From Stieleria magnilauensis (lineage in GTDB: Bacteria > Planctomycetota > Planctomycetia > Pirellulales > Pirellulaceae): DNA of 64,000 bases. Positions 1 through 64,000 of this stretch are shown piece after piece. The stretch is taken from the NCBI GenBank assembly GCA_007753675.1, contig CP036432.1, positions 1,834,394 through 1,898,393 of the forward strand, in the 5' to 3' direction. The notes beneath the pieces were generated by a model. That model made no database searches and was not told the origin of the DNA. It saw only the letters and a list, made by a program, of their open reading frames with translations. The stretch's first letter is position 1. The number at the start of each line of letters is the position of its first letter. The position numbers and the translations under genes are program-made.

Positions 1-1
1 C

Positions 2-607
2 GCCTACCGCAAACCGCCACGTCCCAAGTGGATGAGCAAGAAAGAATACGATCAGTATCCTTGTTTGGTCATTGTCCGTCACCTGAAGTACAAGGTTGAG
101 CAGCGAGGTTTTCGAACCAGGGAAATTACCCTGGCCACGACGTTGGTGGATGCCGAAATCTATGCCGCGGAAGATTTGGCCGAACTGTTTCGCAAGAGAT
201 GGCAGGTGGAGCTTCACATCCGAAGCCTGAAAACTCAAATGCAGATGGAGCACTTGCGATGCAAGAGCCCGCAAATGGTTCGCAAGGAAATCCACTGCCA
301 CATGATTGGATTCAATCTAGTCCGCGCTGCGATCATGGCATCTGCGTTGAAGTTCGGGCGATGTCCGACAAGGCTGAGCTTTACCGGCGCGATGCAGGCG
401 ATTGAAGAGCTTGCAGCATTTCTCCGACTCCGCTGCGGAAGCCCGGGCGAACAATTCGACAACCTGCTCGAAACGATCTCCGAACTGGTTGTCGGCAATC
501 GACCAGGTCGCCAAGAAAAACGGGAACTCAAACGCAGGCAGAAAAACTACAAGCTCATGAAAACGAGACGCAACCCGAACCGAAACCGTTACGCCACAGC
601 AGCTTAG
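2..607 (+). mobile_element. IS4-family transposase, 3' part (5' end outside window)
   Basis: The frame is open from base 2, so the gene starts upstream of the window and only about 201 C-terminal residues are visible. The IS4-type Y-(2)-R-(3)-E-(6)-K signature is present with F for Y: in FRKRWQVELHIRSLK the F, R, E and K fall at the expected spacing. E is the third residue of the DDE catalytic triad that cuts and joins transposon ends. The tail is rich in Arg and Lys, as is common for these proteins. The terminal inverted repeat could not be located after the stop. Whether the full element is intact cannot be judged here. Confidence 0.88.
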
Positions 608-888
608 GCTTATGCCCGTGCCATTCGTGTCCGACACCTTTTGGGCACTCAATGCGTTCTAGGCAATCCTGGGTGTCACCCGCAAGGTTAGGCGACTTCG
701 TGAGATCCCTCTGCAACGCTTCGCCTTCGAAACATCCGTTAGCGGCGTCGGCGACCGAACGGATGCATGTGTGCGCTTTCGAGGCGGGTGTCACGCGTGT
801 TACGCTATCGAGTTAAGATGGTGGATAGCTGAATGGTGATAAGACGCAGCTGTCCGTTTTACTTTTCACTGCATAGAAGGGGCGTTTT
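608..888. other. intergenic, no gene recognised
   Basis: About 280 bases follow the transposase stop. Short antisense frames exist but none has a convincing start, composition or family resemblance. Part of this stretch may be the right end of the insertion element, but I could not identify an inverted repeat without its partner. Confidence 0.4.
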
Positions 889-1089
889 GTGTTTGTTGAG
901 AAATCGAAACCAAACCGAGACAACGAGTCGGTCCGTGAGCAAACTGGGGGGACGCAGTCGGCGCGCGTGGATGCTGCGGTTGATCCGGCGGCGGACCTTC
1001 AGGACTTGGTTTCTTACCTCCGCCGGGACGCAGCGGACGATCCGATCCACTATCTGATCCGCAGCAATACGTCGGGTGACGGCGAATGA
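889..1089 (+). CDS. possible small protein, 66 aa, unknown function
   Basis: A GTG start is preceded by a good Shine-Dalgarno-like AGAAGGGG about 4-8 bases upstream, which is the main reason for calling it. The 66-residue product is hydrophilic and acidic, with no membrane segment and no motif I recognise. It lies upstream of the coiled-coil gene at 1243 and is separated from it by a 150-base stretch containing an inverted repeat. It could be the first gene of that transcript, a leader ORF, or chance. I do not know a function. Confidence 0.4.
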   Translation: MFVEKSKPNRDNESVREQTGGTQSARVDAAVDPAADLQDLVSYLRRDAADDPIHYLIRSNTSGDGE

Positions 1090-1119
1090 CGGCTGCCCCC
1101 GAGTGAACAAAACCGCGAA

Positions 1120-1236
1120 AGATCCCCAAATTTTTTTTCCGACCGCCCCAAGAACTCCGTTTGGGTGCCGAACAGGAGAGCGAAACCCGAGCCGACCCAA
1201 TGAAGGCTCCCTTCGAACGCCAATTTTTGGGGATCT
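1120..1236. repeat. inverted repeat in the 5' leader of the 1243 gene
   Basis: AGATCCCCAAA at 1120-1130 is mirrored by TTTGGGGATCT at 1226-1236, with further A/T-rich pairing inside. The right arm contains the GGGGA that would serve as ribosome binding site for the ATG at 1243. A long stem-loop closing on this site could control translation. That role is inferred from the arrangement only. Confidence 0.6.
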
Positions 1237-1242
1237 AAGTCC

Positions 1243-2049
1243 ATGTTAAAGAAAGCCATCGTCGCCGGCGGTGCCGTCGCACTTTTGTCAAGTTTGGCCG
1301 TCGGTGTTCCGCTGGCCAGTTACACCCGATGCGGAGTCAGCTGGCTTCGCGATTCTGCCAGCGACGCCGTCCCCCTGGAGTGGGAGCTGAAGCGGGCCCG
1401 TCAAATGATCACCGACTTGAAGCCCGAGATCACGGACAATGCCAAACGGATTGCCCGCGAAAAAATCGAAGTCGTCCGGTTGGAAAAACAGTTGAATGAA
1501 ACCGAATCTCGGCTGGCCTCGGCCCGAAACGACATCGAACGATTGACCGGCGATCTGGAAGGCGGCAACGAGTACTTTACCTACGCCGGTCGCACCTACA
1601 CTTCGGTGCAAGTCCAAGACGATTTGAAGAACCGCTTCAAGCGTTTCAAGACGCGCCGCGCGACGGCGGATAAACTGCAACAAATGCTGACCGCTCGTCA
1701 GGCGACGTTGACCGCCGCACAACATCGCATGGAAGAGATGCTGAGCGCGAAACGACAATTGGAAGTGGAAGTCGAGAACTTGCAAGCACGCTTGGGTGCA
1801 CTGCGAGTGGCCCAGACGGCGAGTGAGCTGAGTTTGGATGACAGCCATCTGTCCCAAACCCGTCGACTGCTGGACGAAATCGAAACCCGTATCGACGTCG
1901 AAGAAGAAACGATGAGCGTGGATGCGGAATACTTTGGCGAAATCAACTTGGAAGAGTCCGGTGACGAAGACTTGTTGGACGACATCGCCAACTACTTCGA
2001 CTCCGAGCCCAGCCAACCCAAGGCGCTCGTCTCCATTCAATTGGACTGA
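1243..2049 (+). CDS. membrane-anchored coiled-coil protein
   Basis: The 268-residue product starts with a hydrophobic segment (about residues 5-25, MLKKAIVAGGAVALLSSLAV) that would anchor or export it. Residues about 45-215 are heptad-rich, full of Lys, Glu, Gln and Leu and predicted coiled coil, with a short break around residues 103-118 (GGNEYFTYAGRTYTS). The C-terminus is acidic. ATG 1243 was chosen because GGGGA lies 12 bases upstream and the hydrophobic start follows directly. Planctomycetes commonly carry proteins of this plan, but I cannot assign a function. It precedes the FHA-like and kinase genes and may share their promoter region. Confidence 0.75.
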   Translation: MLKKAIVAGGAVALLSSLAVGVPLASYTRCGVSWLRDSASDAVPLEWELKRARQMITDLKPEITDNAKRIAREKIEVVRLEKQLNETESRLASARNDIERLTGDLEGGNEYFTYAGRTYTSVQVQDDLKNRFKRFKTRRATADKLQQMLTARQATLTAAQHRMEEMLSAKRQLEVEVENLQARLGALRVAQTASELSLDDSHLSQTRRLLDEIETRIDVEEETMSVDAEYFGEINLEESGDEDLLDDIANYFDSEPSQPKALVSIQLD

Positions 2050-2142
2050 ACGTCGCGCCTAGTTGCCGAAGTAGTCTGTTCGCCGAAATAGTCTGTTCAC
2101 CGAAGTCGCTCGCAACCTTCGCTTCTCCTCTGCTCCTGTCCG

Positions 2143-2772
2143 ATGAACGAAACGATTCGCCCAACGACCGACACTGCTCAAACGTCCGCGTGGCGTTTGT
2201 GGATCGATCGTTGCGGCGGATTCGCGTTGTTGGCCGGAGAGAGTGTCAGCGTCGGCGGCGCGCGACCGGATTCAACGACCGACATCCAGGTCCGCACCGA
2301 TTGGCGGCGCTGCGAAGGGACCGTGGTTCGCCGCAACGGTGACTATTTCTGGTCCGCTGCAGACGATCAAGCGTTACAACGACAGGACGCCGGTGGGCAA
2401 TTGCTGATTGCCAACAGCGTGTTTCCGATCTCGGGTTCGGCCACGCTCAGGCTGCATCAGCCCTCGCCGCTGTCGCGTTCCGCGATCCTGTCGCTGGATC
2501 CGCCCCATCGGTTTGACCAGCACGTCGATCAGGTTTTGTTGGTCGATCAAACCGTTTTGATCGGGCCGAGTGCCGGCGACCATATCCGTTGTACCGCCCT
2601 GGACACGACGGCGGTGCTGGTGTTTCGCGACGGGCGCTGGCAAGCGAAGTTAAAACCCGGCGCGACGACGGCCGGATTGTCGCGTCGAACCAATCGACCG
2701 CAACCGGTCGACCTCGTCCCGGGACGCCGCGTCTCGATCGGTGAACTCGACATGATGTTGGAAGAAGTATGA
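2143..2772 (+). CDS. FHA-like (forkhead-associated fold) protein
   Basis: This 209-residue cytoplasmic protein has two stretches reminiscent of FHA-type beta sandwiches: a VSVGGARPDSTTDIQV segment near residues 34-49, and LLVDQTVLIGPSAGDHI near residues 130-146, followed by beta-rich sequence ending in RVSIGELDMMLEE. FHA domains bind phosphothreonine, which fits its position: its stop overlaps the kinase start by four bases (ATGA), so the two are translated together. The canonical Gly-Arg, Ser and His residues of FHA are only partly visible, so the assignment is by pattern and context. A phospho-reader or scaffold for the adjacent kinase is the likely role. Confidence 0.6.
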   Translation: MNETIRPTTDTAQTSAWRLWIDRCGGFALLAGESVSVGGARPDSTTDIQVRTDWRRCEGTVVRRNGDYFWSAADDQALQRQDAGGQLLIANSVFPISGSATLRLHQPSPLSRSAILSLDPPHRFDQHVDQVLLVDQTVLIGPSAGDHIRCTALDTTAVLVFRDGRWQAKLKPGATTAGLSRRTNRPQPVDLVPGRRVSIGELDMMLEEV

Positions 2773-5099
2773 AGACTCTCGCCCCCGAAACACGCACACT
2801 CGTTGGCCGAGACATGACAGAACAACCGATCGAGTCGGTCGAGGTTGCCGGAACGCCACAGGGCATCGACAATCCCCATGCCGCTCCGACAGGCGGCGAA
2901 GCGGAGCCCACGCAGCGTCAGGGACGTAAAAGCAGAGCAGGACTTGCCGCGAAGTTCTTTCGATGCTGCCAACCGAAGTCCAAGGAGCAAGAGCGAAAAT
3001 CGAGCCACCCCGAACCGCAATTTTCGGGTGACGGTTCCGTGAATGAGGATAGAATGCAACCTGCGTTCACCGAAACTTCGCTCGGATCGCCCCCCGAAAC
3101 TCGACCGATGTCCTTTACCTATGCCCCCGGTTCTCAGCCGCTGCCGCCGTACACGATACGGCGTGGAGTCGGTGTGGGTGGATTCGGCGAAGTCTATTTT
3201 GCGGTCAGCCAGGCGGGCAAAGAAGTCGCACTCAAGCGGATCCAACGCAACCTGGAAATCGAGTTGCGTGGCGTCTCGCAATGTTTGAACCTGAAGCATC
3301 CGAATCTTGTTTCCCTGTACGACATTTGCCGGGACGCCGACGGTGGGTCTTGGGTGGTGATGGAGTACGTGGCGGGGGCGAACCTGCGTGAGATCCTCGA
3401 TCGCAATCCGGACGGGTTGCCCGAGGCCGAGGCGCGGCGCTGGTTTGCCGGCATCGCTGCCGGCGTGGCCCATCTGCACAGTGCCGGTTTGGTGCACCGT
3501 GACTTGAAGCCCGGCAACATCTTTGATGACCTGGGGATCGTGAAGGTCGGTGATTATGGCTTGAGCAAATACATCTCGTCGTCACAGCGGGGCGGCCACA
3601 CCGAGAGCGTGGGCACGTTTCACTACATGGCGCCGGAAATCGGCCGCGGCAAGTACGGTCGCGAAATCGACGTCTATGCACTGGGCATCATGCTCTACGA
3701 ACTGTTGACCGGCCGCGTGCCCTTTGACGGCGAGAGCTGTCACGAAATCATCGTCAAACACCTCACCGCGCTGCCCGATCTGTCCGGTGTGACGTCGCCG
3801 TATCGGGAAACGATCCTGGCGGCCTTGGACAAGGACCCGGCGAAACGGCCGGCAACGATTGCCGACCTGGTTGCCCCGCTGGGACTTTCCCTTTCCGACG
3901 CCGCGGCGGTCCCCACCTTGGTCAGCGCGACCATTGGGGACGCCCCATCGCCGGCCGGCAAGCCGGGTTTACACAATCGGCTGCAGGGCAATGGGAAGGA
4001 CGACGTGCGGCACGACGGCCGATCCGCCGAAGCCATCGATCCGGTGCTGGGACTGGAGTATTCCGATTCGGCGGCGGCGGCTCCGGCCTCGATCGACGAA
4101 CCGCTGCTGCGAGCGATCCGCTCGTCAGCACATGATCTACGCTGCTGGTGGAAATCGCTCGAGCAATCGCCGCGGTCACGGTTTTGGATCGGCGCCTTCC
4201 TGGCATTTGTGCTGTTCATCAACACACATTGGTTGTTGCCGGCGCTTTCGATCTTGGGGGCGTTCTATGTGCCGTATTACATCATCCGACAAATGGTGCT
4301 GCATTCGAGTGAACAGCCCAGCTATGCCAAGGCGCATCGGATTGCATCCCAAGCCGGCCCGTCCAACAAAGCCAGGACCAGGCAAGAATGGCGCAGCGAG
4401 GTACGTCATCTGCTGCGAGCGAAGCATAACTTGGTGCGAATGGCAGAGCTGAACACGTCGTGGATCGCGTCGTCGTTGACGGTGTTGACGATGGCGGTTG
4501 CCGCCGGAGTGATCGGACTGCGCAGCGGCGATGTCAGCGCCGTCGACGTGGCACCGTACTTTTGGATGGGCTTGGTCGTGTTGGTCGGGGCGCAGGGCAT
4601 CTTGGGACTGGGAAAACTTTGGGAACGCGACGACGGCGAAGGGCTGCCCAGGCGATTGGTGCTTGCGGGGGTCGGTGCCGGCGTCGGACTGTTCGCCTAT
4701 GCGTTGAATGAATTTTTCCTGCTGTCGCTGGTTCCCGGCGGCAGCGAAATGCTGGGCTCTGAATTGCCGCAAGCGCTGTATCGTGAGGATTCGACGATTC
4801 GGGCGTCGGGCATGATGGCCCACTTCGCGTTGTTGTTCGGAGGCATCCGTTGGTGGAAGTCCGTGGATCCACTGCGGCGAACACGATTGAGTCTGTGGAG
4901 CGTGGCGGTCGTGTGTGTCGCGGCCTGGGGAGTGCATCAATTGATTCCGGTGCCGCAACCGGTGGGATTGCTCGTCGCCGGCGGGCTGGCGATGGCGACG
5001 CAAATGTCGGCCCCTTGGATCAACCCACGCATGTTCGCGGCCAACCCGTGGCCGAGACGCAAGCATCCGTCACCCCGTCTTCGGGAGGCTAACGCATGA
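2769..5099 (+). CDS. Ser/Thr protein kinase with C-terminal polytopic membrane domain
   Basis: The 776-residue protein has an N-terminal Hanks-type kinase domain after a low-complexity lead of about 125 residues. Visible motifs are the glycine loop GVGVGGFGEV (about 134-143), the ATP-contacting lysine in VALKRI (about 155), HRDLKPGN (about 243-250), DYGL in place of DFG (about 262) and APE (about 288). A Ser/Ala-rich linker leads to six to eight membrane segments from about residue 475 onward. The start is fixed by the ATGA overlap with the FHA-like gene, although Met 114 also lies just before the kinase. The stop overlaps the next gene by ATGA. This is unlike the single-pass PASTA kinases: the receptor part here is a multi-spanning domain of unknown ligand. 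Confidence 0.93.
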   Translation: MKTLAPETRTLVGRDMTEQPIESVEVAGTPQGIDNPHAAPTGGEAEPTQRQGRKSRAGLAAKFFRCCQPKSKEQERKSSHPEPQFSGDGSVNEDRMQPAFTETSLGSPPETRPMSFTYAPGSQPLPPYTIRRGVGVGGFGEVYFAVSQAGKEVALKRIQRNLEIELRGVSQCLNLKHPNLVSLYDICRDADGGSWVVMEYVAGANLREILDRNPDGLPEAEARRWFAGIAAGVAHLHSAGLVHRDLKPGNIFDDLGIVKVGDYGLSKYISSSQRGGHTESVGTFHYMAPEIGRGKYGREIDVYALGIMLYELLTGRVPFDGESCHEIIVKHLTALPDLSGVTSPYRETILAALDKDPAKRPATIADLVAPLGLSLSDAAAVPTLVSATIGDAPSPAGKPGLHNRLQGNGKDDVRHDGRSAEAIDPVLGLEYSDSAAAAPASIDEPLLRAIRSSAHDLRCWWKSLEQSPRSRFWIGAFLAFVLFINTHWLLPALSILGAFYVPYYIIRQMVLHSSEQPSYAKAHRIASQAGPSNKARTRQEWRSEVRHLLRAKHNLVRMAELNTSWIASSLTVLTMAVAAGVIGLRSGDVSAVDVAPYFWMGLVVLVGAQGILGLGKLWERDDGEGLPRRLVLAGVGAGVGLFAYALNEFFLLSLVPGGSEMLGSELPQALYREDSTIRASGMMAHFALLFGGIRWWKSVDPLRRTRLSLWSVAVVCVAAWGVHQLIPVPQPVGLLVAGGLAMATQMSAPWINPRMFAANPWPRRKHPSPRLREANA

Positions 5100-5761
5100 A
5101 AACGCTCTTTCCCGCCGCGTCGGCCTGTTTCGTCGTCGCGTTTGTCGCATCGGTCGGACTTGCCGAATCGTCTCTCGAAGCCACGGCCGAACGCGCCGGC
5201 AAAAACATCTCCGAGCAGCCGCTATCCCTGTCGTCCGCATCGGCCGATCCGGTGTCGTCGGCCAAGCCGAAACAGACGGAACTGTCGGTCGCTCCGATGC
5301 ACCATGTGACCTATCCCGAGGATCGGCCGTCGTGGATTGAAACCGAACCGGACCTGCAGTCACCGGTCCACCGGTGGGTCGTCACCACCAGCGGCGCCGA
5401 GACCATGGAACAGTGTGAAGCGGAATTGGAGGTGCTCAAGCCCGCCGCGGTGGCGCTGTACATCAAAGAAACGACCGGCTGGGTGTGTGACGATGCGGTC
5501 CTGGATGAGCGGTGGATCGAAGACGAACTCGTCGATCGACGGTACGTTGGCACGCTGCAAATGGGTGATCGCCAATTGCACGAGATCGCGGTCGAGCTGA
5601 CGTTTGATGCCGACAGCCGAAAGCGCATCCGCAGGGCAATGAACAATTCGGTCGTCGGAGAACGGTTGCGGGCGATGGCAGGTCTGTTTGCGTTGGCGCT
5701 GGTCGGGCTGTGTTGCACCGGAGGCGTGCTGGGGGTGTTTAGCCGGCGCTACACGTCGTAG
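5096..5761 (+). CDS. exported or membrane-tethered protein, third gene of the kinase operon
   Basis: This 221-residue product begins with a signal-peptide-like segment (residues 1-24, TLFPAASACFVVAFVASVGLA) and ends in a hydrophobic segment (about residues 191-215) followed by RRYTS, so it probably spans or sits in the membrane by its C-terminus. The middle is hydrophilic and has no motif I recognise. The ATG overlaps the kinase stop by four bases, giving a three-gene coupled unit. It may be a substrate, sensor or assembly partner of the kinase, but that is inferred only from coupling. Confidence 0.75.
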   Translation: MKTLFPAASACFVVAFVASVGLAESSLEATAERAGKNISEQPLSLSSASADPVSSAKPKQTELSVAPMHHVTYPEDRPSWIETEPDLQSPVHRWVVTTSGAETMEQCEAELEVLKPAAVALYIKETTGWVCDDAVLDERWIEDELVDRRYVGTLQMGDRQLHEIAVELTFDADSRKRIRRAMNNSVVGERLRAMAGLFALALVGLCCTGGVLGVFSRRYTS

Positions 5762-5917
5762 CGATTGGTCATCGCCGTCATTGGCACCATCACCGGGGCG
5801 AGAATCGCGGTTTTTGGTAGTCGGGCCGCTGCGGTGGGATAGCCGATCGCGCACGCCTGTCTACAATCTGCTGTAAGCTTTCCCTTTGGTGGTTCCCGGT
5901 GCCAGGCAGCAGAAACG

Positions 5918-6541
5918 ATGATCATGACAGACGAAATTGCCCCCGTTTACAATGCCGCGACGATTGGAGCGGACAGCATCCTCCTGGTGGACGACACGTT
6001 GATTTTGCGTGATCGACTGGCGATGGCGATGCGGCAACGCGGGTTTCGCGTTCAAACCGCGGGAAGCTACGACGAAGCGGTTGAAGTCTTCCAGCACTCG
6101 CCCACCGATTTGGCCGTCTTGGATCTGAGAATGCCGGGCCGTTCAGGACTGGATTTGCTGCGAAAATTGTTGCAGATGAATCCGAATGCACGAATCATCA
6201 TGCTATCTGGATTCGGCAGCATTCCCGCGTCGATCGATGCGGTCCGCGCCGGGGCGATCAATTTCCTCAGCAAGCCCGCCGATGCCGATGACATCTTGGC
6301 GGCGTTCGCCCGCGGCGACGAGCCGTCGGTCCCGACCGGCGAAGTCAGTTTCCCGGCGCCCTCGCTGGCCCGGAACGAATGGGAGCACATCCACCGCGTG
6401 CTGTCCGATTGCGGAGGCAACATCAGCGAAGCTGCCCGTCGGTTGGGAATCCACCGACGATCGCTGCAACGCAAACTGCGCAAACGAGCCCCCGAAGATC
6501 CGGCCAGTCCCGAAGTCGTCGAAGACGACGAACTGGAGTGA
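5918..6541 (+). CDS. response regulator of the RegA/PrrA/ActR type
   Basis: The 207-residue protein has a receiver domain (residues about 19-130) with acidic D25 and D26, phospho-acceptor D69 in VLDLRMPG, S97 in MLSGFG and K119 in LSKPAD. The C-terminus is a Fis-like helix-turn-helix (about 166-190, GNISEAARRLGIHRRSLQRKL). This two-part plan without an AAA+ domain is that of RegA/ActR regulators, which control redox or global genes in other bacteria. No histidine kinase is next to it, so its partner must be elsewhere. ATG 5918 was used; the next Met at residue 3 is an equal alternative. Confidence 0.9.
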   Translation: MIMTDEIAPVYNAATIGADSILLVDDTLILRDRLAMAMRQRGFRVQTAGSYDEAVEVFQHSPTDLAVLDLRMPGRSGLDLLRKLLQMNPNARIIMLSGFGSIPASIDAVRAGAINFLSKPADADDILAAFARGDEPSVPTGEVSFPAPSLARNEWEHIHRVLSDCGGNISEAARRLGIHRRSLQRKLRKRAPEDPASPEVVEDDELE

Positions 6542-7052
6542 ATCCGCCCGGGGTCTGTCCCCGCGAGCAATCTGCGACGAATAGGACCCATAGGACAAAT
6601 GGGACCTATGCGTCCCCTCTGTCCCATTGGTCCCATTTCTGACTGCCAGATCGAGGTCTGTCCCCGGTGGTGTGACCGATCGGGGTCTGTCCCCGGTGGG
6701 GCGGGGCGCGTCGGGTTGAACACCTTTATCGCGAGGTGTGTGACGATTCGCGCAGGCTTGATCCGCAGGCGCCATCATTCTGGCTGCTCCATCTGATTTC
6801 ATGCAGCGGACCGCTGGCGGCCGTTACAAGCTCAGAATGGCTGCGAACCTGGATGCGGCCGCGCGGGGGTCGGCTGGTTTGGCCCCGTTTTGACCGGCAT
6901 AACCGTCAAAAGGTACATCAATTGCTGCAAAAGATTAAAATCTGGGCGACTTGCATAAACCTTGTTGGTGAGCAAAACTTCGCCAATCAGATTGATGTCG
7001 CCCCCCCTTACCTGCGGCACCGAACGAGACACCCCTAGAAGAAGGAAAACCA
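6542..7052. repeat. intergenic with GGTCTGTCCCC and GGGACC-rich repeats
   Basis: GGTCTGTCCCC occurs three times (about 6551, 6654 and 6687). Between them, 6577-6642 carries several short direct and inverted copies of GGGAC/GTCCC words (AGGACCCAT, GGGACCTAT, GTCCCATTGG). It may form hairpins downstream of the response-regulator gene. From about 6720 to 7050 nothing clear is visible apart from the leader of the next gene. Confidence 0.5.
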
Positions 7053-7412
7053 ATGAAAGGTCTTCGAGTTTTTGCGGCTTGCACTGCGTTGTTGATCGGT
7101 TCACTTGCCGCCGTGAACGCGTCGGCTGGTTGCTGTGAGCCTGCACCGGCTCCTTGTTGCGAACCCGCACCGGTTTGCTGCCCACCGCCGCCGCCAGTTC
7201 CCGTGACGTTCTGCGTCGTCGATCCCGTGACGTGCTGCAAGTACCCCGTCACCGTCTGCGTTCCCTGCGAGTGCGCCGGTGAAATCCCTTGCTACGTCGG
7301 ATGCCGCAAAGGACTTCTGGGTCGCAAGATCCTGACCTACAAGTTCCAGTGCTGCGGCGCGTGCGTCGACATCGTGATCACCAAGCACGGCCGCGTGATC
7401 GTCCGCGACTGA
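7053..7412 (+). CDS. small Cys/Pro-rich secreted protein
   Basis: The 119-residue product has a clear signal peptide (residues 1-25, cut after NASA). The mature part contains repeated CCEPAP motifs, a run of prolines and about 20 cysteines, many in CC, CxC or CxxC pairs. Such proteins are probably disulfide-stabilised or metal-binding envelope components; no enzyme motif is seen. An AGAAGGAA-like ribosome site lies just before the ATG. Planctomycete cell walls are protein-rich and Cys-rich small secreted proteins are common in them, so a structural envelope role is plausible but unproven. Confidence 0.8.
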   Translation: MKGLRVFAACTALLIGSLAAVNASAGCCEPAPAPCCEPAPVCCPPPPPVPVTFCVVDPVTCCKYPVTVCVPCECAGEIPCYVGCRKGLLGRKILTYKFQCCGACVDIVITKHGRVIVRD

Positions 7413-7442
7413 GGGATTCTGTGACCCGTTTGCTGGCATCAA

Positions 7443-7467
7443 AGCCCCGGTTTTGAGGCCGGGGTGA
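7443..7467 (+). terminator. hairpin, possible terminator
   Basis: CCCCGG, a short TTTTGA-containing loop and CCGGGG form a GC-rich stem 30-55 bases after the stop at 7412. There is no T-tract, so it may be a weak terminator or only an mRNA stabiliser. Confidence 0.4.
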
Positions 7468-7506
7468 CGTCAGCCAAATGGTGCTCTGAATCTTCTTGAC
7501 GAACGC

Positions 7507-8484
7507 TTAAAGAACAGGTTCCACCGCTTTGGTCTCGCGATCAAAGCGGTAAACCTGTTTTTTTTGTGGGTCGGCGACATACAAGTACTGGTCGTCGGCC
7601 GTGATCCCGACTGGTCCACCCAAAGGATCGCCTTCGAACCACTTTTCGGTCGTCCCATCGGCACCGAACCGCCAGATCGCCTTGCCATAGCCGTCGGTGA
7701 CAAACCCTCCGTCGCCGGTCCAGACCAGACCGTTGGGGAATGCGTAGGGGCGATCACCGACAACGGTTTCCGCAGTCTTCTTCTCCACGTCGATTTTCTG
7801 AATCGCTTCGGCGTCTGGCGTCACCGCCCAAAGATTCCCCTCGTCGTCCAATGACAATCCGCGGGCGTTGACTCGGGCGACCAATTCAGGCTTGCCACCT
7901 GCGATCGGTAGCCGAAACACCGCCCGCCTCTCCGCGTCACCGACATAGATCGTCTTGCCGCCGTCACCAACCACGATCGCCATTGGAATCCCCAAGTAGC
8001 CATTGTTCAGTGCCACCAGTTTGGCGCCGGGCTGCTTGGCATGATAGATCTCGCGGGTGGCCGAATCGCCGATTAAAATGCCACCGTCTGGATGGGGGGT
8101 CACGCACCAGGGCGCGTTCATCGGCTTGCGCAACAGCGGCGTCCCGGGGGTGAAAACCTTAAACCCCTCTCCATCCTGAATCCAAACACCCGGCAAGAAT
8201 CGGTCCACGACCAGCAGCTTGCCGGCATCGATCGCGACCGCTCGCGGGTAATTGACCGTCGCCTTGTCCGAATCGATCGGCTCAGGGACTTCGATCTCCT
8301 TGCTCGCTGCGGCAGGTTCGCTGCTCGCCGCCCCAGGTTCGCTGCTCGCCGCGGCAGGTTCGGCGTCCTCTTGGGCCATCGCCGTTCGCATGGGGCTCGC
8401 CACCCCCAGCGGAATGACCAGCAAGGCGAACAGGGCGGAACGGTGGCAGGATATTCCGATTGCGCAAAGTTTTCTAATGATCAC
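7507..8484 (-). CDS. secreted NHL/SMP-30-like beta-propeller protein
   Basis: Starting at GTG 8484 the product is about 325 residues. An N-terminal hydrophobic export segment (ALFALLVIPLGVASP) and AMAQ cleavage site are followed by an Ala/Glu/Ser/Pro repeat (EPAAASSEPG type), then about five propeller blades with motifs such as PRAVAIDAGKLLVVD, PMAIVVGDGGKTIYVGD, RGLSLDDEGNLWAV and PVGITADDQYLYVAD. These match NHL or gluconolactonase-like propellers. No SMP-30 metal triad could be placed with certainty. The frame is open further up to 8583, but that would overlap the divergent gene region. Function in the periplasm is unknown; binding or lactonase activity are possible. Confidence 0.75.
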   Translation of the reverse strand: MIIRKLCAIGISCHRSALFALLVIPLGVASPMRTAMAQEDAEPAAASSEPGAASSEPAAASKEIEVPEPIDSDKATVNYPRAVAIDAGKLLVVDRFLPGVWIQDGEGFKVFTPGTPLLRKPMNAPWCVTPHPDGGILIGDSATREIYHAKQPGAKLVALNNGYLGIPMAIVVGDGGKTIYVGDAERRAVFRLPIAGGKPELVARVNARGLSLDDEGNLWAVTPDAEAIQKIDVEKKTAETVVGDRPYAFPNGLVWTGDGGFVTDGYGKAIWRFGADGTTEKWFEGDPLGGPVGITADDQYLYVADPQKKQVYRFDRETKAVEPVL

Positions 8485-8636
8485 GATTGGGAGTGCCGAA
8501 CATAAAACAAGAAATGTACCGAGAAGCGGTTTCGGATGTCGCAACGCCTCCCAGCGGAAAGATTTGGAACATGATAACGTCAAGCCACTCGATTACGCGG
8601 GTCTTGCCTGGTCGAAACACGTCGAGTCGTCGAAAA

Positions 8637-9986
8637 ATGTCTGCAACCGGCCCTTTCCGCCACGTTTGGCAACACGCCGCCTGGCTTTTGCTGGTCATCG
8701 CCGCTTTGCTGGCGTGGGGAACTCCGACGATGGCCGGGGAACCGGTCGTGCGTGCGGCAGCCGACGTCTTTGAAAGCGAGCGGGTTGATCTTTCCGGTGT
8801 GAAACCGGTCAAACGCGCAGCACGCGACGTCGCCGTTGGTCACGCGGTCGAAACCGACGGGGTGGTGCGGCCGGTGTCGTATTACGAAGGCGAGATGGGT
8901 TACGGCCCCGCCGTCTTCGAATCGAGCTGCGGCTGCGAGACGGTTTGTGACTGCCCGGTGGGCGGCGTGATTATGGATCCCGGTTGTGGGATCGAAGCGT
9001 CTTGCGGGTTCGAGGCATCCTGCGGTGCGGAAACATGGATCGAGCCGGCATGTGGATGCGAGGGTGTCGGATGCGACGCCTGTTGCGACGGCTATGACCC
9101 GATGTGCGGATGCAACGCGTGTTGTGGCGGCATCGGAGGATTCATCGATTGCTTGTTTCCGCGACTGCGGATCCAGTGGGCTCAGCTGGACCTGTTTGCC
9201 GGCGTGGCCGGGCACACCGGACCGATGAATTTCGCCAACACCAGCTCGACGGGAACCGACCGTCGCGGAACGGGCAGCTTTGGATTCTACGAAGGGTTCA
9301 ACAAAGGAACGGCGGTTCGTTTTTTCGGCGCCGACCTCGCCTGGCAATCCGGCGTTCGCTTTACCCAAAATAATCTTTCTGGAGCCGGATTCAGTGACGA
9401 GACGCGGGGCCAAGTCTTTTTGACCAGCGGCATCTTCCGCACCGTCGACTACGGTTTTCAGTACGGGTTGGTGTTGGACTATCTGTACGAAGACTGGTAC
9501 TACCGCAGCGATCTCGTCCAGCTCCGCGGCGAACTCGGCTGGGTCAATCGCGGCTGCAATGTGTTCGGATTGAAATTCGCAGTCGGCATCGACGACGACA
9601 CCGCGACCACCAGTGTTGTGGACAACAGCGGAACCGTCGTCCGCAATGACATCGCGATGGAAGCGATGACGCAGTATCGATTGTTCTATCGCCAACGCCT
9701 GGCCCGCCTCGGTTCCTGTGAAGGTTTCGTCGGCTGGACCGACAATGACGACGGCTTGCTGGGCATGGAACTCGATCTACCGATTCACGGAAACCTGCTC
9801 TGGAACACCTCGGCGACGTATCTGATTCCCAATGAGGGAACCGGTAGCGGCGGCAACCAAGAGGAAGGCTGGAATCTGGCGATCGGATTCACCTACCGCC
9901 CAGGCGGACTGGGCGGACAATCACGCTACTCACGGCCGCTGCTGAAGGTCGCCGACAACGGAACCATGATGGTGGATCGGAAGTAA
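8637..9986 (+). CDS. Cys-rich secreted protein with beta-barrel-like C-terminal half
   Basis: The 449-residue product from ATG 8637 has an export segment (AAWLLLVIAALLAWG, ending near TMAG). A Cys-rich region at about residues 90-175 (CGCETVCDCP, CGCEGVGCDACC and CGCNACC motifs) follows. The C-terminal 270 residues are rich in aromatic and glycine beta-strand-like stretches (FAGVAGHTGPMNF, YGLVLDYLYEDWYYR, LLWNTSATYLIP) and look like an outer-membrane barrel domain. The open frame extends to 8487, but ATG 8637 gives a sensible signal peptide and leaves 150 bases between the divergent starts. Planctomycetes have related proteins of unknown role. Confidence 0.78.
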   Translation: MSATGPFRHVWQHAAWLLLVIAALLAWGTPTMAGEPVVRAAADVFESERVDLSGVKPVKRAARDVAVGHAVETDGVVRPVSYYEGEMGYGPAVFESSCGCETVCDCPVGGVIMDPGCGIEASCGFEASCGAETWIEPACGCEGVGCDACCDGYDPMCGCNACCGGIGGFIDCLFPRLRIQWAQLDLFAGVAGHTGPMNFANTSSTGTDRRGTGSFGFYEGFNKGTAVRFFGADLAWQSGVRFTQNNLSGAGFSDETRGQVFLTSGIFRTVDYGFQYGLVLDYLYEDWYYRSDLVQLRGELGWVNRGCNVFGLKFAVGIDDDTATTSVVDNSGTVVRNDIAMEAMTQYRLFYRQRLARLGSCEGFVGWTDNDDGLLGMELDLPIHGNLLWNTSATYLIPNEGTGSGGNQEEGWNLAIGFTYRPGGLGGQSRYSRPLLKVADNGTMMVDRK

Positions 9987-10115
9987 TCCGATTGGCCGCT
10001 CCGGAGGTCTCTGGTTGGACGTCGTATGTTCTCTCTGATAACCTAAACGACGCGCCGGCGGCTTTTCGATCAGGCGATTTTGTTGTTTGTTTAAGCGGCT
10101 TGCTGCAGGACGACC

Positions 10116-11204
10116 GTGGTTAAAAAGAAATCGCCTTCCCAAAGCAAGCCAGCGCCGCCGCAAGCTGCTCCGCCACGCCCCAACCTTTCGGTCCGCCGGA
10201 AGGTCATCCTGAGCATCGTCGTCGTCGCGTCGTTCTTTTTGGTCGCCGAGGCGTTGCTGCGTGTTGCAGGGTATCGCGTGCCTCTGGGCGTGGAGCGAAT
10301 GGAATTCACGTTTCCAATCGACGACTACAACACAAATTCCCCCCAGCCGTTCTTGGCTCGCGACGACACCCTTTTTTGGCGTCCGCGGCCCGGAGCGCTC
10401 GGACACAACAGCACGGGGTTTTACGGCCCCGAATTTTCTGCCGACAAACCAGACGGGGTGTTTCGCGTCGTCTGTCTCGGTGACTCCTGCACGCACTTCG
10501 GACCGATCACGTATCCCGACATGTTGCGTGCGTACCTGGACAAGGTCGCGCCGGGGAAGTTCGAGGTCATCAACGCCGGCGTCATCGGCTACACCTCCTT
10601 TCAAGGCAAACGGTTGTTAGAAACCGAAGCGATTGGATGGGAACCCGATTTGGTGACCGTGTATTTCGGCTGGAATGACCATTGGCTGGCGCGAGGGTTC
10701 CAGGACAAGGATCAACAATCGGGCGAATCAACCGTGGCCGACGGCTTGGGAAACGCACGCATCTTCCAGCTGATTCGAAGTTTCGTGAAGCGTCCCTCGG
10801 CGACCGCCGATTCGGGGATGCGAGTCGAGCCGGAGGATTATCGCGCCAACCTAAAAGAGATCGGCGCGATTTGCGAAGCCAACGGAATTCATTGTTGGTA
10901 CCTGACCGCACCCCACGCGTTCGACATCGGTGTTCCGCCGTATCTGATCGAGTCGGGAGAAGCCAAGAATCTGGAAGACCTACTTGAGATTCATCGCAAC
11001 TACAATCAGATCGTCAGAGACGTTGCCGACGCGCGGGGTGACACGCTGATCGATTTAGCGAAGGAGATCGACCCGATGAACAAGCTGGAGTTGTTCATCG
11101 ATGATCACATTCATCTCTCGCAACAAGGCCGGCTGTTGGTCGCCAAGCGGCTTGCCGAGGAACTGCGCGCGTCAGGGATCTTGCAGGTTGATGACGCTGA
11201 GTAG
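10116..11204 (+). CDS. membrane-anchored SGNH/GDSL hydrolase
   Basis: The 362-residue protein starts at a GTG. A Pro/Ala-rich cytosolic lead is followed by one membrane helix (about residues 29-48), so the enzyme faces the periplasm. SGNH blocks are visible: nucleophile S124 in GDSCTHFG, the glycine region NAGVIGYT (about 153-160), N187 in GWNDHW, and D330/H333 in DDHIHLS. This family removes acyl groups from lipids, polysaccharides or cell-wall sugars. The gene stands alone before a repeat field, so the substrate is not indicated. Confidence 0.88.
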   Translation: MVKKKSPSQSKPAPPQAAPPRPNLSVRRKVILSIVVVASFFLVAEALLRVAGYRVPLGVERMEFTFPIDDYNTNSPQPFLARDDTLFWRPRPGALGHNSTGFYGPEFSADKPDGVFRVVCLGDSCTHFGPITYPDMLRAYLDKVAPGKFEVINAGVIGYTSFQGKRLLETEAIGWEPDLVTVYFGWNDHWLARGFQDKDQQSGESTVADGLGNARIFQLIRSFVKRPSATADSGMRVEPEDYRANLKEIGAICEANGIHCWYLTAPHAFDIGVPPYLIESGEAKNLEDLLEIHRNYNQIVRDVADARGDTLIDLAKEIDPMNKLELFIDDHIHLSQQGRLLVAKRLAEELRASGILQVDDAE

Positions 11205-11227
11205 TGGCGGTTAGATCAATCCCGCTC

Positions 11228-11315
11228 ACTGAGGACAGGCTGAGGTGCCCGGACGCTGGCGCGAACCGGCTGATGTCCGTTGATGATCAGCCGTCTGGCG
11301 CGAGCCTACGGGCCC
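11228..11315. repeat. dispersed palindromic repeat, family D, copy 1
   Basis: The segment contains GACGCTGGCGCGAACCGGCTGAT and GATCAGCCGTCTGGCGCGAG as an imperfect inverted pair. The same sequence in opposite orientation is found at 36148-36235. Confidence 0.7.
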
Positions 11316-11340
11316 TGCGCTGGGCAACACCTCTTCGATT

Positions 11341-11717
11341 GAGCGGTAGGGCGCGAGCCCTTCGATCTTGCACCCTTTTTGTAAGCTGAAACCGGACGGC
11401 TCGCGCCGTTCCGCTAAAACCACCAGTGAAGCGTTACTTGTTAGCGGTAGGGCGCGAGCCCTCCGATCTTGCACGCTGTTTGTAAGCTGAAACCGGACGG
11501 CTCGCGCCGTTCCGCTAACACCACCAGTGAAGCGTTACTTGTTAGCGGTAGGGCGCGAGCCCTCCGGTCTTGCACGTGTTTGCAAGCCGAAACCGGACGG
11601 CTCGCGCCGTTCCGCTAACACCACCAGTGAAGCGTTACTTGTTAGCGGTAGGGCGCGAGCCCTCCGGTCTTGCACGTGTTTGCAAGCCGAAACCGGACGG
11701 CTCGCGCCGTTCCGCTA
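11341..11717. repeat. four tandem copies of the TTAGCGG palindrome (family A)
   Basis: Units start at 11341, 11441, 11542 and 11642, with a period of 100-101. Each begins TTAGCGGTAGGGCGCGAGCC and ends with the mirrored GGCTCGCGCCGTTCCGCTAA, so each can fold as a hairpin. Units are joined by CCACCAGTGAAGCGTTACTTG. The array sits just downstream of the MoxR stop codon at the end of the reverse operon. Confidence 0.9.
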
Positions 11718-11739
11718 ACACCACCAGTGCTACGACTCA

Positions 11740-12870
11740 TCAATCGCGGGGGACTTCGATGCCTCGGATCATGGCCAGCAATTCTTCGTCGACGTCGCGT
11801 CCTTCGATTTCGGCTTCGGCGCTCAGCTGAACACGGTGCCGCAACGCCGGGATCGCCACTTCCACCACGTCATCGGGGATGGCGTAGTCGCGACCGCCGA
11901 ATCCTGCCAGCGTGCGAGCGCATTGCATCAACGCCAACCCGGCGCGTGGCGAGGCACCGATGTGAAACGCCGGCCACGAGCGCGTCGCGCGAACGATTTT
12001 GTTGATGTAATCGACCAGTGCATCTTCGACGTTGACCGTTCCGCACAGCTGAATCATCTTCCGCACGGTCTCTGGGTCGGTGATCGTTCGCACCTCGTTT
12101 TCCAGCCGTTCATTCAGATTCACCTGCTTGCTGTGCAGTTTCAAGATCTCCGCTTCTTGGGCTTCGTTCGGGTAGTCGACCTTCAACTTGAACATGAACC
12201 GGTCCAGTTGAGCTTCCGGCAGGTTGTAGGTGCCTTCGCTTTCCAACGGGTTTTGCGTCGCCATGACCAGGAACGGTTGTGGAACGACGTGGCTGGTGCC
12301 GTCGATGGTGACGCGGTATTCCTGCATGATCTCCAGCAGCGCCGCGTGCGTCTTGGCGGGCGAGCGGTTGATTTCGTCGGCCAACAAGAGCTGAGTGAAC
12401 ACCGGCCCGGGGCGAAAGCGAAACTCGCTCTTTTGCATGTCGAACACGGGGGCGCCGGTGATATCCGAAGGCATCAGGTCGGCGGTGAATTGGATCCGGC
12501 CGAAATCACAGCCGAGTGCCCGTCCGAGTGTCCGGACGAACAGCGTCTTGCCTAGCCCGGGAACCGATTCGATCAGCACATGTCCGCCGGAGAACAGCGC
12601 CGTGAGTGTTCCGAGCACCAGTTCGTCCTGGCCGACGTACAATTTGGCAACTTCGGCCGAGACCGCTTGGTACAGCCTTTCGACCGGTTCGAATCGTTCG
12701 CTTTTGCCTTGAAACGCAACCGGATCCGTTGCCGCGGCAGCGGTCGCTGTCGAGGCCGTCGTGGAGGTCGTCGTGGAGGTCGTCGGCGCGTTCACGCTTG
12801 TGCCATGGGGTGCCAGCAGGTCGTCGGAACCTGATCCGGCTTGTGTGTTTCCAGGAGTCGGGTCAGTCAA
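11740..12870 (-). CDS. MoxR-family AAA+ ATPase
   Basis: The 376-residue protein has Walker A SVPGLGKT (102-109), Walker B LLADEINR (162-169), the MoxR-typical FTADLMPSDITG and ATQNPLESEGTYNLPEAQLDRF, and a C-terminal lid domain. MoxR ATPases act as chaperones for assembling complexes, often with von Willebrand or DUF58 proteins. Residues 28-48 are a Thr/Ala-rich low-complexity tract encoded by short repeats (GTCGTGGAGGTCGTC type on the plus strand). It is the last gene of the reverse operon, four bases after the DUF4350 stop. No DUF58 gene is adjacent, which is unusual for this arrangement. Confidence 0.95.
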   Translation of the reverse strand: MTDPTPGNTQAGSGSDDLLAPHGTSVNAPTTSTTTSTTASTATAAAATDPVAFQGKSERFEPVERLYQAVSAEVAKLYVGQDELVLGTLTALFSGGHVLIESVPGLGKTLFVRTLGRALGCDFGRIQFTADLMPSDITGAPVFDMQKSEFRFRPGPVFTQLLLADEINRSPAKTHAALLEIMQEYRVTIDGTSHVVPQPFLVMATQNPLESEGTYNLPEAQLDRFMFKLKVDYPNEAQEAEILKLHSKQVNLNERLENEVRTITDPETVRKMIQLCGTVNVEDALVDYINKIVRATRSWPAFHIGASPRAGLALMQCARTLAGFGGRDYAIPDDVVEVAIPALRHRVQLSAEAEIEGRDVDEELLAMIRGIEVPRD

Positions 12871-12873
12871 CGG

Positions 12874-14397
12874 TCAGCCTCGATCGGGTAGGTCGGAATC
12901 GTCTCGACGACGATCAGTAGATTCTGGATGGATTGTACTCGTGTCAACCGCCTTGGCTGTTTCGCCGGGCGGGTCACGGTGTGATTCACTGGATGTTTCG
13001 CCCGATGTTTCGCCGGGCGGGTCCGCGATCGGTTGTGGCGCCGTCACTTTCGGAGCCATCCGTTTCGGATCGGGAACGTGCAGGTGGAGCGCCGGGTCGG
13101 GGGCGTGAACGGGTTCTTCGATCACCCACGGTCCCGATGATTCATCTCGAACGTGTTTCATGTAGTCACTGATCCGACGCCGGGCGAATGTTTCGCCGCC
13201 GCGTCGCCGCATCAAGGTAGCCACAGCGGTCAAGTGGTCTCCGAAATGCGTCAAGACGCCGCGATCGACTCGCTTGGGCCGTCCAAAGATCGGCATCAAC
13301 ATCAAGCAAATGACAAAGCCCAAGATCGCGATGTGAAAGGTGACGAAGCTGAGCGGGAATTCGGTGAAAAATTCCGCTCCGGAAGCTCTGGGAACTTCGG
13401 TGCCGCGGTCGCTGATCGGCAAGGAGTACGATGCCGTCGCGAAACTCACTTGCGGCTGTGAGCCATCGGCCAATAACCGCTCTCGTGGATCCACCCGTTT
13501 GGACTGAATCAACGGCTCGAACGACGTGCGGATCAAACGCCCGGCGAGTGCCTGGTTTTCTGGTTTGGTCAATCCATAGTTGGTCAGCAAGGAACCGCCG
13601 GCGACCACCACGACTTGTGAGTTGCCCCAGGCTTTGCTGGTGAGGCGTGCAACGATGGCGTCACCGTCTTCGGACAACACGATGGGCTGGAACTCGGTTT
13701 TCGTGGACGTCGGTGTCACATTCTGTCCCATCGGCCAGACCGGCGCCCCCGGGCCGACCGGTTGAAACACGAAGGTTCCCTGCTGTGCCTTGTTTTTGCG
13801 ATCATAGGCTTCCAGCACCCATTCGACGCGACGCGGATGCTCGGATTCGGCCAGATCACTCCATGCGTCATCGCGCGCGGCCTCGGAATCCGCCAACACC
13901 ATTTGGGTCTGCTGCACCTTGGGCTGGATCGATAGCCAACCGTTGGACGGCAGCGCCGTTCGCAACAGTTGCCACTGGTGTTCTTTGATCAGGTTCTCGG
14001 CGTATCTCCTGCGATACTCCAGCCGTTGCTGCGGTGGCGCGAGTGGTCGGGCATCACGAAAAAACTCCGTTTCACTGCCGCTATCGGGCACCACATAAAT
14101 CAGCGTCTTGTCGCCCATCCGCAACCATTGTTCCATCCACCGTGTCGTGTTGGCTTCGATTCCCGTCGGATGCGTCGGCGTCCAGACGATCACCGCGCTG
14201 CGTTTGGATCGGTTGGTCAAACGAGTCAAGTCGCGCGTCGCAAAACCGGCGTTGCCAAATGCGTTGCGCAACGTCGTGAATCCATTGACACTGCGTTTGG
14301 CCAAAATCCCGACGCTGGGGCCGTAGCTGGTCCGCAAACCGCTGTCACAGCCGACGAGTACCAACAGCAGCAGCACCGGGAGCATGATGCGTTTCAT
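12874..14397 (-). CDS. DUF4350-type lipoprotein
   Basis: The 507-residue product starts at ATG 14397, which overlaps the DUF4129 stop by ATGA. It begins MKRIMLPVLLLLVLVGC, a lipoprotein signal with lipobox LVGC. Residues about 30-120 resemble the DUF4350 fold (SVNGFTTLRNAFGNAGF, SAVIVWTPTHPT, MEQWLRMGDKTLIYV), and a membrane helix lies near residue 370 (FVTFHIAILGFVICLMLMP). The C-terminal tail is Pro/Gly/Glu-rich with repeated PPGETSGE motifs. In other bacteria DUF4350 genes travel with MoxR and DUF4129. The protein probably belongs to a membrane complex served by MoxR; its biochemical activity is unknown. Confidence 0.85.
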   Translation of the reverse strand: MKRIMLPVLLLLVLVGCDSGLRTSYGPSVGILAKRSVNGFTTLRNAFGNAGFATRDLTRLTNRSKRSAVIVWTPTHPTGIEANTTRWMEQWLRMGDKTLIYVVPDSGSETEFFRDARPLAPPQQRLEYRRRYAENLIKEHQWQLLRTALPSNGWLSIQPKVQQTQMVLADSEAARDDAWSDLAESEHPRRVEWVLEAYDRKNKAQQGTFVFQPVGPGAPVWPMGQNVTPTSTKTEFQPIVLSEDGDAIVARLTSKAWGNSQVVVVAGGSLLTNYGLTKPENQALAGRLIRTSFEPLIQSKRVDPRERLLADGSQPQVSFATASYSLPISDRGTEVPRASGAEFFTEFPLSFVTFHIAILGFVICLMLMPIFGRPKRVDRGVLTHFGDHLTAVATLMRRRGGETFARRRISDYMKHVRDESSGPWVIEEPVHAPDPALHLHVPDPKRMAPKVTAPQPIADPPGETSGETSSESHRDPPGETAKAVDTSTIHPESTDRRRDDSDLPDRG

Positions 14398-16148
14398 TTG
14401 CCCGCTCCGTACGCTTGGGTGGCCGATTCCAACATTTCGTTTTGCCGCCACAGTTGTTCAAACACGTGGGCGGAAATCTCGTGCCGACCGAAATAAGACT
14501 GCTCGAACGCGTCGGCAGTCGCCCGCAACCAAGTGGCGATGGTGTCGTCGTGGTTGCGGGTTTCGCGAACATAGCGCCCATTTGTCTTTCCGCGACTGAG
14601 CCGTAGCAGCCCGTTGCGATCCAACAACAAAAGCTGATGGCCGAGCATCAATATGATCGCCTGGTCGTAACGTCCTTCGTGCATCAAGCGTTGGCATTCG
14701 GTCCGAAGGTTCACATCCGTTCGCCGCAACTCGGGCGGCAAATGTTTGATGCGTTCCAGGGTCTGTTCATCGGGCAACCCCTTTGCTCGAGAGGCGGCGG
14801 CCGCTGACGTGCGATTTTCCATTCGCAATTCCGCTCGCGAGACGACGTAGACCGTGATGCCAACAATCCCCAGCACAATCACGGCCAACAGCACCCATCC
14901 AAACAGATTGCCCCACGTCAATGAGCTTCCGAACAAACCCGTTGACGGAGCGGCTCCGGTGGTCGCCGTATTGGACGACGGATCGGGCCGATCAATCTTT
15001 TTCGGTTTGGGCAACCAGCGGCTCTCGCGATGGACCGAGTCGTCTTGCCGGAGTTCCAGTTCGATGGGCACCAGTTTCCTGGATTCCGGATCGTACCAGG
15101 GCGTCGAATCGAGCGACTCGGTCACGCTTGAATCAACCTCGATCGTCGTGGACGATTTCGCAGCGTCGCCGGTTTGGACGAGTGTGATGGCGACGGGACG
15201 TTGTACGTTTGGCATCCGCCGGTGCGCGCCGGCGTCCGGGCCTGTCCCCAGATCCGCCCCAACCGATCGATTCAACGGTGCAACGCCGGCGTCGGCGACG
15301 TGCCCGGTCAGCGACGGTGGCACGATCAGTGCCAGAACGATCACTGTCAGGCCGACCAGGCAACGCTGTGAAGCGCTTATTCCCTGCGATTGACGAGGTG
15401 TTAGCGGCAGGGCGCAAGCCCTCCGGTCCCTCAGCGTTCCCGGACCACCGGACGGCTCGCGCCCTACCGCTAAAAATTGCTTCACAGGTGTTAGCGGAAG
15501 GGCGCAAGCCCTCCGGTCCCTCAGCGTTCCCGAACCACCGGAGGGCTCGCGCCCTACCGCTAAAAATTGCTTCACAGGTGTTAGCGGAAGGGCGCAAGCC
15601 CTCCGGTCCCTCAGCGTTCCCGAACCACCGGAGGGCTCGCGCCCTACCGCTAAAAATTGCTTCACAGGTGTTAGCGGAAGGGCGCAAGCCCTCCGGTCCC
15701 TCAGCGTTCCCGAACCACCGGAGGGCTCGCGCCCTACCGCTAAAAATTGCTTCACAGGTGTTAGCGGAAGGGCGCAAGCCCTCCGGTCCCTCAGCGTTCC
15801 CGGACCACCGGACGGCTCGCGCCCTACCGCTAAAAATTGCTTCACAGGTGTTAGCGGAAGGGCGCAAGCCCTCCGGTCCCTCAGCGTTCCCGAACCACCG
15901 GAGGGCTCGCGCCCTACCGCTAAAAATTGCTTCACAGGTGTTAGCGGCAGGGCGCAAGCCCTCCGGTCCCTCATCGTTCCCGAACCGCCGGAGGGCTCGC
16001 GCCCTACCGCTAAAAAATGCTTCACAGCGTTGCCAATCTGGATTCCCTGCCAGGATTCTGGCCGCCGGTCTCCTGGCGGCAAATGGCGCGAACCGCTGCG
16101 GGATGGTCGGCGAGAGACGCTGGGTCGAATCGGGATGCACTGAATCAC
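14394..16148 (-). CDS. DUF4129-domain membrane protein with repeat array in its 5' end (start uncertain)
   Basis: The secure part is about residues 14394-15360: a hydrophobic export segment (LVGLTVIVLALIVPPSLTG), a Pro/Ser linker, a membrane helix (WVLLAVIVLGIVGITVYVVS) and a C-terminal DUF4129-like helical region (ECQRLMHEGRYDQAIILMLGH to the AFEQSYFGRHEIS segment). The stop overlaps the next gene by ATGA. The start is the problem. A GTG at 16148 overlaps the upstream stop as GTGA and is in frame, but translation would then read through seven 30-residue copies encoded by the palindromic array. A GTG at 16140 is out of frame with the rest now, but would be in frame if the 676-bp array were removed. 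A late start near GTG 15338 is a third option. Confidence 0.7.
   Translation of the reverse strand: MIQCIPIRPSVSRRPSRSGSRHLPPGDRRPESWQGIQIGNAVKHFLAVGREPSGGSGTMRDRRACALPLTPVKQFLAVGREPSGGSGTLRDRRACALPLTPVKQFLAVGREPSGGPGTLRDRRACALPLTPVKQFLAVGREPSGGSGTLRDRRACALPLTPVKQFLAVGREPSGGSGTLRDRRACALPLTPVKQFLAVGREPSGGSGTLRDRRACALPLTPVKQFLAVGREPSGGPGTLRDRRACALPLTPRQSQGISASQRCLVGLTVIVLALIVPPSLTGHVADAGVAPLNRSVGADLGTGPDAGAHRRMPNVQRPVAITLVQTGDAAKSSTTIEVDSSVTESLDSTPWYDPESRKLVPIELELRQDDSVHRESRWLPKPKKIDRPDPSSNTATTGAAPSTGLFGSSLTWGNLFGWVLLAVIVLGIVGITVYVVSRAELRMENRTSAAAASRAKGLPDEQTLERIKHLPPELRRTDVNLRTECQRLMHEGRYDQAIILMLGHQLLLLDRNGLLRLSRGKTNGRYVRETRNHDDTIATWLRATADAFEQSYFGRHEISAHVFEQLWRQNEMLESATQAYGAGK
15359..16034. 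repeat. seven-unit palindromic array (family A) with inverted termini
   Basis: Units begin TTAGCGG at 15401, 15491, 15581, 15671, 15761, 15851 and 15941, an exact 90-bp period. Each unit carries the arms GGGCGCAAGCCCTCCGG and CCGGAGGGCTCGCGCCC. The whole block is bounded by GGCAACGCTGTGAAGC (15359-15374) and its reverse complement (16019-16034). The period is a multiple of three and lacks stop codons in several frames, which creates long spurious ORFs on both strands. It behaves like an inserted, internally amplified non-coding element. Confidence 0.92.
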
Positions 16149-17140
16149 GGCGATTCTCCGATTGCAGCGTTGTCGAGCGGGATCGGCGGCGGGACCGATT
16201 CGACCGGCCGCTGCGACGCCACTTTGGGGACGCCGGTTTCTTCGCCGAATTGACGCAGCGCCTCGGCCCGCACGGCCAGTTCGACGTCCCAGCCCTCCAG
16301 ACGGATGCGTGTGTCCAGATAGGCGATCATCCGCACCACCACGCTCAACCCGCCGACCACCCAAAGGGCCAACGGATAAAGCACCAGCAGTGTCACCAGG
16401 CCAAAATTCCAATAACCGGTCGCGATCCCACGCACCCACACCAGACTATAAAACAGTCCGGCAAAGATGACGGTCAGCGTCATGGCGACCGCGATCCAGC
16501 GGCTGCCGACGTCACTACCGGCGGGCCGATGCAAGGCGCGTGCCCGGCGACCGAGCGTGATCTCGTTGGCATTCTTGCTTCGCAGCGGACACATCTCCAA
16601 CAAAATCATCTCCGGCAGAAACGGCCGCCCGGCACGGACCACTAAGGCGACGAAAAAAATGATGATGGGCAGCGTGATGTCCAGGAACGTGTCGTAGGGC
16701 TGGAACAATCGCAACGCGACCAGGATCATCACCGGGATTGCCAACCGCCGAATCCCCAAACAATAGAACCAACGCCAGAATTGTTGCCGCGAGATCTTCA
16801 GCGCGCTGCGCCAACTGGGCTTTTGTTCGAACACCGCTTGGCCCAAGTAGATCGTCGTGACGACTCCCGCCGCCGGTGTCTGCAAAAATACCAGCAACGC
16901 CATCCAGGTGCCGTAGCGGATCAGTTCCCAAGTCGCCTCGGAATCATCCAAGCCATATTGGGCTTCGGTCAAGGGAATCCAAGACAGCAGCAGCGCGTTG
17001 GCAATCATCCAAGGCCAGGCACCCAACAAGAACCCGATCAACAGCATCGACGGGTAGCGGTGCAACAGCACGAGCGCCAGGTCGCCGATTTCCGTCAACG
17101 TTCGGACCCGGACGGCCACGTGGGTTTGATCAAGTTGCAT
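16145..17140 (-). CDS. polytopic membrane protein of the MoxR/SpoIIM/RDD operon
   Basis: Starting at ATG 17140 (MQLDQTHVAV), which has GGAG seven bases upstream, the product is 331 residues with six or more hydrophobic stretches, for example SMLLIGFLLGAWPWMIANALLLSW, IIIFFVALVVRAG and WIAVAMTLTVIFAGLFYSLVW. The start overlaps the SpoIIM-like stop by 11 bases and the stop overlaps the GTG 16148 of the next gene. I do not recognise a family with certainty. It is probably an integral-membrane partner in the complex encoded by this operon. Confidence 0.75.
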   Translation of the reverse strand: MQLDQTHVAVRVRTLTEIGDLALVLLHRYPSMLLIGFLLGAWPWMIANALLLSWIPLTEAQYGLDDSEATWELIRYGTWMALLVFLQTPAAGVVTTIYLGQAVFEQKPSWRSALKISRQQFWRWFYCLGIRRLAIPVMILVALRLFQPYDTFLDITLPIIIFFVALVVRAGRPFLPEMILLEMCPLRSKNANEITLGRRARALHRPAGSDVGSRWIAVAMTLTVIFAGLFYSLVWVRGIATGYWNFGLVTLLVLYPLALWVVGGLSVVVRMIAYLDTRIRLEGWDVELAVRAEALRQFGEETGVPKVASQRPVESVPPPIPLDNAAIGESP

Positions 17141-18206
17141 CGCGGTCTCCATCGTCAGCGGAGACGCGCGAATCCACCAGATCGGCGTAGCGTGCCGTCC
17201 GCACCAACGATCCACGCTCGCTTTCGTTTCGGGGGAATCCGAGCACGACGAAATACAGCGTGATCATGCCGCTGGAAAAAATCGACCACGCCACCTTGAT
17301 CAAATAGGGCGCCCCGCTGGGAGACAGAAACCCTTCGGTGAACGCTGCCAACACAAACATCGTCGCGCTGGCTGCCATGACCGGCACCGCGTCTCGTCCG
17401 GCTTGACGGACCGAGTCGACACGCGACAGCCCACGGGTGTAGAACAGCCCCATGCCCAATCGCAATCCCGCGCCGGCCGACAACGCGATCGCCGTGAGTT
17501 CAAAAGGACCATGCGCGGTCACAAATTCGAAGAAATGATCGGCCCCTTCGATCCCGTCGCGGGACATGTAACCGAAGGTCGCGCCCAGGACGATAGCGTT
17601 GTAGGCGAGTGTGACCAGACACGGAATCAACAGAATGCCATAGGCAAAACACTGCAGCCCGATCCCGGTGTTGTGGCGGATGTAGAACGCCGCCCGCGCG
17701 GTGTATTCTTCAGGACGCACCGCCAGCGGTTCCTTGAACGACTCCGCCGTCCCCTCCAACATCTTCGTGCCGCAGATCCGCTCGGCGAAACCTGGGAACT
17801 GTTCTTCACTGGCGCCCATCACCATCGAAAGCGCGAACAGTCCAAAGAAAACCAGCGTGGCGACGCGGACGCAGCCATCGTTGAAGATCCGTTGCGGGGC
17901 TTCCTGAAATAAGATGCGAATCCAACCGCCGGGGGCCGGGGTATGGGTGCGATAAAGCTGGTTGTGCGCGCGGGCGACTAACCGATGCAGGTAGGTGACG
18001 GTGTTAGGCGGTAGCTGGTAGGCATCGGCAAGTGCCAGGTCGGCGCAGGCCGCCCGATACAGCGAGGAAAACCGCGCCACGCCCGACGCCCCGCGGTGTT
18101 GGGGGCTGACCGAGTCCGTGCTGCCACGCAATTCCATCGCTTCGCACAAACGCTCCAGCTCCGTCCAATCGACGCGACGTTTTTCTAACAGCTTGGCGAC
18201 ATTCAC
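17130..18206 (-). CDS. SpoIIM-like (stage II sporulation protein M family) membrane protein
   Basis: GTG 18206 overlaps the RDD gene stop as GTGA and gives a 358-residue protein beginning VNVAKLLEKRRVDWTELERLCE. A soluble helical N-terminal third is followed by five or six membrane segments with the family-typical order: VATLVFFGLFALSMVMG, a large loop, then the IRHNTGIGLQCFAYGILLIPCLVTLAYNAIVLG region and the late HGPFELTAIALSAGAGLRLG motif. The family is widespread in non-sporulating bacteria next to RDD and MoxR genes, so no sporulation role is implied. It most likely forms a membrane complex with its operon partners. Confidence 0.9.
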   Translation of the reverse strand: MNVAKLLEKRRVDWTELERLCEAMELRGSTDSVSPQHRGASGVARFSSLYRAACADLALADAYQLPPNTVTYLHRLVARAHNQLYRTHTPAPGGWIRILFQEAPQRIFNDGCVRVATLVFFGLFALSMVMGASEEQFPGFAERICGTKMLEGTAESFKEPLAVRPEEYTARAAFYIRHNTGIGLQCFAYGILLIPCLVTLAYNAIVLGATFGYMSRDGIEGADHFFEFVTAHGPFELTAIALSAGAGLRLGMGLFYTRGLSRVDSVRQAGRDAVPVMAASATMFVLAAFTEGFLSPSGAPYLIKVAWSIFSSGMITLYFVVLGFPRNESERGSLVRTARYADLVDSRVSADDGDRDAT

Positions 18207-19312
18207 TGGCCGTCCCCCGCAGTCCGAGGTGGCTCGCTTGTCGGTGCGGCGGGTGCCGGAGCGGTTGCAGGTGGCAGCGGAGAAGGTTTCGCCGCCACGC
18301 TCGACGACGCATTGCTCCAAACGTCCGGACGCTGCGTTGTCTGTCGACGCTGAAGCGGTTGCCGCTGTGCCGGTTTCCCCAGTTCATCCGGAATCGCGCT
18401 TTGCAACGGCTCGGCCAACCCCGACGGTTTGTCGGCATCTTTGGCCAGCGGGCTGTAGCCGGCCAACGGCCCCAGATCGGCCGGCTCGGTCATTGAATCG
18501 GCCAGAAACGTTTTGTAATAAAGCGCGTACAACAGCAAGTCGGGGTCAATGTCCTGGCGGAATTCAAAACGTTCGATCAGCGGGTCGGACAGGTTTCGCG
18601 CAACTTCGCGGCGCCGCGGTGGGGTCAAAAAATGTCGCCGTTCGACATACGTTGCCAGGGTCCGCGCCATCTTTCGTGTGACCAAGTAATCGCCAGGAAC
18701 GTACGACGCCAGTGCCGGCACGCGTGCATCGTCGACTTTGGCGATCGGTAATTGCCATTTCCGCTCGTCCACCACGACCATCGTTCCGGCCGCCAAATCG
18801 CCCAGACGCTGCATCCGCTCGGTCATCATCATCGTGACCAGCCCGATGATGCCCGTGGGGATGAAGTAGATCGGCGGAACGTCGGGGTCCCAAGTATTGA
18901 TCGCCGCGACGGGCGCGAGGTCCGCGACGCGGAGCAAATTGCGAAGCAACGCGCTGCGTGGCGAAACAGGGCGGCCATCGACCTCGATCACGCGGATGCC
19001 ACAAAACCACTTCCCCACCGTGCGGCCGTTGAAATACGCCTCCCCGATCGTGCCGTAAAACCAATTGATCACAAAGATCAAGATCACGATGAAGGCAAAG
19101 GTCAGGGGGCCGTAAAACGTCGACAACGCGCTGAGCATGCCGCCGATGATCAATATCGCCAGCCCGACCCCCAAAATCACGCCCCAGCGGACCGCCAAAT
19201 CAATCAAATACGCCGGCAAACGACGGAACGGCCCCGCCAATTGGTACTCAAAGGCGATGTTCTCCGGCGTGACCACGGCGATGGTCGTGTCGAGCGGTTG
19301 GACTGCAGCCAT
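18203..19312 (-). CDS. RDD-family membrane protein
   Basis: The 369-residue protein starts at ATG 19312 (MAAVQPLDTTIAVVTPENI). The RDD domain covers about residues 20-180: AFEYQLAGPFRRLPAYLIDLAVRW with the family Arg and Asp, a WGVILGVGLAILIIGGML helix, the WFYGTIGEAYFNGRTVGKWFCGIRVI motif, and a third helix near IIGLVTMMM. A long cytosolic tail rich in Pro, Ala and Ser follows. It is the first gene of the coupled six-gene reverse operon. RDD proteins are membrane components, some implicated in transport; the role here is unknown. Confidence 0.9.
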   Translation of the reverse strand: MAAVQPLDTTIAVVTPENIAFEYQLAGPFRRLPAYLIDLAVRWGVILGVGLAILIIGGMLSALSTFYGPLTFAFIVILIFVINWFYGTIGEAYFNGRTVGKWFCGIRVIEVDGRPVSPRSALLRNLLRVADLAPVAAINTWDPDVPPIYFIPTGIIGLVTMMMTERMQRLGDLAAGTMVVVDERKWQLPIAKVDDARVPALASYVPGDYLVTRKMARTLATYVERRHFLTPPRRREVARNLSDPLIERFEFRQDIDPDLLLYALYYKTFLADSMTEPADLGPLAGYSPLAKDADKPSGLAEPLQSAIPDELGKPAQRQPLQRRQTTQRPDVWSNASSSVAAKPSPLPPATAPAPAAPTSEPPRTAGDGQ

Positions 19313-19449
19313 GCAAATGATTGAGAAGCGAAAATGGTCAACGGCGGTCCCCCGATTATCACCCCCCGAGGCCACAGGACGCAACCGTCGGGGATTTTTA
19401 AGTTTCAATTGGTGATCTCAAATCTTCTGACTCTAACGTTTTCTATGCA

Positions 19450-19687
19450 CCGGATTTTGCCGGATAGGCGAAGTCCGGAAGGCCCGGAGGGCCGGCAGAG
19501 TGGATGCCGATGGCGTGAGCCACCGGACATCATTTCAAGGAGTCTCTGAGGCCCAGCGGGCCGACACAGTTCCCCATCTATTAGCAATACCCGCAGCTCA
19601 TGAGACCGATTGTGCCGGCCTTTCAGGCCTCCGTGATCGAGGTCTTTCCATTCCGGTGGCTGACGCCCAATGCCACCTACTTTGTGG
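19450..19687. repeat. dispersed repeat field (family E, left copy)
   Basis: The segment contains GGCCCGGAGGGCC, GCCACCGGACATC, GGCCGGCCTTTCAGGCC-like pieces and ends with CCGGTGGCTGACGCCCAATG at 19653. A related copy in inverted orientation lies at 21188-21214 on the other side of the transposase gene. Confidence 0.65.
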
Positions 19688-21082
19688 TCATTCGGGTGGT
19701 ATATCATCGGGCTGCTGTTTTTTTCTTCGAAGTGACTTCTGGAATTTCGTTGTCTTTTGGCGCCGCGGGTGGGCTATGCGTGGGTAGCTGCGAGGCAATT
19801 TTCGATTGGGAAGTTTGCGGCCCGCTGCGCTCACCAAAGCGCCGTGATAAGCCAGCCTCCATTCCTCCAGGGTCGTAAGCTTTTCACGTAGCAGATGATG
19901 CTTGAACGTCGTCCAAACTCCCGTGAAGCTGAGCTCGCGAGGGTCAACTCGAATCAATTTCGCTGCTTGTTTGCGTAGCTGAGCGACAAGATTATAAGCG
20001 ATGATCGATCCCATTAGCTCCTTCATCACCGTGTCGACACTCTTGGCGCGAATGTTTTCTGTGTCCATCGTCACTTTGACATCGCGGATATCGAACTCCA
20101 CATCGTAGCGACGAACGTACAGGGCAGCGGCCGAGTGAGCGTCCGTCTCAAGGCTCGTCACGATCTCCAGCGTGTCTCCATTTTCAAGTTCAATTTGGTG
20201 GAGAAAGACTTCGATAGACGTGTCTTTACTAAGATCGAGATTGGTTCGGCGGTCCTTCGGTGTCGGCCGCCAAATCAAGTGAAACGTCTTGTACCCGTCC
20301 CCTTGGTCGACCAACGTAGCCGACTTGCGGTACGACCTGAATCGCTGTTTGGTCAGCCGCAGCACGAAGTCTTGATGATGTAATTGGCAGTGGTGGGCGA
20401 CATTAAAAATCCCAAAACCGCTATCAGCCAGAACGATCGAGCGTTTCGGGAGTCGTTCAATAATCGGCTTGGCTTGCTCAAGTTCACTTTTGTTGTCCGC
20501 TCCGTACATCGGATCGACTTGCGGCAACAACGCGCACCCGGTCTGCATTTCATTTGCGACCAGCAATCTCGCAATAGGCCAAACCGTCTCTCCGTGTTGG
20601 TTGGACGCCGGCGGGAACGCTTTCTGAAGTGCTTCGGTCGGAGGAAGCGTGATCGTCGTCCCATCGATAATGAATACACGTCGATCGAGAAAGGCTTTGG
20701 GAGCGCGGGAAGCAAGGTGATCGCAGATTCGATGGGAAAACTCTTCCACGACAGCGAGCGGAATCCTTTTTCTGGCGGCGTTGTAGGCCGAATTGTTTTC
20801 GGAAAGGCGATTCTCTTGAACCCTTCGATTGTCAGGCAAAATATCCGTATGATTTTTGAGCAAATCTGCGACGGCATCGGTTAGTGAGATGCCTCCTTCG
20901 AGCCGTTGTAAAACGAGTAGCCAGAGGGTCGGGGCCTGCGTATAGACCATCCGCGCGTTGGCACAATCGTGATCTTCAAAGACCCGTTGTAGTTTGGGTA
21001 ATTCAAGAAGCTCAGCCAGCAACGCTTTGGCTTTGCCAAAGCGAGACTCTTCATCGGCACCGAGTGTCGTCGGGTCGACCAT
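19688..21082 (-). mobile_element. IS4-family transposase, full length
   Basis: The 464-residue enzyme carries the DDE triad: D140 in FIIDGTT, D220 in VLADSGFG and E329. The IS4 Y-(2)-R-(3)-E-(6)-K signature is exact (Y322, R325, E329, K336 in YVRRYDVEFDIRDVK). Length and order are normal for IS4, with no frameshift, so it is probably active or recently active. The C-terminus is basic. It is not the same element as the partial transposase at 2-607, which differs in sequence around the signature. Inverted terminal repeats of the element itself could not be placed with confidence. Confidence 0.93.
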
Positions 21083-21187
21083 GGCGATTCCCAGTCAGAA
21101 AGGCAGTAAGTGTAAACTTACCTGCCAGGCGCAAAAATCGTGCCAAAACCGGGTTTTTGGGACCGCGCCACCCGATAGGGTCCAGAA

Positions 21188-21247
21188 TAGGTGGCATTGG
21201 GCTGACGCCACCGGCAAGCATTGTGCCAGCCCTCCGAGGCTTCACCG
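21188..21247. repeat. family E repeat, right inverted copy
   Basis: TAGGTGGCATTGGGCTGACGCCACCGG is the inverted counterpart of 19653-19679 (CCGGTGGCTGACGCCCAATGCC and following bases). The pair brackets the IS4 transposase. Confidence 0.65.
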
Positions 21248-21273
21248 CGAACAAACATAGAAAACGCTAGAGT

Positions 21274-21343
21274 CTGAAACCTGAAACCTGAAACCTGAAA
21301 CCTGAAACCTGAAACCTGAAACCTGAAACCTGAAACCTGAAAC
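21274..21343. repeat. ten exact copies of the heptamer CTGAAAC
   Basis: Exactly ten tandem copies fill 70 bases and end 42 bases before the ATG of the Nramp-like gene. A 7-bp unit in this position could change promoter or leader spacing when copy number slips. Confidence 0.95.
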
Positions 21344-21385
21344 CCCAAAACCCCCGCCCGCTCCGGCTCTGCTAAACTTTCCGCC

Positions 21386-22918
21386 ATGAATCAAGATCAA
21401 AGCGAAATCATTTCCCCTCCGACCTCGTTTGGGCGGATTCTATTGGCGGTAGGGCCGGGGCTGATCGTGGCCGGGTCGATCGTCGGAAGTGGCGAATTGA
21501 TCGCCACGACCAAGACAGGAGCCGAGTCGGGATTCAGTTTGTTGTGGCTGATCGTGATCGGTTGCGTGATCAAGGTATTTGCGCAAATCGAATTCGGACG
21601 CTACGCATTGATCAGTGGCAAAACCACGCTGGTGGCGCTCGACGAAGTGCCGGGGCCGCGGATCAAGGGGCGTGGGAACTGGTTGGTGTGGTACTGGTTG
21701 ATCATGTGGCTGGCCAGCATTTCGCAATTGGGCGGCATCGTCGGCGGCGTCGGTCAGGCGTTGTCGATCAGCGCCCCGCTGACGCAGCAAGGCGTCGCGT
21801 ACAACCAGGCCGCCGACGCAGAGCAACTGGCCCGTTTCGACGCGTTTCGCGCCGCACATGATCGCGGCGAATCCGAATTCGAAGTCTCCACGCCGAACAC
21901 CTGGGTCAGCTACGACGCCAGCTATCAACCGGCAACCCCGGGCGAACACCGACAGCCCCATGACACGGCGATCTGGGCCATCCTGATCTCGCTGATCACC
22001 AGCGTGATCTTGGTCGTGGGACGCTACAACCTGATTCAATCGTTTTCCACTGCGCTGGTGGCGTCGTTCACGCTGTTGGTCGTCGTCAACGTTTACTGGT
22101 TGCAAAGCGAAGCCGAATTCGCCTTTAGCGCCAAAGAGTTTCTTTCCGGGTTGATGTTTTCGTTCCCGGAAAAGACGGCGGGGGTCAGCCCGATTCGCAC
22201 CGCGCTGGCGACATTCGGGATCATCGGTGTCGGTGCCGCCGAACTGATCACGTACCCGTATTGGTGTCTGGAAAAGGGCTACGGAAAATTCACCGGCAAG
22301 AACGATGGCAGCCAAGCGTGGAAGCAGCGTGCGGCCGGATGGATGCGGGTGATGCACGTCGATGCATGGGGGGCGATGCTGATCTACACCTTCGCCACCA
22401 TCGCGTTCTACTTGCTAGGCGCCTCGGTCCTGCATCGGATCGGATTGAACCCCGAGAAAGGCGACATGGTGCGGACCTTGGCGGTGATGTTCCAGCCGGT
22501 TTTCTCGGAATGGGCCGCCACGGTGTTTTTGTTCGGTGCCCTGGCGGTGTTGTATTCGACGTTCTTTGTCGCCAACGCATCGCACGCGAGAACGTTTTCC
22601 GATGCGCTCCGCGTGATCGGCTTGATCGCCCACGACGAACAGACGCGAGACCGCTGGATCCGGATCCTCAGCGGCGTTTTCCCGATCCTCTGCGTGGTCA
22701 TTTTCATCGCTTTTCCCGCGCCAGCCCAACTGGTTCTGATCAGCGGGATCGCCCAAGGCATCATGTTGCCGATGCTGGCCGCAGCGGCTTTGTTTTTCCG
22801 CTACAAACGCTCGGTCGAGGGTTTGGAACCGAACAAGCTCTGGGACACGTTCCTGTGGTTGTCCGCCGCGGCGATGCTGGTCACCGGCGCGTGGACCTTC
22901 TACGCCCAGTTCATCTAG
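21386..22918 (+). CDS. Nramp-related transporter lacking the canonical metal motif
   Basis: The 510-residue protein has about eleven membrane helices and the Nramp fold signature order, starting GPGLIVAGSIVGSGELIATTKTGAE. In classical Nramp metal transporters TM1 carries DPGN and TM6 carries an MPH motif that bind the metal. Here TM1 reads GSIVGSGE and the TM6 region reads IGVGAAELITYPYW, so those ligands are missing. A large hydrophilic insert (about residues 133-200) follows TM4. It therefore belongs to the superfamily but may carry another substrate. The heptamer repeat lies just upstream and a large hairpin just downstream. Confidence 0.82.
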   Translation: MNQDQSEIISPPTSFGRILLAVGPGLIVAGSIVGSGELIATTKTGAESGFSLLWLIVIGCVIKVFAQIEFGRYALISGKTTLVALDEVPGPRIKGRGNWLVWYWLIMWLASISQLGGIVGGVGQALSISAPLTQQGVAYNQAADAEQLARFDAFRAAHDRGESEFEVSTPNTWVSYDASYQPATPGEHRQPHDTAIWAILISLITSVILVVGRYNLIQSFSTALVASFTLLVVVNVYWLQSEAEFAFSAKEFLSGLMFSFPEKTAGVSPIRTALATFGIIGVGAAELITYPYWCLEKGYGKFTGKNDGSQAWKQRAAGWMRVMHVDAWGAMLIYTFATIAFYLLGASVLHRIGLNPEKGDMVRTLAVMFQPVFSEWAATVFLFGALAVLYSTFFVANASHARTFSDALRVIGLIAHDEQTRDRWIRILSGVFPILCVVIFIAFPAPAQLVLISGIAQGIMLPMLAAAALFFRYKRSVEGLEPNKLWDTFLWLSAAAMLVTGAWTFYAQFI

Positions 22919-22942
22919 TCGTCTATCGCAGCTCATTTTTCG

Positions 22943-23020
22943 GGTAGTGGACGAGGCGACGAGTCCTCTGTTGTCGGCATACTGGCAGAGGACTCGTCGC
23001 CTCGTCCACTACCGCCTACC
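22943..23020. repeat. family B palindrome, possible terminator of the Nramp-like gene
   Basis: GGTAGTGGACGAGGCGACGA and the mirrored TCGTCGCCTCGTCCACTACC form a stem of nearly 30 bp starting 24 bases after the stop at 22918. The same sequence recurs as an array at 36984-37195. Confidence 0.88.
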
Positions 23021-23070
23021 GGAAAACCAAGGTGCGGCGGAAGACTAGAGATCACACGGAAATGAAGGGT

Positions 23071-24711
23071 CTATTCGTCCAGAAACACGTGATCGGGTTG
23101 AACGGACTTGTACCATTCACGCCATTTCCGTTGAGCCGTTCGGACCTCGGCATTGGTCGGCTCATCAGGCATACCAAAGCCTTCGAATTTTCGGCTGATA
23201 AAGCGTAGTCCGTCGCGTGCGTAGGAGCGGACAATTTGGTCGGGATCACTCAGTGCAAAGATCAACGCGGGGGCGACACGCAGCTCGTCGCTGGCTCCGA
23301 GCACCTTGGCCGAAACGCGTCGGGCCTGCCACGACCGGCTGCCGCGAAGCAGGCGAGAAAGTCGCTCGAGCTGTGCGGTTCGTTCCACCGGGTCGGTCGG
23401 CAGTTTCGCGTTGTCGATCATCGCTTTCCCGTCCAACTCGTCGGCATTGTCGCTTTCGAGCAGTTCCAGCATGTTGGACACCGATTCGGCCGGCACCGGA
23501 GAAACCGCTTGGCCGTTCTGCATCTTCGCACCGCTGACATCTTCACCGAACCCGAAACCACCGATCGTCGAGGCACTGGCTCCGGCACCGAGCGACTTTT
23601 TGGTGCTTCGGATCAGGAATAAGATCGCAAAGCAGGTGTTGCCCGGTCCGAAGATGTGTTGCGTTTCGCCCCAGCCACCCTCGGGCTTCTGCGACCGTCT
23701 CAGTTCACCCACGATTCGGTTGTACCAATCCGGTTCCGACTCGATCGGCAAACCCCGAGCGATGTCGAGGAAACTGCGATAACGTTCGGTGGTGTAGCAG
23801 GTGTAGTAGTAGTAACGGTCGTTGACGTGATTCGGCGTCGGGTTGGCTCTCAGCCAGTTCTCCATGCGGCCGATCGCCCCGAAGATGGCGTCTTTCTTGA
23901 TCCGAGCGTTGTTGGCCTTGCGGGCCGTGTTTTCATCATTGCGCAGCACTTTGACCGCTTTGGGTAGCCCTACAATCCCCGCTTCCTCGGCCGTTTTGCT
24001 CGATCCCCACATGCCCATGACGTCACCGGCGATCAACAGCGTCGCCCCGGCGGCGAGCGACATGCCTTCGGTGATCCGTTCCTGCTGGATTAAGCGACCT
24101 CCGGAGGGAATCTCGCCCTGGTAAGGCCACGCGCCGCGGATATCTTGGACCTTGAAGAACCACTCCATCGTCAGTTGCAGGCGACTGTAGTCGACCTTGT
24201 ATCCGAGTCGGTCGAGCGTCCACAGCGCCAAGATCACGTATTGGGTTTGCGACGTGTCGCCCTTCTTTTCTTGCGGATAGGTGTAGGATCCGTGATCGGG
24301 CTGGACCTCGTCAAAGTAACGCAGCAGCGTGGTGAGTTCTTTGCGATATAAGTCCGGATCGACTTCGCAAAACAGCAACGTCGACACCGCCGCGTGGTAG
24401 TTGGATTTAAATTCCTGGCTCCGAGAAACGATGCCGACAAACTTTTTCGCCTGTTCCAGCCCCTCTTGCACCACCGGATTGGTCGGATCGGGTGCCGCTT
24501 TCATGATCGTGTAAGCCGCCAGAACCAGCTCACCCTCGTCGGTAAACTTGGTCGATTCCAGGTATCCGATCGCCCGGCTCACCATTTGCTGCACCGCCGG
24601 ATCTTCCGGCTTGATGGCCTGGGCGGTGGGGCTGACGACGAGTTGCAGGGAGACGGCCAACAAGCCGCCGAGGAGGACGAAACGATTCTGGCGTTGCATC
24701 AGAGAGACCAT
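23071..24711 (-). CDS. secreted protein with prenyltransferase/terpene-cyclase-like toroid and C-terminal HEAT-like repeats
   Basis: From ATG 24711 the product is 546 residues; Met 24699 is an alternative. The signal peptide runs to PTAQA. Residues about 35-400 contain repeated helices with motifs of the alpha/alpha toroid family: QTQYVILALWTLDRLGY, WFFKVQDIRGAWPYQ, SLAAGATLLIAGD and GGWGETQHIFGPGNTCFAILFL. The last 120 residues look HEAT-like (VAPALIFALSDPDQIVRSYARDGL). No DxDD or other cyclase catalytic motif is evident, so a binding role is more likely than catalysis. Related proteins are common in planctomycetes and their function is unknown. Confidence 0.75.
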   Translation of the reverse strand: MVSLMQRQNRFVLLGGLLAVSLQLVVSPTAQAIKPEDPAVQQMVSRAIGYLESTKFTDEGELVLAAYTIMKAAPDPTNPVVQEGLEQAKKFVGIVSRSQEFKSNYHAAVSTLLFCEVDPDLYRKELTTLLRYFDEVQPDHGSYTYPQEKKGDTSQTQYVILALWTLDRLGYKVDYSRLQLTMEWFFKVQDIRGAWPYQGEIPSGGRLIQQERITEGMSLAAGATLLIAGDVMGMWGSSKTAEEAGIVGLPKAVKVLRNDENTARKANNARIKKDAIFGAIGRMENWLRANPTPNHVNDRYYYYTCYTTERYRSFLDIARGLPIESEPDWYNRIVGELRRSQKPEGGWGETQHIFGPGNTCFAILFLIRSTKKSLGAGASASTIGGFGFGEDVSGAKMQNGQAVSPVPAESVSNMLELLESDNADELDGKAMIDNAKLPTDPVERTAQLERLSRLLRGSRSWQARRVSAKVLGASDELRVAPALIFALSDPDQIVRSYARDGLRFISRKFEGFGMPDEPTNAEVRTAQRKWREWYKSVQPDHVFLDE

Positions 24712-24963
24712 GCTGACGTCGAGGAAAAGGCTGTCGCGGGCCGCAAGAGAAGGGGCCGGCACTGGATCGGACAAGTATAGCACAACGGCTGGAAAGTGGC
24801 GATTATGGAGTTGTCCGTCCGCACGGCCTGGATCCCGCCGACAATATCAGCGAATTCACGCAAGTGGCCGATCCTACCGGAGGGATAATAGCGAGTAGCC
24901 AAAGGTAACCGCAGCGTCACCTCCGGGAACTGGCTGCAACCCCGTCCGGAAACGCGGTAATTG

Positions 24964-25079
24964 TTAGCGGTAGGGCGCGAGCCCTCCGGTACTTCGGGAA
25001 CGATTGAGGGACCGGAGGGCTTGCGCCCTGCCGCTAACACCTCGTCAAACGCCGAAAACAAATGCTTCACAGCGTTGCC
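24964..25079. repeat. single family A palindrome with right terminus
   Basis: TTAGCGGTAGGGCGCGAGCC begins at 24964 and the mirrored arm ends CCGCTAA at 25037. The terminus GCTTCACAGCGTTGCC, identical to the right end of the array at 15359-16034, follows at 25064-25079. Confidence 0.9.
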
Positions 25080-25161
25080 CGTCCCGGGGTAAGCCCACGA
25101 TCGCGTGAACGATCACTCGCTCCAAACCGCCGCTCCTCACGGGGCAACCCCTCCCGTCCTT

Positions 25162-25986
25162 TCACAGCGGATAGCCGAGCTGCTGCAACGCCTCTTGATA
25201 ACGTTCGTTGAACGCGGCGATCTGCTCGGCCGTCATTTCGTCTTTGTATCCCCCGCTGACGCCGCGGCGGACGAAGCGTTTTTCCGCGGGCCACAGTTTG
25301 TTGTCCCAGCCGAATCGCCGCTCACGATCCTGCATTCGATCGACTCGGGTAGAGTCGGCGATCGCGGCAAGTTCCGCCGTGCCCAGGTCCAATTGCATGA
25401 ACGTCGCGATACGTCGCAATTGGTTCCCACAGTCAGTCTTCAAATCCTCGTAGCGGACCGTCAGAATCTCTGCGTCAAAGGGGTTCTGTTGCCAGGCGAT
25501 CACGTGGCGATGCCATTGTCCCCAACGCATCTCCACCCGGCCGGCGATCATGTCGTCCAAATCGTCCGCCTCGCCGAGCGCTTCGTTGAAACTGCGATAG
25601 GAACACAGCACGTCACGTCCATCACGCACGATGTTCAACACCCGCTTGTAATCGGGGTGCGGAAGCGCGTGGGTCTTGAAGCACGTGATCGGCAAGAAAC
25701 GTTTGTAAAACGCCTTGTAATGAATATCCGGGACGAGTTCCTGGACCAGCGAATCGGGCGCGTGGCTCGGGTCGAGCCGATACAGCATGGCGGCGACCAT
25801 CAGCTGCAGCCACGTGTTTCCCGACTTGGGATAGCCGGCGATGAAGACGTCGGAATCCTGAAACAGGTCCGTCGGAATGAACGCATCGGCGTGTCTGGCC
25901 AAAGCGTCACGCTCGGCCGTCAAGGTCTCAATCTCGGCACGTAAGATTCGTCTTGCGATTCGCTTTAAGATGGTTTCGTCTCCCAT
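25162..25986 (-). CDS. PAPS-dependent sulfotransferase
   Basis: The 274-residue enzyme has the 5'-phosphosulfate loop GYPKSGNTWL (51-60), catalytic-type His in CFKTHALP (H106), the 3'-phosphate segment IVRDGRDVLCSY (119-130) and the late RRGVSGGYKDEM segment. It transfers sulfate from PAPS to a hydroxyl or amino acceptor. Its ATG overlaps the end of the Wzt-like ATPase gene by 22 bases, and the operon encodes glycosyltransferases and a glycan exporter, so an exported or precursor glycan is the likely acceptor. The last three helical segments are normal and no truncation is seen. Confidence 0.9.
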   Translation of the reverse strand: MGDETILKRIARRILRAEIETLTAERDALARHADAFIPTDLFQDSDVFIAGYPKSGNTWLQLMVAAMLYRLDPSHAPDSLVQELVPDIHYKAFYKRFLPITCFKTHALPHPDYKRVLNIVRDGRDVLCSYRSFNEALGEADDLDDMIAGRVEMRWGQWHRHVIAWQQNPFDAEILTVRYEDLKTDCGNQLRRIATFMQLDLGTAELAAIADSTRVDRMQDRERRFGWDNKLWPAEKRFVRRGVSGGYKDEMTAEQIAAFNERYQEALQQLGYPL

Positions 25987-27350
25987 TGGAAACAGGGCTG
26001 AAGCACTCCCGAACGCCGGGTGCGCTGCGCCCGGTCCAGTTCACTTTCATGAATCCTGAACTTCACCACCCCGGCTTGGTTGAATAGGTTTTCCACGTGT
26101 GGGATCCCGGCGTTGAGAGTCAGATAGTACCAGCCCGGACTGAGCAGGTGACCGGGGATCGTGCAGGTGCTGCAGTAGCGTCCCGGTAACCGGGGACCGC
26201 GACAGTCGGGGGCGTCCGAATCGTAGGCCTCCACCACCACCGGGCCTTCGCCGGACAGGATCTGGAATCCGACTCGCATCGGCGGCAACGGTTTGCCGAC
26301 GGTGTACCGGATCGTGATTTGAAAGGCCTCGTCGGGCGAAATCACATTGGATTGGTCCGTCGCGTCGTACGATGGTTGTCCCTGACCGACGACGCTGACA
26401 TGCTCAACGGCAAACGCCGCCGTCGGGTCGACGGTACCATGCCAATGCGCCCCGGTCTCCGCCCCGGCGTTGCGTTCAAAGTAATCGCGGATCGCGTCGG
26501 AAATCGGCGCCATCGTCACCAGTTCGCCTCGATCCAACACGACCCCTTGGCGACACAGCGACCGAACTGATCCCATGTTGTGGCTGACAAACAGAACGGT
26601 TTTCCCGCCACCGGCCGAAACCTCGCGCATGCGGCCGATGCAGCGGTTTTGGAACTCCGCATCCCCCACCGCCAGCACTTCGTCGACGACCAAGATCTCA
26701 CAATCCAGGTGCGCCGCGACGGCAAAGCCCAAGCGAACGGTCATGCCGCTGCTGTAGCGTTTGACCGGCGTATCGATGTACTTTGCACAGCCGCTGAACT
26801 CGATGATTTCGTCCAGTCGCGACCGGATCTCGTGTCGCCGCATGCCCAACAGCGCGCCGTTCAAATAGATATTTTCTCGACCGGTCAGTTCCGGCTGAAA
26901 TCCGGTGCCCACCTCCAGCAAACTTGCCACACGGCCCTTCGTTTTGATCCTACCGGACGTCGGCGCGGTGATCTTGGACAGCAGCTTGAGCAACGTCGAC
27001 TTGCCGGCCCCGTTGCGCCCGATGATCCCCAGAATCTCGCCCCGTGGGACTTCGAAATCGATGTCTTTCAACGCCCAAACGTAGTCATTTCGTCGCTTGG
27101 CTCGGCGGCCGCCGGAGACGTTCCCCGATGTTTCGCCGCCGGCGCTGTCGCTTTGCACGTCATCGCTAGATCCATCGCCGAACCCGTCCGCAACCTCGCG
27201 ATCGTTGATCGTCCCGACCAACGCAAACGGGTCCGGTCTGCCGAGCAAGCGAGCTACGAAACGATGCAAGTCATGCGAGAGCGTTCCGGTACCGACCTCT
27301 CCCAATCGGTAACGTTTTGAAACGGATTCAAATCGAATGGCTGCCGACAC
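25965..27350 (-). CDS. polysaccharide/O-antigen ABC exporter ATPase (Wzt-like)
   Basis: The start is GTG 27350, overlapping the permease stop by one base (TAGTG), giving 461 residues. The ATPase domain has Walker A GRNGAGKST (111-119), signature YSSGM, Walker B ILVVDEVLAVGD and the H-loop. Residues about 45-85 are an unusual hydrophilic, Gly/Asp/Ser-rich insertion before the main nucleotide fold. The last 150 residues are a beta-rich domain (AFQITIRYTVGKPLPPMRVGFQI, WYYLTLNAGIP) that matches the Wzt C-terminal glycan-binding module, which recognises the finished glycan before export. The longer upstream frame overlaps the permease and was rejected. Confidence 0.9.
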   Translation of the reverse strand: MSAAIRFESVSKRYRLGEVGTGTLSHDLHRFVARLLGRPDPFALVGTINDREVADGFGDGSSDDVQSDSAGGETSGNVSGGRRAKRRNDYVWALKDIDFEVPRGEILGIIGRNGAGKSTLLKLLSKITAPTSGRIKTKGRVASLLEVGTGFQPELTGRENIYLNGALLGMRRHEIRSRLDEIIEFSGCAKYIDTPVKRYSSGMTVRLGFAVAAHLDCEILVVDEVLAVGDAEFQNRCIGRMREVSAGGGKTVLFVSHNMGSVRSLCRQGVVLDRGELVTMAPISDAIRDYFERNAGAETGAHWHGTVDPTAAFAVEHVSVVGQGQPSYDATDQSNVISPDEAFQITIRYTVGKPLPPMRVGFQILSGEGPVVVEAYDSDAPDCRGPRLPGRYCSTCTIPGHLLSPGWYYLTLNAGIPHVENLFNQAGVVKFRIHESELDRAQRTRRSGVLQPCFQWETKPS

Positions 27351-28216
27351 TAGACCGAGTCCATAAAGGTTCGTTCGACACGATTGAAAATCACCGTCGA
27401 AATCAGGAACGCAACGACCGCAAACGTCGCAGCATAGATCAAGCCGACGATCGACACCGTGCCCGAGCCCAAGAACCCGAGACGGGTCAGCTCGAAGACC
27501 GGTGCCAAGGGGTTCCAAGCCAGCACGCCGGAGATCCCTTCGGGGATCTGTGACATCGGGTAAATCACCGGCGTCGCATACATCAGCAACTGAACCCCGA
27601 ACTGCAACAGAAAGATCAGATCGCGGTACTTGGTGGTCAATGCCGAAAACAGCATCCCGAAGGCAAGCCCCAGGGTCGCCATCACAAACACACTCAACGG
27701 CAACAGCAACGCCCATGCATTGGGTGTCACCTCACCGATCGCCACAAAGTAGACCAGCAACGCCAGAAACAATCCGAACTGGATCGCGAACCGAATCAGG
27801 TTCGACGTGACGATCGACAACGGGATCAACAACCGCGGAAAGTAGACTTTGCCGAACAACGCGGCGTTATCGCGAAACACGGTCGCGGTCTTGTTGAAGC
27901 ATTCGGAAAAGTAGTTCCACAGCACCACGCCCGACATGTAAAACAAAATCTGCGGGATGCCGTCGGAGGAGAGCTTGGCAATTTTGCCGAACACCAACAC
28001 GTAGACGAGCGTGGTAAAGATCGGCTGAATGAAAAACCACAGCGGCCCCAAGATGGTCTGTTTATAAAACGAGACGATGTCCCGATACGTAAACAGATAC
28101 AGCAGGTCGCGGTACAACCAGACTTCACGCAATCGCAAGTTGAAGACCGCGGCGTTGGGCTCGAGAATTTCATCCCAATCCTCGGAACCTAAATCGGATT
28201 CAGTTTCGATTGCCAT
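27350..28216 (-). CDS. ABC-2 type polysaccharide export permease (Wzm-like)
   Basis: The 288-residue protein has six hydrophobic helices typical of ABC-2 exporters. Characteristic pieces are the N-terminal amphipathic stretch with YRDIVSFYKQTILGPLWFF, then IFTTLVYVLVFGKIA and the late WNPLAPVFELTRLGFLG. It forms the channel for export of a lipid-linked glycan with the ATPase encoded immediately downstream. The two genes overlap by one base. Confidence 0.92.
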   Translation of the reverse strand: MAIETESDLGSEDWDEILEPNAAVFNLRLREVWLYRDLLYLFTYRDIVSFYKQTILGPLWFFIQPIFTTLVYVLVFGKIAKLSSDGIPQILFYMSGVVLWNYFSECFNKTATVFRDNAALFGKVYFPRLLIPLSIVTSNLIRFAIQFGLFLALLVYFVAIGEVTPNAWALLLPLSVFVMATLGLAFGMLFSALTTKYRDLIFLLQFGVQLLMYATPVIYPMSQIPEGISGVLAWNPLAPVFELTRLGFLGSGTVSIVGLIYAATFAVVAFLISTVIFNRVERTFMDSV

Positions 28217-28321
28217 CAGGTCCGTTGTGCAGTTCAGGAGTGAAACACGATGCTGTTTCAGCGGTGGACGCGACTCCCTTCGAAGTCGCGCGTGCCAGAC
28301 CCGGTGAGTCGGTCACCAAAA

Positions 28322-29410
28322 TCACTCGGCGACCTGTCGCGACCGCCGCAGGACGGCGCGCTCGTAATCGTCCACTCGTTTCGCGACGGTGAACTCCGCA
28401 CTGACTCGGACATGCGCAGCCCGCCCCATAGTCTCTCGCAACGCCGCGTCCCCCGCAAGCCGATCGATTGCGGCCTGCCACTGCGACAAATCTCGCACCA
28501 AAAACCCTTCCCGTCCGTCTTCGATGAGGGTCTGATTGAAACCGACGTCCGACGCCACCGTCGGCAGCCCGCTGGCCATGAACTGAATCATCTTGGCGTT
28601 GCATTTATACGTCGACCATTCGTGGTCCTCGGGTAATGGCATGATTCCGACATCGAGCTGTCTCAGTTCCGCCGCGATGTCGCATCGATCGATGTCGATC
28701 CAGCGCAACAGGTCTTTCGTTCCCGCGTCCATGCTTTCGTGTGCCGCCCGCGCAGTAATGATATGAAACCTCAACGGTTTTTGTTCGGCGAGTTTCTCGA
28801 TGGCCGGCAGGATTGCCTTGAGCAGCGCGACATTGCCCGCCGATCCGACCCAGCCGATCTTGACAGCCCCCGTCTCACCGGCGAGCGAACCCGCCGACGC
28901 GAGCTGCTCCGATTCCCACTTCGACGCGTAAACACGCTCATCCACGCACGTCGGAATGATCGAAAGCGACGGATTGTACGGTCGGATCCAATCCGCGATC
29001 GCCTGGTTTCCGGCAATCACGTGATCGCACATCGCCGCAATCCTCTTGATTTTCTCGGGAAACAACAGAAACACGGCGTCGTCGATGTCGTACACCAGCC
29101 GTCTGGCCACCCTCCGCAGTTCATGCTCCAGCACGTCATCGTCCGAGTGAAGGGCACCGGTTTCGAGGATCACACTGTCAAACGAACCGTTGGCGATGCT
29201 TCGAATTTGCCATCGACGAATCGCAACCTTCAGCGTTTGACTGACTCGCCATCCCAATAGCGGCCAATGCTCATAGCGGTTGGGGATGCACGGATAGAAA
29301 CGAACGTGATGCCCGAGTTCTTCCAAACGGTTCAACAGGGGCGTGCGGAAAATGACCGAGGGGACCCCCGAACCACCATTGAAATACGCGATCCGAGCTG
29401 GTTCACTCAT
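28322..29410 (-). CDS. glycosyltransferase (GT-B, GT4-like)
   Basis: ATG 29410 overlaps the upstream glycosyltransferase stop by ATGA, giving 362 residues. The sequence has a GT-B pattern: an N-terminal domain with GGSGVPSVIFRTPLLNRLEELGH, a central VKIGWVGSAGNVALLKAI donor-binding start, and a C-terminal FMASGLPTVASDVGFNQTLI with EGFLV, which corresponds to the EX7E region. The donor sugar cannot be told. A 105-base gap with no gene separates it from the permease. Confidence 0.88.
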   Translation of the reverse strand: MSEPARIAYFNGGSGVPSVIFRTPLLNRLEELGHHVRFYPCIPNRYEHWPLLGWRVSQTLKVAIRRWQIRSIANGSFDSVILETGALHSDDDVLEHELRRVARRLVYDIDDAVFLLFPEKIKRIAAMCDHVIAGNQAIADWIRPYNPSLSIIPTCVDERVYASKWESEQLASAGSLAGETGAVKIGWVGSAGNVALLKAILPAIEKLAEQKPLRFHIITARAAHESMDAGTKDLLRWIDIDRCDIAAELRQLDVGIMPLPEDHEWSTYKCNAKMIQFMASGLPTVASDVGFNQTLIEDGREGFLVRDLSQWQAAIDRLAGDAALRETMGRAAHVRVSAEFTVAKRVDDYERAVLRRSRQVAE

Positions 29411-30570
29411 GGAGCGCCATCCCGCCAAAGTGATTCGTACGTGTCGACGAGCGTGGCGGCGGCGCGGTCCCACGAGAAGCGTTGCAGATTCGCTTGCATC
29501 GCCGCCGGACCGACCTGTTCCGGTCTTTCGACCGCCGCTTGAACCGCACGGGCAAGCCCCGCCGGATCATTCGCAGGATGAAAGATCGCAGCGTCACCGG
29601 CCACCTCGCGAAACACGCCGGTGTCACACAGCACCGGGATCGTGCCGTAAGATTGCGCTTCCAGAACAGGCAACCCAAATCCTTCTCCCAGACTTGGGAA
29701 AACAAAACAGGCTGATTTTCGGTAGCACTCGCCCAACCGATCGTCGCCCACCGCGCCGAGTGAAACGATTTTGTGGGCAACCCCGTGCGATCGGATGAAG
29801 GCCTGTTCCGCTGCGTCGAACGGTGCCCCGACGACAACCAACGGCAGATCATCAGGCCACTGGGGCGTTGCCAGCGCACGAACCACCGTCGGAAAGTTCT
29901 TGTACAAGTTCCGCCCGCCGACAAACAGACCATAGCGTGGCGGCAGCACATCGTCGCCGCTGTGAGGTGCCGCATCGAAATCGCCCGTGGACTCGGGGAC
30001 GCTGGCCGGCGACGGGGTCAGTTGCCCACGGTGGTCGGCGGCCAAGTGCATCACGGTCACCCGCCCGCGCATCGCGGGAAAGTACCGGACCAACCGTTCG
30101 GCGGCATCGTGGGAGATCGTCAGCACGTGGTCGGACTGTTCCACGCACCGCTGTTTCATTTCGCGTTGCAGCGCGAAGTCTCCCATCCAGTAAAAGTCTT
30201 CCGAAAGCATGTCGTAAACGGTCGCCAGACGTTTCGGATGGTCAGACCCCACAGCCCTGCCGCGTGGATCCAGCGAGAAAAACGTCGGGTGCCAGATGTG
30301 ATCGGGGAACCGGGAGCGCAGACGACCGTGCAACATCGGGCGGAGCATACGCCAGACGACGTGCCGCCTGGTGACCAACTCGGGGCCGCGAACAAAACGG
30401 GCCACGTCAACTCCGGCCGGAATGTCCTGCTGTGGTGAGGCACCCACCAACAGCGTGTAATCCACCTCGTTTGTCGTTCGCGAAATCAACTCATAGAACA
30501 GCCGCCAGACGCCGATTCGCCCGCGGCCTTCAAACACCGTGCCGTCGATCAGGACTTGAGGCTTAGCCAT
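29407..30570 (-). CDS. glycosyltransferase family 1/GT4
   Basis: From ATG 30570 (MAKPQVLIDG) the product is 387 residues, overlapping the methyltransferase stop by 8 bases. GT4 features are YGLFVGGRNLYKNFPTVVRAL (the donor domain start), ESDHVLTISHDAAERLVRYF-like acceptor-domain segments, and FPSLGEGFGLPVLEAQSYGTIPVLCD with the E-(7)-E motif (EGFGLPVLE). It adds a sugar to a growing glycan; donor and acceptor are unknown. It is translationally coupled to its neighbours in the glycan module. Confidence 0.92.
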   Translation of the reverse strand: MAKPQVLIDGTVFEGRGRIGVWRLFYELISRTTNEVDYTLLVGASPQQDIPAGVDVARFVRGPELVTRRHVVWRMLRPMLHGRLRSRFPDHIWHPTFFSLDPRGRAVGSDHPKRLATVYDMLSEDFYWMGDFALQREMKQRCVEQSDHVLTISHDAAERLVRYFPAMRGRVTVMHLAADHRGQLTPSPASVPESTGDFDAAPHSGDDVLPPRYGLFVGGRNLYKNFPTVVRALATPQWPDDLPLVVVGAPFDAAEQAFIRSHGVAHKIVSLGAVGDDRLGECYRKSACFVFPSLGEGFGLPVLEAQSYGTIPVLCDTGVFREVAGDAAIFHPANDPAGLARAVQAAVERPEQVGPAAMQANLQRFSWDRAAATLVDTYESLWRDGAP

Positions 30571-31465
30571 CGGCGGGTTCAATCGGCGGTGTGTTCTGAT
30601 TCGCTCCGTCGCGGTCCCAGGACTGATGCAGCCGCTGCAAGGCGAGTTGATAATCGGATTGGCGGAGTGCTTCGCCGGCTTGCAGGGCCGCTTCGGTTTT
30701 CGACACCGTCACCAGACCCAATTTCGCTCTCAGCTTGTTGATAACCTGACGAATCGGCCCGGCGTCGCAAAACGGATCGCGCGTGATTGTCTCGCGTGTC
30801 AACAGATGATGCGCCACGCCGTCGGTGTACAGCGCGGCACCGAATTGATCCGCGACATATTGCAAAGACGGTTGCGTATAGAACGACACGTGTTGGCCCG
30901 TTTCAGGCAAAAAGTACCACCACTGATCCGCGGAAGTCGGCGTCGGATCGGGGACCAAGATCGTTGAAAACAGCAGCGACCTTCCCCGACCAAGCAAGTC
31001 GTCGAAGACCGTCATCGGATCCTCGAGGTGCTCAAAAACTTCCCAAGCCGTGATGCAATCGAACGTTTCGTCGGTGGGGGTGTCCGCCAAGTCCACCTCG
31101 AACCCCTTGGCAAACAGGCAGTCGCAATAGGCGTCGGTGTGTTGGAACGGGAACCCGCGATCGCGCATCATTCGAGTGAACACGCCATATCCGCCACCAT
31201 AGTCGAGCAGACGTCGGCCGTCGGGACAAATTCGGCGCAACACCGCGCAGGCCAGTTCGACCTTCTCCGCATTGCGTTGCAACAAGCCGATGTCCAGATC
31301 CGCGATCACCTGCTGGTAGGCTTCGTCAAGCCAGTACGGCGGCTCGGTTTGAATGAACCCGGTCTGATCACAACGAGAGTAGACGACTTCGTATCGCCCC
31401 AAGACCTTCGCCGAGAATAACGGTGAACAGGGACCGCCAGTCAATCGACTTTTCGAGGGGCTCAC
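30563..31465 (-). CDS. SAM-dependent methyltransferase of the glycan operon
   Basis: The 300-residue class I methyltransferase starts at GTG 31465, overlapping the coiled-coil gene stop by GTGA. Motif I is LLDYGGGYGVFTRMM (about 86-100), followed by a TDAYCDCL loop and FDCITAWEVFEHLEDP, the motif II/III region with the typical EVFEHL. The C-terminus after about residue 240 is helical and may bind partners. Family relatives methylate sugars, lipids or small acceptors; operon context points to a sugar or glycan terminus. The N-terminal VYSRCDQTGFIQTE suggests a zinc-less remnant of an N-terminal domain. Confidence 0.85.
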   Translation of the reverse strand: MSPSKSRLTGGPCSPLFSAKVLGRYEVVYSRCDQTGFIQTEPPYWLDEAYQQVIADLDIGLLQRNAEKVELACAVLRRICPDGRRLLDYGGGYGVFTRMMRDRGFPFQHTDAYCDCLFAKGFEVDLADTPTDETFDCITAWEVFEHLEDPMTVFDDLLGRGRSLLFSTILVPDPTPTSADQWWYFLPETGQHVSFYTQPSLQYVADQFGAALYTDGVAHHLLTRETITRDPFCDAGPIRQVINKLRAKLGLVTVSKTEAALQAGEALRQSDYQLALQRLHQSWDRDGANQNTPPIEPADG

Positions 31466-31653
31466 TTTTTCGCTTTGATTTCCGCCGCCTCGGCTTCCAA
31501 TCTGGCGATCTCGTCTTCCAGCTCTTTCAGCTCGCTCAAGTCATCGGCTTGCTGACGCGAGCCGGCCAATTGTTGCCGCAAACTGGTCAGTTTTTTGTTG
31601 ATGACGTCCAGCCGTTTCTTCTGCTTTTTGTCCACGTAGATCCTGCTTTTCAA
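31462..31653 (-). CDS. small coiled-coil protein, 63 aa
   Basis: The product has a Lys-rich start (MKSRIYVDKKQKKRLDVINKK) and strict heptads from there to the end (LKELEDEIARLEAEAAEIKAKK). It is coupled to the methyltransferase gene by a four-base overlap, which supports it as a real gene despite its length. It could be a scaffold or chain-length-type cytosolic partner. I do not recognise a named family. Confidence 0.75.
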   Translation of the reverse strand: MKSRIYVDKKQKKRLDVINKKLTSLRQQLAGSRQQADDLSELKELEDEIARLEAEAAEIKAKK

Positions 31654-31745
31654 ACCGAAGTTGCGAAAGGGTGACTCGGGGTCGATTCGTCAATCGAACC
31701 CCGAGTCCTCAATAGAACTTCACCGGCGGTCGGATCGCAAGACGC

Positions 31746-32093
31746 TTAGAACCCGAATCCGATCGAGATCCCGCTACGGCCGTAGCCGTAACCCGGATAA
31801 CCGCCAAAGCGGACGCTCGGTCCGATGTAACCGCCATAACCCGGTCGGTAACCATAGCCCGGTCGATAGGACGAGTAGGGGCGGTACCCGGGGGCAATGT
31901 AGGGGGACACCGGAGCGCGATAGACGCCGGAGTAAACACGTGAGACGGCGACCGGGGCGCGGTAGGCGTAGCCCGAGCGGACCACCGGTCGGGCAACCGA
32001 GCGACGGTAATAACAGTCCCCTGCCTGACTGGTCGATTCTGAAACGGCCAGTGAGCCGACGCAAACCGCGGCGGCGAGTAGTAGTTTGTTCAT
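31746..32093 (-). CDS. small Tyr/Gly/Pro-rich secreted protein
   Basis: ATG 32093 gives 115 residues, with an AAGGAA ribosome site 10 bases upstream. A signal peptide (MNKLLLAAAVCVGSLAVSE, ending near SQAG) is followed by a mature part dominated by Tyr, Gly, Pro and Arg (PGYGYRPGYGGY, GGYPGYGYGRSG). It has no enzyme motif and resembles low-complexity structural envelope proteins common in planctomycetes. The longer frame upstream to 32321 lacks such a signal and was not used. Confidence 0.75.
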   Translation of the reverse strand: MNKLLLAAAVCVGSLAVSESTSQAGDCYYRRSVARPVVRSGYAYRAPVAVSRVYSGVYRAPVSPYIAPGYRPYSSYRPGYGYRPGYGGYIGPSVRFGGYPGYGYGRSGISIGFGF

Positions 32094-32370
32094 GGGAACG
32101 CTGTTCCTTGGGATTGGGAGTGACCTGGCTGGGTGCCCACGGCGAACCCTTCGACAACGGGTAGCACCCGAATCGATGATTCCGCGTGCACATGACGGGC
32201 CAATATATCGTCGAAACGGGAAACCGCGACCATGGCGCCGGAGTCCGCACCTCCTAGACACCCTTGCTTTCCTAGACACCCTTCTCTCACGCCCCACCGC
32301 AGCCGACTTGACGCCATTCACGCTCGACGCCGCGTGACCGTGGTGTCAAAATGACGCCACCGGTGTCTCA

Positions 32371-32991
32371 TTACCAGCCTTTCGCGCGGCCCTCGGCGTA
32401 GATCTGCGCGATGTCTTCTTCGCTGATGCCGTGAACCAACGCCATGTGCGTCACTTCGCGATCGACGACCGATCCGAGAGTTTTGTTGAGCGCTTGGCCG
32501 GCGGCTCCCCCGCTGGGAATCTTCTTGGACTTGCCGAACGAAGACGCGATCATCTGGGAGTAGTCGCGATAGATCTGTTGACGCGTCGATTCGGGCAGAT
32601 TGACTTCGCGATAGTCCGTGTCGGAGGGCGTCTCGTCCAGGTTCAGATTTTCGACGACCGTGGCTTGCGTCCGGACCGGAAGCTTGGGTTTTTCAGGCTC
32701 CTCCTCGCCCCCGCCCGAAAACAGGACCAGCAGAATCAGTCCGACGACGGCCACGCCGGCGACTCCGCCGACGACCAGCCACTGCCCGATCCGGTCCTCC
32801 GAACGGCCGTCGTCTTCGTCGTCGACCGCGGCGGATTTGGAATCGGCCCCGCGTTGTGGCTTGGCCTGCCCCGCCCCGGCTGCGGCGATTGCAAACGTTT
32901 CGCCGCACGACGCGCATCGCGTCGACGCCATCGAAGCGGGGACATTCATCGCCGCGTTGCAGCGAGGGCAGCTCACACGTTTAATCGACAT
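32371..32991 (-). CDS. zinc-ribbon protein with single membrane helix
   Basis: The 206-residue product has an N-terminal zinc ribbon with CPRC (8-11) and CASC (26-29), an acidic linker, one membrane helix at about residues 70-90 (WLVVGGVAGVAVVGLILLVLF) and a periplasmic or cytosolic C-terminal helical domain. It lies just upstream, in transcription order, of nothing coupled; the PilZ gene ends 14 bases before its start. Planctomycetes carry many such zinc-ribbon membrane proteins with unknown roles. Confidence 0.75.
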   Translation of the reverse strand: MSIKRVSCPRCNAAMNVPASMASTRCASCGETFAIAAAGAGQAKPQRGADSKSAAVDDEDDGRSEDRIGQWLVVGGVAGVAVVGLILLVLFSGGGEEEPEKPKLPVRTQATVVENLNLDETPSDTDYREVNLPESTRQQIYRDYSQMIASSFGKSKKIPSGGAAGQALNKTLGSVVDREVTHMALVHGISEEDIAQIYAEGRAKGW

Positions 32992-33005
32992 CGACGGTTC
33001 CTGCG

Positions 33006-33545
33006 TTAAAGATCTTTGCGAAGCATCATCCAGCGACGTTGCAGATCCATCACGATGCGTCGAACCGTTGGTGGTGGATCGACGTGTTCGCCCTTGAATG
33101 CTTCGGGGAAGAACAATCCAAAACCGTTCGGCTCGATGCGTCGTACGATCGCTTCGAGTTCGATTTCCGTTTTATTCATCGACAGCCGAGCGCGAAGTTC
33201 GTCGTTGATGTCCAGGGGGATCGTGCGGTCCTTGGGGACTTCGACGAACACCCCGGTCATGCTGATGTTGGTCGGCTTGGACTCGCAACGTTCTTTGCCG
33301 GAGATCAGGGTGACGCGCAGTCCGCTGTCTTCGATCACCGGAACGCGAAACGACTCCCTGCGGTTTTCTTCTTGTGTCTGTGTCTCGGTTTCTTCCGGCG
33401 GTGAGAGAAGGTGCACGAAATCAACGAGTCCCTTGACCGACTTGGGATCGAAGGAGACGGATTTATCGGGGTCTTCGCTGCTGGAGATCTTCAACGTTTC
33501 GCCGTCATAGAAAATCTCAATGTCGCGTAGGGTGATTTCTGCCAT
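33006..33545 (-). CDS. PilZ-domain protein (cyclic-di-GMP binding type)
   Basis: The 179-residue protein has the two PilZ c-di-GMP signatures: an Arg-rich RRESFRV (62-68) and NISMTGVF (93-100), spaced as in the family. Its ATG at 33545 overlaps the PPK2 stop (TGATG), so the two are coupled. The first 50 residues form an extra domain. PilZ proteins sense cyclic-di-GMP and often control motility or polysaccharide production; the target here is not visible. Confidence 0.87.
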   Translation of the reverse strand: MAEITLRDIEIFYDGETLKISSSEDPDKSVSFDPKSVKGLVDFVHLLSPPEETETQTQEENRRESFRVPVIEDSGLRVTLISGKERCESKPTNISMTGVFVEVPKDRTIPLDINDELRARLSMNKTEIELEAIVRRIEPNGFGLFFPEAFKGEHVDPPPTVRRIVMDLQRRWMMLRKDL

Positions 33546-34384
33546 CAGATTTTCTGGGCGTCCTTTGCTAAGTCGTACAAGCGTCGAATCTCGTCCAAGT
33601 CGACATCGACGGGAGGGAATTTCGGATCCATCTCGCTCAACGTCTTGGCGACGATGGAGGAGATGGCGGCATCGCGAAACCATTTGTGGTCTGCGGGGAT
33701 CACATACCAAGGGGCGTATTTGGTGCTGCAACGTTCAAATGCATCTTCATAAGCCCGACGGACGTCGTCCCATTGGCTGCGGGCCTCGTAATCGCCGGGG
33801 TTCAGTTTCCAGTGTTTGGCCGGGTTTTCCAAACGCTTTCGAAAGCGTTCTAGCTGTTCTTCGGGGCTGATGTGAAGGTAAAACTTGAGAATCCGCGTGC
33901 CGTTGGCGGCCAAATTGCGTTCAAAGTCGTTGATGATCTCGTAACGCGGGCGCCAAACGGACTCGGGAACCAGGTTTTGAACTCGGACCACCAGCACGTC
34001 TTCATAATGCGATCGGTTAAAGATCGCAACCTTGCCGCGTGCCGGGGTGCAGGAGTGGATCCGCCACAAAAAGTCATGCGCCAGTTCCACACTGCTGGGG
34101 ACTTTGAACGGGTACGTTCGGCATCCCTGTGGATTCATCTTGCCCAGCACCTTGCGGATCACGCCATCCTTGCCGGCCGCATCGGGGGCCTGCAGAACGA
34201 TCAACAGTGACTGCTTGGCCTCGACGTACATGCGGTACTGCAGCTCCTGGATCGTGGCGATGTTCTTTTCCGTCGCTGCGACCGCATCCGCCTTGTCCTC
34301 GAAGGGGCCTTTGGTTTTCGTTTCGCGTTTCTTCAGCGAAACCGATTCGGAGGGCTTGATGCGAAATTCTTTCTCAAAATCCAT
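33545..34384 (-). CDS. PPK2-family polyphosphate kinase
   Basis: ATG 34384 (MDFEKEFRIK) gives 279 residues, normal for a single-domain PPK2. Walker A APDAAGKDG (66-74), the lid-region NRSHYEDV, the RYEIINDFERNL segment and the HWKLNPGDYEAR segment are all present. PPK2 enzymes transfer phosphate between polyphosphate and nucleotides, typically making ATP or GTP from polyphosphate. The subclass cannot be set safely from the sequence alone. It is coupled to the PilZ gene. The upstream frame to 34447 has a less likely start. Confidence 0.93.
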   Translation of the reverse strand: MDFEKEFRIKPSESVSLKKRETKTKGPFEDKADAVAATEKNIATIQELQYRMYVEAKQSLLIVLQAPDAAGKDGVIRKVLGKMNPQGCRTYPFKVPSSVELAHDFLWRIHSCTPARGKVAIFNRSHYEDVLVVRVQNLVPESVWRPRYEIINDFERNLAANGTRILKFYLHISPEEQLERFRKRLENPAKHWKLNPGDYEARSQWDDVRRAYEDAFERCSTKYAPWYVIPADHKWFRDAAISSIVAKTLSEMDPKFPPVDVDLDEIRRLYDLAKDAQKI

Positions 34385-34452
34385 TGAGCGATCGTGGTGG
34401 CTGGAGGAGCATTGGGAAAAAATACGCTTTTTGGCGATTCTGTTCAATCATT

Positions 34453-35442
34453 CTAGCTCGCCTGCTTCTCGCTCGTCTCCCGAAACAACCCGGCAATCAC
34501 GTCTTCCAGTGGCGGATCTTCCACCGCCACGTCTTCAATCGGATGGTCGGCCAGACAGCGTGACAAGACCCGCGGAACGTCCGCCCGGGCGACCTTCAGC
34601 CGCACTTTCGGCCACGTTTCGGACAACACCTCCCCGAACGCCCGCAAGTCCGGATGATGCTCTTCGGCGAATTGCAGCGTGATGATCTTGTAGCCGGAAA
34701 ACTTGTCGACGATTCCCGACAGCGAACCGTCGTACTCGATCGTGCCGCGGGCGATCACCACCACCCGCTTGCACAACGCGGCGACGTCCTTCATGTAGTG
34801 GCTGGTCAGCAGGATCGTGATCTTGCGTTTTTCTTGGTAGTAACGCAGGAATTGCTGGATGTTGTGCTGGGCGATGACATCCAACCCGATCGTCGGTTCG
34901 TCCAAAAACAGCACGTCGGGACTGTGCAGCAAGGCCGCGATCAATTCCATCTTCATCCGCTCGCCCAGCGACAGCTCTCGCACCGGCTGGCTCAGCAACG
35001 AACCGACCTCCAACAAATCCGTCAGCTCATCCATCGTGCTGCGAAACTGATCTTCCGGAACCCCGTAAATCTGTTGCTGCAACCGGTAGGACTCCTGCGC
35101 CGGCAGATCCCACCACAGTTGGTTTTTTTGCCCCATCACCAGGGCGAATCGGCGGCGATAGGCGTTTTTTCGTTGCCAGGGCACATAGCCCATCACCGTC
35201 GCATCGCCGCTGGTCGGGTCGATCACGCCGGACAGCAATTTCAGCGTCGTCGTCTTGCCGGCTCCGTTGGGTCCCAGAAACGCCACAAACTCCCCCGCCT
35301 GGACGTCCAGGTCGATTCCGCGGACCGCATGAACCTCCTGGTATTCCCGGTGAAAGAGCCCCTTGAGACTCTCCCTCAGACCTTCGCCCTTGCGATAAAC
35401 GCGATAGGACTTCGTCAGGTCTCGGACTTCAATGATCGACAT
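34453..35442 (-). CDS. ABC transporter ATPase (ABC-2 type), no adjacent permease
   Basis: ATG 35442 ([15 protein letters not shown]) gives 329 residues. Walker A GPNGAGKT (57-64), the Q-loop MGQKNQL, signature LSLGER, Walker [13 protein letters not shown] and an H-loop in LLTSHYMKD are intact. The C-terminal 90 residues are the extra domain of the ABC-2 drug/antibiotic exporter branch. No membrane permease lies on either side, so its partner is elsewhere. The longer frame to 35733 runs into ispF on the other strand and was rejected. Confidence 0.88.
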
Positions 35443-35573
35443 GGCACTCGGGTGACGCTGGAGAAAAATGACAAGCGGCGGTATTGTAGTGGCGAGATCC
35501 ATTTGCCACGAGACAGCCTGTCTCACATCGTCTCCCGCTCGATCGTTCCCCGCCGCCAAATCCACGCCAATCG

Positions 35574-36077
35574 ATGACCTCGACGCCCGCCAACGTGCCA
35601 AACCTCCGGATCGGATTGGGGTACGACTCGCATCGATTGGGGGCCGGCGGGCCGCTGCGGATCGGCGGCATCGACGTGCCGGCAGAACTGCACGCAATCG
35701 GGCACAGCGATGCCGACGTGCTGCTGCATGCAATCACCGACGCGTTGTTGGGCGCGATCTGTGCCGCCGACATCGGTCGTCTGTTCCCCGACACCAGCGA
35801 CGTCAATGCGGACCGAGACAGCCGCGACTTTGTCCAAGCAGCCCTGGACAAAGTTCACCAACGCGGGATGGGAATCGTCAACCTGGACTGCGTGATCCTG
35901 GCCGAACGCCCCAAAATGGCGCCACATATCGACGCCATGCGGGCTCACGTCGCCGACATGCTGGGCGTCGATGCCGATCGGGTCAGTATCAAGGCCAAGA
36001 CCGGCGAAGGTGTCGGCGAAATCGGCACGGGGAAGTCCATCGCCACCCGCGTCGTCGTGTTGTTGGCCGGTCGCTGA
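35574..36077 (+). CDS. ispF: 2-C-methyl-D-erythritol 2,4-cyclodiphosphate synthase
   Basis: The 167-residue enzyme catalyses the fifth step of the non-mevalonate isoprenoid pathway: cyclisation of CDP-methylerythritol phosphate to the 2,4-cyclodiphosphate with release of CMP. Metal ligands are D18 and H20 in GLGYDSH and H52, with the HSDADVL motif (44-50). AERPK and the late KAKTGEGVG loop are present. Length and order are normal. It stands alone between an ABC ATPase on the other strand and a repeat. No adjacent ispD is seen, although in many bacteria the two are neighbours or fused. Confidence 0.97.
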
Positions 36078-36147
36078 GCGGGGCAAACGACCGAGTCGAT
36101 TTCACGCACAAGTTCACTACCGCAACGTAAAGCGTTGCTTCCTTGTG

Positions 36148-36235
36148 CGGGGGCCCGTAGGCTCGCGCCAATCGCGCTGATCATCGTTTGCTGATCAGCC
36201 GGTTCGCGCCAGCGTCCGGGCGGCACCTCCGCCTG
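36148..36235. repeat. dispersed palindromic repeat, family D, copy 2 (inverted)
   Basis: GGCCCGTAGGCTCGCGCCA, GCTGATCAGCCGGTTCGCGCCAGCGTC and CACCTCCGCCTGTC are the reverse complement of the segment at 11228-11315. It lies downstream of ispF. Confidence 0.7.
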
Positions 36236-36277
36236 TCTTAACGTCGCGGTTTCGAGCGGACGCCCGCGCGCGGATCG

Positions 36278-36895
36278 TCAATCGCGGACCTTGCGCAACA
36301 ACCGCATCTCGTTGGGTCCGATGAACATCAACAGCAACGCGCCATTGGCGGCGTAGCGATCGAAAACATCTTCGTGGAATTGGTCTTCGCCCGGCCAGGG
36401 ATAGGAATAAACGATCGCAAAATCGTCCAAGTCCAATTCCCACGCATGGTAGGCTGATTCGCCGGCGTGCCCCAGCGACGGCAAGGTCGGGTCGAAGGAA
36501 AGCTCCGCGGCCCCGGGCGGCAGAAAGTTGCCTTCAAACAAATCGACCGTGGCCGGCCAGCTCGCGATCGTCTTCCGCGCCTGGACAATCAGATCCACAT
36601 GGGCTTCGATCGCGTGGGAATTCCAGCCCAGTTCATCGGCCAGACAGGCCACCGCGGCAAAACCACAACCCCACTCCAGAAATCGGCTTCCGATCAGCGG
36701 CTGGTACTGGCGCACCCAGTCGAGCGTCTGGTAGACCAATTCGTAGTCTGCCGCAACGAACTGTTCGGCTCGATGCTGATCCCAGCAATCTTGAAACGCT
36801 TCGATCCGCGCACGCATCGACGACAGTTGTGCGGCGACCGGGGACGGAATCGGTTGCGTGTCGACCTGGGACGGAATCTCGATGGGTTGCAACAT
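36278..36895 (-). CDS. methyltransferase-like (class I SAM-type fold) protein
   Basis: From ATG 36895 the 205-residue product has RFLEWGCGFAAVACLADELGW followed by an acidic/hydrophobic VDLIVQARK helix. That is the pattern of motif I and the following segment of class I methyltransferases. A YSYPWPGEDQFHEDVFDRYA segment near residue 170 is in the motif IV position. The acceptor is unknown. Family A/B repeats flank the gene, but the frame itself is clean. The first 26 codons of the longer open frame were left out because they have a different composition and no ribosome site. Confidence 0.7.
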   Translation of the reverse strand: MLQPIEIPSQVDTQPIPSPVAAQLSSMRARIEAFQDCWDQHRAEQFVAADYELVYQTLDWVRQYQPLIGSRFLEWGCGFAAVACLADELGWNSHAIEAHVDLIVQARKTIASWPATVDLFEGNFLPPGAAELSFDPTLPSLGHAGESAYHAWELDLDDFAIVYSYPWPGEDQFHEDVFDRYAANGALLLMFIGPNEMRLLRKVRD

Positions 36896-36983
36896 CGCGG
36901 TACTATAGCCCGATTCGCCGTGGAGTTCACCGGCCCGATGCGATCGATCGAGCCCGCGCTGGCAGCGCGACACTCAATTTTCG

Positions 36984-37195
36984 GGTAGTGGACGAGGCGA
37001 CGAGTCCTCTGCTGTCGACCTATTGGCAGGGGACTCGTCGCCTCGTCCACTACCGCCTACCCGTCATGCAAGGACTCGTCGCCTCGTCCACTACCGCCTA
37101 CCCGTCATGCAGAGGACTCGTCGCCTCGTCCACTACCGCCTATCCGTCATGCAAGGACTCGTCGCCTCGTCCACTACCGCCTACCCGTCATGCAA
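36984..37195. repeat. family B palindromic array
   Basis: A full palindrome (36984 to about 37062, GGTAGTGGACGAGGCGACGA and mirror) is followed by three more half units of about 41-44 bp containing CGTCGCCTCGTCCACTACCG, separated by CCTACCCGTCATGCA. Compare the single palindrome at 22943-23020. Confidence 0.9.
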
Positions 37196-37209
37196 GGTGA
37201 CAAGACGCA

Positions 37210-38253
37210 CTAACACAACGTCGCCGATTGCAAATGCAACCAATCCCGTTGCTCCGGTGTCAGCGCGTCGAGTGACGTTGCCGTGAACTTGGTCGTCGCA
37301 TCGATCAAGGCAGCCTGTGAAAGTGTGCCATCGGCATTCACCACGCCGAAACTGACGCCGAACAGCGATGCATCGCGCAGGTCCGCTCCGCGCAGATCCG
37401 CGGCTGAAAAATCGGCTCCTTCCAGATCCGCCCCGCGCAAATTCGCGTCACGTAGATCGGCAGATTGCAGATGCGCGTTGGAAAGATTGGCGCCCCGAAA
37501 CTCCGCGCGACGCAGGTTCGCGTTTCGCAGATCGGCGTTGCGCAAGAGCGAATTGTCGGCATGCAGGTTTTCCAAATCCAAACCGCGGGCTTCCAGACTC
37601 AACAGATCGCGGCCGCTGAAATCGCGATCGCGAATCAGCCGAGCGGCGTCTTGCTTGCTGAGACTTGCAGCGATGTACCGCTGCTCCTTCCAAGGGTCGG
37701 CCCCGTTGTGGTAACCGGCATCAGATTCCCAGTAACCGAGACGATCATCGGACAGAAATTCGATGCGTTCAAGCCACTTGATACTCTTGTAAAAATACTT
37801 GCCCGGCACGACCATCCGAACGGGTCCGCCGTGTTCGACTGGCAACCGCTCGCCGTCGGCTTTTAGCGCGATCAACGGATCCAGGTCCAACAGTTCGTCC
37901 AGGGGCAGCGACGTGCGATGAGAACGCTCGCTGCGAGCGACGAACGAAACAAACCGGGCTTGCGGATTCCAAAGCGGCTGACCGTTTGCATCTGCGACCA
38001 GTTCCGCAAATCGAACGCCTTCAAACTCCATCTGCAACTTCGACCACCGCGTCACACAATGCACGTCGATGCATCGAGTCGTTTGCGGCATTACGGCCAA
38101 GTCGTCCAAATCAACGCGACGTTCGGCCCGCACCTGGCCACAAACCGTGATCGTCCACGGTAGGTCAAGGTTGCCGGGAGACCGTTCGCCGACGACCGGC
38201 CAACAATCGCGGCGGACCAATTGCTGATTGGGAGGGATTGATTTGGAGTTCAT
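37210..38253 (-). CDS. sulfite-oxidase-like molybdopterin domain fused to pentapeptide repeats
   Basis: From ATG 38253 the 347-residue protein has an oxidoreductase molybdopterin-binding (COG2041-like) domain at about residues 20-175: the Mo-ligand candidate C66 in DVHCVTRW and EHGGPVRMVVPGKYFYKSIKW (140-160) are visible. From about residue 212 to 305 it carries around nine AD/NLxx-type pentapeptide repeats (LRNADLRNANLRRAEFRGANL, LRGADLEGADF). No signal peptide is seen. The pairing of a Mo enzyme domain with a right-handed pentapeptide helix is unusual. Molybdenum loading, redox activity and partner are inferred; a cytosolic electron partner is not in the window. Confidence 0.85.
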   Translation of the reverse strand: MNSKSIPPNQQLVRRDCWPVVGERSPGNLDLPWTITVCGQVRAERRVDLDDLAVMPQTTRCIDVHCVTRWSKLQMEFEGVRFAELVADANGQPLWNPQARFVSFVARSERSHRTSLPLDELLDLDPLIALKADGERLPVEHGGPVRMVVPGKYFYKSIKWLERIEFLSDDRLGYWESDAGYHNGADPWKEQRYIAASLSKQDAARLIRDRDFSGRDLLSLEARGLDLENLHADNSLLRNADLRNANLRRAEFRGANLSNAHLQSADLRDANLRGADLEGADFSAADLRGADLRDASLFGVSFGVVNADGTLSQAALIDATTKFTATSLDALTPEQRDWLHLQSATLC

Positions 38254-38279
38254 AAGGGGAAATAGAAACACATCGAAAG

Positions 38280-39011
38280 AAGATTCGCAACCGCGCTGGT
38301 GTGCAGGCTTCAGCCGCACCGCTGCTCCGCAGCGAATGAAGATGCGCCTAAAGGCTGGACACCAACCTGCGCTGGTGCGCAGGCTTCAGCCGCCCGTCAT
38401 GCTGCTCCGCAGCGAGTGGGGATGCGCCTCAAGCCTGGACACCAACCGCGCTGGTGTGCAGGCTTCAGCCGCCCGTCTTGCTGCTTCGCAGCGCGTGGGG
38501 ATGCGCCTGAAGGCTGGACACCAACGGTTGCTGGTGTGCAGGCTTCAGCCGCCCCGTCTCGCTGCTCCGCAGCGACCCGTAGGATGCGCCTAAAGGCTGG
38601 ACACCAACCTGCGCTGGTGTGCAGGCTTCAGCCGCCCGTCTTGCTGCTTCGCAGCGAGTGGGGATGCGCCTAAAGGCTGGACACCAACGTGCGCTGGTGT
38701 GCAGGCTTCAGCCGCCCGTCTTGCTGCTTCGCAGCGCGTGGGGATACGCCTGAAGGCTGGACACCAACGGTTGCTGGTGTGCAGGCTTCAGCCGCCCGTC
38801 ATGCTGCTCCGCAGCGAGTGGGGATGCGCCTCAAGCCTGGACACCAACCGCGCTGGTGTGCAGGCTTCAGCCGCCCGTCTTGCTGCTTCGCAGCGCGTGG
38901 GGATGCGCCTGAAGGCTGGACACCAACGGTTGCTGGTGTGCAGGCTTCAGCCGCTCCGTCTCGCTGCTCCGCAGCGAGTGGGGATGCGCCTGAAGGCTGG
39001 ACACCAACGTC
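38280..39011. repeat. family C array: nine copies of an approximately 80-bp unit
   Basis: Nine copies of CAGGCTTCAGCCG start near 38307, 38379, 38458, 38539, 38621, 38700, 38780, 38860 and 38940. Each unit pairs GGTGTGCAGGCTTCAGCCGCC with the inverted AGGCTGGACACCAAC, and contains the small hairpin GCTGCTCCGCAGC. The ORFs through it on both strands are shadows. A single partial copy lies at 53040-53065. Confidence 0.9.
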
Positions 39012-39022
39012 CGCCCCCAAAC

Positions 39023-39928
39023 TCACTCCGGCGCCAATTTCAACTGTTCGACCAAGTCCACCATCGGGTCGGTCAGCAAACGTCCTTTCCGCCACATCAA
39101 CACGATTCGTCGCTGCCCCAGTTTGTCACTGAGTGATCGTGAGGCGAGTTTCTTACTCAGCTCGCCGTTGCTGCGACCGGCCAGAATTCCGATCCCCATG
39201 CCGGCGGAGACACAAGCGATCGTGAAGGCGCTGTTGTCGGTTTCAACGCTGATCTTGGCCTGCAAACCTTCGCGATGAAACGCCTGGTCGAGCGCGTCGC
39301 GTCCATGCGTGCCCGCCAACGTGACCACCAACGGGTGCTCCGCCAAGTCCGCCAATTCCGCTGATCGTGACTTCATGTAAGGGTGCGATTTCTTTGCCAC
39401 CGCCAAGAACTCGACCGTGTAAGCCGGTTCATAGTGCAGGTGGGGTGACTTGCGGTCCGGTCCCGGTTCCAAGGCCATGGCGAGGTCAGCCTGGTCGTCC
39501 ATCAGCAACTCTTCGGCGCGGCGATCGCTGCCCTGGCGAATCACCAGATGGTTGGGGTGCCGTTTGTGAAACGCCGCCAAGGGAACTGCCAGGTCTTCCA
39601 GCATCATCCGCGCCCCGGCGACCATCCGTATCGTTTGATCGATCGACGATCGCGCCACCACGTCAAACGTCGATTCGATCTGAACCAGGATCGAACTGAC
39701 GTGTTCGTACAACGTCTCCGCCGCCGCGGTCGGCTCGACGTGTCGTCCCGCTCGCGCGAACAACTCCACCCCATATGCCTTCTCCAACGCCTGGATGTGT
39801 TGCCAGACCGAAGGCACCGAGAGATGCGAAACGCGGGCCGCTGCCGCATAACCGCCTTCCTGCATCACCAACTGAAACGTCCGCAGTTGGGCGATGTTTA
39901 AATCTTCAGACTGGATCGGACGGGGCAC
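39023..39928 (-). CDS. LysR-type transcriptional regulator
   Basis: The 301-residue protein has an N-terminal winged helix-turn-helix: LRTFQLVMQEGGYAAAARVSHLSVPSVWQHIQALE (about 15-49), with the usual FxxV and ALE features. A LysR substrate domain follows (about 95-295), with SDRRAEELLMDDQADLAMAL and the later AGTHGRD and ACVSAGMGIGILAG motifs. It is divergent from a dehydrogenase gene 247 bases away, the usual layout when a LysR protein controls its neighbour. The 3' end abuts the family C array. Confidence 0.92.
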   Translation of the reverse strand: MPRPIQSEDLNIAQLRTFQLVMQEGGYAAAARVSHLSVPSVWQHIQALEKAYGVELFARAGRHVEPTAAAETLYEHVSSILVQIESTFDVVARSSIDQTIRMVAGARMMLEDLAVPLAAFHKRHPNHLVIRQGSDRRAEELLMDDQADLAMALEPGPDRKSPHLHYEPAYTVEFLAVAKKSHPYMKSRSAELADLAEHPLVVTLAGTHGRDALDQAFHREGLQAKISVETDNSAFTIACVSAGMGIGILAGRSNGELSKKLASRSLSDKLGQRRIVLMWRKGRLLTDPMVDLVEQLKLAPE

Positions 39929-40175
39929 GACGCACCATTTACAAATACCAAATGAATGTTTCAGACTATTTTATTGTAACGAATGAGAGCAAGGGCCTAC
40001 AATCCGCCTCTGCAGCGGGACACAGCGGCGGGCGCGACATCGCGTCGGCAACCGACAACGGCGTGTGCCGCGTGCAGCGTTGTGCTCCCCGTGCCCGGAT
40101 CGGTCGAACGGACCACCCTCGGCTTTCCCCCCTGTGTTCTACCCTGTCCTTCCAGTCCTTTTTTGTTTGAGTCGT

Positions 40176-41315
40176 ATGAGTTCTTATCGAATCGCATTGT
40201 TACCCGGCGATGGCATCGGACCGGAGTGCATGGACGCGACCTACCGGGTACTCGGCCACATGGTCGATCAGATCGACGGTTTGGATCTGGGGTTTACGTC
40301 CCACCGCGCGGGCGCAGAACTGTATCGTGACACGGGTGAAACGTTACCCGCGGCAGTGTTGGAAGATTGCTTGGCCGCCGATGCGGTGCTGTTGTCCGCG
40401 ATCGGTCTGCCTGACGTGCGCTACCCCGACGGCACCGAAGTCCAGCCGACGATGATGGTCGGATTGCGCCGTGCATTGGCGGTGCACTCGGCCGTCCGTC
40501 CGGTCAAGCTTTATCGCGGCGCCCCTTGCGTGCTCAAAGACACCGGGCCGGGAATTGATTTCGTCATCATCCGAGAGAACCTCGAAGGACTGTTTGCATC
40601 CTTCGGCGGCGGCAGCAAGGTGGGCGACGAAGTAGCCACCGACACGCTGGTCGTGACCCGCAAGGGCACGTCGCAGGTATCGGATTTTGCGTTCCGTCTG
40701 GCCCAGCGTCGCAACGGACGTCCCGTCGACGGCAAGAAAATGGTCACCTGTGTCGACAAGGCGAATGTTTTTCAAAGCATGGCGTTCTTCCGCAAAGTCT
40801 TTTTCGATGTCGCGAACCACTATCCCGACATCCAACCCGACGCGGTGTATGTCGACGCGATGAGTTTGTACATGGTGCAAAACCCCTGGGACTTTGATGT
40901 CCTGGTGATGGAAAACCAGTTCGGCGACATCCTGTCGGACCTAGGAGCCGGCTTGGTCGGCGGGCTCGGTGTCGGACCCTCGGCGGAGATCGGCGAAGAA
41001 CACGGTTTATTTCAGCCTTCCCATGGGACGGCACCGCAACTGGCCGGCAAGAACGTTGCCAATCCGCTGGCGACGATTCTGTCGGCTGCGATGATGTTGG
41101 ATTGGCTGGGCGACAAGCACAACGACGCCGTTTGTCTGCGCGCGGCGGTGGACTTGGAACAGGCGGTCGAAAAAGTGATCGCCGACGGAAACGTGATCAC
41201 GCCCGACATGGGCGGAAACGCGACCACGTCCCAAGTCGCCGCGGCAGTGTGTGACGCATTGGGATGTGACGCGCCGGGCCGCGATGTCCACAGCGTCGCC
41301 ACCCCCGCCAATTGA
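40176..41315 (+). CDS. isocitrate/isopropylmalate-dehydrogenase-family protein
   Basis: From ATG 40176 ([17 protein letters not shown]) the product is 379 residues, normal for the family. Family pieces are [29 protein letters not shown] (substrate loop with the ENLEGL sequence), the catalytic [11 protein letters not shown], and a terminal [12 protein letters not shown]. Decarboxylating oxidation of a 2-hydroxy acid is expected with NAD(P), but isocitrate, isopropylmalate or tartrate cannot be told apart here. Citramalate- or leucine-pathway neighbours are absent. The open frame extends to 40065, but the family start is at 40176. Confidence 0.9.
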
Positions 41316-41401
41316 ATCCGATCCCTTTGCTTCCGCAACGTCGTTCCCCGACGAAGCGTATCCCCATTCCCCTGCTTCCCTCCCTTCCCCACCGGGCATA
41401 C

Positions 41402-44400
41402 ATGATGAGACGAACAACACGATTGAACCCCCACATCGCAACCACATGGCTGCTTTTCGTTGCCGCAGTCAGCGCCGCGTCAGCGCAGGCACAGCAGCCG
41501 ATCGTCGATGAGTCGGTCGTGTTCGCCGAGCAGGACGGCTTGGTAGCCGTTGAAGCGGAGCATTTCTTCAAACAAACCGCCAACGACGTTCGTGCGTTTT
41601 ACCTGACACACGCAGACTCGACACTGTCGATCACACCCGACGGAGATCCGTCACACGTCGCCGGAGCCAGCGGTGGCGCCTACTTGGAAATCTTGCCCGA
41701 TACACGTCGCACCCACGGCGACAAACTCATCCGGGGCACCAACTTTTCACCCGAACCCGGTGCGATGGCCGTGCTGCATTACAAGGTCGATATCTCGACG
41801 CCGGGGACCTACTACGTCTGGGTCCGCGCCCATTCGACCGGATCCGAAGACAACGGTCTGCACGTCGGCATCGATGGCACTTGGCCCGAAAGTGGCCAGC
41901 GGTTGCAGTGGTGCGAAGGCAAACAGACATGGCGCTGGGAAAGCAAACAACGCACGGAGAAACAACATTGCGGCGAACCCTATAAGATCTTTTTGGAAAT
42001 CAACGAACCGGGCGAGCACGTCATTCATTTTTCGATGCGTGAAGACGGTTTCGAATTCGACAAGTTCTTGATGACGACCGAGCGAGAATTCCCCCGCCCC
42101 AGCGGCGCCGGTCCCCAACCGCGCGTCAAACGTGGGACGCTGCCCAAAGCATTCCCCTTGGTTGCCGCCCCCCGCAGTGACACTGCGTCAACCACCACGG
42201 CGCCGACAGCACCAGCGTCATCTGCCAGTGGTGACCGGGCGTCGTTGAAATTGACCGCCGCCGAGTTCGCCGAAGGCAACAAGTCGGGCTACTACCTGGA
42301 CCAGGGCAAATGGCTGGCGATCAACCCCGATCAACACAAACGAGCATCGTCCGCCAAAACCTTTCCGTTCCCTACCGGACGATACAACGTCACGCTGGAA
42401 ACGGTCGGTGAAAACGATGGCCAATCCAGCTACGAGGTGTCGGTCGATGAGACGAAGATCGGCCAGTACACCAACCCGCTGGCCGATGCGATGTACAAGG
42501 AAGGCAAAGCGTTTCACAAGACATGGAAAAATGTGCCGATCACCGAAGGCGCCATGATCGGCGTTTCCTCAACGATCGGCAGCAAGGACGGACAAGAATT
42601 CAGCCGCGCCCGCTGGGCGGCCGTCGCCTTCACCGCCGCCGATGCCGCGACCGCTCAGTCGATCGCGCCGGTCCTGGCAAACCAGGCGGCACAACCGCAA
42701 CACGTCGCCACGGGCAATTCCAAATCCAGCCCCACCAAACCCTCCAGCGACCAACCGCTGCAACTGCCACGCGGCAAAGACGGTGACGGCAGCGTCAACG
42801 TGTCCGGTGAATTGAAACAGTGGCACAAGGTCACGCTGGACGTGAACGGCCCCTACGCCCACGAAAAAGACAACCAGCCCAATCCGTTCACCGACTATCG
42901 CATGACGGTCCAGCTGAAACACTCCGGCGGAACCCACTACACCGTGCCGGGCTACTTCGCCGCCGATGGCAACGCCGGCAACACCTCCGCAGAATCAGGA
43001 ACAACGTGGCGCGTCCATTTCGCTCCCGATCAAACCGGCCAGTGGACCTACACCGTTTCCTTTCATCAGGGCGAACTGGCGGCACTGGATTCCAACGTCT
43101 CCTCCGAGCCGGTGGCTCCCTTTGACGGGATCAGCGGGACGTTCACCGTCGCCGAAAGCGACAAGTCGGGCCGCGACCTGCGTGGCCAGGGCCGATTGAC
43201 GTACGTCGGCAAACACTACCTGCAATTCGCAGGATCAAAAAAATACTTCTTGAAAGTCGGTGCCGACGCGCCGGAAACCCTGCTCGCCTACGCCGACTTT
43301 GACAACACGATTGCCGGCAACCCCAAAAAAGCTCCCGTGAAAACTTGGGCGCCGCACGTGCAAGACTGGAAAGATGGCGATCCGACCTGGGGCGACGGCA
43401 AGGGCAAAGGCTTGATCGGCGCGGTCAACTACTTGTCCGGCAAGGGCTGCAATGCGTTTTCCTTTCTGACGTACAACGCCGGAGGTGACGGAGACAACGT
43501 CTGGCCCTTCATCCAACGCGAAGACAAACTGCACTACGATTGCAGCAAGCTGGACCAGTGGGGAACCGTGTTCGATCACGGGACGGCCAAAGGCATGTAC
43601 CTGCACTTCAAGCTACAGGAAACCGAAAACGACGACCACAACAAGCACAAAGCGTCCGGCGGTGTTCCGGAAAGTCTCGACGGCGGCGATCTCGGTTCAC
43701 AGCGCAAACTGTACTGCCGCGAATTGATCGCCCGCTACGGTCACAACTTGGCGCTCAACTGGAACCTGGGCGAAGAGAACACGCAGTCGACTGAGCAACA
43801 ACAGGCGATGATCAACTACATCGCCGAACTCGACGCCTTCGGGCACAACATCGTCGTCCACACCTTCCCGTCGCAACAGGACCAAGTCTATCGACCGCTG
43901 CTCGGTGATCGATCAAAATTGACCGGCGTTTCCCTGCAAAATAGCAGCCTGGAAACCACGCACGCGCAAACGGTCAAATGGGTTTTCGAATCCGCCAAAG
44001 CGGGCAAGCCTTGGATCGTCGCCTTCGACGAATCCGGCAGCGCCGCCCACGCCCAGTGCCCCGACCTCGGCTACAAGGGCTTTGACGGACACGACCGGAC
44101 GGGCAAGATGGCGTACACGCAACACAAAGTCCGCAAACAAACGCTGTGGGGAACCCTGATGGGCGGCGGTGCGGGCAATGAATACTACTTCGGATACCAG
44201 TTCGACGAAAACGACATCGTTTGTGAAGACTGGCGCAGCCGCGATCAAAGCTGGGATTATTGCCGGATCGCGATCGGGTTCTTTCATGACCACCAAATCC
44301 CCTTTTGGGAAATGAAGAACGCCGATGAACTGATCGGAAATCCAGATCGTAAGCCGACCAAATACTGTTTCGCCAAAGCGGATGACACCTACCTGGTGTA

Positions 44401-44599
44401 CCTCTGCGACGGCGGATCGTCGACGTTGGATCTGTCCGGCACCGCGGCAGACTACGGCGTCCGCTGGTTCAACCCGCGTGATGGCGGAGCGCTGCAATCG
44501 GGCAGCACAACCAGCGTTGCCGGCGGCGGCACCGTCTCCCTCGGCAAAGCCCCCTCCGATCCCGATCAAGACTGGTTGGTGGTCATAAAAAAAAAGTAG
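41402..44599 (+). CDS. secreted DUF5060-type glycosidase
   Basis: From ATG 41402 the protein is 1065 residues with an export segment ending near AQAQ. An N-terminal module (about residues 30-250) has the [15 protein letters not shown] and [10 protein letters not shown] pattern of glycosidase-associated modules. After a Ser/Thr/Pro linker comes a DUF5060-like domain ([38 protein letters not shown]), then a TIM-barrel-like region with LNWNLGEEN (about residue 785) and IVAFDESG (about 874), where the acidic residues may be catalytic. A putative C-terminal collagenase-like binding domain ([18 protein letters not shown] to DWLVVIKKK) ends the protein. It stops in A9 followed by TAG. Confidence 0.85.
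44587..44599 (+). other. A9 homopolymer with A AAA AAG heptamer and stop: candidate -1 frameshift or slippage site
   Basis: Nine adenines at 44587-44595 are followed by GTAG. In the glycosidase frame this reads AAA AAA AAG TAG, so A AAA AAG is in the correct phase of a -1 slippery heptamer (X XXY YYZ). The -1 frame continues into the Kelch sequence without a stop. No stable downstream stem could be judged by eye. A sequencing error in the homopolymer is an alternative. Confidence 0.75.
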
Positions 44600-44724
44600 T
44601 CGCTGACTCGGGGCAAGCCGCTGACTCGGGGCGAACGGATCTGGGACAGACTGAAACGGGCAGCCGACGGCAGTGGGAAACCATCGATGCGATCGGCAGC
44701 CCGACGGCCCGCCACGAAGCCACC

Positions 44725-45645
44725 TTGGTGGTTTTCCGGAACAAGCTGTATCTGATCGGCGGGCGTCGGGTGAACCCGGTCGACGTCTACGACCCCGCGA
44801 CGAACACGTGGACGGCGAAGTCAAAGACGCCGTTGGAACTGCACCATTTTCAAGCCGTGGTGGTGGGCGACGCGATCTACTTGATGGGGGCGATGACGGG
44901 GCCGTACCCCAACGAAACGCCGCTCGAAAAGATCGTCGTCTATTATCCCGATGAAGACCGTTTTGATTTCGTGCATGGTGTTCCTGAGAGTCGGCGTCGC
45001 GGCGGTGCCGGAGCGGTCTACCATGACGGCATGATCTATCTGGTCGGCGGCATCACCAACGGACACATCGACGGTTTCCAGCCTTGGCTGGATCGATACG
45101 ATCCGGTGACCGGCGATTGGGACGTTCTCGCCGATGCGCCCCACGCGCGGGATCACTTTCAAGCCGTCGTCTCAGGCAACCGTCTCTATTCGATCGCGGG
45201 CCGAACGACGTCAAAAGCGACTAACGAGGTGTTCAGCCGTGTCGTGGCGCCGGTTGATGTTTACGATTTTAAAACCTCCCGTTGGCTTCCCGAATCCGAA
45301 TGCCCAGTCCTTCCGACGCCGCGGGCAGGCAACATGGCCACCGTCTGGCAAAATGAAGTGATCGTCGGCGGGGGTGAGACGACACAGAAAACGGCGCACA
45401 ACGACGTCGAAGCCTTTGACACGGTGTCGGGCACGTGGAGGTCATGGCCCGAACTCAATCGCGGACGTCACGGTTCGGGATTCGCGATTGTGGGCGAATA
45501 CGTTTACACTGCGTCTGGATCGGGCAACCGCGGAGGGTCGCCGGAGTTGACGTCGATTGAACGATTGGAATTGCCGGTCGCGAAACCCGCCCCGTCATCC
45601 AGCACGACCCATCGGGGGCGACTCCGAACAGCCACGGCGGACTGA
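44725..45645 (+). CDS. Kelch-repeat protein, reading frame open upstream into the glycosidase end
   Basis: The Kelch sequence has repeated VVVGDAIYLMGAM, YHDGMIYLVGGI and NRLYSIAGRTT segments and NEVIVGGGET, each a four-stranded blade with the typical gly-rich turn; about five to six blades are visible. The nominal TTG start at 44725 cuts the first blade: matching sequence (RRQWETIDAIGSPTARHEATLV) lies upstream in the same frame, which is open from 44587 with no ATG, GTG or TTG in between. A ribosome site is not seen. It lacks a signal peptide of its own. This suggests it is expressed as a fusion with the preceding glycosidase through -1 slippage, or that the gene is split by an error. Confidence 0.6.
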   Translation: MVVFRNKLYLIGGRRVNPVDVYDPATNTWTAKSKTPLELHHFQAVVVGDAIYLMGAMTGPYPNETPLEKIVVYYPDEDRFDFVHGVPESRRRGGAGAVYHDGMIYLVGGITNGHIDGFQPWLDRYDPVTGDWDVLADAPHARDHFQAVVSGNRLYSIAGRTTSKATNEVFSRVVAPVDVYDFKTSRWLPESECPVLPTPRAGNMATVWQNEVIVGGGETTQKTAHNDVEAFDTVSGTWRSWPELNRGRHGSGFAIVGEYVYTASGSGNRGGSPELTSIERLELPVAKPAPSSSTTHRGRLRTATAD

Positions 45646-45734
45646 TCCATTCAAATTGCAATCGCTTGGTACTCGCGCCCTGCTGAGGCGGTGCGGGTGC
45701 GAGAATCTTCCTCCTAACCTTGTTGTGATCGGGT

Positions 45735-46850
45735 ATGAAACGACGTCTCTTCTTGACCACGTTACAGTCACTCATCGCGTCCAATGTTGCGGTGCTGCTG
45801 TGCCTCACCGGTTCCCCTTCAGGTTCGGTCGCAAGTGGCCAAGAAACAGGGGACGCCGCCTTGCAACATGTGAACGATCCCGACGCCAGTGATCCCCTCG
45901 ATTCGGGCGTCTTCCGTTGGCGCGTCGGACCTCCGTTTCTGCAGGTCGACGCCCAGCGTTTGCCGGCATCACCGGAGCATCCCTGGCTGGCGGTCAAAGA
46001 TCCCAGCATCGTGCGTTACGCCGACCGTTGGCATTTGTTTTGCACGTTGCGGAAACGCAAATCGGGCGACGGTCGGATTCGAATCGGATACCTTTCCTTT
46101 GCCGACTGGGCCGATGCCAAGGAGGCCGACTGGAGCGTGTTGGACTTGACGATGGGCTACCACGGGGCGCCGCAGATTTTCTATTTCCAGCCGCATCGCA
46201 AGTGGTACCTGATCTATCAGGCCAGCGATGACACCCGCGGCTTGAAATACGGCCCCTGTTTTTCCACCAACGATTCGATCGATCAGCCCGACCGTTGGAC
46301 GCGTCCCGAACCACTGTATGTCGTCAAAGACGGCGCCAAAGCGGGATTGGATTTTTGGGTCATCTGTGACGATGCCAAGGCACACCTGTTCTTCACGTCG
46401 CTCAACGGTCAGATGTGGCGGGCCGAAACTTCACTCGCTGATTTCCCCAATCGCGGATGGTCGGATCCCCAAGTGGTCTTGCAAGCCGACATCTTCGAAG
46501 CCAGTCACACGTACGCGATCCAAGGACGACAATTGTATTTGACGGTGGTCGAAGCCCAAGCCGGCCGCAGGCGTTATTTCAAGGGCTTCGTCAGCGACCG
46601 GTTGGACGGAACCTGGAAGCCGTTGGCGGCAAGTCAGCAAAAGCCGTTGGTCTCACCGATCAACGTGGTCAATCAAGACCAATCGTGGGCGACCTCGTAC
46701 AGCCACGGCGAACTGATTCGCAGCGGCTACGACCAGCGATTAGAAGTCAACCCCGATGATTTGCAATTGTTGTTCCAAGGAGCCAACGACAAGGAGTACC
46801 AACGCGGCAATTACGGCGACATCCCCTGGCGGCTGGGAATTCTAAAGTAG
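45735..46850 (+). CDS. GH62 alpha-L-arabinofuranosidase
   Basis: The 371-residue protein has a signal peptide (SLIASNVAVLLCLTGSPSGS) and the five-bladed propeller of GH62. Catalytic-type residues are D89 in KDPSIV (base), D206 in AGLDFWVICDD and E255 in FEASHTY (acid), with APQIFYFQPHRKWYLIYQ, SPINVVNQDQSWATSYSHGELIRSGYDQ and GDIPWRLGIL also matching. GH62 enzymes remove arabinose side chains from arabinoxylan or arabinan, so the protein acts in the periplasm or outside the cell. It follows the Kelch frame and precedes the propeller-type sensor kinase. Confidence 0.95.
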   Translation: MKRRLFLTTLQSLIASNVAVLLCLTGSPSGSVASGQETGDAALQHVNDPDASDPLDSGVFRWRVGPPFLQVDAQRLPASPEHPWLAVKDPSIVRYADRWHLFCTLRKRKSGDGRIRIGYLSFADWADAKEADWSVLDLTMGYHGAPQIFYFQPHRKWYLIYQASDDTRGLKYGPCFSTNDSIDQPDRWTRPEPLYVVKDGAKAGLDFWVICDDAKAHLFFTSLNGQMWRAETSLADFPNRGWSDPQVVLQADIFEASHTYAIQGRQLYLTVVEAQAGRRRYFKGFVSDRLDGTWKPLAASQQKPLVSPINVVNQDQSWATSYSHGELIRSGYDQRLEVNPDDLQLLFQGANDKEYQRGNYGDIPWRLGILK

Positions 46851-46967
46851 CGACGCTCGCCAGAGCTGGACGTTCAGGATGGTTTGATTTGGCAGAATGA
46901 CACGGGGCAGAATAATGTTCTGACCGCTCCGAAGCGCGGAGCCAAAATCCGACGGCTCCCATCACTC

Positions 46968-47070
46968 TGCCTTCCCCATCATTCTGCCTTCCCCATCATT
47001 CTGCCTTCCCCATCACTCTGCCTTCCCCATCACTCCGCCTTCCCCATCGTTTTGCCCCCATCGTTTTGCC
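46968..47070. repeat. tandem 17-bp repeat CATCAYTCTGCCTTCCC
   Basis: At least five near-identical copies of CATCAYTCTGCCTTCCC run from about 46977, degenerating into CATCGTTTTGCC at the end. A CTAACCG heptamer repeat (four copies) follows at about 47150-47177. No gene is seen between 46851 and 47170. Confidence 0.85.
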
Positions 47071-47170
47071 ACCCCGTTTCGCCGAGGCCACCGTCTGGTG
47101 ACACCCACTACCGCCCATCAGCCAGTCATCGTCCGCTCGTCGCTTTCACCTAACCGCTAACCGCTAACCG

Positions 47171-47830
47171 CTAACCTCCAACCGCATCTTCCTGCAGCAA
47201 TCGAACGACCGGCGATGTCTCGCTCGCCGACTCGGACTCTTCGAATTCCGTGATTTCCATGAACGACACACGGGCGCGATTGACGATGGCCACACTCATC
47301 TGTTGCGGGCTCTCGGGCGACTCGGCATCGATGACGCTGGCATCGGCCACCGGAAAGAAGTCGCGGTTGGCGTGCAAGAATTCTTTGACGGTTTTGTTGC
47401 TCGTCATGTGCAACCGTCCCCGCACGATCCAACGATCGATGGCCACCACGGCCTGGAACAGTTGCAGCGCACGCCGACTGCCGATCCGTTTCTCAGCAGC
47501 CTCGTGATGGTTGCCCGCGATGCCCGCAATCATGATTTCGGGTTTGCGGACCTTGACGCTGTCGACGTGGTCGATCTTCTGGCCGCGGCGAAGCAGGCTG
47601 GCGTTGGTGCATTCCATGTAACCGCTGATCGACTGGTTCATCTCGTCGGACATCCGTCGCCCGCCCAAGTCGCAATCGGCATGAATTTCAAAACCGGTCG
47701 TCAGCAGACGAATGGCCGTCGCCGGCCTCTCATCGGTCTTCCGCACCAGCGACTGGCACACACTCAAGTTTTTTAAAAGCTCAGCTACATCGTCCATCGG
47801 AGCGCTCATCCAAGTTGATTCGGTGTTCAT
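47171..47830 (-). CDS. unknown cytoplasmic protein
   Basis: The 219-residue product is hydrophilic and lacks a signal or membrane helix. Alternating beta- and helix-like segments (ALQLFQAVVAIDRWIVRGRLHM, TVKEFLHANRDFFPVADASVI) suggest a compact domain, and the C-terminal 50 residues are acidic. MNTEST (47830) or MSAPMDD (47809) could be the start. I do not recognise a family. It is isolated between the arabinofuranosidase and the sensor kinase, on the other strand. Confidence 0.6.
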   Translation of the reverse strand: MNTESTWMSAPMDDVAELLKNLSVCQSLVRKTDERPATAIRLLTTGFEIHADCDLGGRRMSDEMNQSISGYMECTNASLLRRGQKIDHVDSVKVRKPEIMIAGIAGNHHEAAEKRIGSRRALQLFQAVVAIDRWIVRGRLHMTSNKTVKEFLHANRDFFPVADASVIDAESPESPQQMSVAIVNRARVSFMEITEFEESESASETSPVVRLLQEDAVGG

Positions 47831-48166
47831 CGGACCGCGTTGCTGATCTGACGCCAGCGCATCAGAAAAACAGCGGGTATGGCTTCAATTAGGTCATCGC
47901 TTCACCTCTCCGATCCGCAAAGCGTCAAAAATAGGGGCCAGCCTCACCGCGCCGGGCTAGCGTTTCCACCAAAATGTGAATAACCCGCAAGACAACGAGC
48001 GTGGATGCGGGGGGAGTGTCCTCCCCGACCGAGACGCATGATCTTAGTGGGGGCCACAGTCGGTTCTGGTGCGGGGGCGAGCCGGTCGACGCGACCGCTG
48101 AGGTGGTTTTGGCGGGGATTGTTCACTACAACAGGGCTTGCCCCGTCCCCGTAGGGTCGCCAGAAA
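47831..48166. other. divergent intergenic region, no gene seen
   Basis: This 336-base gap between the divergent starts at 47830 and 48167 must contain promoters for both genes, but I could not identify boxes with certainty. It includes GC-rich segments (GGGGGCCACAGTCGG, GGGGCGAGCCGGTCGACG) and no clear ORF. Confidence 0.4.
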
Positions 48167-51100
48167 ATGCGTCGCTTCCTCCGACTTTTCTTGTTTTCGC
48201 TCATCGCGTCCCTGTTCGCGATCAGTGGACTTGCGCAGCAACCGGCACCGATCGCGCGACCATGGCAAGTCGTCTCGTTCTTCGATGATGCCCAGTTGGC
48301 AGAGAAGTCGGTCACGCATGCCGACGTTGCGGCCGATGGATCGGTTTGGCTCGCCGTTTCCGACGGGCTGTATCATTACGACGGGTATCGCTGGAAACGT
48401 TACACCACCGCAGACGGTCTTCCTAGCAACTACGTTCGCTGTGTGTTGGTTGCCGACGATGGCGCACTCTGGGTCGGGACTGACCGTGGCGCAGGCCGGT
48501 TTGACGGTGAAACGTTTGATGGCAGCACGCTGCAAGGTCAATTGGCCGGCCCCAGCATCCGCCGCATCGTTGAAGACAGTGACGGGTCACTGTGGTTTTG
48601 TTGCGACCAGTGGCCCAAGGGCGATGTCACCGCCGGCCTGACCCGCATGCAAGACGGACAGTTCACCACCTGGCGTCAGAGCGACGGGTTGCCCAGCAGC
48701 TACACGTCCGACTACGTCCGAGTCACCAGCGGCCAACAATTCGTCTTGACCAACCAAGGCCTTGCCGAATTCACCGACGACGGTTTCCGGCAACCGCTCA
48801 AGGATGCCGGGCTGTGGGAACAAGACACCTACATCTGGTCCATGGTCGAGAGTGCCCGACACGGATTGATCGTCTCCACCGATGATCATTTCTTTCAATT
48901 CAAAGACGGATCGTGGCGTCGCATCCCCAATCAGATCGCGGACCTGGAACAACCGAAACTGGTCGCCACCCGAGACGGCGAAGTCTTCACCTGCACGCCG
49001 GGACGGGGACCGGTGATCTATCGTTGGGTCGGCGGCGGTTGGGAGAAAACGTCTCGCCAGTTGACGGACGTCACCGGTGGCAACAATTACCTATTCGAAG
49101 ACGACCAGGGTGCGGTCTGGATCGCCGGCTCGGAACGCCTGCTCCGCTGGAACCGAGGTGAACCGGAGTGGCAGCTGCATCAAGATGTCGGCGGACCGGT
49201 CCATCGAGACACACAGGGCGGAGTCTGGTTCAAACAGATTCAAGGCGGTTTGGTGCGTTGGGCTTCGGATCGACCGACGCACTACCGCGACCTTTCCGAA
49301 CCGATCTACGAAGACTCCCAAGGCGTGCTCTGGTCGGCGTCCGAAAAGGGTCTTTATCGATGGGACCACGGTCGTCTCCAGCAGGTTGATCTGGCAGACC
49401 ACATCAAGCCGAAGCTGCTGGGGATCGACGGCCGCGATGTGGTCTGGCTCTCAGCAACAGACACCGATCGAAACCGATTCGTGATCGGGATCGCCGGCGA
49501 CCAGATGTACGTCAAAGACATTTCGCATTTTCAAGATCGGGTTCGTGTGAGTCGCTCCTATGCCGACCCGCGTTCAGGGATTTGGGCAATCCTGGGCGCG
49601 AACAACTTTCCGCCGTTTCAACTGGTGCACTGTGATCCCGAATCGATCACCCCGATTGCGCTACCGAACCGGGCTCAGATCAGTCATCCGCCGAATGTGA
49701 CAGCGTTGGCCGACGGCTCGGTTTTTGTGTCGGGATTTTTTGGGCTGATGCGGACGACCGATTTAGGTGCGAACTGGACCGAAGTCCCGATGCCGTCCTC
49801 GGCCTTGGGCAAGATTCGCGTGCTCGGCGGAGAAGCGTGGGTGCAATGTCGCGGCGACTTGGGCGGTCAAGCCGCGTTGGCGCGGTTCCGCGACGGCGAG
49901 TGGGAAATAATGTTTGATCGTCAAGGCAAGATCGTCGGTCAAAACGGAAGGAAACAATTGTTCGCATCGTCACAAGGCAAAATCGAAGTGCTGACCGCGG
50001 GCGTGGAAGAACTGCCGCCGCCGATCGCCACCACGCCGTTCGAAACCCGCGTGTCAAGCGTCGTCGCGGGAGACTCCGGTGAGCTGTGGGTGGGGGTAGG
50101 CACGCGTTGCTATCGCTATCGGTCCGATGCCGATGCGCCGGAAACTGAAATCATTGACGGCGATCAAACGCTCGGTGAAGACGAAACGCTGCGGTTACGT
50201 GTCCGTGGTTTGGAACGGTTCAAACCGAAGCAACAGAATCGGTATTTCCGTGTCTCCACTCGCGTCGACGACCATGATTGGACGCCCTTTGAAACGCTCG
50301 ACGAAGAGATCGTCTTTCCGACCTTGCCGCTGGGCGAACACCGCGTGCAGGTGCGGGTTCAGGATGCCGCGGGCCAAATCGATCCGACACCCGCCGTGTT
50401 CCGCTTCAGCGTTCTACCGGTGCCGCTGCAATCGAGAGCCTGGTTCAAACCAGTCGTGGCTATCGGTTTTGTGTCCATTCTCGCCTTGGCGCTGCTGGCA
50501 TTCTTCAATTGGGCCAGGGTTGGAAAAATGGCTCGCGATCTGGAGCGTCAAGTCGCCCTCAAGACCAATCGAGTGGTCGCCAGCGAGCGGGAATTCCGGC
50601 TGCTGTTCGAAGACTCACAAGACGCGATTTGTTTGTTCGCCGATGATGGGACGTTGCAAAGTTGCAACGGTGCCGGGACAGAGCTGTTGGGCAAGCAAGA
50701 AAACGCGACCACTCATCTGCGGACGCTGTTTGTGGACCTAGACGAAGCGGATCGGTTTGAGACGGAGTTGCGGAAAACCAATCATCTGCGCGGCAGCCGC
50801 TTTCGAATGCAAACCCTCGATGGGAAACCGTTTGACGCGATCGTGTCGGTCAATACGCGAACCGACGCCGCCGGAAAGCAGAGCGGGCATCAAGTCATCA
50901 TTCGTGACATCTCCACGCTCGTCGATCTCCAGCAACAGCTTTCGGAGACCAAGAAGATGGAAGCGGTCGGCCGCATGGCCGGTGGCATCGCACATGACTT
51001 CAACAACTTCCTGGCGGTCGTGATGTACGGCGCCGAGTTTGTCCGAATCAGTGCCAAGGGCGACCCGGCGGTGGATCAAGGCGTTCAGATGATCTTGGAC

Positions 51101-52090
51101 GCCGCCGAACGCGGACGAAACCTGACCGGCCAGATCCAAACCTTCAGTCGCGCGTCGACGAACAAGATGGACATCGTCAAGACGGACAAGGTGCTCGAGG
51201 GAATCGAACCGCTGCTGCAAGGCGTCGTCGATTCGTCGGTCGCGGTGGAGTATCACGTCACCGAAGGACTTGACAACATTCGCGCCGATGTCAGCCAACT
51301 GGAACAGATCTTCGTCAATCTGGCGATCAACGCCTCCCACGCGATGCCCGATGGCGGAACGCTGAGCATCCATGCGTCCAACGCGGACGTTACCGAAGAA
51401 CAATTGCCGGAACTGAATCTCGATGTTCCCGGTCCCTATGTCGTCATCGAAGTTGTCGACACCGGTCACGGTATGGACGCGGCGACCTGTGAACGAATCT
51501 TTGATCCTTTCTTCACGACCAAACCGCACGGCCAAGGAACCGGGCTGGGGCTGGCAATCGTCTACGGCATCGTCCGACAGTTCCGCGGCCAGATCTCGGT
51601 GGACAGCCAGCCCGGTCGCGGGACGCGGTTCAAGATCTTCCTTCCAGCCACCAAAGAACACAGTGACGAACCGGCCACCGAATCCGCCGGCCAGGATCCC
51701 ACCCAAGGCAGCGAGACGATCTTGTTGGTCGAAGACGAACAGGCGATCCGTGATCTGGCGTGCCGGTCGTTGCGACATTACGGGTACCGTGTCGTCGGCG
51801 CCGTCGACGGTTTGGATGCCAAACACAAGATCGAAACCGGTGGCGAGTTTGATCTGGTGATTTCAGACGTACTGATGCCTGGAATGACCGGGACGGCGTT
51901 GTTGACGTGGCTCCGCAAGTCGCGGCCGGATATGCCGATCCTGCTGATGACCGGTCACGCCGACGGTGGCCCCGATCAGGCGATGGACCAACTCGACGTG
52001 CCCTGTTTAAAAAAGCCGTTTCTTCCGGCGGCGTTGGCCGCGCAAGTCCGTCAATTGCTCGACGGTCGGTTGGCTCCGACCTCCTCTTGA
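48167..52090 (+). CDS. hybrid two-component sensor kinase with periplasmic propeller
   Basis: The 1307-residue protein has a signal peptide (LFLFSLIASLFAISGLAQQ). Two-component regulator propeller blades follow (repeats such as YTTADGLPSNYVRCVLVADDGALWVGTD and DGSLWFCCDQWP), then a Y_Y_Y-like domain (PLGEHRVQVRVQDAAG). A membrane helix sits at about 758-784 and a PAS region near 800-930. The HisKA segment has H943 in GGIAHDFNNF. The HATPase region has the DTGHGMD and GTGLGLA boxes, and a C-terminal receiver has the DLVISDVLMPG acceptor Asp. It lacks the AraC output of classic glycan-sensing HTCS proteins, so it must pass phosphate onward. The adjacent arabinofuranosidase points to arabinan or xylan sensing. 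Confidence 0.95.
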   Translation: MRRFLRLFLFSLIASLFAISGLAQQPAPIARPWQVVSFFDDAQLAEKSVTHADVAADGSVWLAVSDGLYHYDGYRWKRYTTADGLPSNYVRCVLVADDGALWVGTDRGAGRFDGETFDGSTLQGQLAGPSIRRIVEDSDGSLWFCCDQWPKGDVTAGLTRMQDGQFTTWRQSDGLPSSYTSDYVRVTSGQQFVLTNQGLAEFTDDGFRQPLKDAGLWEQDTYIWSMVESARHGLIVSTDDHFFQFKDGSWRRIPNQIADLEQPKLVATRDGEVFTCTPGRGPVIYRWVGGGWEKTSRQLTDVTGGNNYLFEDDQGAVWIAGSERLLRWNRGEPEWQLHQDVGGPVHRDTQGGVWFKQIQGGLVRWASDRPTHYRDLSEPIYEDSQGVLWSASEKGLYRWDHGRLQQVDLADHIKPKLLGIDGRDVVWLSATDTDRNRFVIGIAGDQMYVKDISHFQDRVRVSRSYADPRSGIWAILGANNFPPFQLVHCDPESITPIALPNRAQISHPPNVTALADGSVFVSGFFGLMRTTDLGANWTEVPMPSSALGKIRVLGGEAWVQCRGDLGGQAALARFRDGEWEIMFDRQGKIVGQNGRKQLFASSQGKIEVLTAGVEELPPPIATTPFETRVSSVVAGDSGELWVGVGTRCYRYRSDADAPETEIIDGDQTLGEDETLRLRVRGLERFKPKQQNRYFRVSTRVDDHDWTPFETLDEEIVFPTLPLGEHRVQVRVQDAAGQIDPTPAVFRFSVLPVPLQSRAWFKPVVAIGFVSILALALLAFFNWARVGKMARDLERQVALKTNRVVASEREFRLLFEDSQDAICLFADDGTLQSCNGAGTELLGKQENATTHLRTLFVDLDEADRFETELRKTNHLRGSRFRMQTLDGKPFDAIVSVNTRTDAAGKQSGHQVIIRDISTLVDLQQQLSETKKMEAVGRMAGGIAHDFNNFLAVVMYGAEFVRISAKGDPAVDQGVQMILDAAERGRNLTGQIQTFSRASTNKMDIVKTDKVLEGIEPLLQGVVDSSVAVEYHVTEGLDNIRADVSQLEQIFVNLAINASHAMPDGGTLSIHASNADVTEEQLPELNLDVPGPYVVIEVVDTGHGMDAATCERIFDPFFTTKPHGQGTGLGLAIVYGIVRQFRGQISVDSQPGRGTRFKIFLPATKEHSDEPATESAGQDPTQGSETILLVEDEQAIRDLACRSLRHYGYRVVGAVDGLDAKHKIETGGEFDLVISDVLMPGMTGTALLTWLRKSRPDMPILLMTGHADGGPDQAMDQLDVPCLKKPFLPAALAAQVRQLLDGRLAPTSS

Positions 52091-52245
52091 ATCTTTTTTG
52101 CGAAGATTTGGTCGTCCCGATGGCGACCGTTGGTTCCATCGAAGCACCATGAATCGACGCATTCAAGGCTCCATCGTCGCTCTGACCGGGCAACGAGCGA
52201 TCTATGCTTCCGCAGATGTTTGTAACGTACACCTGCGGGGTTCCC

Positions 52246-53025
52246 ATGAGTCGTCTATCCGTCATCCTGGTCGCGTTTCTGTTCGTCGATTGCGGTCTTG
52301 CCCAGGCGCAATGGTTTGGCAATCGCTCTCGGGGGATGCGTTCCGGACGTGCCACCCGAGGACACGCCAGTGCCACCGTGCCCAACAAGTATCAGACGCC
52401 GTACCCCACCTCCACCCGTGGCATCAGCATCGGTGTGTTCAGCTATCCCGATTACAACCATCCGCGTCCCGGCGCGTTTGATCCCTACCGGTTCGACAAC
52501 TACGTCTACGATCCCTATCGATTCGGCAGCTTTGAAGCACCGGATCTGTTGAACGATCCCTACTTTCGCGAGCGGCACCGATACGACAGTCATTTCCCGG
52601 GTCGGCGGAAGCCGCCGTTGGTGATGCAAACGCCGCAGGTGGAATTCGCAACTCCGTCACCGCGAAACCCGTGGCTATACAAAGGCAGCCCGGAAGCGCT
52701 GCGGCATCCGGCGTCGCGCAGTCTTTCGCCGACCGAGTCGGCCTCCCAGCGACTGATCACCAGTCTGTCGGCGATGGAAGACGGAGAAGCATGGATCGAG
52801 TTTTTGGCTCCGGACCGCGTCGACGACTTGGTTGCCCAGGGTGACACCCCCGAACTGCGAGAACTGCTTTCGCACTACGACGGGATTCTCAACAGCCCGG
52901 CGTTGAAATCCATCGCCACCGCGGCCGGATTCGAAGCGACCCGGCGGCTGCTGCAACAGCAAGTCGAATCAGCCAACGAATCAACGCATTCCCCCAGCGA
53001 CCTTCTGCCGACACCCCAGATCTAA
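52246..53025 (+). CDS. secreted protein of unknown function
   Basis: From ATG 52246 the product is 259 residues with an export segment (MSRLSVILVAFLFVDCGLAQAQ). The mature part has repeated Asp/Tyr/Pro-rich stretches (NHPRPGAFDPYRFDNYVYDPYRF) and then a helical C-terminal domain. I do not recognise a family. Position 43 gene-free bases after the sensor kinase may mean a shared role but no overlap exists. The start at 52204 would place a charged lead before the signal peptide and was not used. Confidence 0.65.
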   Translation: MSRLSVILVAFLFVDCGLAQAQWFGNRSRGMRSGRATRGHASATVPNKYQTPYPTSTRGISIGVFSYPDYNHPRPGAFDPYRFDNYVYDPYRFGSFEAPDLLNDPYFRERHRYDSHFPGRRKPPLVMQTPQVEFATPSPRNPWLYKGSPEALRHPASRSLSPTESASQRLITSLSAMEDGEAWIEFLAPDRVDDLVAQGDTPELRELLSHYDGILNSPALKSIATAAGFEATRRLLQQQVESANESTHSPSDLLPTPQI

Positions 53026-53516
53026 GCACCATCCGCATCGTTGGTGTCCAGGCTTCAGCCGCCCCTTCCAAACGCAAGGCGTGCCACCCCCGCGTCCGTC
53101 ACACGATTGAGCAGCCACCCCACCGAAAAAGGTACAAACATTGCGGGTAGGAAGAAGTGGTGCAATCGCTATGCTCTCCGTTGACCACCAGCGAAGTGTT
53201 TCTTGTTAGCGGCAGGGCGCAAGCCCTCCGGTTCACCATCGTTACCGAAACACCGGAGGGCTCGCGTCCTACCGCTAAAAAATGCTTCAAAGCGTTGCCC
53301 GGAGCGTGTCGAATCAAATCGCGCCCGAGCCTGGGGTCGACGAAATTTCGGGCCGTGCTTCCCGGAGGTGGCACTGCGCTAACCTCCGCCGACTCGCTGG
53401 GGTAAGCCTTCCAGCACGTGGCGTAAGCCGGTGGCGGGTGGCGTCGTTGCGTTGACCACATCGGCCGGCAAGGGAAACACAAGCACCAACGTTTCAATCA
53501 AATAGGCCGGCGGCCG
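53026..53516. repeat. intergenic with family C and A repeat copies
   Basis: A partial family C unit (TTGGTGTCCAGGCTTCAGCC) lies at 53040-53065 and a complete family A palindrome at 53206-53278, ending with GCTTCAAAGCGTTGCC at 53284-53299. No gene is seen in the stretch. Confidence 0.8.
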
Positions 53517-56500
53517 CTAAAACAAACTTGCGATCGCATGGTCGATCGCCCACGGCGATTCGTCGGGTTCGCCGGTTTGACGACGGAGCGGATCGATCAG
53601 CACTTGGCTCAAGGATTGCCACGAACCGTCGCCATCCTGAACGGACTCTGCTTCGGCAACGACCGCTTGACGTCCGAGATAATTGATCACCATCAAGGCG
53701 TCGATCGGACTGAGCATCGAGTCGCCGGAGACATCGTGAAAGATCGGATTTGTCTGTTGGAACACACTCGGCGATCCCAACACTAATCCGTCTTCACCCC
53801 GACGTGCGATTTCGTTGATGACATTGAGTGCGTCCAACGGTGAAACCAATGCGGAGCGATCGACGTCATAGCGATCGATCGGGTTTTGCCAAAGTGACGG
53901 TCCGCCCACGATGACGCGATCCGACCCACGAACAATCTGACGTTTGAAGACATCGTTATCCCAAACCAATGGCCCGGTGGTCCACTGCGGTCCGGCATGC
54001 AATGTTTCCCCCGCGGCGAGCGTCACCTTTGAATCCGAAGACCGACTTCCTTGAAACGGCGCCGTGTAAATCTCGACGGTTTGCGAATCAACGGTTTGTC
54101 CGGCTTCATCGACTGCAACGAGCGACAGTTCGACAACTCCGGTCTCTCCCGCACTGGAAAATTGCTGCACCGTCACAAATTGAGGATCGTTCCAGTCGTC
54201 GGTGTCGAACACCAGCGACGGACGGGACACCGACAAAAAGTCTGGGAAGTCATGATGGATCTGCACGGTGAGATCGGAATCCGGCTCCCGACTCAGATGA
54301 ACCGCGAAACGAACGGATCCGTCTGCAGCATCGGTCGAGAGGGTGTGGCCGGAGGTTCCGATCACGATCTGCGGCGTGGACGCAGTTATTGGATTGCCAA
54401 CAAAGACCCCCGAATCGATGACTTCTCCGTCAGGTGCCAGCCCCGTCGGTCCCAAGTCCCGCGCGGAACTAACCCGCGTCCGCAGATACGTGACTTGACC
54501 CGCCAATGTTTTTGGAATGGACACGGGGATCGAGTGCTCGGCGACACTTTCCCAAGGACGAAGTTCCAGCCAATGACCGCGCACGATGTGCTCGCCCGGA
54601 TCGTCCCAGTCACCATCGCGATTGAAATCCAACCATGCGTTGACGAACCCACCTTCGCCCCGAATCGGTATGGCCAATTGACTGAACTCGCCGGCGACAA
54701 AATCAGTCTGAATGACATATCCATCGTTGATTTCCTCCGACGAAGCGAACCGGTTGGGCATCGCATCGTCATCGGGGTCGACCTGGACTGACATACGCGG
54801 CCCACCCGACAGATGCCGGGCGCCATCATCAGCCAATCGACTCGGATAGCTGGAAAGAAAATCACTTTGAAAATCAGCGGGGGCGTCCCCGAAATCCATC
54901 AATCCCCACTCGATGACCTCGACCGAGTAATCTTCGACTTCGCCGTCGAGCGCCATGCCATCGACACCGACGCTTGCTTCGTCACTCAATCGAATGCGTG
55001 CCCAAGTTTTCCCCAACACCGCGTCGACGGGAACATCATATTCAAAGAGTTGCCGATCGAACCCACTGGCGGGCACCCCGTCGACAATCTGTTCCGAGTC
55101 GGACCAGATTCCATCGTGATCGAAGTCGACCCAGGCATTGACAAACAACTCGACGCCATCAGCGCCGCGAACATCGACATCGAAGTAATTCACGTTGCCA
55201 CGAATAAGCCACGGAGACGTTTTCAGTGAACTGCCGTCGTCGCTCGATCGTCCCCATCGCACGTTGATACCCGACGCAAGATGAATCATGTCGTGTCGAC
55301 CATCGTCATTGAGGTCGCCCCGTGCCGCGGACTTTAACGCCAGCGAGCGACCAGCGTTGCGCACCTCGTCCGCGATGATCGCACCTTGCAACGTGTAGAC
55401 GAAGAGCGTGCTCCGATCGCCTTCGATCAAGACCTCGTCAACTCCATCTCCGCTCGAATCGCCCGCACTGAGTCGTACGGCATAACCATCCAGATCCAGT
55501 TCAACGAGTTCATATCCCCCCGCCCCGTCACTCACGTAAACCTCTTGGGGAGCATTGTAGACACCGCGACTGACAACGACGTCGGCGATGCCATCGCCGT
55601 TCAGATTCACGGCAAGAAATCGGCGTATCTGTTCAGGTGAATCGATCGTGAACAGATTTTCGGTCGTCGCGGACGATCCATTCGTCCCCAGTTCCGTGCT
55701 TCGTACGACGCCGTCGGCGTGGACGCTCAACAATCGACCGTCCAGCAAGCGATCGGAGGCGAACAGCGTCCGCGATGGGACGACCGTTTGATCAGAATCG
55801 TAGACGTAATCACCGCCTCCATCTCCACGCCAGACCTGCCAGCGGGCATCGCCGGCCAATTCGGTGATCGCCACCACGTCCACGTTGCCGTCGCCTGTAA
55901 CGTCATCGAGAACAAATCCGTCAAGCGTCGCGCCGGCCTGGAAAACCAAATGCTCGGGCAGAGCAAACGTACCATCTCCGAGTCCAGCCATCCGCACCAT
56001 CGACGCCGTTCCGTCTTCGGGGACGCCGAGCAGATCCACGAAACCGTCATGATTGTCATCCGTTGCCAGCACATGACCGATTGCCAGGCTGCCGGGCAGA
56101 TCGTGTCGAATCACATCGATCTGACCGCGGTCTTCCAAACCACGCGCCCCCATGATCATTGAAAAATGATCGGTACGCCGATGAAAATAGGCGACGTCGT
56201 CAATGCCATCACGGTCAAAATCTGCGACGACATGGGAAATCGGCGACGGACTGTCGAACAACGTCACGTTGCGAAGCTGAGAAAAAGAAAGGGAGTCATC
56301 GACGTCCAACACGCTGGCAACCGTCGAGTGCTGGATCAACACGTCGTCAATCGAATCGCCGTTCATGTCGGCCAGTCGCAGGCTCGATCCGTCCGGAATA
56401 CTGATCGTGTCCAATCGACTCACCGACGATTCATCGACGATCTGAAGCAATTCGATCCACTTGCTGGGAAAGTCGTAGGTGTTTTGCATCATGACGTAGA

Positions 56501-57539
56501 CCAGCGGCCCGCCATCGGTCTCCGCCTCTGACACCGCCAGATCGACGACGTAGTCCGGCATCGCAATCGTTTCGAGCCGATAGCCGAACGATTCTTTGTA
56601 CCAGACGCTGATCTGCCTGTGATAATCGGATGTCATTAGATCGGTCGCGCCGTCGCCATTGAAATCCGCCGCAGCAATCGCAAGAAAACTCCGGTTACCG
56701 TCGATACCGACCAGCGTTTCAAGACCACCAAATGTGCCGTCCCCGTTTCCGTGTTGAACCCAAACCTGATCGCTGTCGCCGAACACGAAAACGAGGTCAT
56801 CCTTGGCGTCATCGTCGACATCCCCCAAGTGAAAATGTCGTACATATGAATCGTTGGTTTGCAACGTTTGCTGCGGCACCAGCGTTCCGCTGCCCGTTCC
56901 CAACAACACCCGCGTCTCGCTATGCCTCTGGTTTGACACAAACACAAAATCGGCAATCCCGTCGTCATTCAGGTCGGAACTCGCAGCCATGTCGGCACTG
57001 AAACGAAGCTCACCCGATTGATAGAGAATGCGGTCAAATCCTTGCTGAACGTCAAACTCCAACACAAAGACGCTATCTAGACAAGCGAAGACCACTTCCG
57101 ATGCAGCATCGCCATTGGTGTCGGCCAAGGAAAAGTCTTCATTGACACACGTACTTAACGGTGAGAGATCGACGAGATTCGTATACATCCGCGGCCCCAG
57201 CGAACCGTCCGGTTGCTGCAGCCGAGTCATCAATGTGGTGTACGACAGGCTGACAATGTCCGAGCGGCCGTCTCCATCGATGTCTGCGACGCGTGTGCTG
57301 CGTGCCGCCGCCCCCAATGAAAACTCGCCGTGCTCCCTGTCGACGTTGAAAAGTTGATCCAGCATCCGGTCCTGGGTCGGGACCACGTTTCCACCGACCT
57401 GGCCAAGCGTCGCGTCGACGCGAACGTGCGCGGCGACTTGATCCAGAGGCGCCCAACCGAAGTCAACCGGGGCGACGTCGCCGGCGAGCAGGCGACGTTC
57501 TTCGAGGGGTTGAAGGCGCCGCGGCGAACGTTTTTTCAT
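53517..57539 (-). CDS. giant FG-GAP/GEVED/dockerin surface protein
   Basis: From ATG 57539 the protein is 1340 residues. The start MKKRSPRRLQPLEERRLLAGD is the LEERRLL-type N-terminus typical of planctomycete secreted giants. About ten FG-GAP/VCBS calcium-binding repeats follow (DIDGDGRSDIVSL, DLNDDGIADFVFV, DVTGDGNVDVVAI, DVDDDAKDDLVFV). GEVED-type domains follow (VNAWVDFDHDGIWSDSEQIV, DGEVEDYSVEV, VNAWLDFNRDGDWDDPGE). Two dockerin-like segments (DVDRSALVSPLDALNVINEI and DVSGDSMLSPIDALMVINYL) close the C-terminus. Calcium-dependent extracellular display is likely; no catalytic motif is seen. Met 57593 is an alternative start. Confidence 0.93.
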   Translation of the reverse strand: MKKRSPRRLQPLEERRLLAGDVAPVDFGWAPLDQVAAHVRVDATLGQVGGNVVPTQDRMLDQLFNVDREHGEFSLGAAARSTRVADIDGDGRSDIVSLSYTTLMTRLQQPDGSLGPRMYTNLVDLSPLSTCVNEDFSLADTNGDAASEVVFACLDSVFVLEFDVQQGFDRILYQSGELRFSADMAASSDLNDDGIADFVFVSNQRHSETRVLLGTGSGTLVPQQTLQTNDSYVRHFHLGDVDDDAKDDLVFVFGDSDQVWVQHGNGDGTFGGLETLVGIDGNRSFLAIAAADFNGDGATDLMTSDYHRQISVWYKESFGYRLETIAMPDYVVDLAVSEAETDGGPLVYVMMQNTYDFPSKWIELLQIVDESSVSRLDTISIPDGSSLRLADMNGDSIDDVLIQHSTVASVLDVDDSLSFSQLRNVTLFDSPSPISHVVADFDRDGIDDVAYFHRRTDHFSMIMGARGLEDRGQIDVIRHDLPGSLAIGHVLATDDNHDGFVDLLGVPEDGTASMVRMAGLGDGTFALPEHLVFQAGATLDGFVLDDVTGDGNVDVVAITELAGDARWQVWRGDGGGDYVYDSDQTVVPSRTLFASDRLLDGRLLSVHADGVVRSTELGTNGSSATTENLFTIDSPEQIRRFLAVNLNGDGIADVVVSRGVYNAPQEVYVSDGAGGYELVELDLDGYAVRLSAGDSSGDGVDEVLIEGDRSTLFVYTLQGAIIADEVRNAGRSLALKSAARGDLNDDGRHDMIHLASGINVRWGRSSDDGSSLKTSPWLIRGNVNYFDVDVRGADGVELFVNAWVDFDHDGIWSDSEQIVDGVPASGFDRQLFEYDVPVDAVLGKTWARIRLSDEASVGVDGMALDGEVEDYSVEVIEWGLMDFGDAPADFQSDFLSSYPSRLADDGARHLSGGPRMSVQVDPDDDAMPNRFASSEEINDGYVIQTDFVAGEFSQLAIPIRGEGGFVNAWLDFNRDGDWDDPGEHIVRGHWLELRPWESVAEHSIPVSIPKTLAGQVTYLRTRVSSARDLGPTGLAPDGEVIDSGVFVGNPITASTPQIVIGTSGHTLSTDAADGSVRFAVHLSREPDSDLTVQIHHDFPDFLSVSRPSLVFDTDDWNDPQFVTVQQFSSAGETGVVELSLVAVDEAGQTVDSQTVEIYTAPFQGSRSSDSKVTLAAGETLHAGPQWTTGPLVWDNDVFKRQIVRGSDRVIVGGPSLWQNPIDRYDVDRSALVSPLDALNVINEIARRGEDGLVLGSPSVFQQTNPIFHDVSGDSMLSPIDALMVINYLGRQAVVAEAESVQDGDGSWQSLSQVLIDPLRRQTGEPDESPWAIDHAIASLF

Positions 57540-57617
57540 CGAGAAGAGAGGAGAGTGGTGACGCGGGGCGAGATGGCGTGGGAGATTGAGCATAACTGGT
57601 GAGAACGCCGGTCGCAA

Positions 57618-57960
57618 TCAACGGCGACTGCGTTGCCTGACGTCAAAGCCCCGCGTCCCGCTGGGACGTCCCAGCACGTCCCTCAGTCAGTGTCGCGTGG
57701 TCCGCGACATGGCGTGATGCCCGACCGCTGACGAGAATCGGCTGATATCAATCGCGGGATCGGGCGTTTGACACAGTGGCGGATCGGATGCGGCGCGTCA
57801 AAACGACGCGACGCTCGCTGACGCGTCCCGCTGGGCCGCAGGATTCTCCATGCGTCGCGGATTTTGGGGTCGCTCGTTTTCACCACAGCTCTACAATTGG
57901 CGGCACGATTGACCATCCCATGATGACTTGAATCTGCCCCCGATTGGATTGGGTAACAAC
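57618..57960. other. divergent promoter region, no gene seen
   Basis: About 340 bases between the dockerin gene and the helicase. It has a small palindrome (GTCCCGCTGGGACGTCCC) near 57658 and AT-rich stretches around 57890-57920 that may be promoter sequence. No box is certain. Confidence 0.4.
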
Positions 57961-60900
57961 ATGAAGTTGACAGCGGCCACAACGGACGAATTTCATTCCG
58001 GTGACCGTCGCCGCGGCGACACGGTGGAGATGATCGGAAAGGTTCGCTTGTTGGAAGTCGGAAAACTGGGGCTGCGGGCCGAAGTCGAGGGATCGATGGG
58101 CGACGCCTACGAGGTCCTTCTCGATTTCGCTGAACTCTTCGATTCCTCACTGGGCGTCTCGTGTAACTGTCCAAGGTTCTGCGACGGGTTCAATTGCAAA
58201 CACCTTTGGGCGACGATCGCCAAGTTCGACTTACTCTACCCCAGCCCGCTGGTCGACACCGATACGCTTGACCTGTACGAGGTCGACGACGTGGTGACCG
58301 GGCACCCGATCACGCCGAGAGTCACCACAGGCCCATCGGGGGCGGCGCGTTCGAACAAGCCAGCGTCCGATTCGAAACCCCACACGCCACGCAAAACCCA
58401 GCCACCTTCCTGGAAGTCACAACTGGTCGGTATCGCGAGTTCGATGACCGCTGCGTCGGGTCCATCCCCGCTGGGATTGCCCCACGAACATCAGCCCGAT
58501 TCCATTGCGAAAGCACAACACTGGTTTGTGTTCTCCACCTCCGATCCTGCCAACAGCGATACACTGCGCGTCACCGCGATGCGAAGCGAGCGCAAGATCG
58601 ACGGTGATTGGGGGCGGCCCAGTGGTGTCGAACTGTTTGCCACGGACATCGCAAAACTGAGCGACCCGACCGAGCGGCACGCGCTGGCCATGCTCGAACC
58701 GCGACAGGAAGCCAACACGCATCGCTTCTATGGAGCGTATCGGCAATGCAACCGGCAGTTTTCGGTCAAGCCACTGTTGGTGCGGGAATCGCTCGAAGCC
58801 TTACATGCCACCGGACGGCTGGCCTGGAAACTGGGCGATTCGAAACAGCATTTTGAAGACGCCCGCCCGGTCGACCACCTTTCGGTCGCGACGCCGACGA
58901 CGCTGCGATTGCGAGTCTCACCCGATCCGGAAAAATCGTCCCAGTTAATCGTCGCGGCCGAACTGGTCGTCCCCGACGCCGAGGTCTGCTCGATCGAGCA
59001 ACTGATGTGGTCGTCGACGATCGGTTGTGCGCTGCTGCAAATCGACTCCAAGCCGACGGCGGTTGATGACGACGCGGAATCCAGTGATCCGCAAGAGACG
59101 CTCCGTACCCGCCTGGTCCGGATCACACCGAGCGATTGTCGTCGGATTCGGGCGTGGCAACAAACGCCTTCGATCCGCGTGCCGCGCAAGAGTTTAAAAA
59201 GCCTGTTGGTCGAGCTGTCATCGCACCACGACGACGTTGATCTGGTCTTGGACGATTCTCTGGAGATCCCAAAGCGCATCGATGAGCCGTCGGCGCACTG
59301 CTTGCTCGATCAGCGAGAACCCAAGTCGCCCGACTTCACCGTTTCGATGTCCGTCCGGTATCCGAATCGAGACCTGGCGTTCGACTGCACGTCACAGTGG
59401 TGGTTCGACGCGGATGCCGGTGTCGTGCAGCTTCGCAATTGGGACGCCGAACGGAACTGGTTGTCAAAGCTGGACCACGACGTGCTGGACTTTTCAATCG
59501 ATCGCTATTCGTCCAATGTGCGTCTGGCTCCCGATCGATTCTTGACGGTCGTCGAATCCCTGCGTGCATCGGGCTGGAACGTGACGGCCAACGGCGCGCC
59601 GCTTCGCATCGCATCCGACTTTGACATCCAAGTCACCAGCGGGGTCGACTGGTTTGACTTGGACGCGGAAGTGAGCTTCGACAGCGTCAACGCTTCGCTG
59701 CCCAAGTTGTTGGCGGCGTTACAGAAAGGCGATGCCACCATCCAACTGGATGACGGCACGGTCGGCATGTTGCCAAAGGACTGGTTGTCGAAGTTTGTCG
59801 GCATTCGGGAATCGGGAAAAGAACATGACGGTTCGATCCGCTTCCACCGATCTCAAGGCTTGTTGCTGGACCTGCTGTTGGAGGAACAGGGCGAGGTCAA
59901 ACGCGACCGCGACTTTTCTAAATTCTTGCGTCAAGTGAAATCGTTCGACGGCATCAAACCGGCCGACCCACCGAAGACCTTTACGGGCCAGCTGAGGGAT
60001 TATCAGCGGAGCGGATTGGGTTGGTTGCGGTTTCTGCAAAAATTCGGCTTCGGCGGATGCCTGGCCGACGACATGGGGCTGGGGAAAACGATTCAAGTGC
60101 TGGCGTTGCTCGATGCGCGTCGTAAACGACGTGTGCCCCAGGGACAGACGCGAAAACCGTCGATCGTCGTGGTTCCCAAAAGTCTGGTGTTCAATTGGCT
60201 GGAGGAGGCATCGAAATTCGCGCCCAAGTTGCGCGTCCGCAATCACACCGGGACCGAACGAAAACTCAATTGGGACGCCTTGGCCGAGTCACCCGATTCG
60301 ATCGATGTCCTACTGACCACCTACGGGACGATGCGTCTGGACGCACCCCTGTTGGCTCAGCTGCAATTCGACTACGCCATCCTGGACGAGGCCCAAGCGA
60401 TCAAGAACCCCAAAAGTCTGGTCGCCCGGGCGGCGCGTTTGCTGCCTGCCGAACACCGCTTGGCGATGACCGGGACGCCGATCGAAAACCACTTGGGTGA
60501 CCTGTGGTCGTTGTTCGATTTTCTGAATCCGGGAATGCTTTCCAACGCGAAATCGTCGTGGGGTCAGCTGCCTGACTTGGAAGACCAAGCCCAACGCCAG
60601 CATGTTGAACGTTTGGGCAAGTCGCTGCAGCCGTTTATTCTGCGACGCACCAAGTCGGAAGTCTTGACGGAGTTGCCGGAGAAGGTCGAGCAGACCTTGG
60701 CGTGCTCGATCGACAAGAAACAACGTAAACTCTACGACGAACTGCGGGAGCACTATCGCGTCCACCTGAGCAACAAAGTGAAGGAACTCGGTTTGAAGAA
60801 GGCCAAGATCCATGTGCTCGAAGCATTGTTGCGTTTGCGTCAAGCCGCTTGTGATCCGCGGTTGATCCATCCCGACTGTGGTGTACGGGGCGGCAAAATC

Positions 60901-61395
60901 GAGGAGCTGCTGGAACGACTGGACGAACTGCATCGCGAAGGCCGCAAGGCATTGGTGTTCTCGCAATTCACTTCGTTGCTGGGGCTGTTGAAACAAGACT
61001 TGGATCAACGGGGCTGGAACTATGAATACCTGGACGGCAAAACCCGCAAACGCGCCGAGAAGGTGCGACGATTCCAGAACGATCCCGAATGCCAACTGTT
61101 CTTGATCAGTCTGAAGGCCGGCGGCAACGGGCTCAACCTGACGGCGGCCGAGTACGTGTTCATCTTGGATCCCTGGTGGAACCCGGCCGTGGAAGCCCAG
61201 GCGATCGACCGTGCCCATCGCATGGGACAGACCCAGAGCGTGAATGCCTATCGAATGATCTGCAGCGAGACGGTGGAAGAAAAGATCGTCGAGTTGCAGA
61301 AGTCCAAACGCAACCTGGCAGATGCCATCGTCAGCCAAAATAAATCGCTGATCGGACAACTGACGGCCCAGGATCTACAAGACTTGCTGGGCTGA
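57961..61395 (+). CDS. SWIM-zinc-finger SNF2-family helicase/ATPase
   Basis: From ATG 57961 the protein is 1144 residues. A SWIM zinc finger lies at about residues 68-82 (CNCPRFCDGFNCKH, the CxCx(n)CxH pattern). A long middle region of about 580 residues with beta-rich repeats has no close motif. The SNF2 core starts near residue 678: Walker A ADDMGLGKT (about 702-710), the DEAQ box in YAILDEAQAIKN (about 808), the motif III region TGTPIENHLGDLW, and helicase C motifs (SLKAGGNGLNL, DPWWNPAVEAQAIDRAHRMGQT). It moves along double-stranded DNA. No nuclease or methylase gene is adjacent, so a defence role is not indicated. It may remodel DNA-protein complexes. Confidence 0.95.
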   Translation: MKLTAATTDEFHSGDRRRGDTVEMIGKVRLLEVGKLGLRAEVEGSMGDAYEVLLDFAELFDSSLGVSCNCPRFCDGFNCKHLWATIAKFDLLYPSPLVDTDTLDLYEVDDVVTGHPITPRVTTGPSGAARSNKPASDSKPHTPRKTQPPSWKSQLVGIASSMTAASGPSPLGLPHEHQPDSIAKAQHWFVFSTSDPANSDTLRVTAMRSERKIDGDWGRPSGVELFATDIAKLSDPTERHALAMLEPRQEANTHRFYGAYRQCNRQFSVKPLLVRESLEALHATGRLAWKLGDSKQHFEDARPVDHLSVATPTTLRLRVSPDPEKSSQLIVAAELVVPDAEVCSIEQLMWSSTIGCALLQIDSKPTAVDDDAESSDPQETLRTRLVRITPSDCRRIRAWQQTPSIRVPRKSLKSLLVELSSHHDDVDLVLDDSLEIPKRIDEPSAHCLLDQREPKSPDFTVSMSVRYPNRDLAFDCTSQWWFDADAGVVQLRNWDAERNWLSKLDHDVLDFSIDRYSSNVRLAPDRFLTVVESLRASGWNVTANGAPLRIASDFDIQVTSGVDWFDLDAEVSFDSVNASLPKLLAALQKGDATIQLDDGTVGMLPKDWLSKFVGIRESGKEHDGSIRFHRSQGLLLDLLLEEQGEVKRDRDFSKFLRQVKSFDGIKPADPPKTFTGQLRDYQRSGLGWLRFLQKFGFGGCLADDMGLGKTIQVLALLDARRKRRVPQGQTRKPSIVVVPKSLVFNWLEEASKFAPKLRVRNHTGTERKLNWDALAESPDSIDVLLTTYGTMRLDAPLLAQLQFDYAILDEAQAIKNPKSLVARAARLLPAEHRLAMTGTPIENHLGDLWSLFDFLNPGMLSNAKSSWGQLPDLEDQAQRQHVERLGKSLQPFILRRTKSEVLTELPEKVEQTLACSIDKKQRKLYDELREHYRVHLSNKVKELGLKKAKIHVLEALLRLRQAACDPRLIHPDCGVRGGKIEELLERLDELHREGRKALVFSQFTSLLGLLKQDLDQRGWNYEYLDGKTRKRAEKVRRFQNDPECQLFLISLKAGGNGLNLTAAEYVFILDPWWNPAVEAQAIDRAHRMGQTQSVNAYRMICSETVEEKIVELQKSKRNLADAIVSQNKSLIGQLTAQDLQDLLG

Positions 61396-61640
61396 TCGGA
61401 GGCGATCGGGCGGTCGGTCGAGGGGCCGGTACAGCGCCCCGTCACACGGTCTTGGGGCGTTTGGAAACGGTGTAGAGAGGGCAGAAAGATTGGGTGGGAG
61501 CGTGGGGAGGTGGGCGACAAGAAAAGGGGTGACAAGAAAATAGGGGGTGCGGGCGGACGTGATGCCCGTGTCATGGACATCGCCAGTGTCTGGACACTAC
61601 GTCTGGACACCAGCGTCTTTTCCACGCTTGTGATTTCCGC

Positions 61641-62396
61641 TCAATCGTCTGCGTGGTCGATTCGCAGGATCTTGTCGCCGTCGGGGAGAACCATTTCATC
61701 CTGTTCCATCGGGTTCCCCTCGGCGTCGAACAACGCTTCGATGCCTTCGGGAGCGCCGATCTGGTGGGTGGATTCATAATTCCCTTCGCCGGCGTGTTGG
61801 CTAAGGCTTTCCATCACGCGTCGGATGAATTGAGGACTGTCATGGGGGCCTTGGATGTAACACGGTTTTCCATTGCGACCAAACCGAAAGGTCTGTTCAC
61901 ATTGGGATTCGTCGACGTCGTGCCAAATTCGGCTGGTGCGTTCATAGTCCCCCAAAGGATCGAGACCGAACTGGGCCGCCCACTGGACCGCATCGGTGAC
62001 AAGTTTTTTGGCCACGCTGGGATCACACTTGATCAGTTTTGAGCGCGATCGCAAACGATCTAAATGGTCGGAGAACTGTGCGGGCGTCACCAATCGGGCA
62101 AACGCGTCCTTGACGCCCAAGCAAGCCTTGTCGACGAGAAAACAGGCGAACACGACTCGGCCGTCGGGAATCGGGCGGGTGACCAGAACCGCTCCGATCG
62201 CCCCGTCATCTTCGGTGTCGTCCATCAGCGATGCGTAGGCATAGCAGCGGTCGATCGGCAGTCGCATCGACGCAGCGATCTGGCCGGCGACCGATCTCAA
62301 CGCGTTTTTCTCCGCCGCCAAACGCTTCCGTTTCGCAATTTCTTTGCTGCGTTTTTTCGCCAATTTTTTTTGACGACTCTGTTCCGTTTTTGCCAT
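61641..62396 (-). CDS. conserved-looking protein of unknown function
   Basis: The 251-residue protein begins with about 30 highly basic residues (KTEQSRQKKLAKKRSKEIAKRKR), then alternates helix and strand (MRLPIDRCYAYASL, AVLVTRPIPDGRVVFACFLV, CEQTFRFGRNGKPCYIQ). The basic tail could bind nucleic acid or direct it to a partner. I do not recognise a named domain. It lies between convergent-looking neighbours, with about 245 gene-free bases to the helicase. Confidence 0.65.
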   Translation of the reverse strand: MAKTEQSRQKKLAKKRSKEIAKRKRLAAEKNALRSVAGQIAASMRLPIDRCYAYASLMDDTEDDGAIGAVLVTRPIPDGRVVFACFLVDKACLGVKDAFARLVTPAQFSDHLDRLRSRSKLIKCDPSVAKKLVTDAVQWAAQFGLDPLGDYERTSRIWHDVDESQCEQTFRFGRNGKPCYIQGPHDSPQFIRRVMESLSQHAGEGNYESTHQIGAPEGIEALFDAEGNPMEQDEMVLPDGDKILRIDHADD

Positions 62397-62831
62397 CGTC
62401 GGATCTCCGTAAGGGCCATGACACGTCGTTTACGACCGGAAGTACACCGCTCAATTTCGAATTTGACCACCGCAGTTGCCGGATTGTCCAGCCCGGTGGG
62501 AATGCATCGGATCAGACGCATTTCACTGTCTGGAATTCCGCTGTCTGGGAGGGATTCCAACGACCCGATGGAACTGTCCAAATGCCACCGTCGTCAAATT
62601 GCGTCCTATCTTCTGCATAGCGTGGGTTTCTCGGCGGCGATTGTTAGAGTATCAGAGTTTTCCTGACACTCGTACCGATCCAAAATCGAGCGGAAGATCA
62701 TTACACCTATCCGTCGCTCCCGTGGCCAGATGGTGACGCGACGACGCTAAACGGGCGGTTGCGAGGACAGCAAAGTGATGTCGCAACGAACAGACGGTGG
62801 CCTCGCGCGAACGGACATTCCTAGAAAAAGC
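62397..62831. other. intergenic region, no gene seen
   Basis: About 430 bases separate the unknown protein start from the sigma factor start. Sequence is mixed and contains no ORF I accept. Confidence 0.35.
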
Positions 62832-63509
62832 ATGACCAGCATTTCTATCGACCCAGCCAATACGACCGAAATCGATGTCTCGCAGTTGCTGAGCGCAGCC
62901 CGTCAGGATGCAGCCCAACAGGATGCCGACGCCGCTGACGCCGAGGCACTCGGGCAATTGTTGCAGCTGTACCGCAACTACCTGACAATCTTAGCGACCA
63001 CGCAACTTGACCGCCGGTTGCGGCGGCGGATGAGTCCGTCCGATCTGGTCCAGGACACGATGCTGGCAGCCCATCGCGATTTCCGGTCCTTTCGAGGGCG
63101 CAGCGAGCCGGAGCTGTTGTGTTGGCTCAGGCAAATCTTGGTGAACTGTCTGCGTGATGCCATCGACATGCATTTGAACGCTCAAAAACGCGACATGCGG
63201 CGCGAAGTGTCGATTGAACAGGTCGGCGCCACGCTGGACAAAAGTGCCTGTCATCTGGCCAACGTGCTGGCCGATCGCGGCCCCTCGCCGAGCGAGCCGG
63301 CCAGGCGGCGTGAGCGTGCGGTCGAGCTGGCCGATCAACTGGCCAAGCTTCGCCCGGAGTACCGCGACGTGATCGTGTTGCGCAATTTGCAAGGCCTCTC
63401 GTTCAACGAGATCGCCGACCGGCTGGATCGTCGCCCCGGCACGGTTCGCATGCTGTGGTTGCGGGCGATGGACAAGTTCAAACAGACCTACGACGATCCC
63501 CGAGCGTAA
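62832..63509 (+). CDS. ECF-like RNA polymerase sigma factor
   Basis: From ATG 62832 the product is 225 residues. Region 2 carries LDRRLRRRMSPSDLVQDTMLAAHRDFRSFRGRSEPELLCWL, and region 4 near the end has LRPEYRDVIVLRNLQGLSFNEIADRLDRRPGTVRML, a clear helix-turn-helix. An extended linker between the two is typical of the planctomycete-type ECF factors. The next gene, 12 bases after the stop, is a Ser/Thr kinase, the usual partner of this group. Met 62775 is a less likely start. Confidence 0.9.
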   Translation: MTSISIDPANTTEIDVSQLLSAARQDAAQQDADAADAEALGQLLQLYRNYLTILATTQLDRRLRRRMSPSDLVQDTMLAAHRDFRSFRGRSEPELLCWLRQILVNCLRDAIDMHLNAQKRDMRREVSIEQVGATLDKSACHLANVLADRGPSPSEPARRRERAVELADQLAKLRPEYRDVIVLRNLQGLSFNEIADRLDRRPGTVRMLWLRAMDKFKQTYDDPRA

Positions 63510-63521
63510 CGACCGAACGAC

Positions 63522-64000
63522 GTGTTGGACTATTCTTCGATTTCCGATTTAAGCGTCGAACCTTCGGCAACACGGCACCTGTCCGATGCCCAAAAGGATC
63601 GGATGACGCTATTGCTGGACCGTTACCTGTCGGCATTGGAACAAGGCGTTCCGCCGCTACTGGAGGATCTGGCGGTCGACGATCCGGAGCTGGTTCATCC
63701 GCTGCGATGCTACATCAATGGGCTGGAAGATCTGCATCAGATCGCAGCCGGGTTCACGCCGCAATCCGATGCCGATCGCGACGACGGTTCCGACGGAGGT
63801 TGCGACGACGAACGCCTGTTGGGCGACTTTCGATTGCTGGAGGAAGTCGGCCGCGGTGGCATGGGAGTGGTCTATCGCGCGCGACAGTTGTCGTTGGATC
63901 GAACCGTCGCGATCAAACTGTTGCCGTTTGCCGCCGTCTTGGACGCTCGTCAAATTGCCCGCTTTAAAAACGAAGCGCACGCGGCGGCGCAGCTGAATCA
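63522..64000 (+). CDS. Ser/Thr protein kinase, 5' part (runs off the window)
   Basis: A GTG at 63522 opens a frame that is still open at base 64000, so at least 159 residues are visible. An N-terminal helical region of about 100 residues precedes the kinase fold: the glycine loop GRGGMGVVYRAR (about 110-121) and the VAIKLLP lysine motif are seen. The rest of the kinase and any membrane or effector part lie outside the window. It pairs with the sigma factor upstream, as in many planctomycete ECF operons, where the kinase may control the factor. Confidence 0.85.
   Translation, partial: MLDYSSISDLSVEPSATRHLSDAQKDRMTLLLDRYLSALEQGVPPLLEDLAVDDPELVHPLRCYINGLEDLHQIAAGFTPQSDADRDDGSDGGCDDERLLGDFRLLEEVGRGGMGVVYRARQLSLDRTVAIKLLPFAAVLDARQIARFKNEAHAAAQLN

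Follow-up and report, generated by a model that had tools for sequence, protein, structure and literature searches.

A nine-adenine tract probably joins a glycosidase-like protein to a Kelch propeller by slippage in three Stieleria species

In the 64-kb stretch of Stieleria magnilauensis DNA analysed here (the window, taken from genome G000, a single contig of 10,769,056 bases), a gene for a glycosidase-like protein ends at a TAG stop directly behind a run of nine A, and a predicted Kelch propeller without a leader follows in the −1 frame. How would such a propeller be made and exported? The initial annotation of this DNA had proposed that the two frames form one gene, joined by slippage at the A tract. 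The features on which the question turns are the following.

41402 to 44599, plus strand: glycosidase-like protein of 1065 residues, zero frame, from ATG 41402 to a TAG stop.
44587 to 44595, plus strand: A9 tract, the proposed slippage site, identical in S. sedimenti (G003) and in G001.
44590 to 44596, plus strand: in-phase A AAA AAG heptamer, read from the sequence.
44597 to 44599, plus strand: zero-frame TAG stop directly 3′ of the A9 tract, the same in three species.
44596 to 44667, plus strand: −1-frame linker with an 18-bp direct repeat (by eye).
44657 to 44703, plus strand: predicted hairpin of 18 consensus pairs, one of them broken in the window.
44668 to 45645, plus strand: predicted Kelch propeller and C-terminal tail, −1 frame, without a leader.
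44725 to 44727, plus strand: TTG, the first ATG, GTG or TTG of the Kelch frame after the tract, with no SD-like sequence before it (by eye).
45735 to 46850, plus strand: GH62-family protein, the next gene, which has a start and a leader of its own (by eye).

The 3′ end of the glycosidase gene reads GTC ATA AAA AAA AAG TAG, its last four codons occupying 44588–44599; the nine A and the in-phase heptamer, which we take to be a dnaX-type slippery sequence, are as initially described. The Kelch frame is exactly the −1 frame, in the window and in both G003 and G001. It had been described as free of stops from 44587 onwards, and it is open there, but the opening begins already at 44482, 35 codons before the tract, and extends to the stop at 45643–45645. 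A slipped product would have 1065 + 349 = 1414 residues, a small correction to the earlier estimate of about 1415. A consensus scan of 44300–46000, which is uninformative for this phylum, gave no promoter-like site.

From its domain make-up, we infer that the upstream protein is a glycosidase: Pfam models matched GH115_C (residues 40–239), DUF5060 (residues 471–554) and Collagen_bind_2 (residues 976–1062). No Pfam model matched the presumptive catalytic region between DUF5060 and Collagen_bind_2, and a PDB sequence search with the protein returned no chain at E 0.01. The N-terminus is a hydrophobic leader by eye, the protein is probably secreted, and an in-frame TTG at 41312 lies upstream of the ATG at 41402. 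Two other genes of the window were noted. Adjoining the glycosidase cluster, 48167–52090 encodes a possible regulator, a two-component hybrid in which regulator-propeller repeats are combined with PAS, kinase ATPase and receiver domains; on the minus strand, 37210–38319 encodes a molybdopterin oxidoreductase domain joined to pentapeptide repeats.

Profile searches matched the −1 frame to Kelch_6 (1.7e-31) and Kelch_1 (2.8e-26). An AlphaFold2 model of this stretch, built from an alignment of 15 rows, had a mean pLDDT of 87.3, falling below 50 at residues 1–25 (the linker) and 336–352, and its top PDB fold matches include Kelch domains. On these grounds the −1-frame product is predicted to be a Kelch propeller; the PDB matches, many of them Kelch domains, name no function for it. 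Lacking a leader of its own, the propeller would be exported through that of the glycosidase.

A scan of 14 genomes of the genus revealed the junction in three species only. The A9-G-TAG arrangement with Kelch in the −1 frame occurs in S. magnilauensis, in G003 (94% glycosidase identity), whose contig is identical in every letter to that of Stieleria sedimenti ICT_E10.1, and in G001 (90%), presumably S. neptunia Enr13; another genome, G002, we take to be S. maiorica Mal15. Each of the three genomes has the string T-A9-G-TAG at a single place, and the other 11 have it nowhere. Comparison of relatives, which the initial annotation had recommended, thereby gave nine A in every junction genome, alongside in-frame fusions in seven other genomes that are described below.

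Selection on the shifted frame was estimated from Nei–Gojobori counts (omega, own script) for the pairs among the three junction genomes. For Kelch, omega was 0.190 (G000–G003), 0.122 (G000–G001) and 0.090 (G003–G001), and for the glycosidase, in the same order, 0.107, 0.105 and 0.116, at dS values of 0.18–0.38 for Kelch and 0.26–0.50 for the glycosidase. In all three lineages the Kelch frame contains no stop and no out-of-frame indel, the difference in linker length to G001 being a multiple of three. Linker codons 4–27 gave, between G000 and G003, a pN of 0.105 against a pS of 0.179 (small counts), and codons 28–46, ahead of TTG 44725, gave a pN of 0–0.045 against a pS of 0.08–0.25 (also small counts), with 0–2 nonsynonymous differences in 19 codons. 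On these few sites, the linker appears to be under loose constraint and the beginning of the propeller to be conserved. By the omega values, purifying selection acts strongly on the Kelch frame in each of the three species; it shows that Kelch is made, without telling how.

We then place the junction among its homologues. At a threshold of E 1e-20, the Kelch query (P0001) found matches in 33 of the 241 genomes of the family. The set of homologues comprised 27 loci, from 25 of the 30 non-junction family genomes together with G074 and G094 from the same order; G212, G215, G223, G224, G233 and weaker matches lie outside it. Standalone genes account for 18 of the 27; all of these start at an ATG or GTG and have, by eye, a hydrophobic N-terminus. 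Seven are in one open frame with a related glycosidase, in either domain order. The glycosidase comes first in G057 (71% identity to the window glycosidase), G231 (69%) and G049 (76%, over residues 454–1065 only), and Kelch comes first in G074 (69–74%) and in G209, G216 and G193 (38–41%, over the C-terminal half only); the loci with this reversed domain order, Kelch being N-terminal to a related glycosidase, are L037, L163, L164 and L165. The remaining two (G094 and G120) sit in other long frames, and at the G120 locus (L166) Kelch lies in a 667-residue frame behind a different N-terminal region without a glycosidase match. In G242 the two genes adjoin with separate starts.

In a FastTree phylogeny of 34 Kelch tips, the three junction Kelches group with the standalone gene of G005 (support 0.90) and then with G067 (0.85), and the in-frame fusions with C-terminal Kelch fall in another, distant clade (0.98). 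Because the tree separates the junction Kelches from the in-frame fusions, the joining of glycosidase and Kelch arose more than once, and its repetition suggests that the two domains act together. The junction form probably goes back to a standalone Kelch gene whose start and leader were lost. A separate Kelch gene with its own start and signal peptide had been named in the initial annotation as evidence that would speak against joining; such genes do exist, at the 18 standalone loci, but only in other genomes, and because the leader is gone from the three junction genomes they point to the origin of the arrangement and do not refute it. One close relative has lost the arrangement: in G006 (95% glycosidase identity) Kelch is deleted, the tract is broken and reads AAAGAAAAG, and about 36 residues of the linker and first Kelch strand persist as a remnant (L041, 5499–5606).

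We consider it probable, on this comparative evidence, that the locus is a dual-product gene that makes a 1065-residue enzyme and, by slippage at A9, a 1414-residue enzyme–Kelch chain. Standard decoding would stop at TAG 44597 and release the glycosidase, and a share of expression would slip at the tract, joining the Kelch propeller through a flexible linker to the glycosidase C-terminus. Both products would be secreted, the leader of the glycosidase exporting the fusion. We infer that slippage occurs, that its frequency is useful and that both products are important.

The same selection would be seen if the A9 tract instead changed length at replication, such that some cells made the in-frame fusion only and most made the short enzyme only. 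This form of phase variation at the DNA level would suit a homopolymer at the gene for a probably secreted protein, and a survey that counts frame transitions per phylum, with 2 genomes and 504 in its planctomycetes row, scored poly-A/T runs of 7 nt or more close to such transitions as a possible cause of phase variation (PMC3711429); frame transitions have accordingly been counted in this phylum before. The PVC group is also mentioned, in a passage of another report, among IS hosts (PMC7335449). Nevertheless, all three genomes have exactly nine A, and no other length occurs with Kelch retained, albeit in a small sample of three; we regard phase variation as unlikely.

Separate translation of Kelch could begin at TTG 44725 or at an ATC or, in G001, at a TTG ahead of the tract, and might be coupled to termination at TAG 44597; it would leave the propeller in the cytoplasm. 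The TTG and the GTG that follows it (residues 47 and 48 of the translated stretch) are the same in all three species, and in each this TTG is the first ATG, GTG or TTG after the tract. In the AlphaFold2 model, however, residue 47 lies inside the first β-strand (residues 45–50; pLDDT block mean 95), so that a start there would cut the Kelch fold, bearing out the earlier remark that it would cut the first blade. Moreover, no SD-like sequence precedes it by eye, and the stretch ahead of it resembles the homologues and, over its few sites, is conserved as described above. The open −1 frame had been said to contain no earlier ATG, GTG or TTG; this holds for the window and for G003 but fails in G001, where a TTG lies 15 bases 5′ of the tract (L033, 6263–6265). 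That codon is absent from G000 and G003 and gives no leader. Among near-cognate codons before the strand-1 TTG, only two ATC are common to all three species. As none of these candidate starts provides a leader, unlike the starts of the 18 standalone homologues, and the original observation that Kelch has no signal peptide extends to all three species, we consider separate translation very unlikely.

That the locus is a pseudogene, a fused gene broken by the loss of one base, is highly improbable: in-frame fusions do exist in G057, G231 and G049, but the junction Kelch does not group with them in the tree, and its frame has an omega of 0.09–0.19 and is intact in three lineages. Homopolymers are typical sites of indel errors, and the junction contains one. 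Yet the misreading of a true ten-A tract has a very small probability, since nine A were read in three separate assemblies, that of S. sedimenti on Illumina MiSeq according to part of its genome report (PMC9692418), and an error in all three species is unlikely. The comparison with relatives thus argues for one slippage-joined gene, as first proposed, over sequencing error or a separate Kelch gene.

Within the dual-product reading, slippage could occur at either of two steps. RNA polymerase could add a tenth A at the A9 tract, and the resulting mRNA with ten A would encode the 1414-residue chain; alternatively, ribosomes shifting to the −1 frame at A AAA AAG would yield the same chain. The codon before AAA AAA AAG is ATA, GTA or TTA (Ile, Val or Leu) in the three junction species. 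Elsewhere in the three glycosidase genes, only 10 of 470 Val, Ile and Leu codons end in A, at 9 sites, none of which is kept in all three. The ninth A is thus kept while the amino acid changes, and a dnaX-type heptamer has no need of it, requiring only the last six A. By eye, no SD-like element lies about 10 nt upstream of the heptamer in the three junction sequences. No stable hairpin was found 5–9 nt downstream, the first 61 nt after the stop folding much like shuffled sequences (z = 0.03, 0.11 and −1.20). The 121 nt after the stop do fold better than shuffles (z = −2.28, −1.96 and −2.99 for G000, G003 and G001), and a conserved predicted hairpin lies within conserved Kelch codons, its 5′ end 60 nt downstream of the slip site, or 42 nt in G001. 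We rejected this hairpin (44657–44703) as a canonical −1 stimulator because it is too far away and its spacing too variable. Given the nine A kept in full, and the lack of an SD-like element and of a hairpin at the usual spacing, we slightly favour transcriptional slippage over a ribosomal shift. The latter remains supported by the heptamer being in phase and by the sliding of ribosomes along iterated AAA codons, which was shown in E. coli (PMC4363877).

How much weight can conservation of the tract bear? According to one study, a large proportion of genomes show evident selection against A/T runs once these reach nine, and where homologues share a conserved 9A run, it very likely serves slippage (PMC1088944). 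On the other side, AAA codons for lysine are retained at 27 of 41 comparable sites. The 10.77-Mb G000 genome has 20 exact A9 runs on its two strands, and at least five of them, the junction included, are A9 at homologous places in both G001 and G003, in a comparison that covered all 18 runs of G001 and 19 of the 27 of G003. With at least four of the 19 other runs also kept in both relatives, we rejected A9 conservation as stand-alone proof, and under-representation of A9 (141 exact A8, 20 exact A9 and 5 places of ten A) was likewise set aside as too weak. Conservation of the tract is weak evidence by itself; together, the tract and the selected shifted frame make what we consider a strong comparative case.

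In S. sedimenti the shifted frame reaches further. Here (L032, reverse strand) the −1 frame has no stop after Kelch and continues for 673 codons, through the GH62-family gene; relative to S. magnilauensis, S. sedimenti lacks, between two copies of GGTCGC, the Kelch stop, the gap, and the start and leader of GH62 (by eye). The fused gene is the sole GH62 match of this genome at E 1e-20, and 13 of the 14 genus genomes have one match each. Its GH62 part is open over 340 codons with an omega of 0.12 against G000 and G001. S. sedimenti alone shows 20 synonymous and 8 nonsynonymous codon changes, the majority of them perhaps older than the fusion, and the Kelch–GH62 fusion is known from one draft contig. 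If made and exported, GH62 in S. sedimenti would also depend on the slip. A broader reading, which we put forward tentatively and with some doubt, is that the locus encodes a slippage-gated secreted polyprotein with one leader, in which A9 slippage sets the Kelch-bearing share. The deletion between the short GGTCGC repeats in S. sedimenti would have drawn GH62 into the −1 frame, giving about 1735 residues and three functional parts dependent on the slip, and slippage would let sugar-active domains share one export signal and gain partners.

If slippage is confirmed, the locus is an instance of a cellular bacterium using a homopolymer to append an entire domain to an enzyme that is probably secreted and acts on polysaccharides. 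Gene callers that require a standard start would list two genes, with Kelch truncated. One family also offers a natural comparison of the two domains as separate genes, as in-frame fusions in either order, as slippage-joined and as lost.

The E. coli dnaX gene has the same in-phase A AAA AAG heptamer as the Stieleria junction. Its −1 frameshift makes use of a nearby hairpin and of an SD-like element upstream, and shortens the product; neither element was found at the Stieleria junction. Three further systems, described here from parts of the respective reports, share other traits. As in Stieleria, Thermus thermophilus dnaX has a nine-A run late in the gene, mRNAs of differing length and two products, but there standard decoding gives the long product, whereas in Stieleria it would give the short, probably secreted enzyme (PMC1088944, PMC5009743). 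In tssM1 of Citrobacter rodentium, which together with T. thermophilus dnaX comes nearest in mode of working, a poly-A tract precedes the stop and slippage adds a C-terminal domain, giving two length variants that were shown by experiment, whereas the Stieleria products are predicted from sequence; tssM1 also differs in having eleven A, a distance of 28 nt from the tract to the stop and a role as a type VI secretion protein of which both variants are needed (PMC4256274). Closest in enzyme class is the α-L-fucosidase of Sulfolobus solfataricus, a glycosidase that needs a −1 shift at an A-rich heptamer, there A-AAA-AAT, with a 40-base overlap and a putative stem–loop; that shift joins two parts of one enzyme (PMC8037382), whereas the Stieleria shift would append a whole domain to an apparently complete one. 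As far as the consulted parts of these reports describe them, in none of T. thermophilus dnaX, tssM1 and the Sulfolobus fucosidase does a secreted enzyme that is apparently complete gain a second domain, and in the open-licence literature searched we found no case of homopolymer slippage adding a whole domain to a secreted polysaccharide-acting enzyme. The class of mechanism is already known from dnaX and tssM1, and the glycosidase–Kelch gene is an added case of that class.
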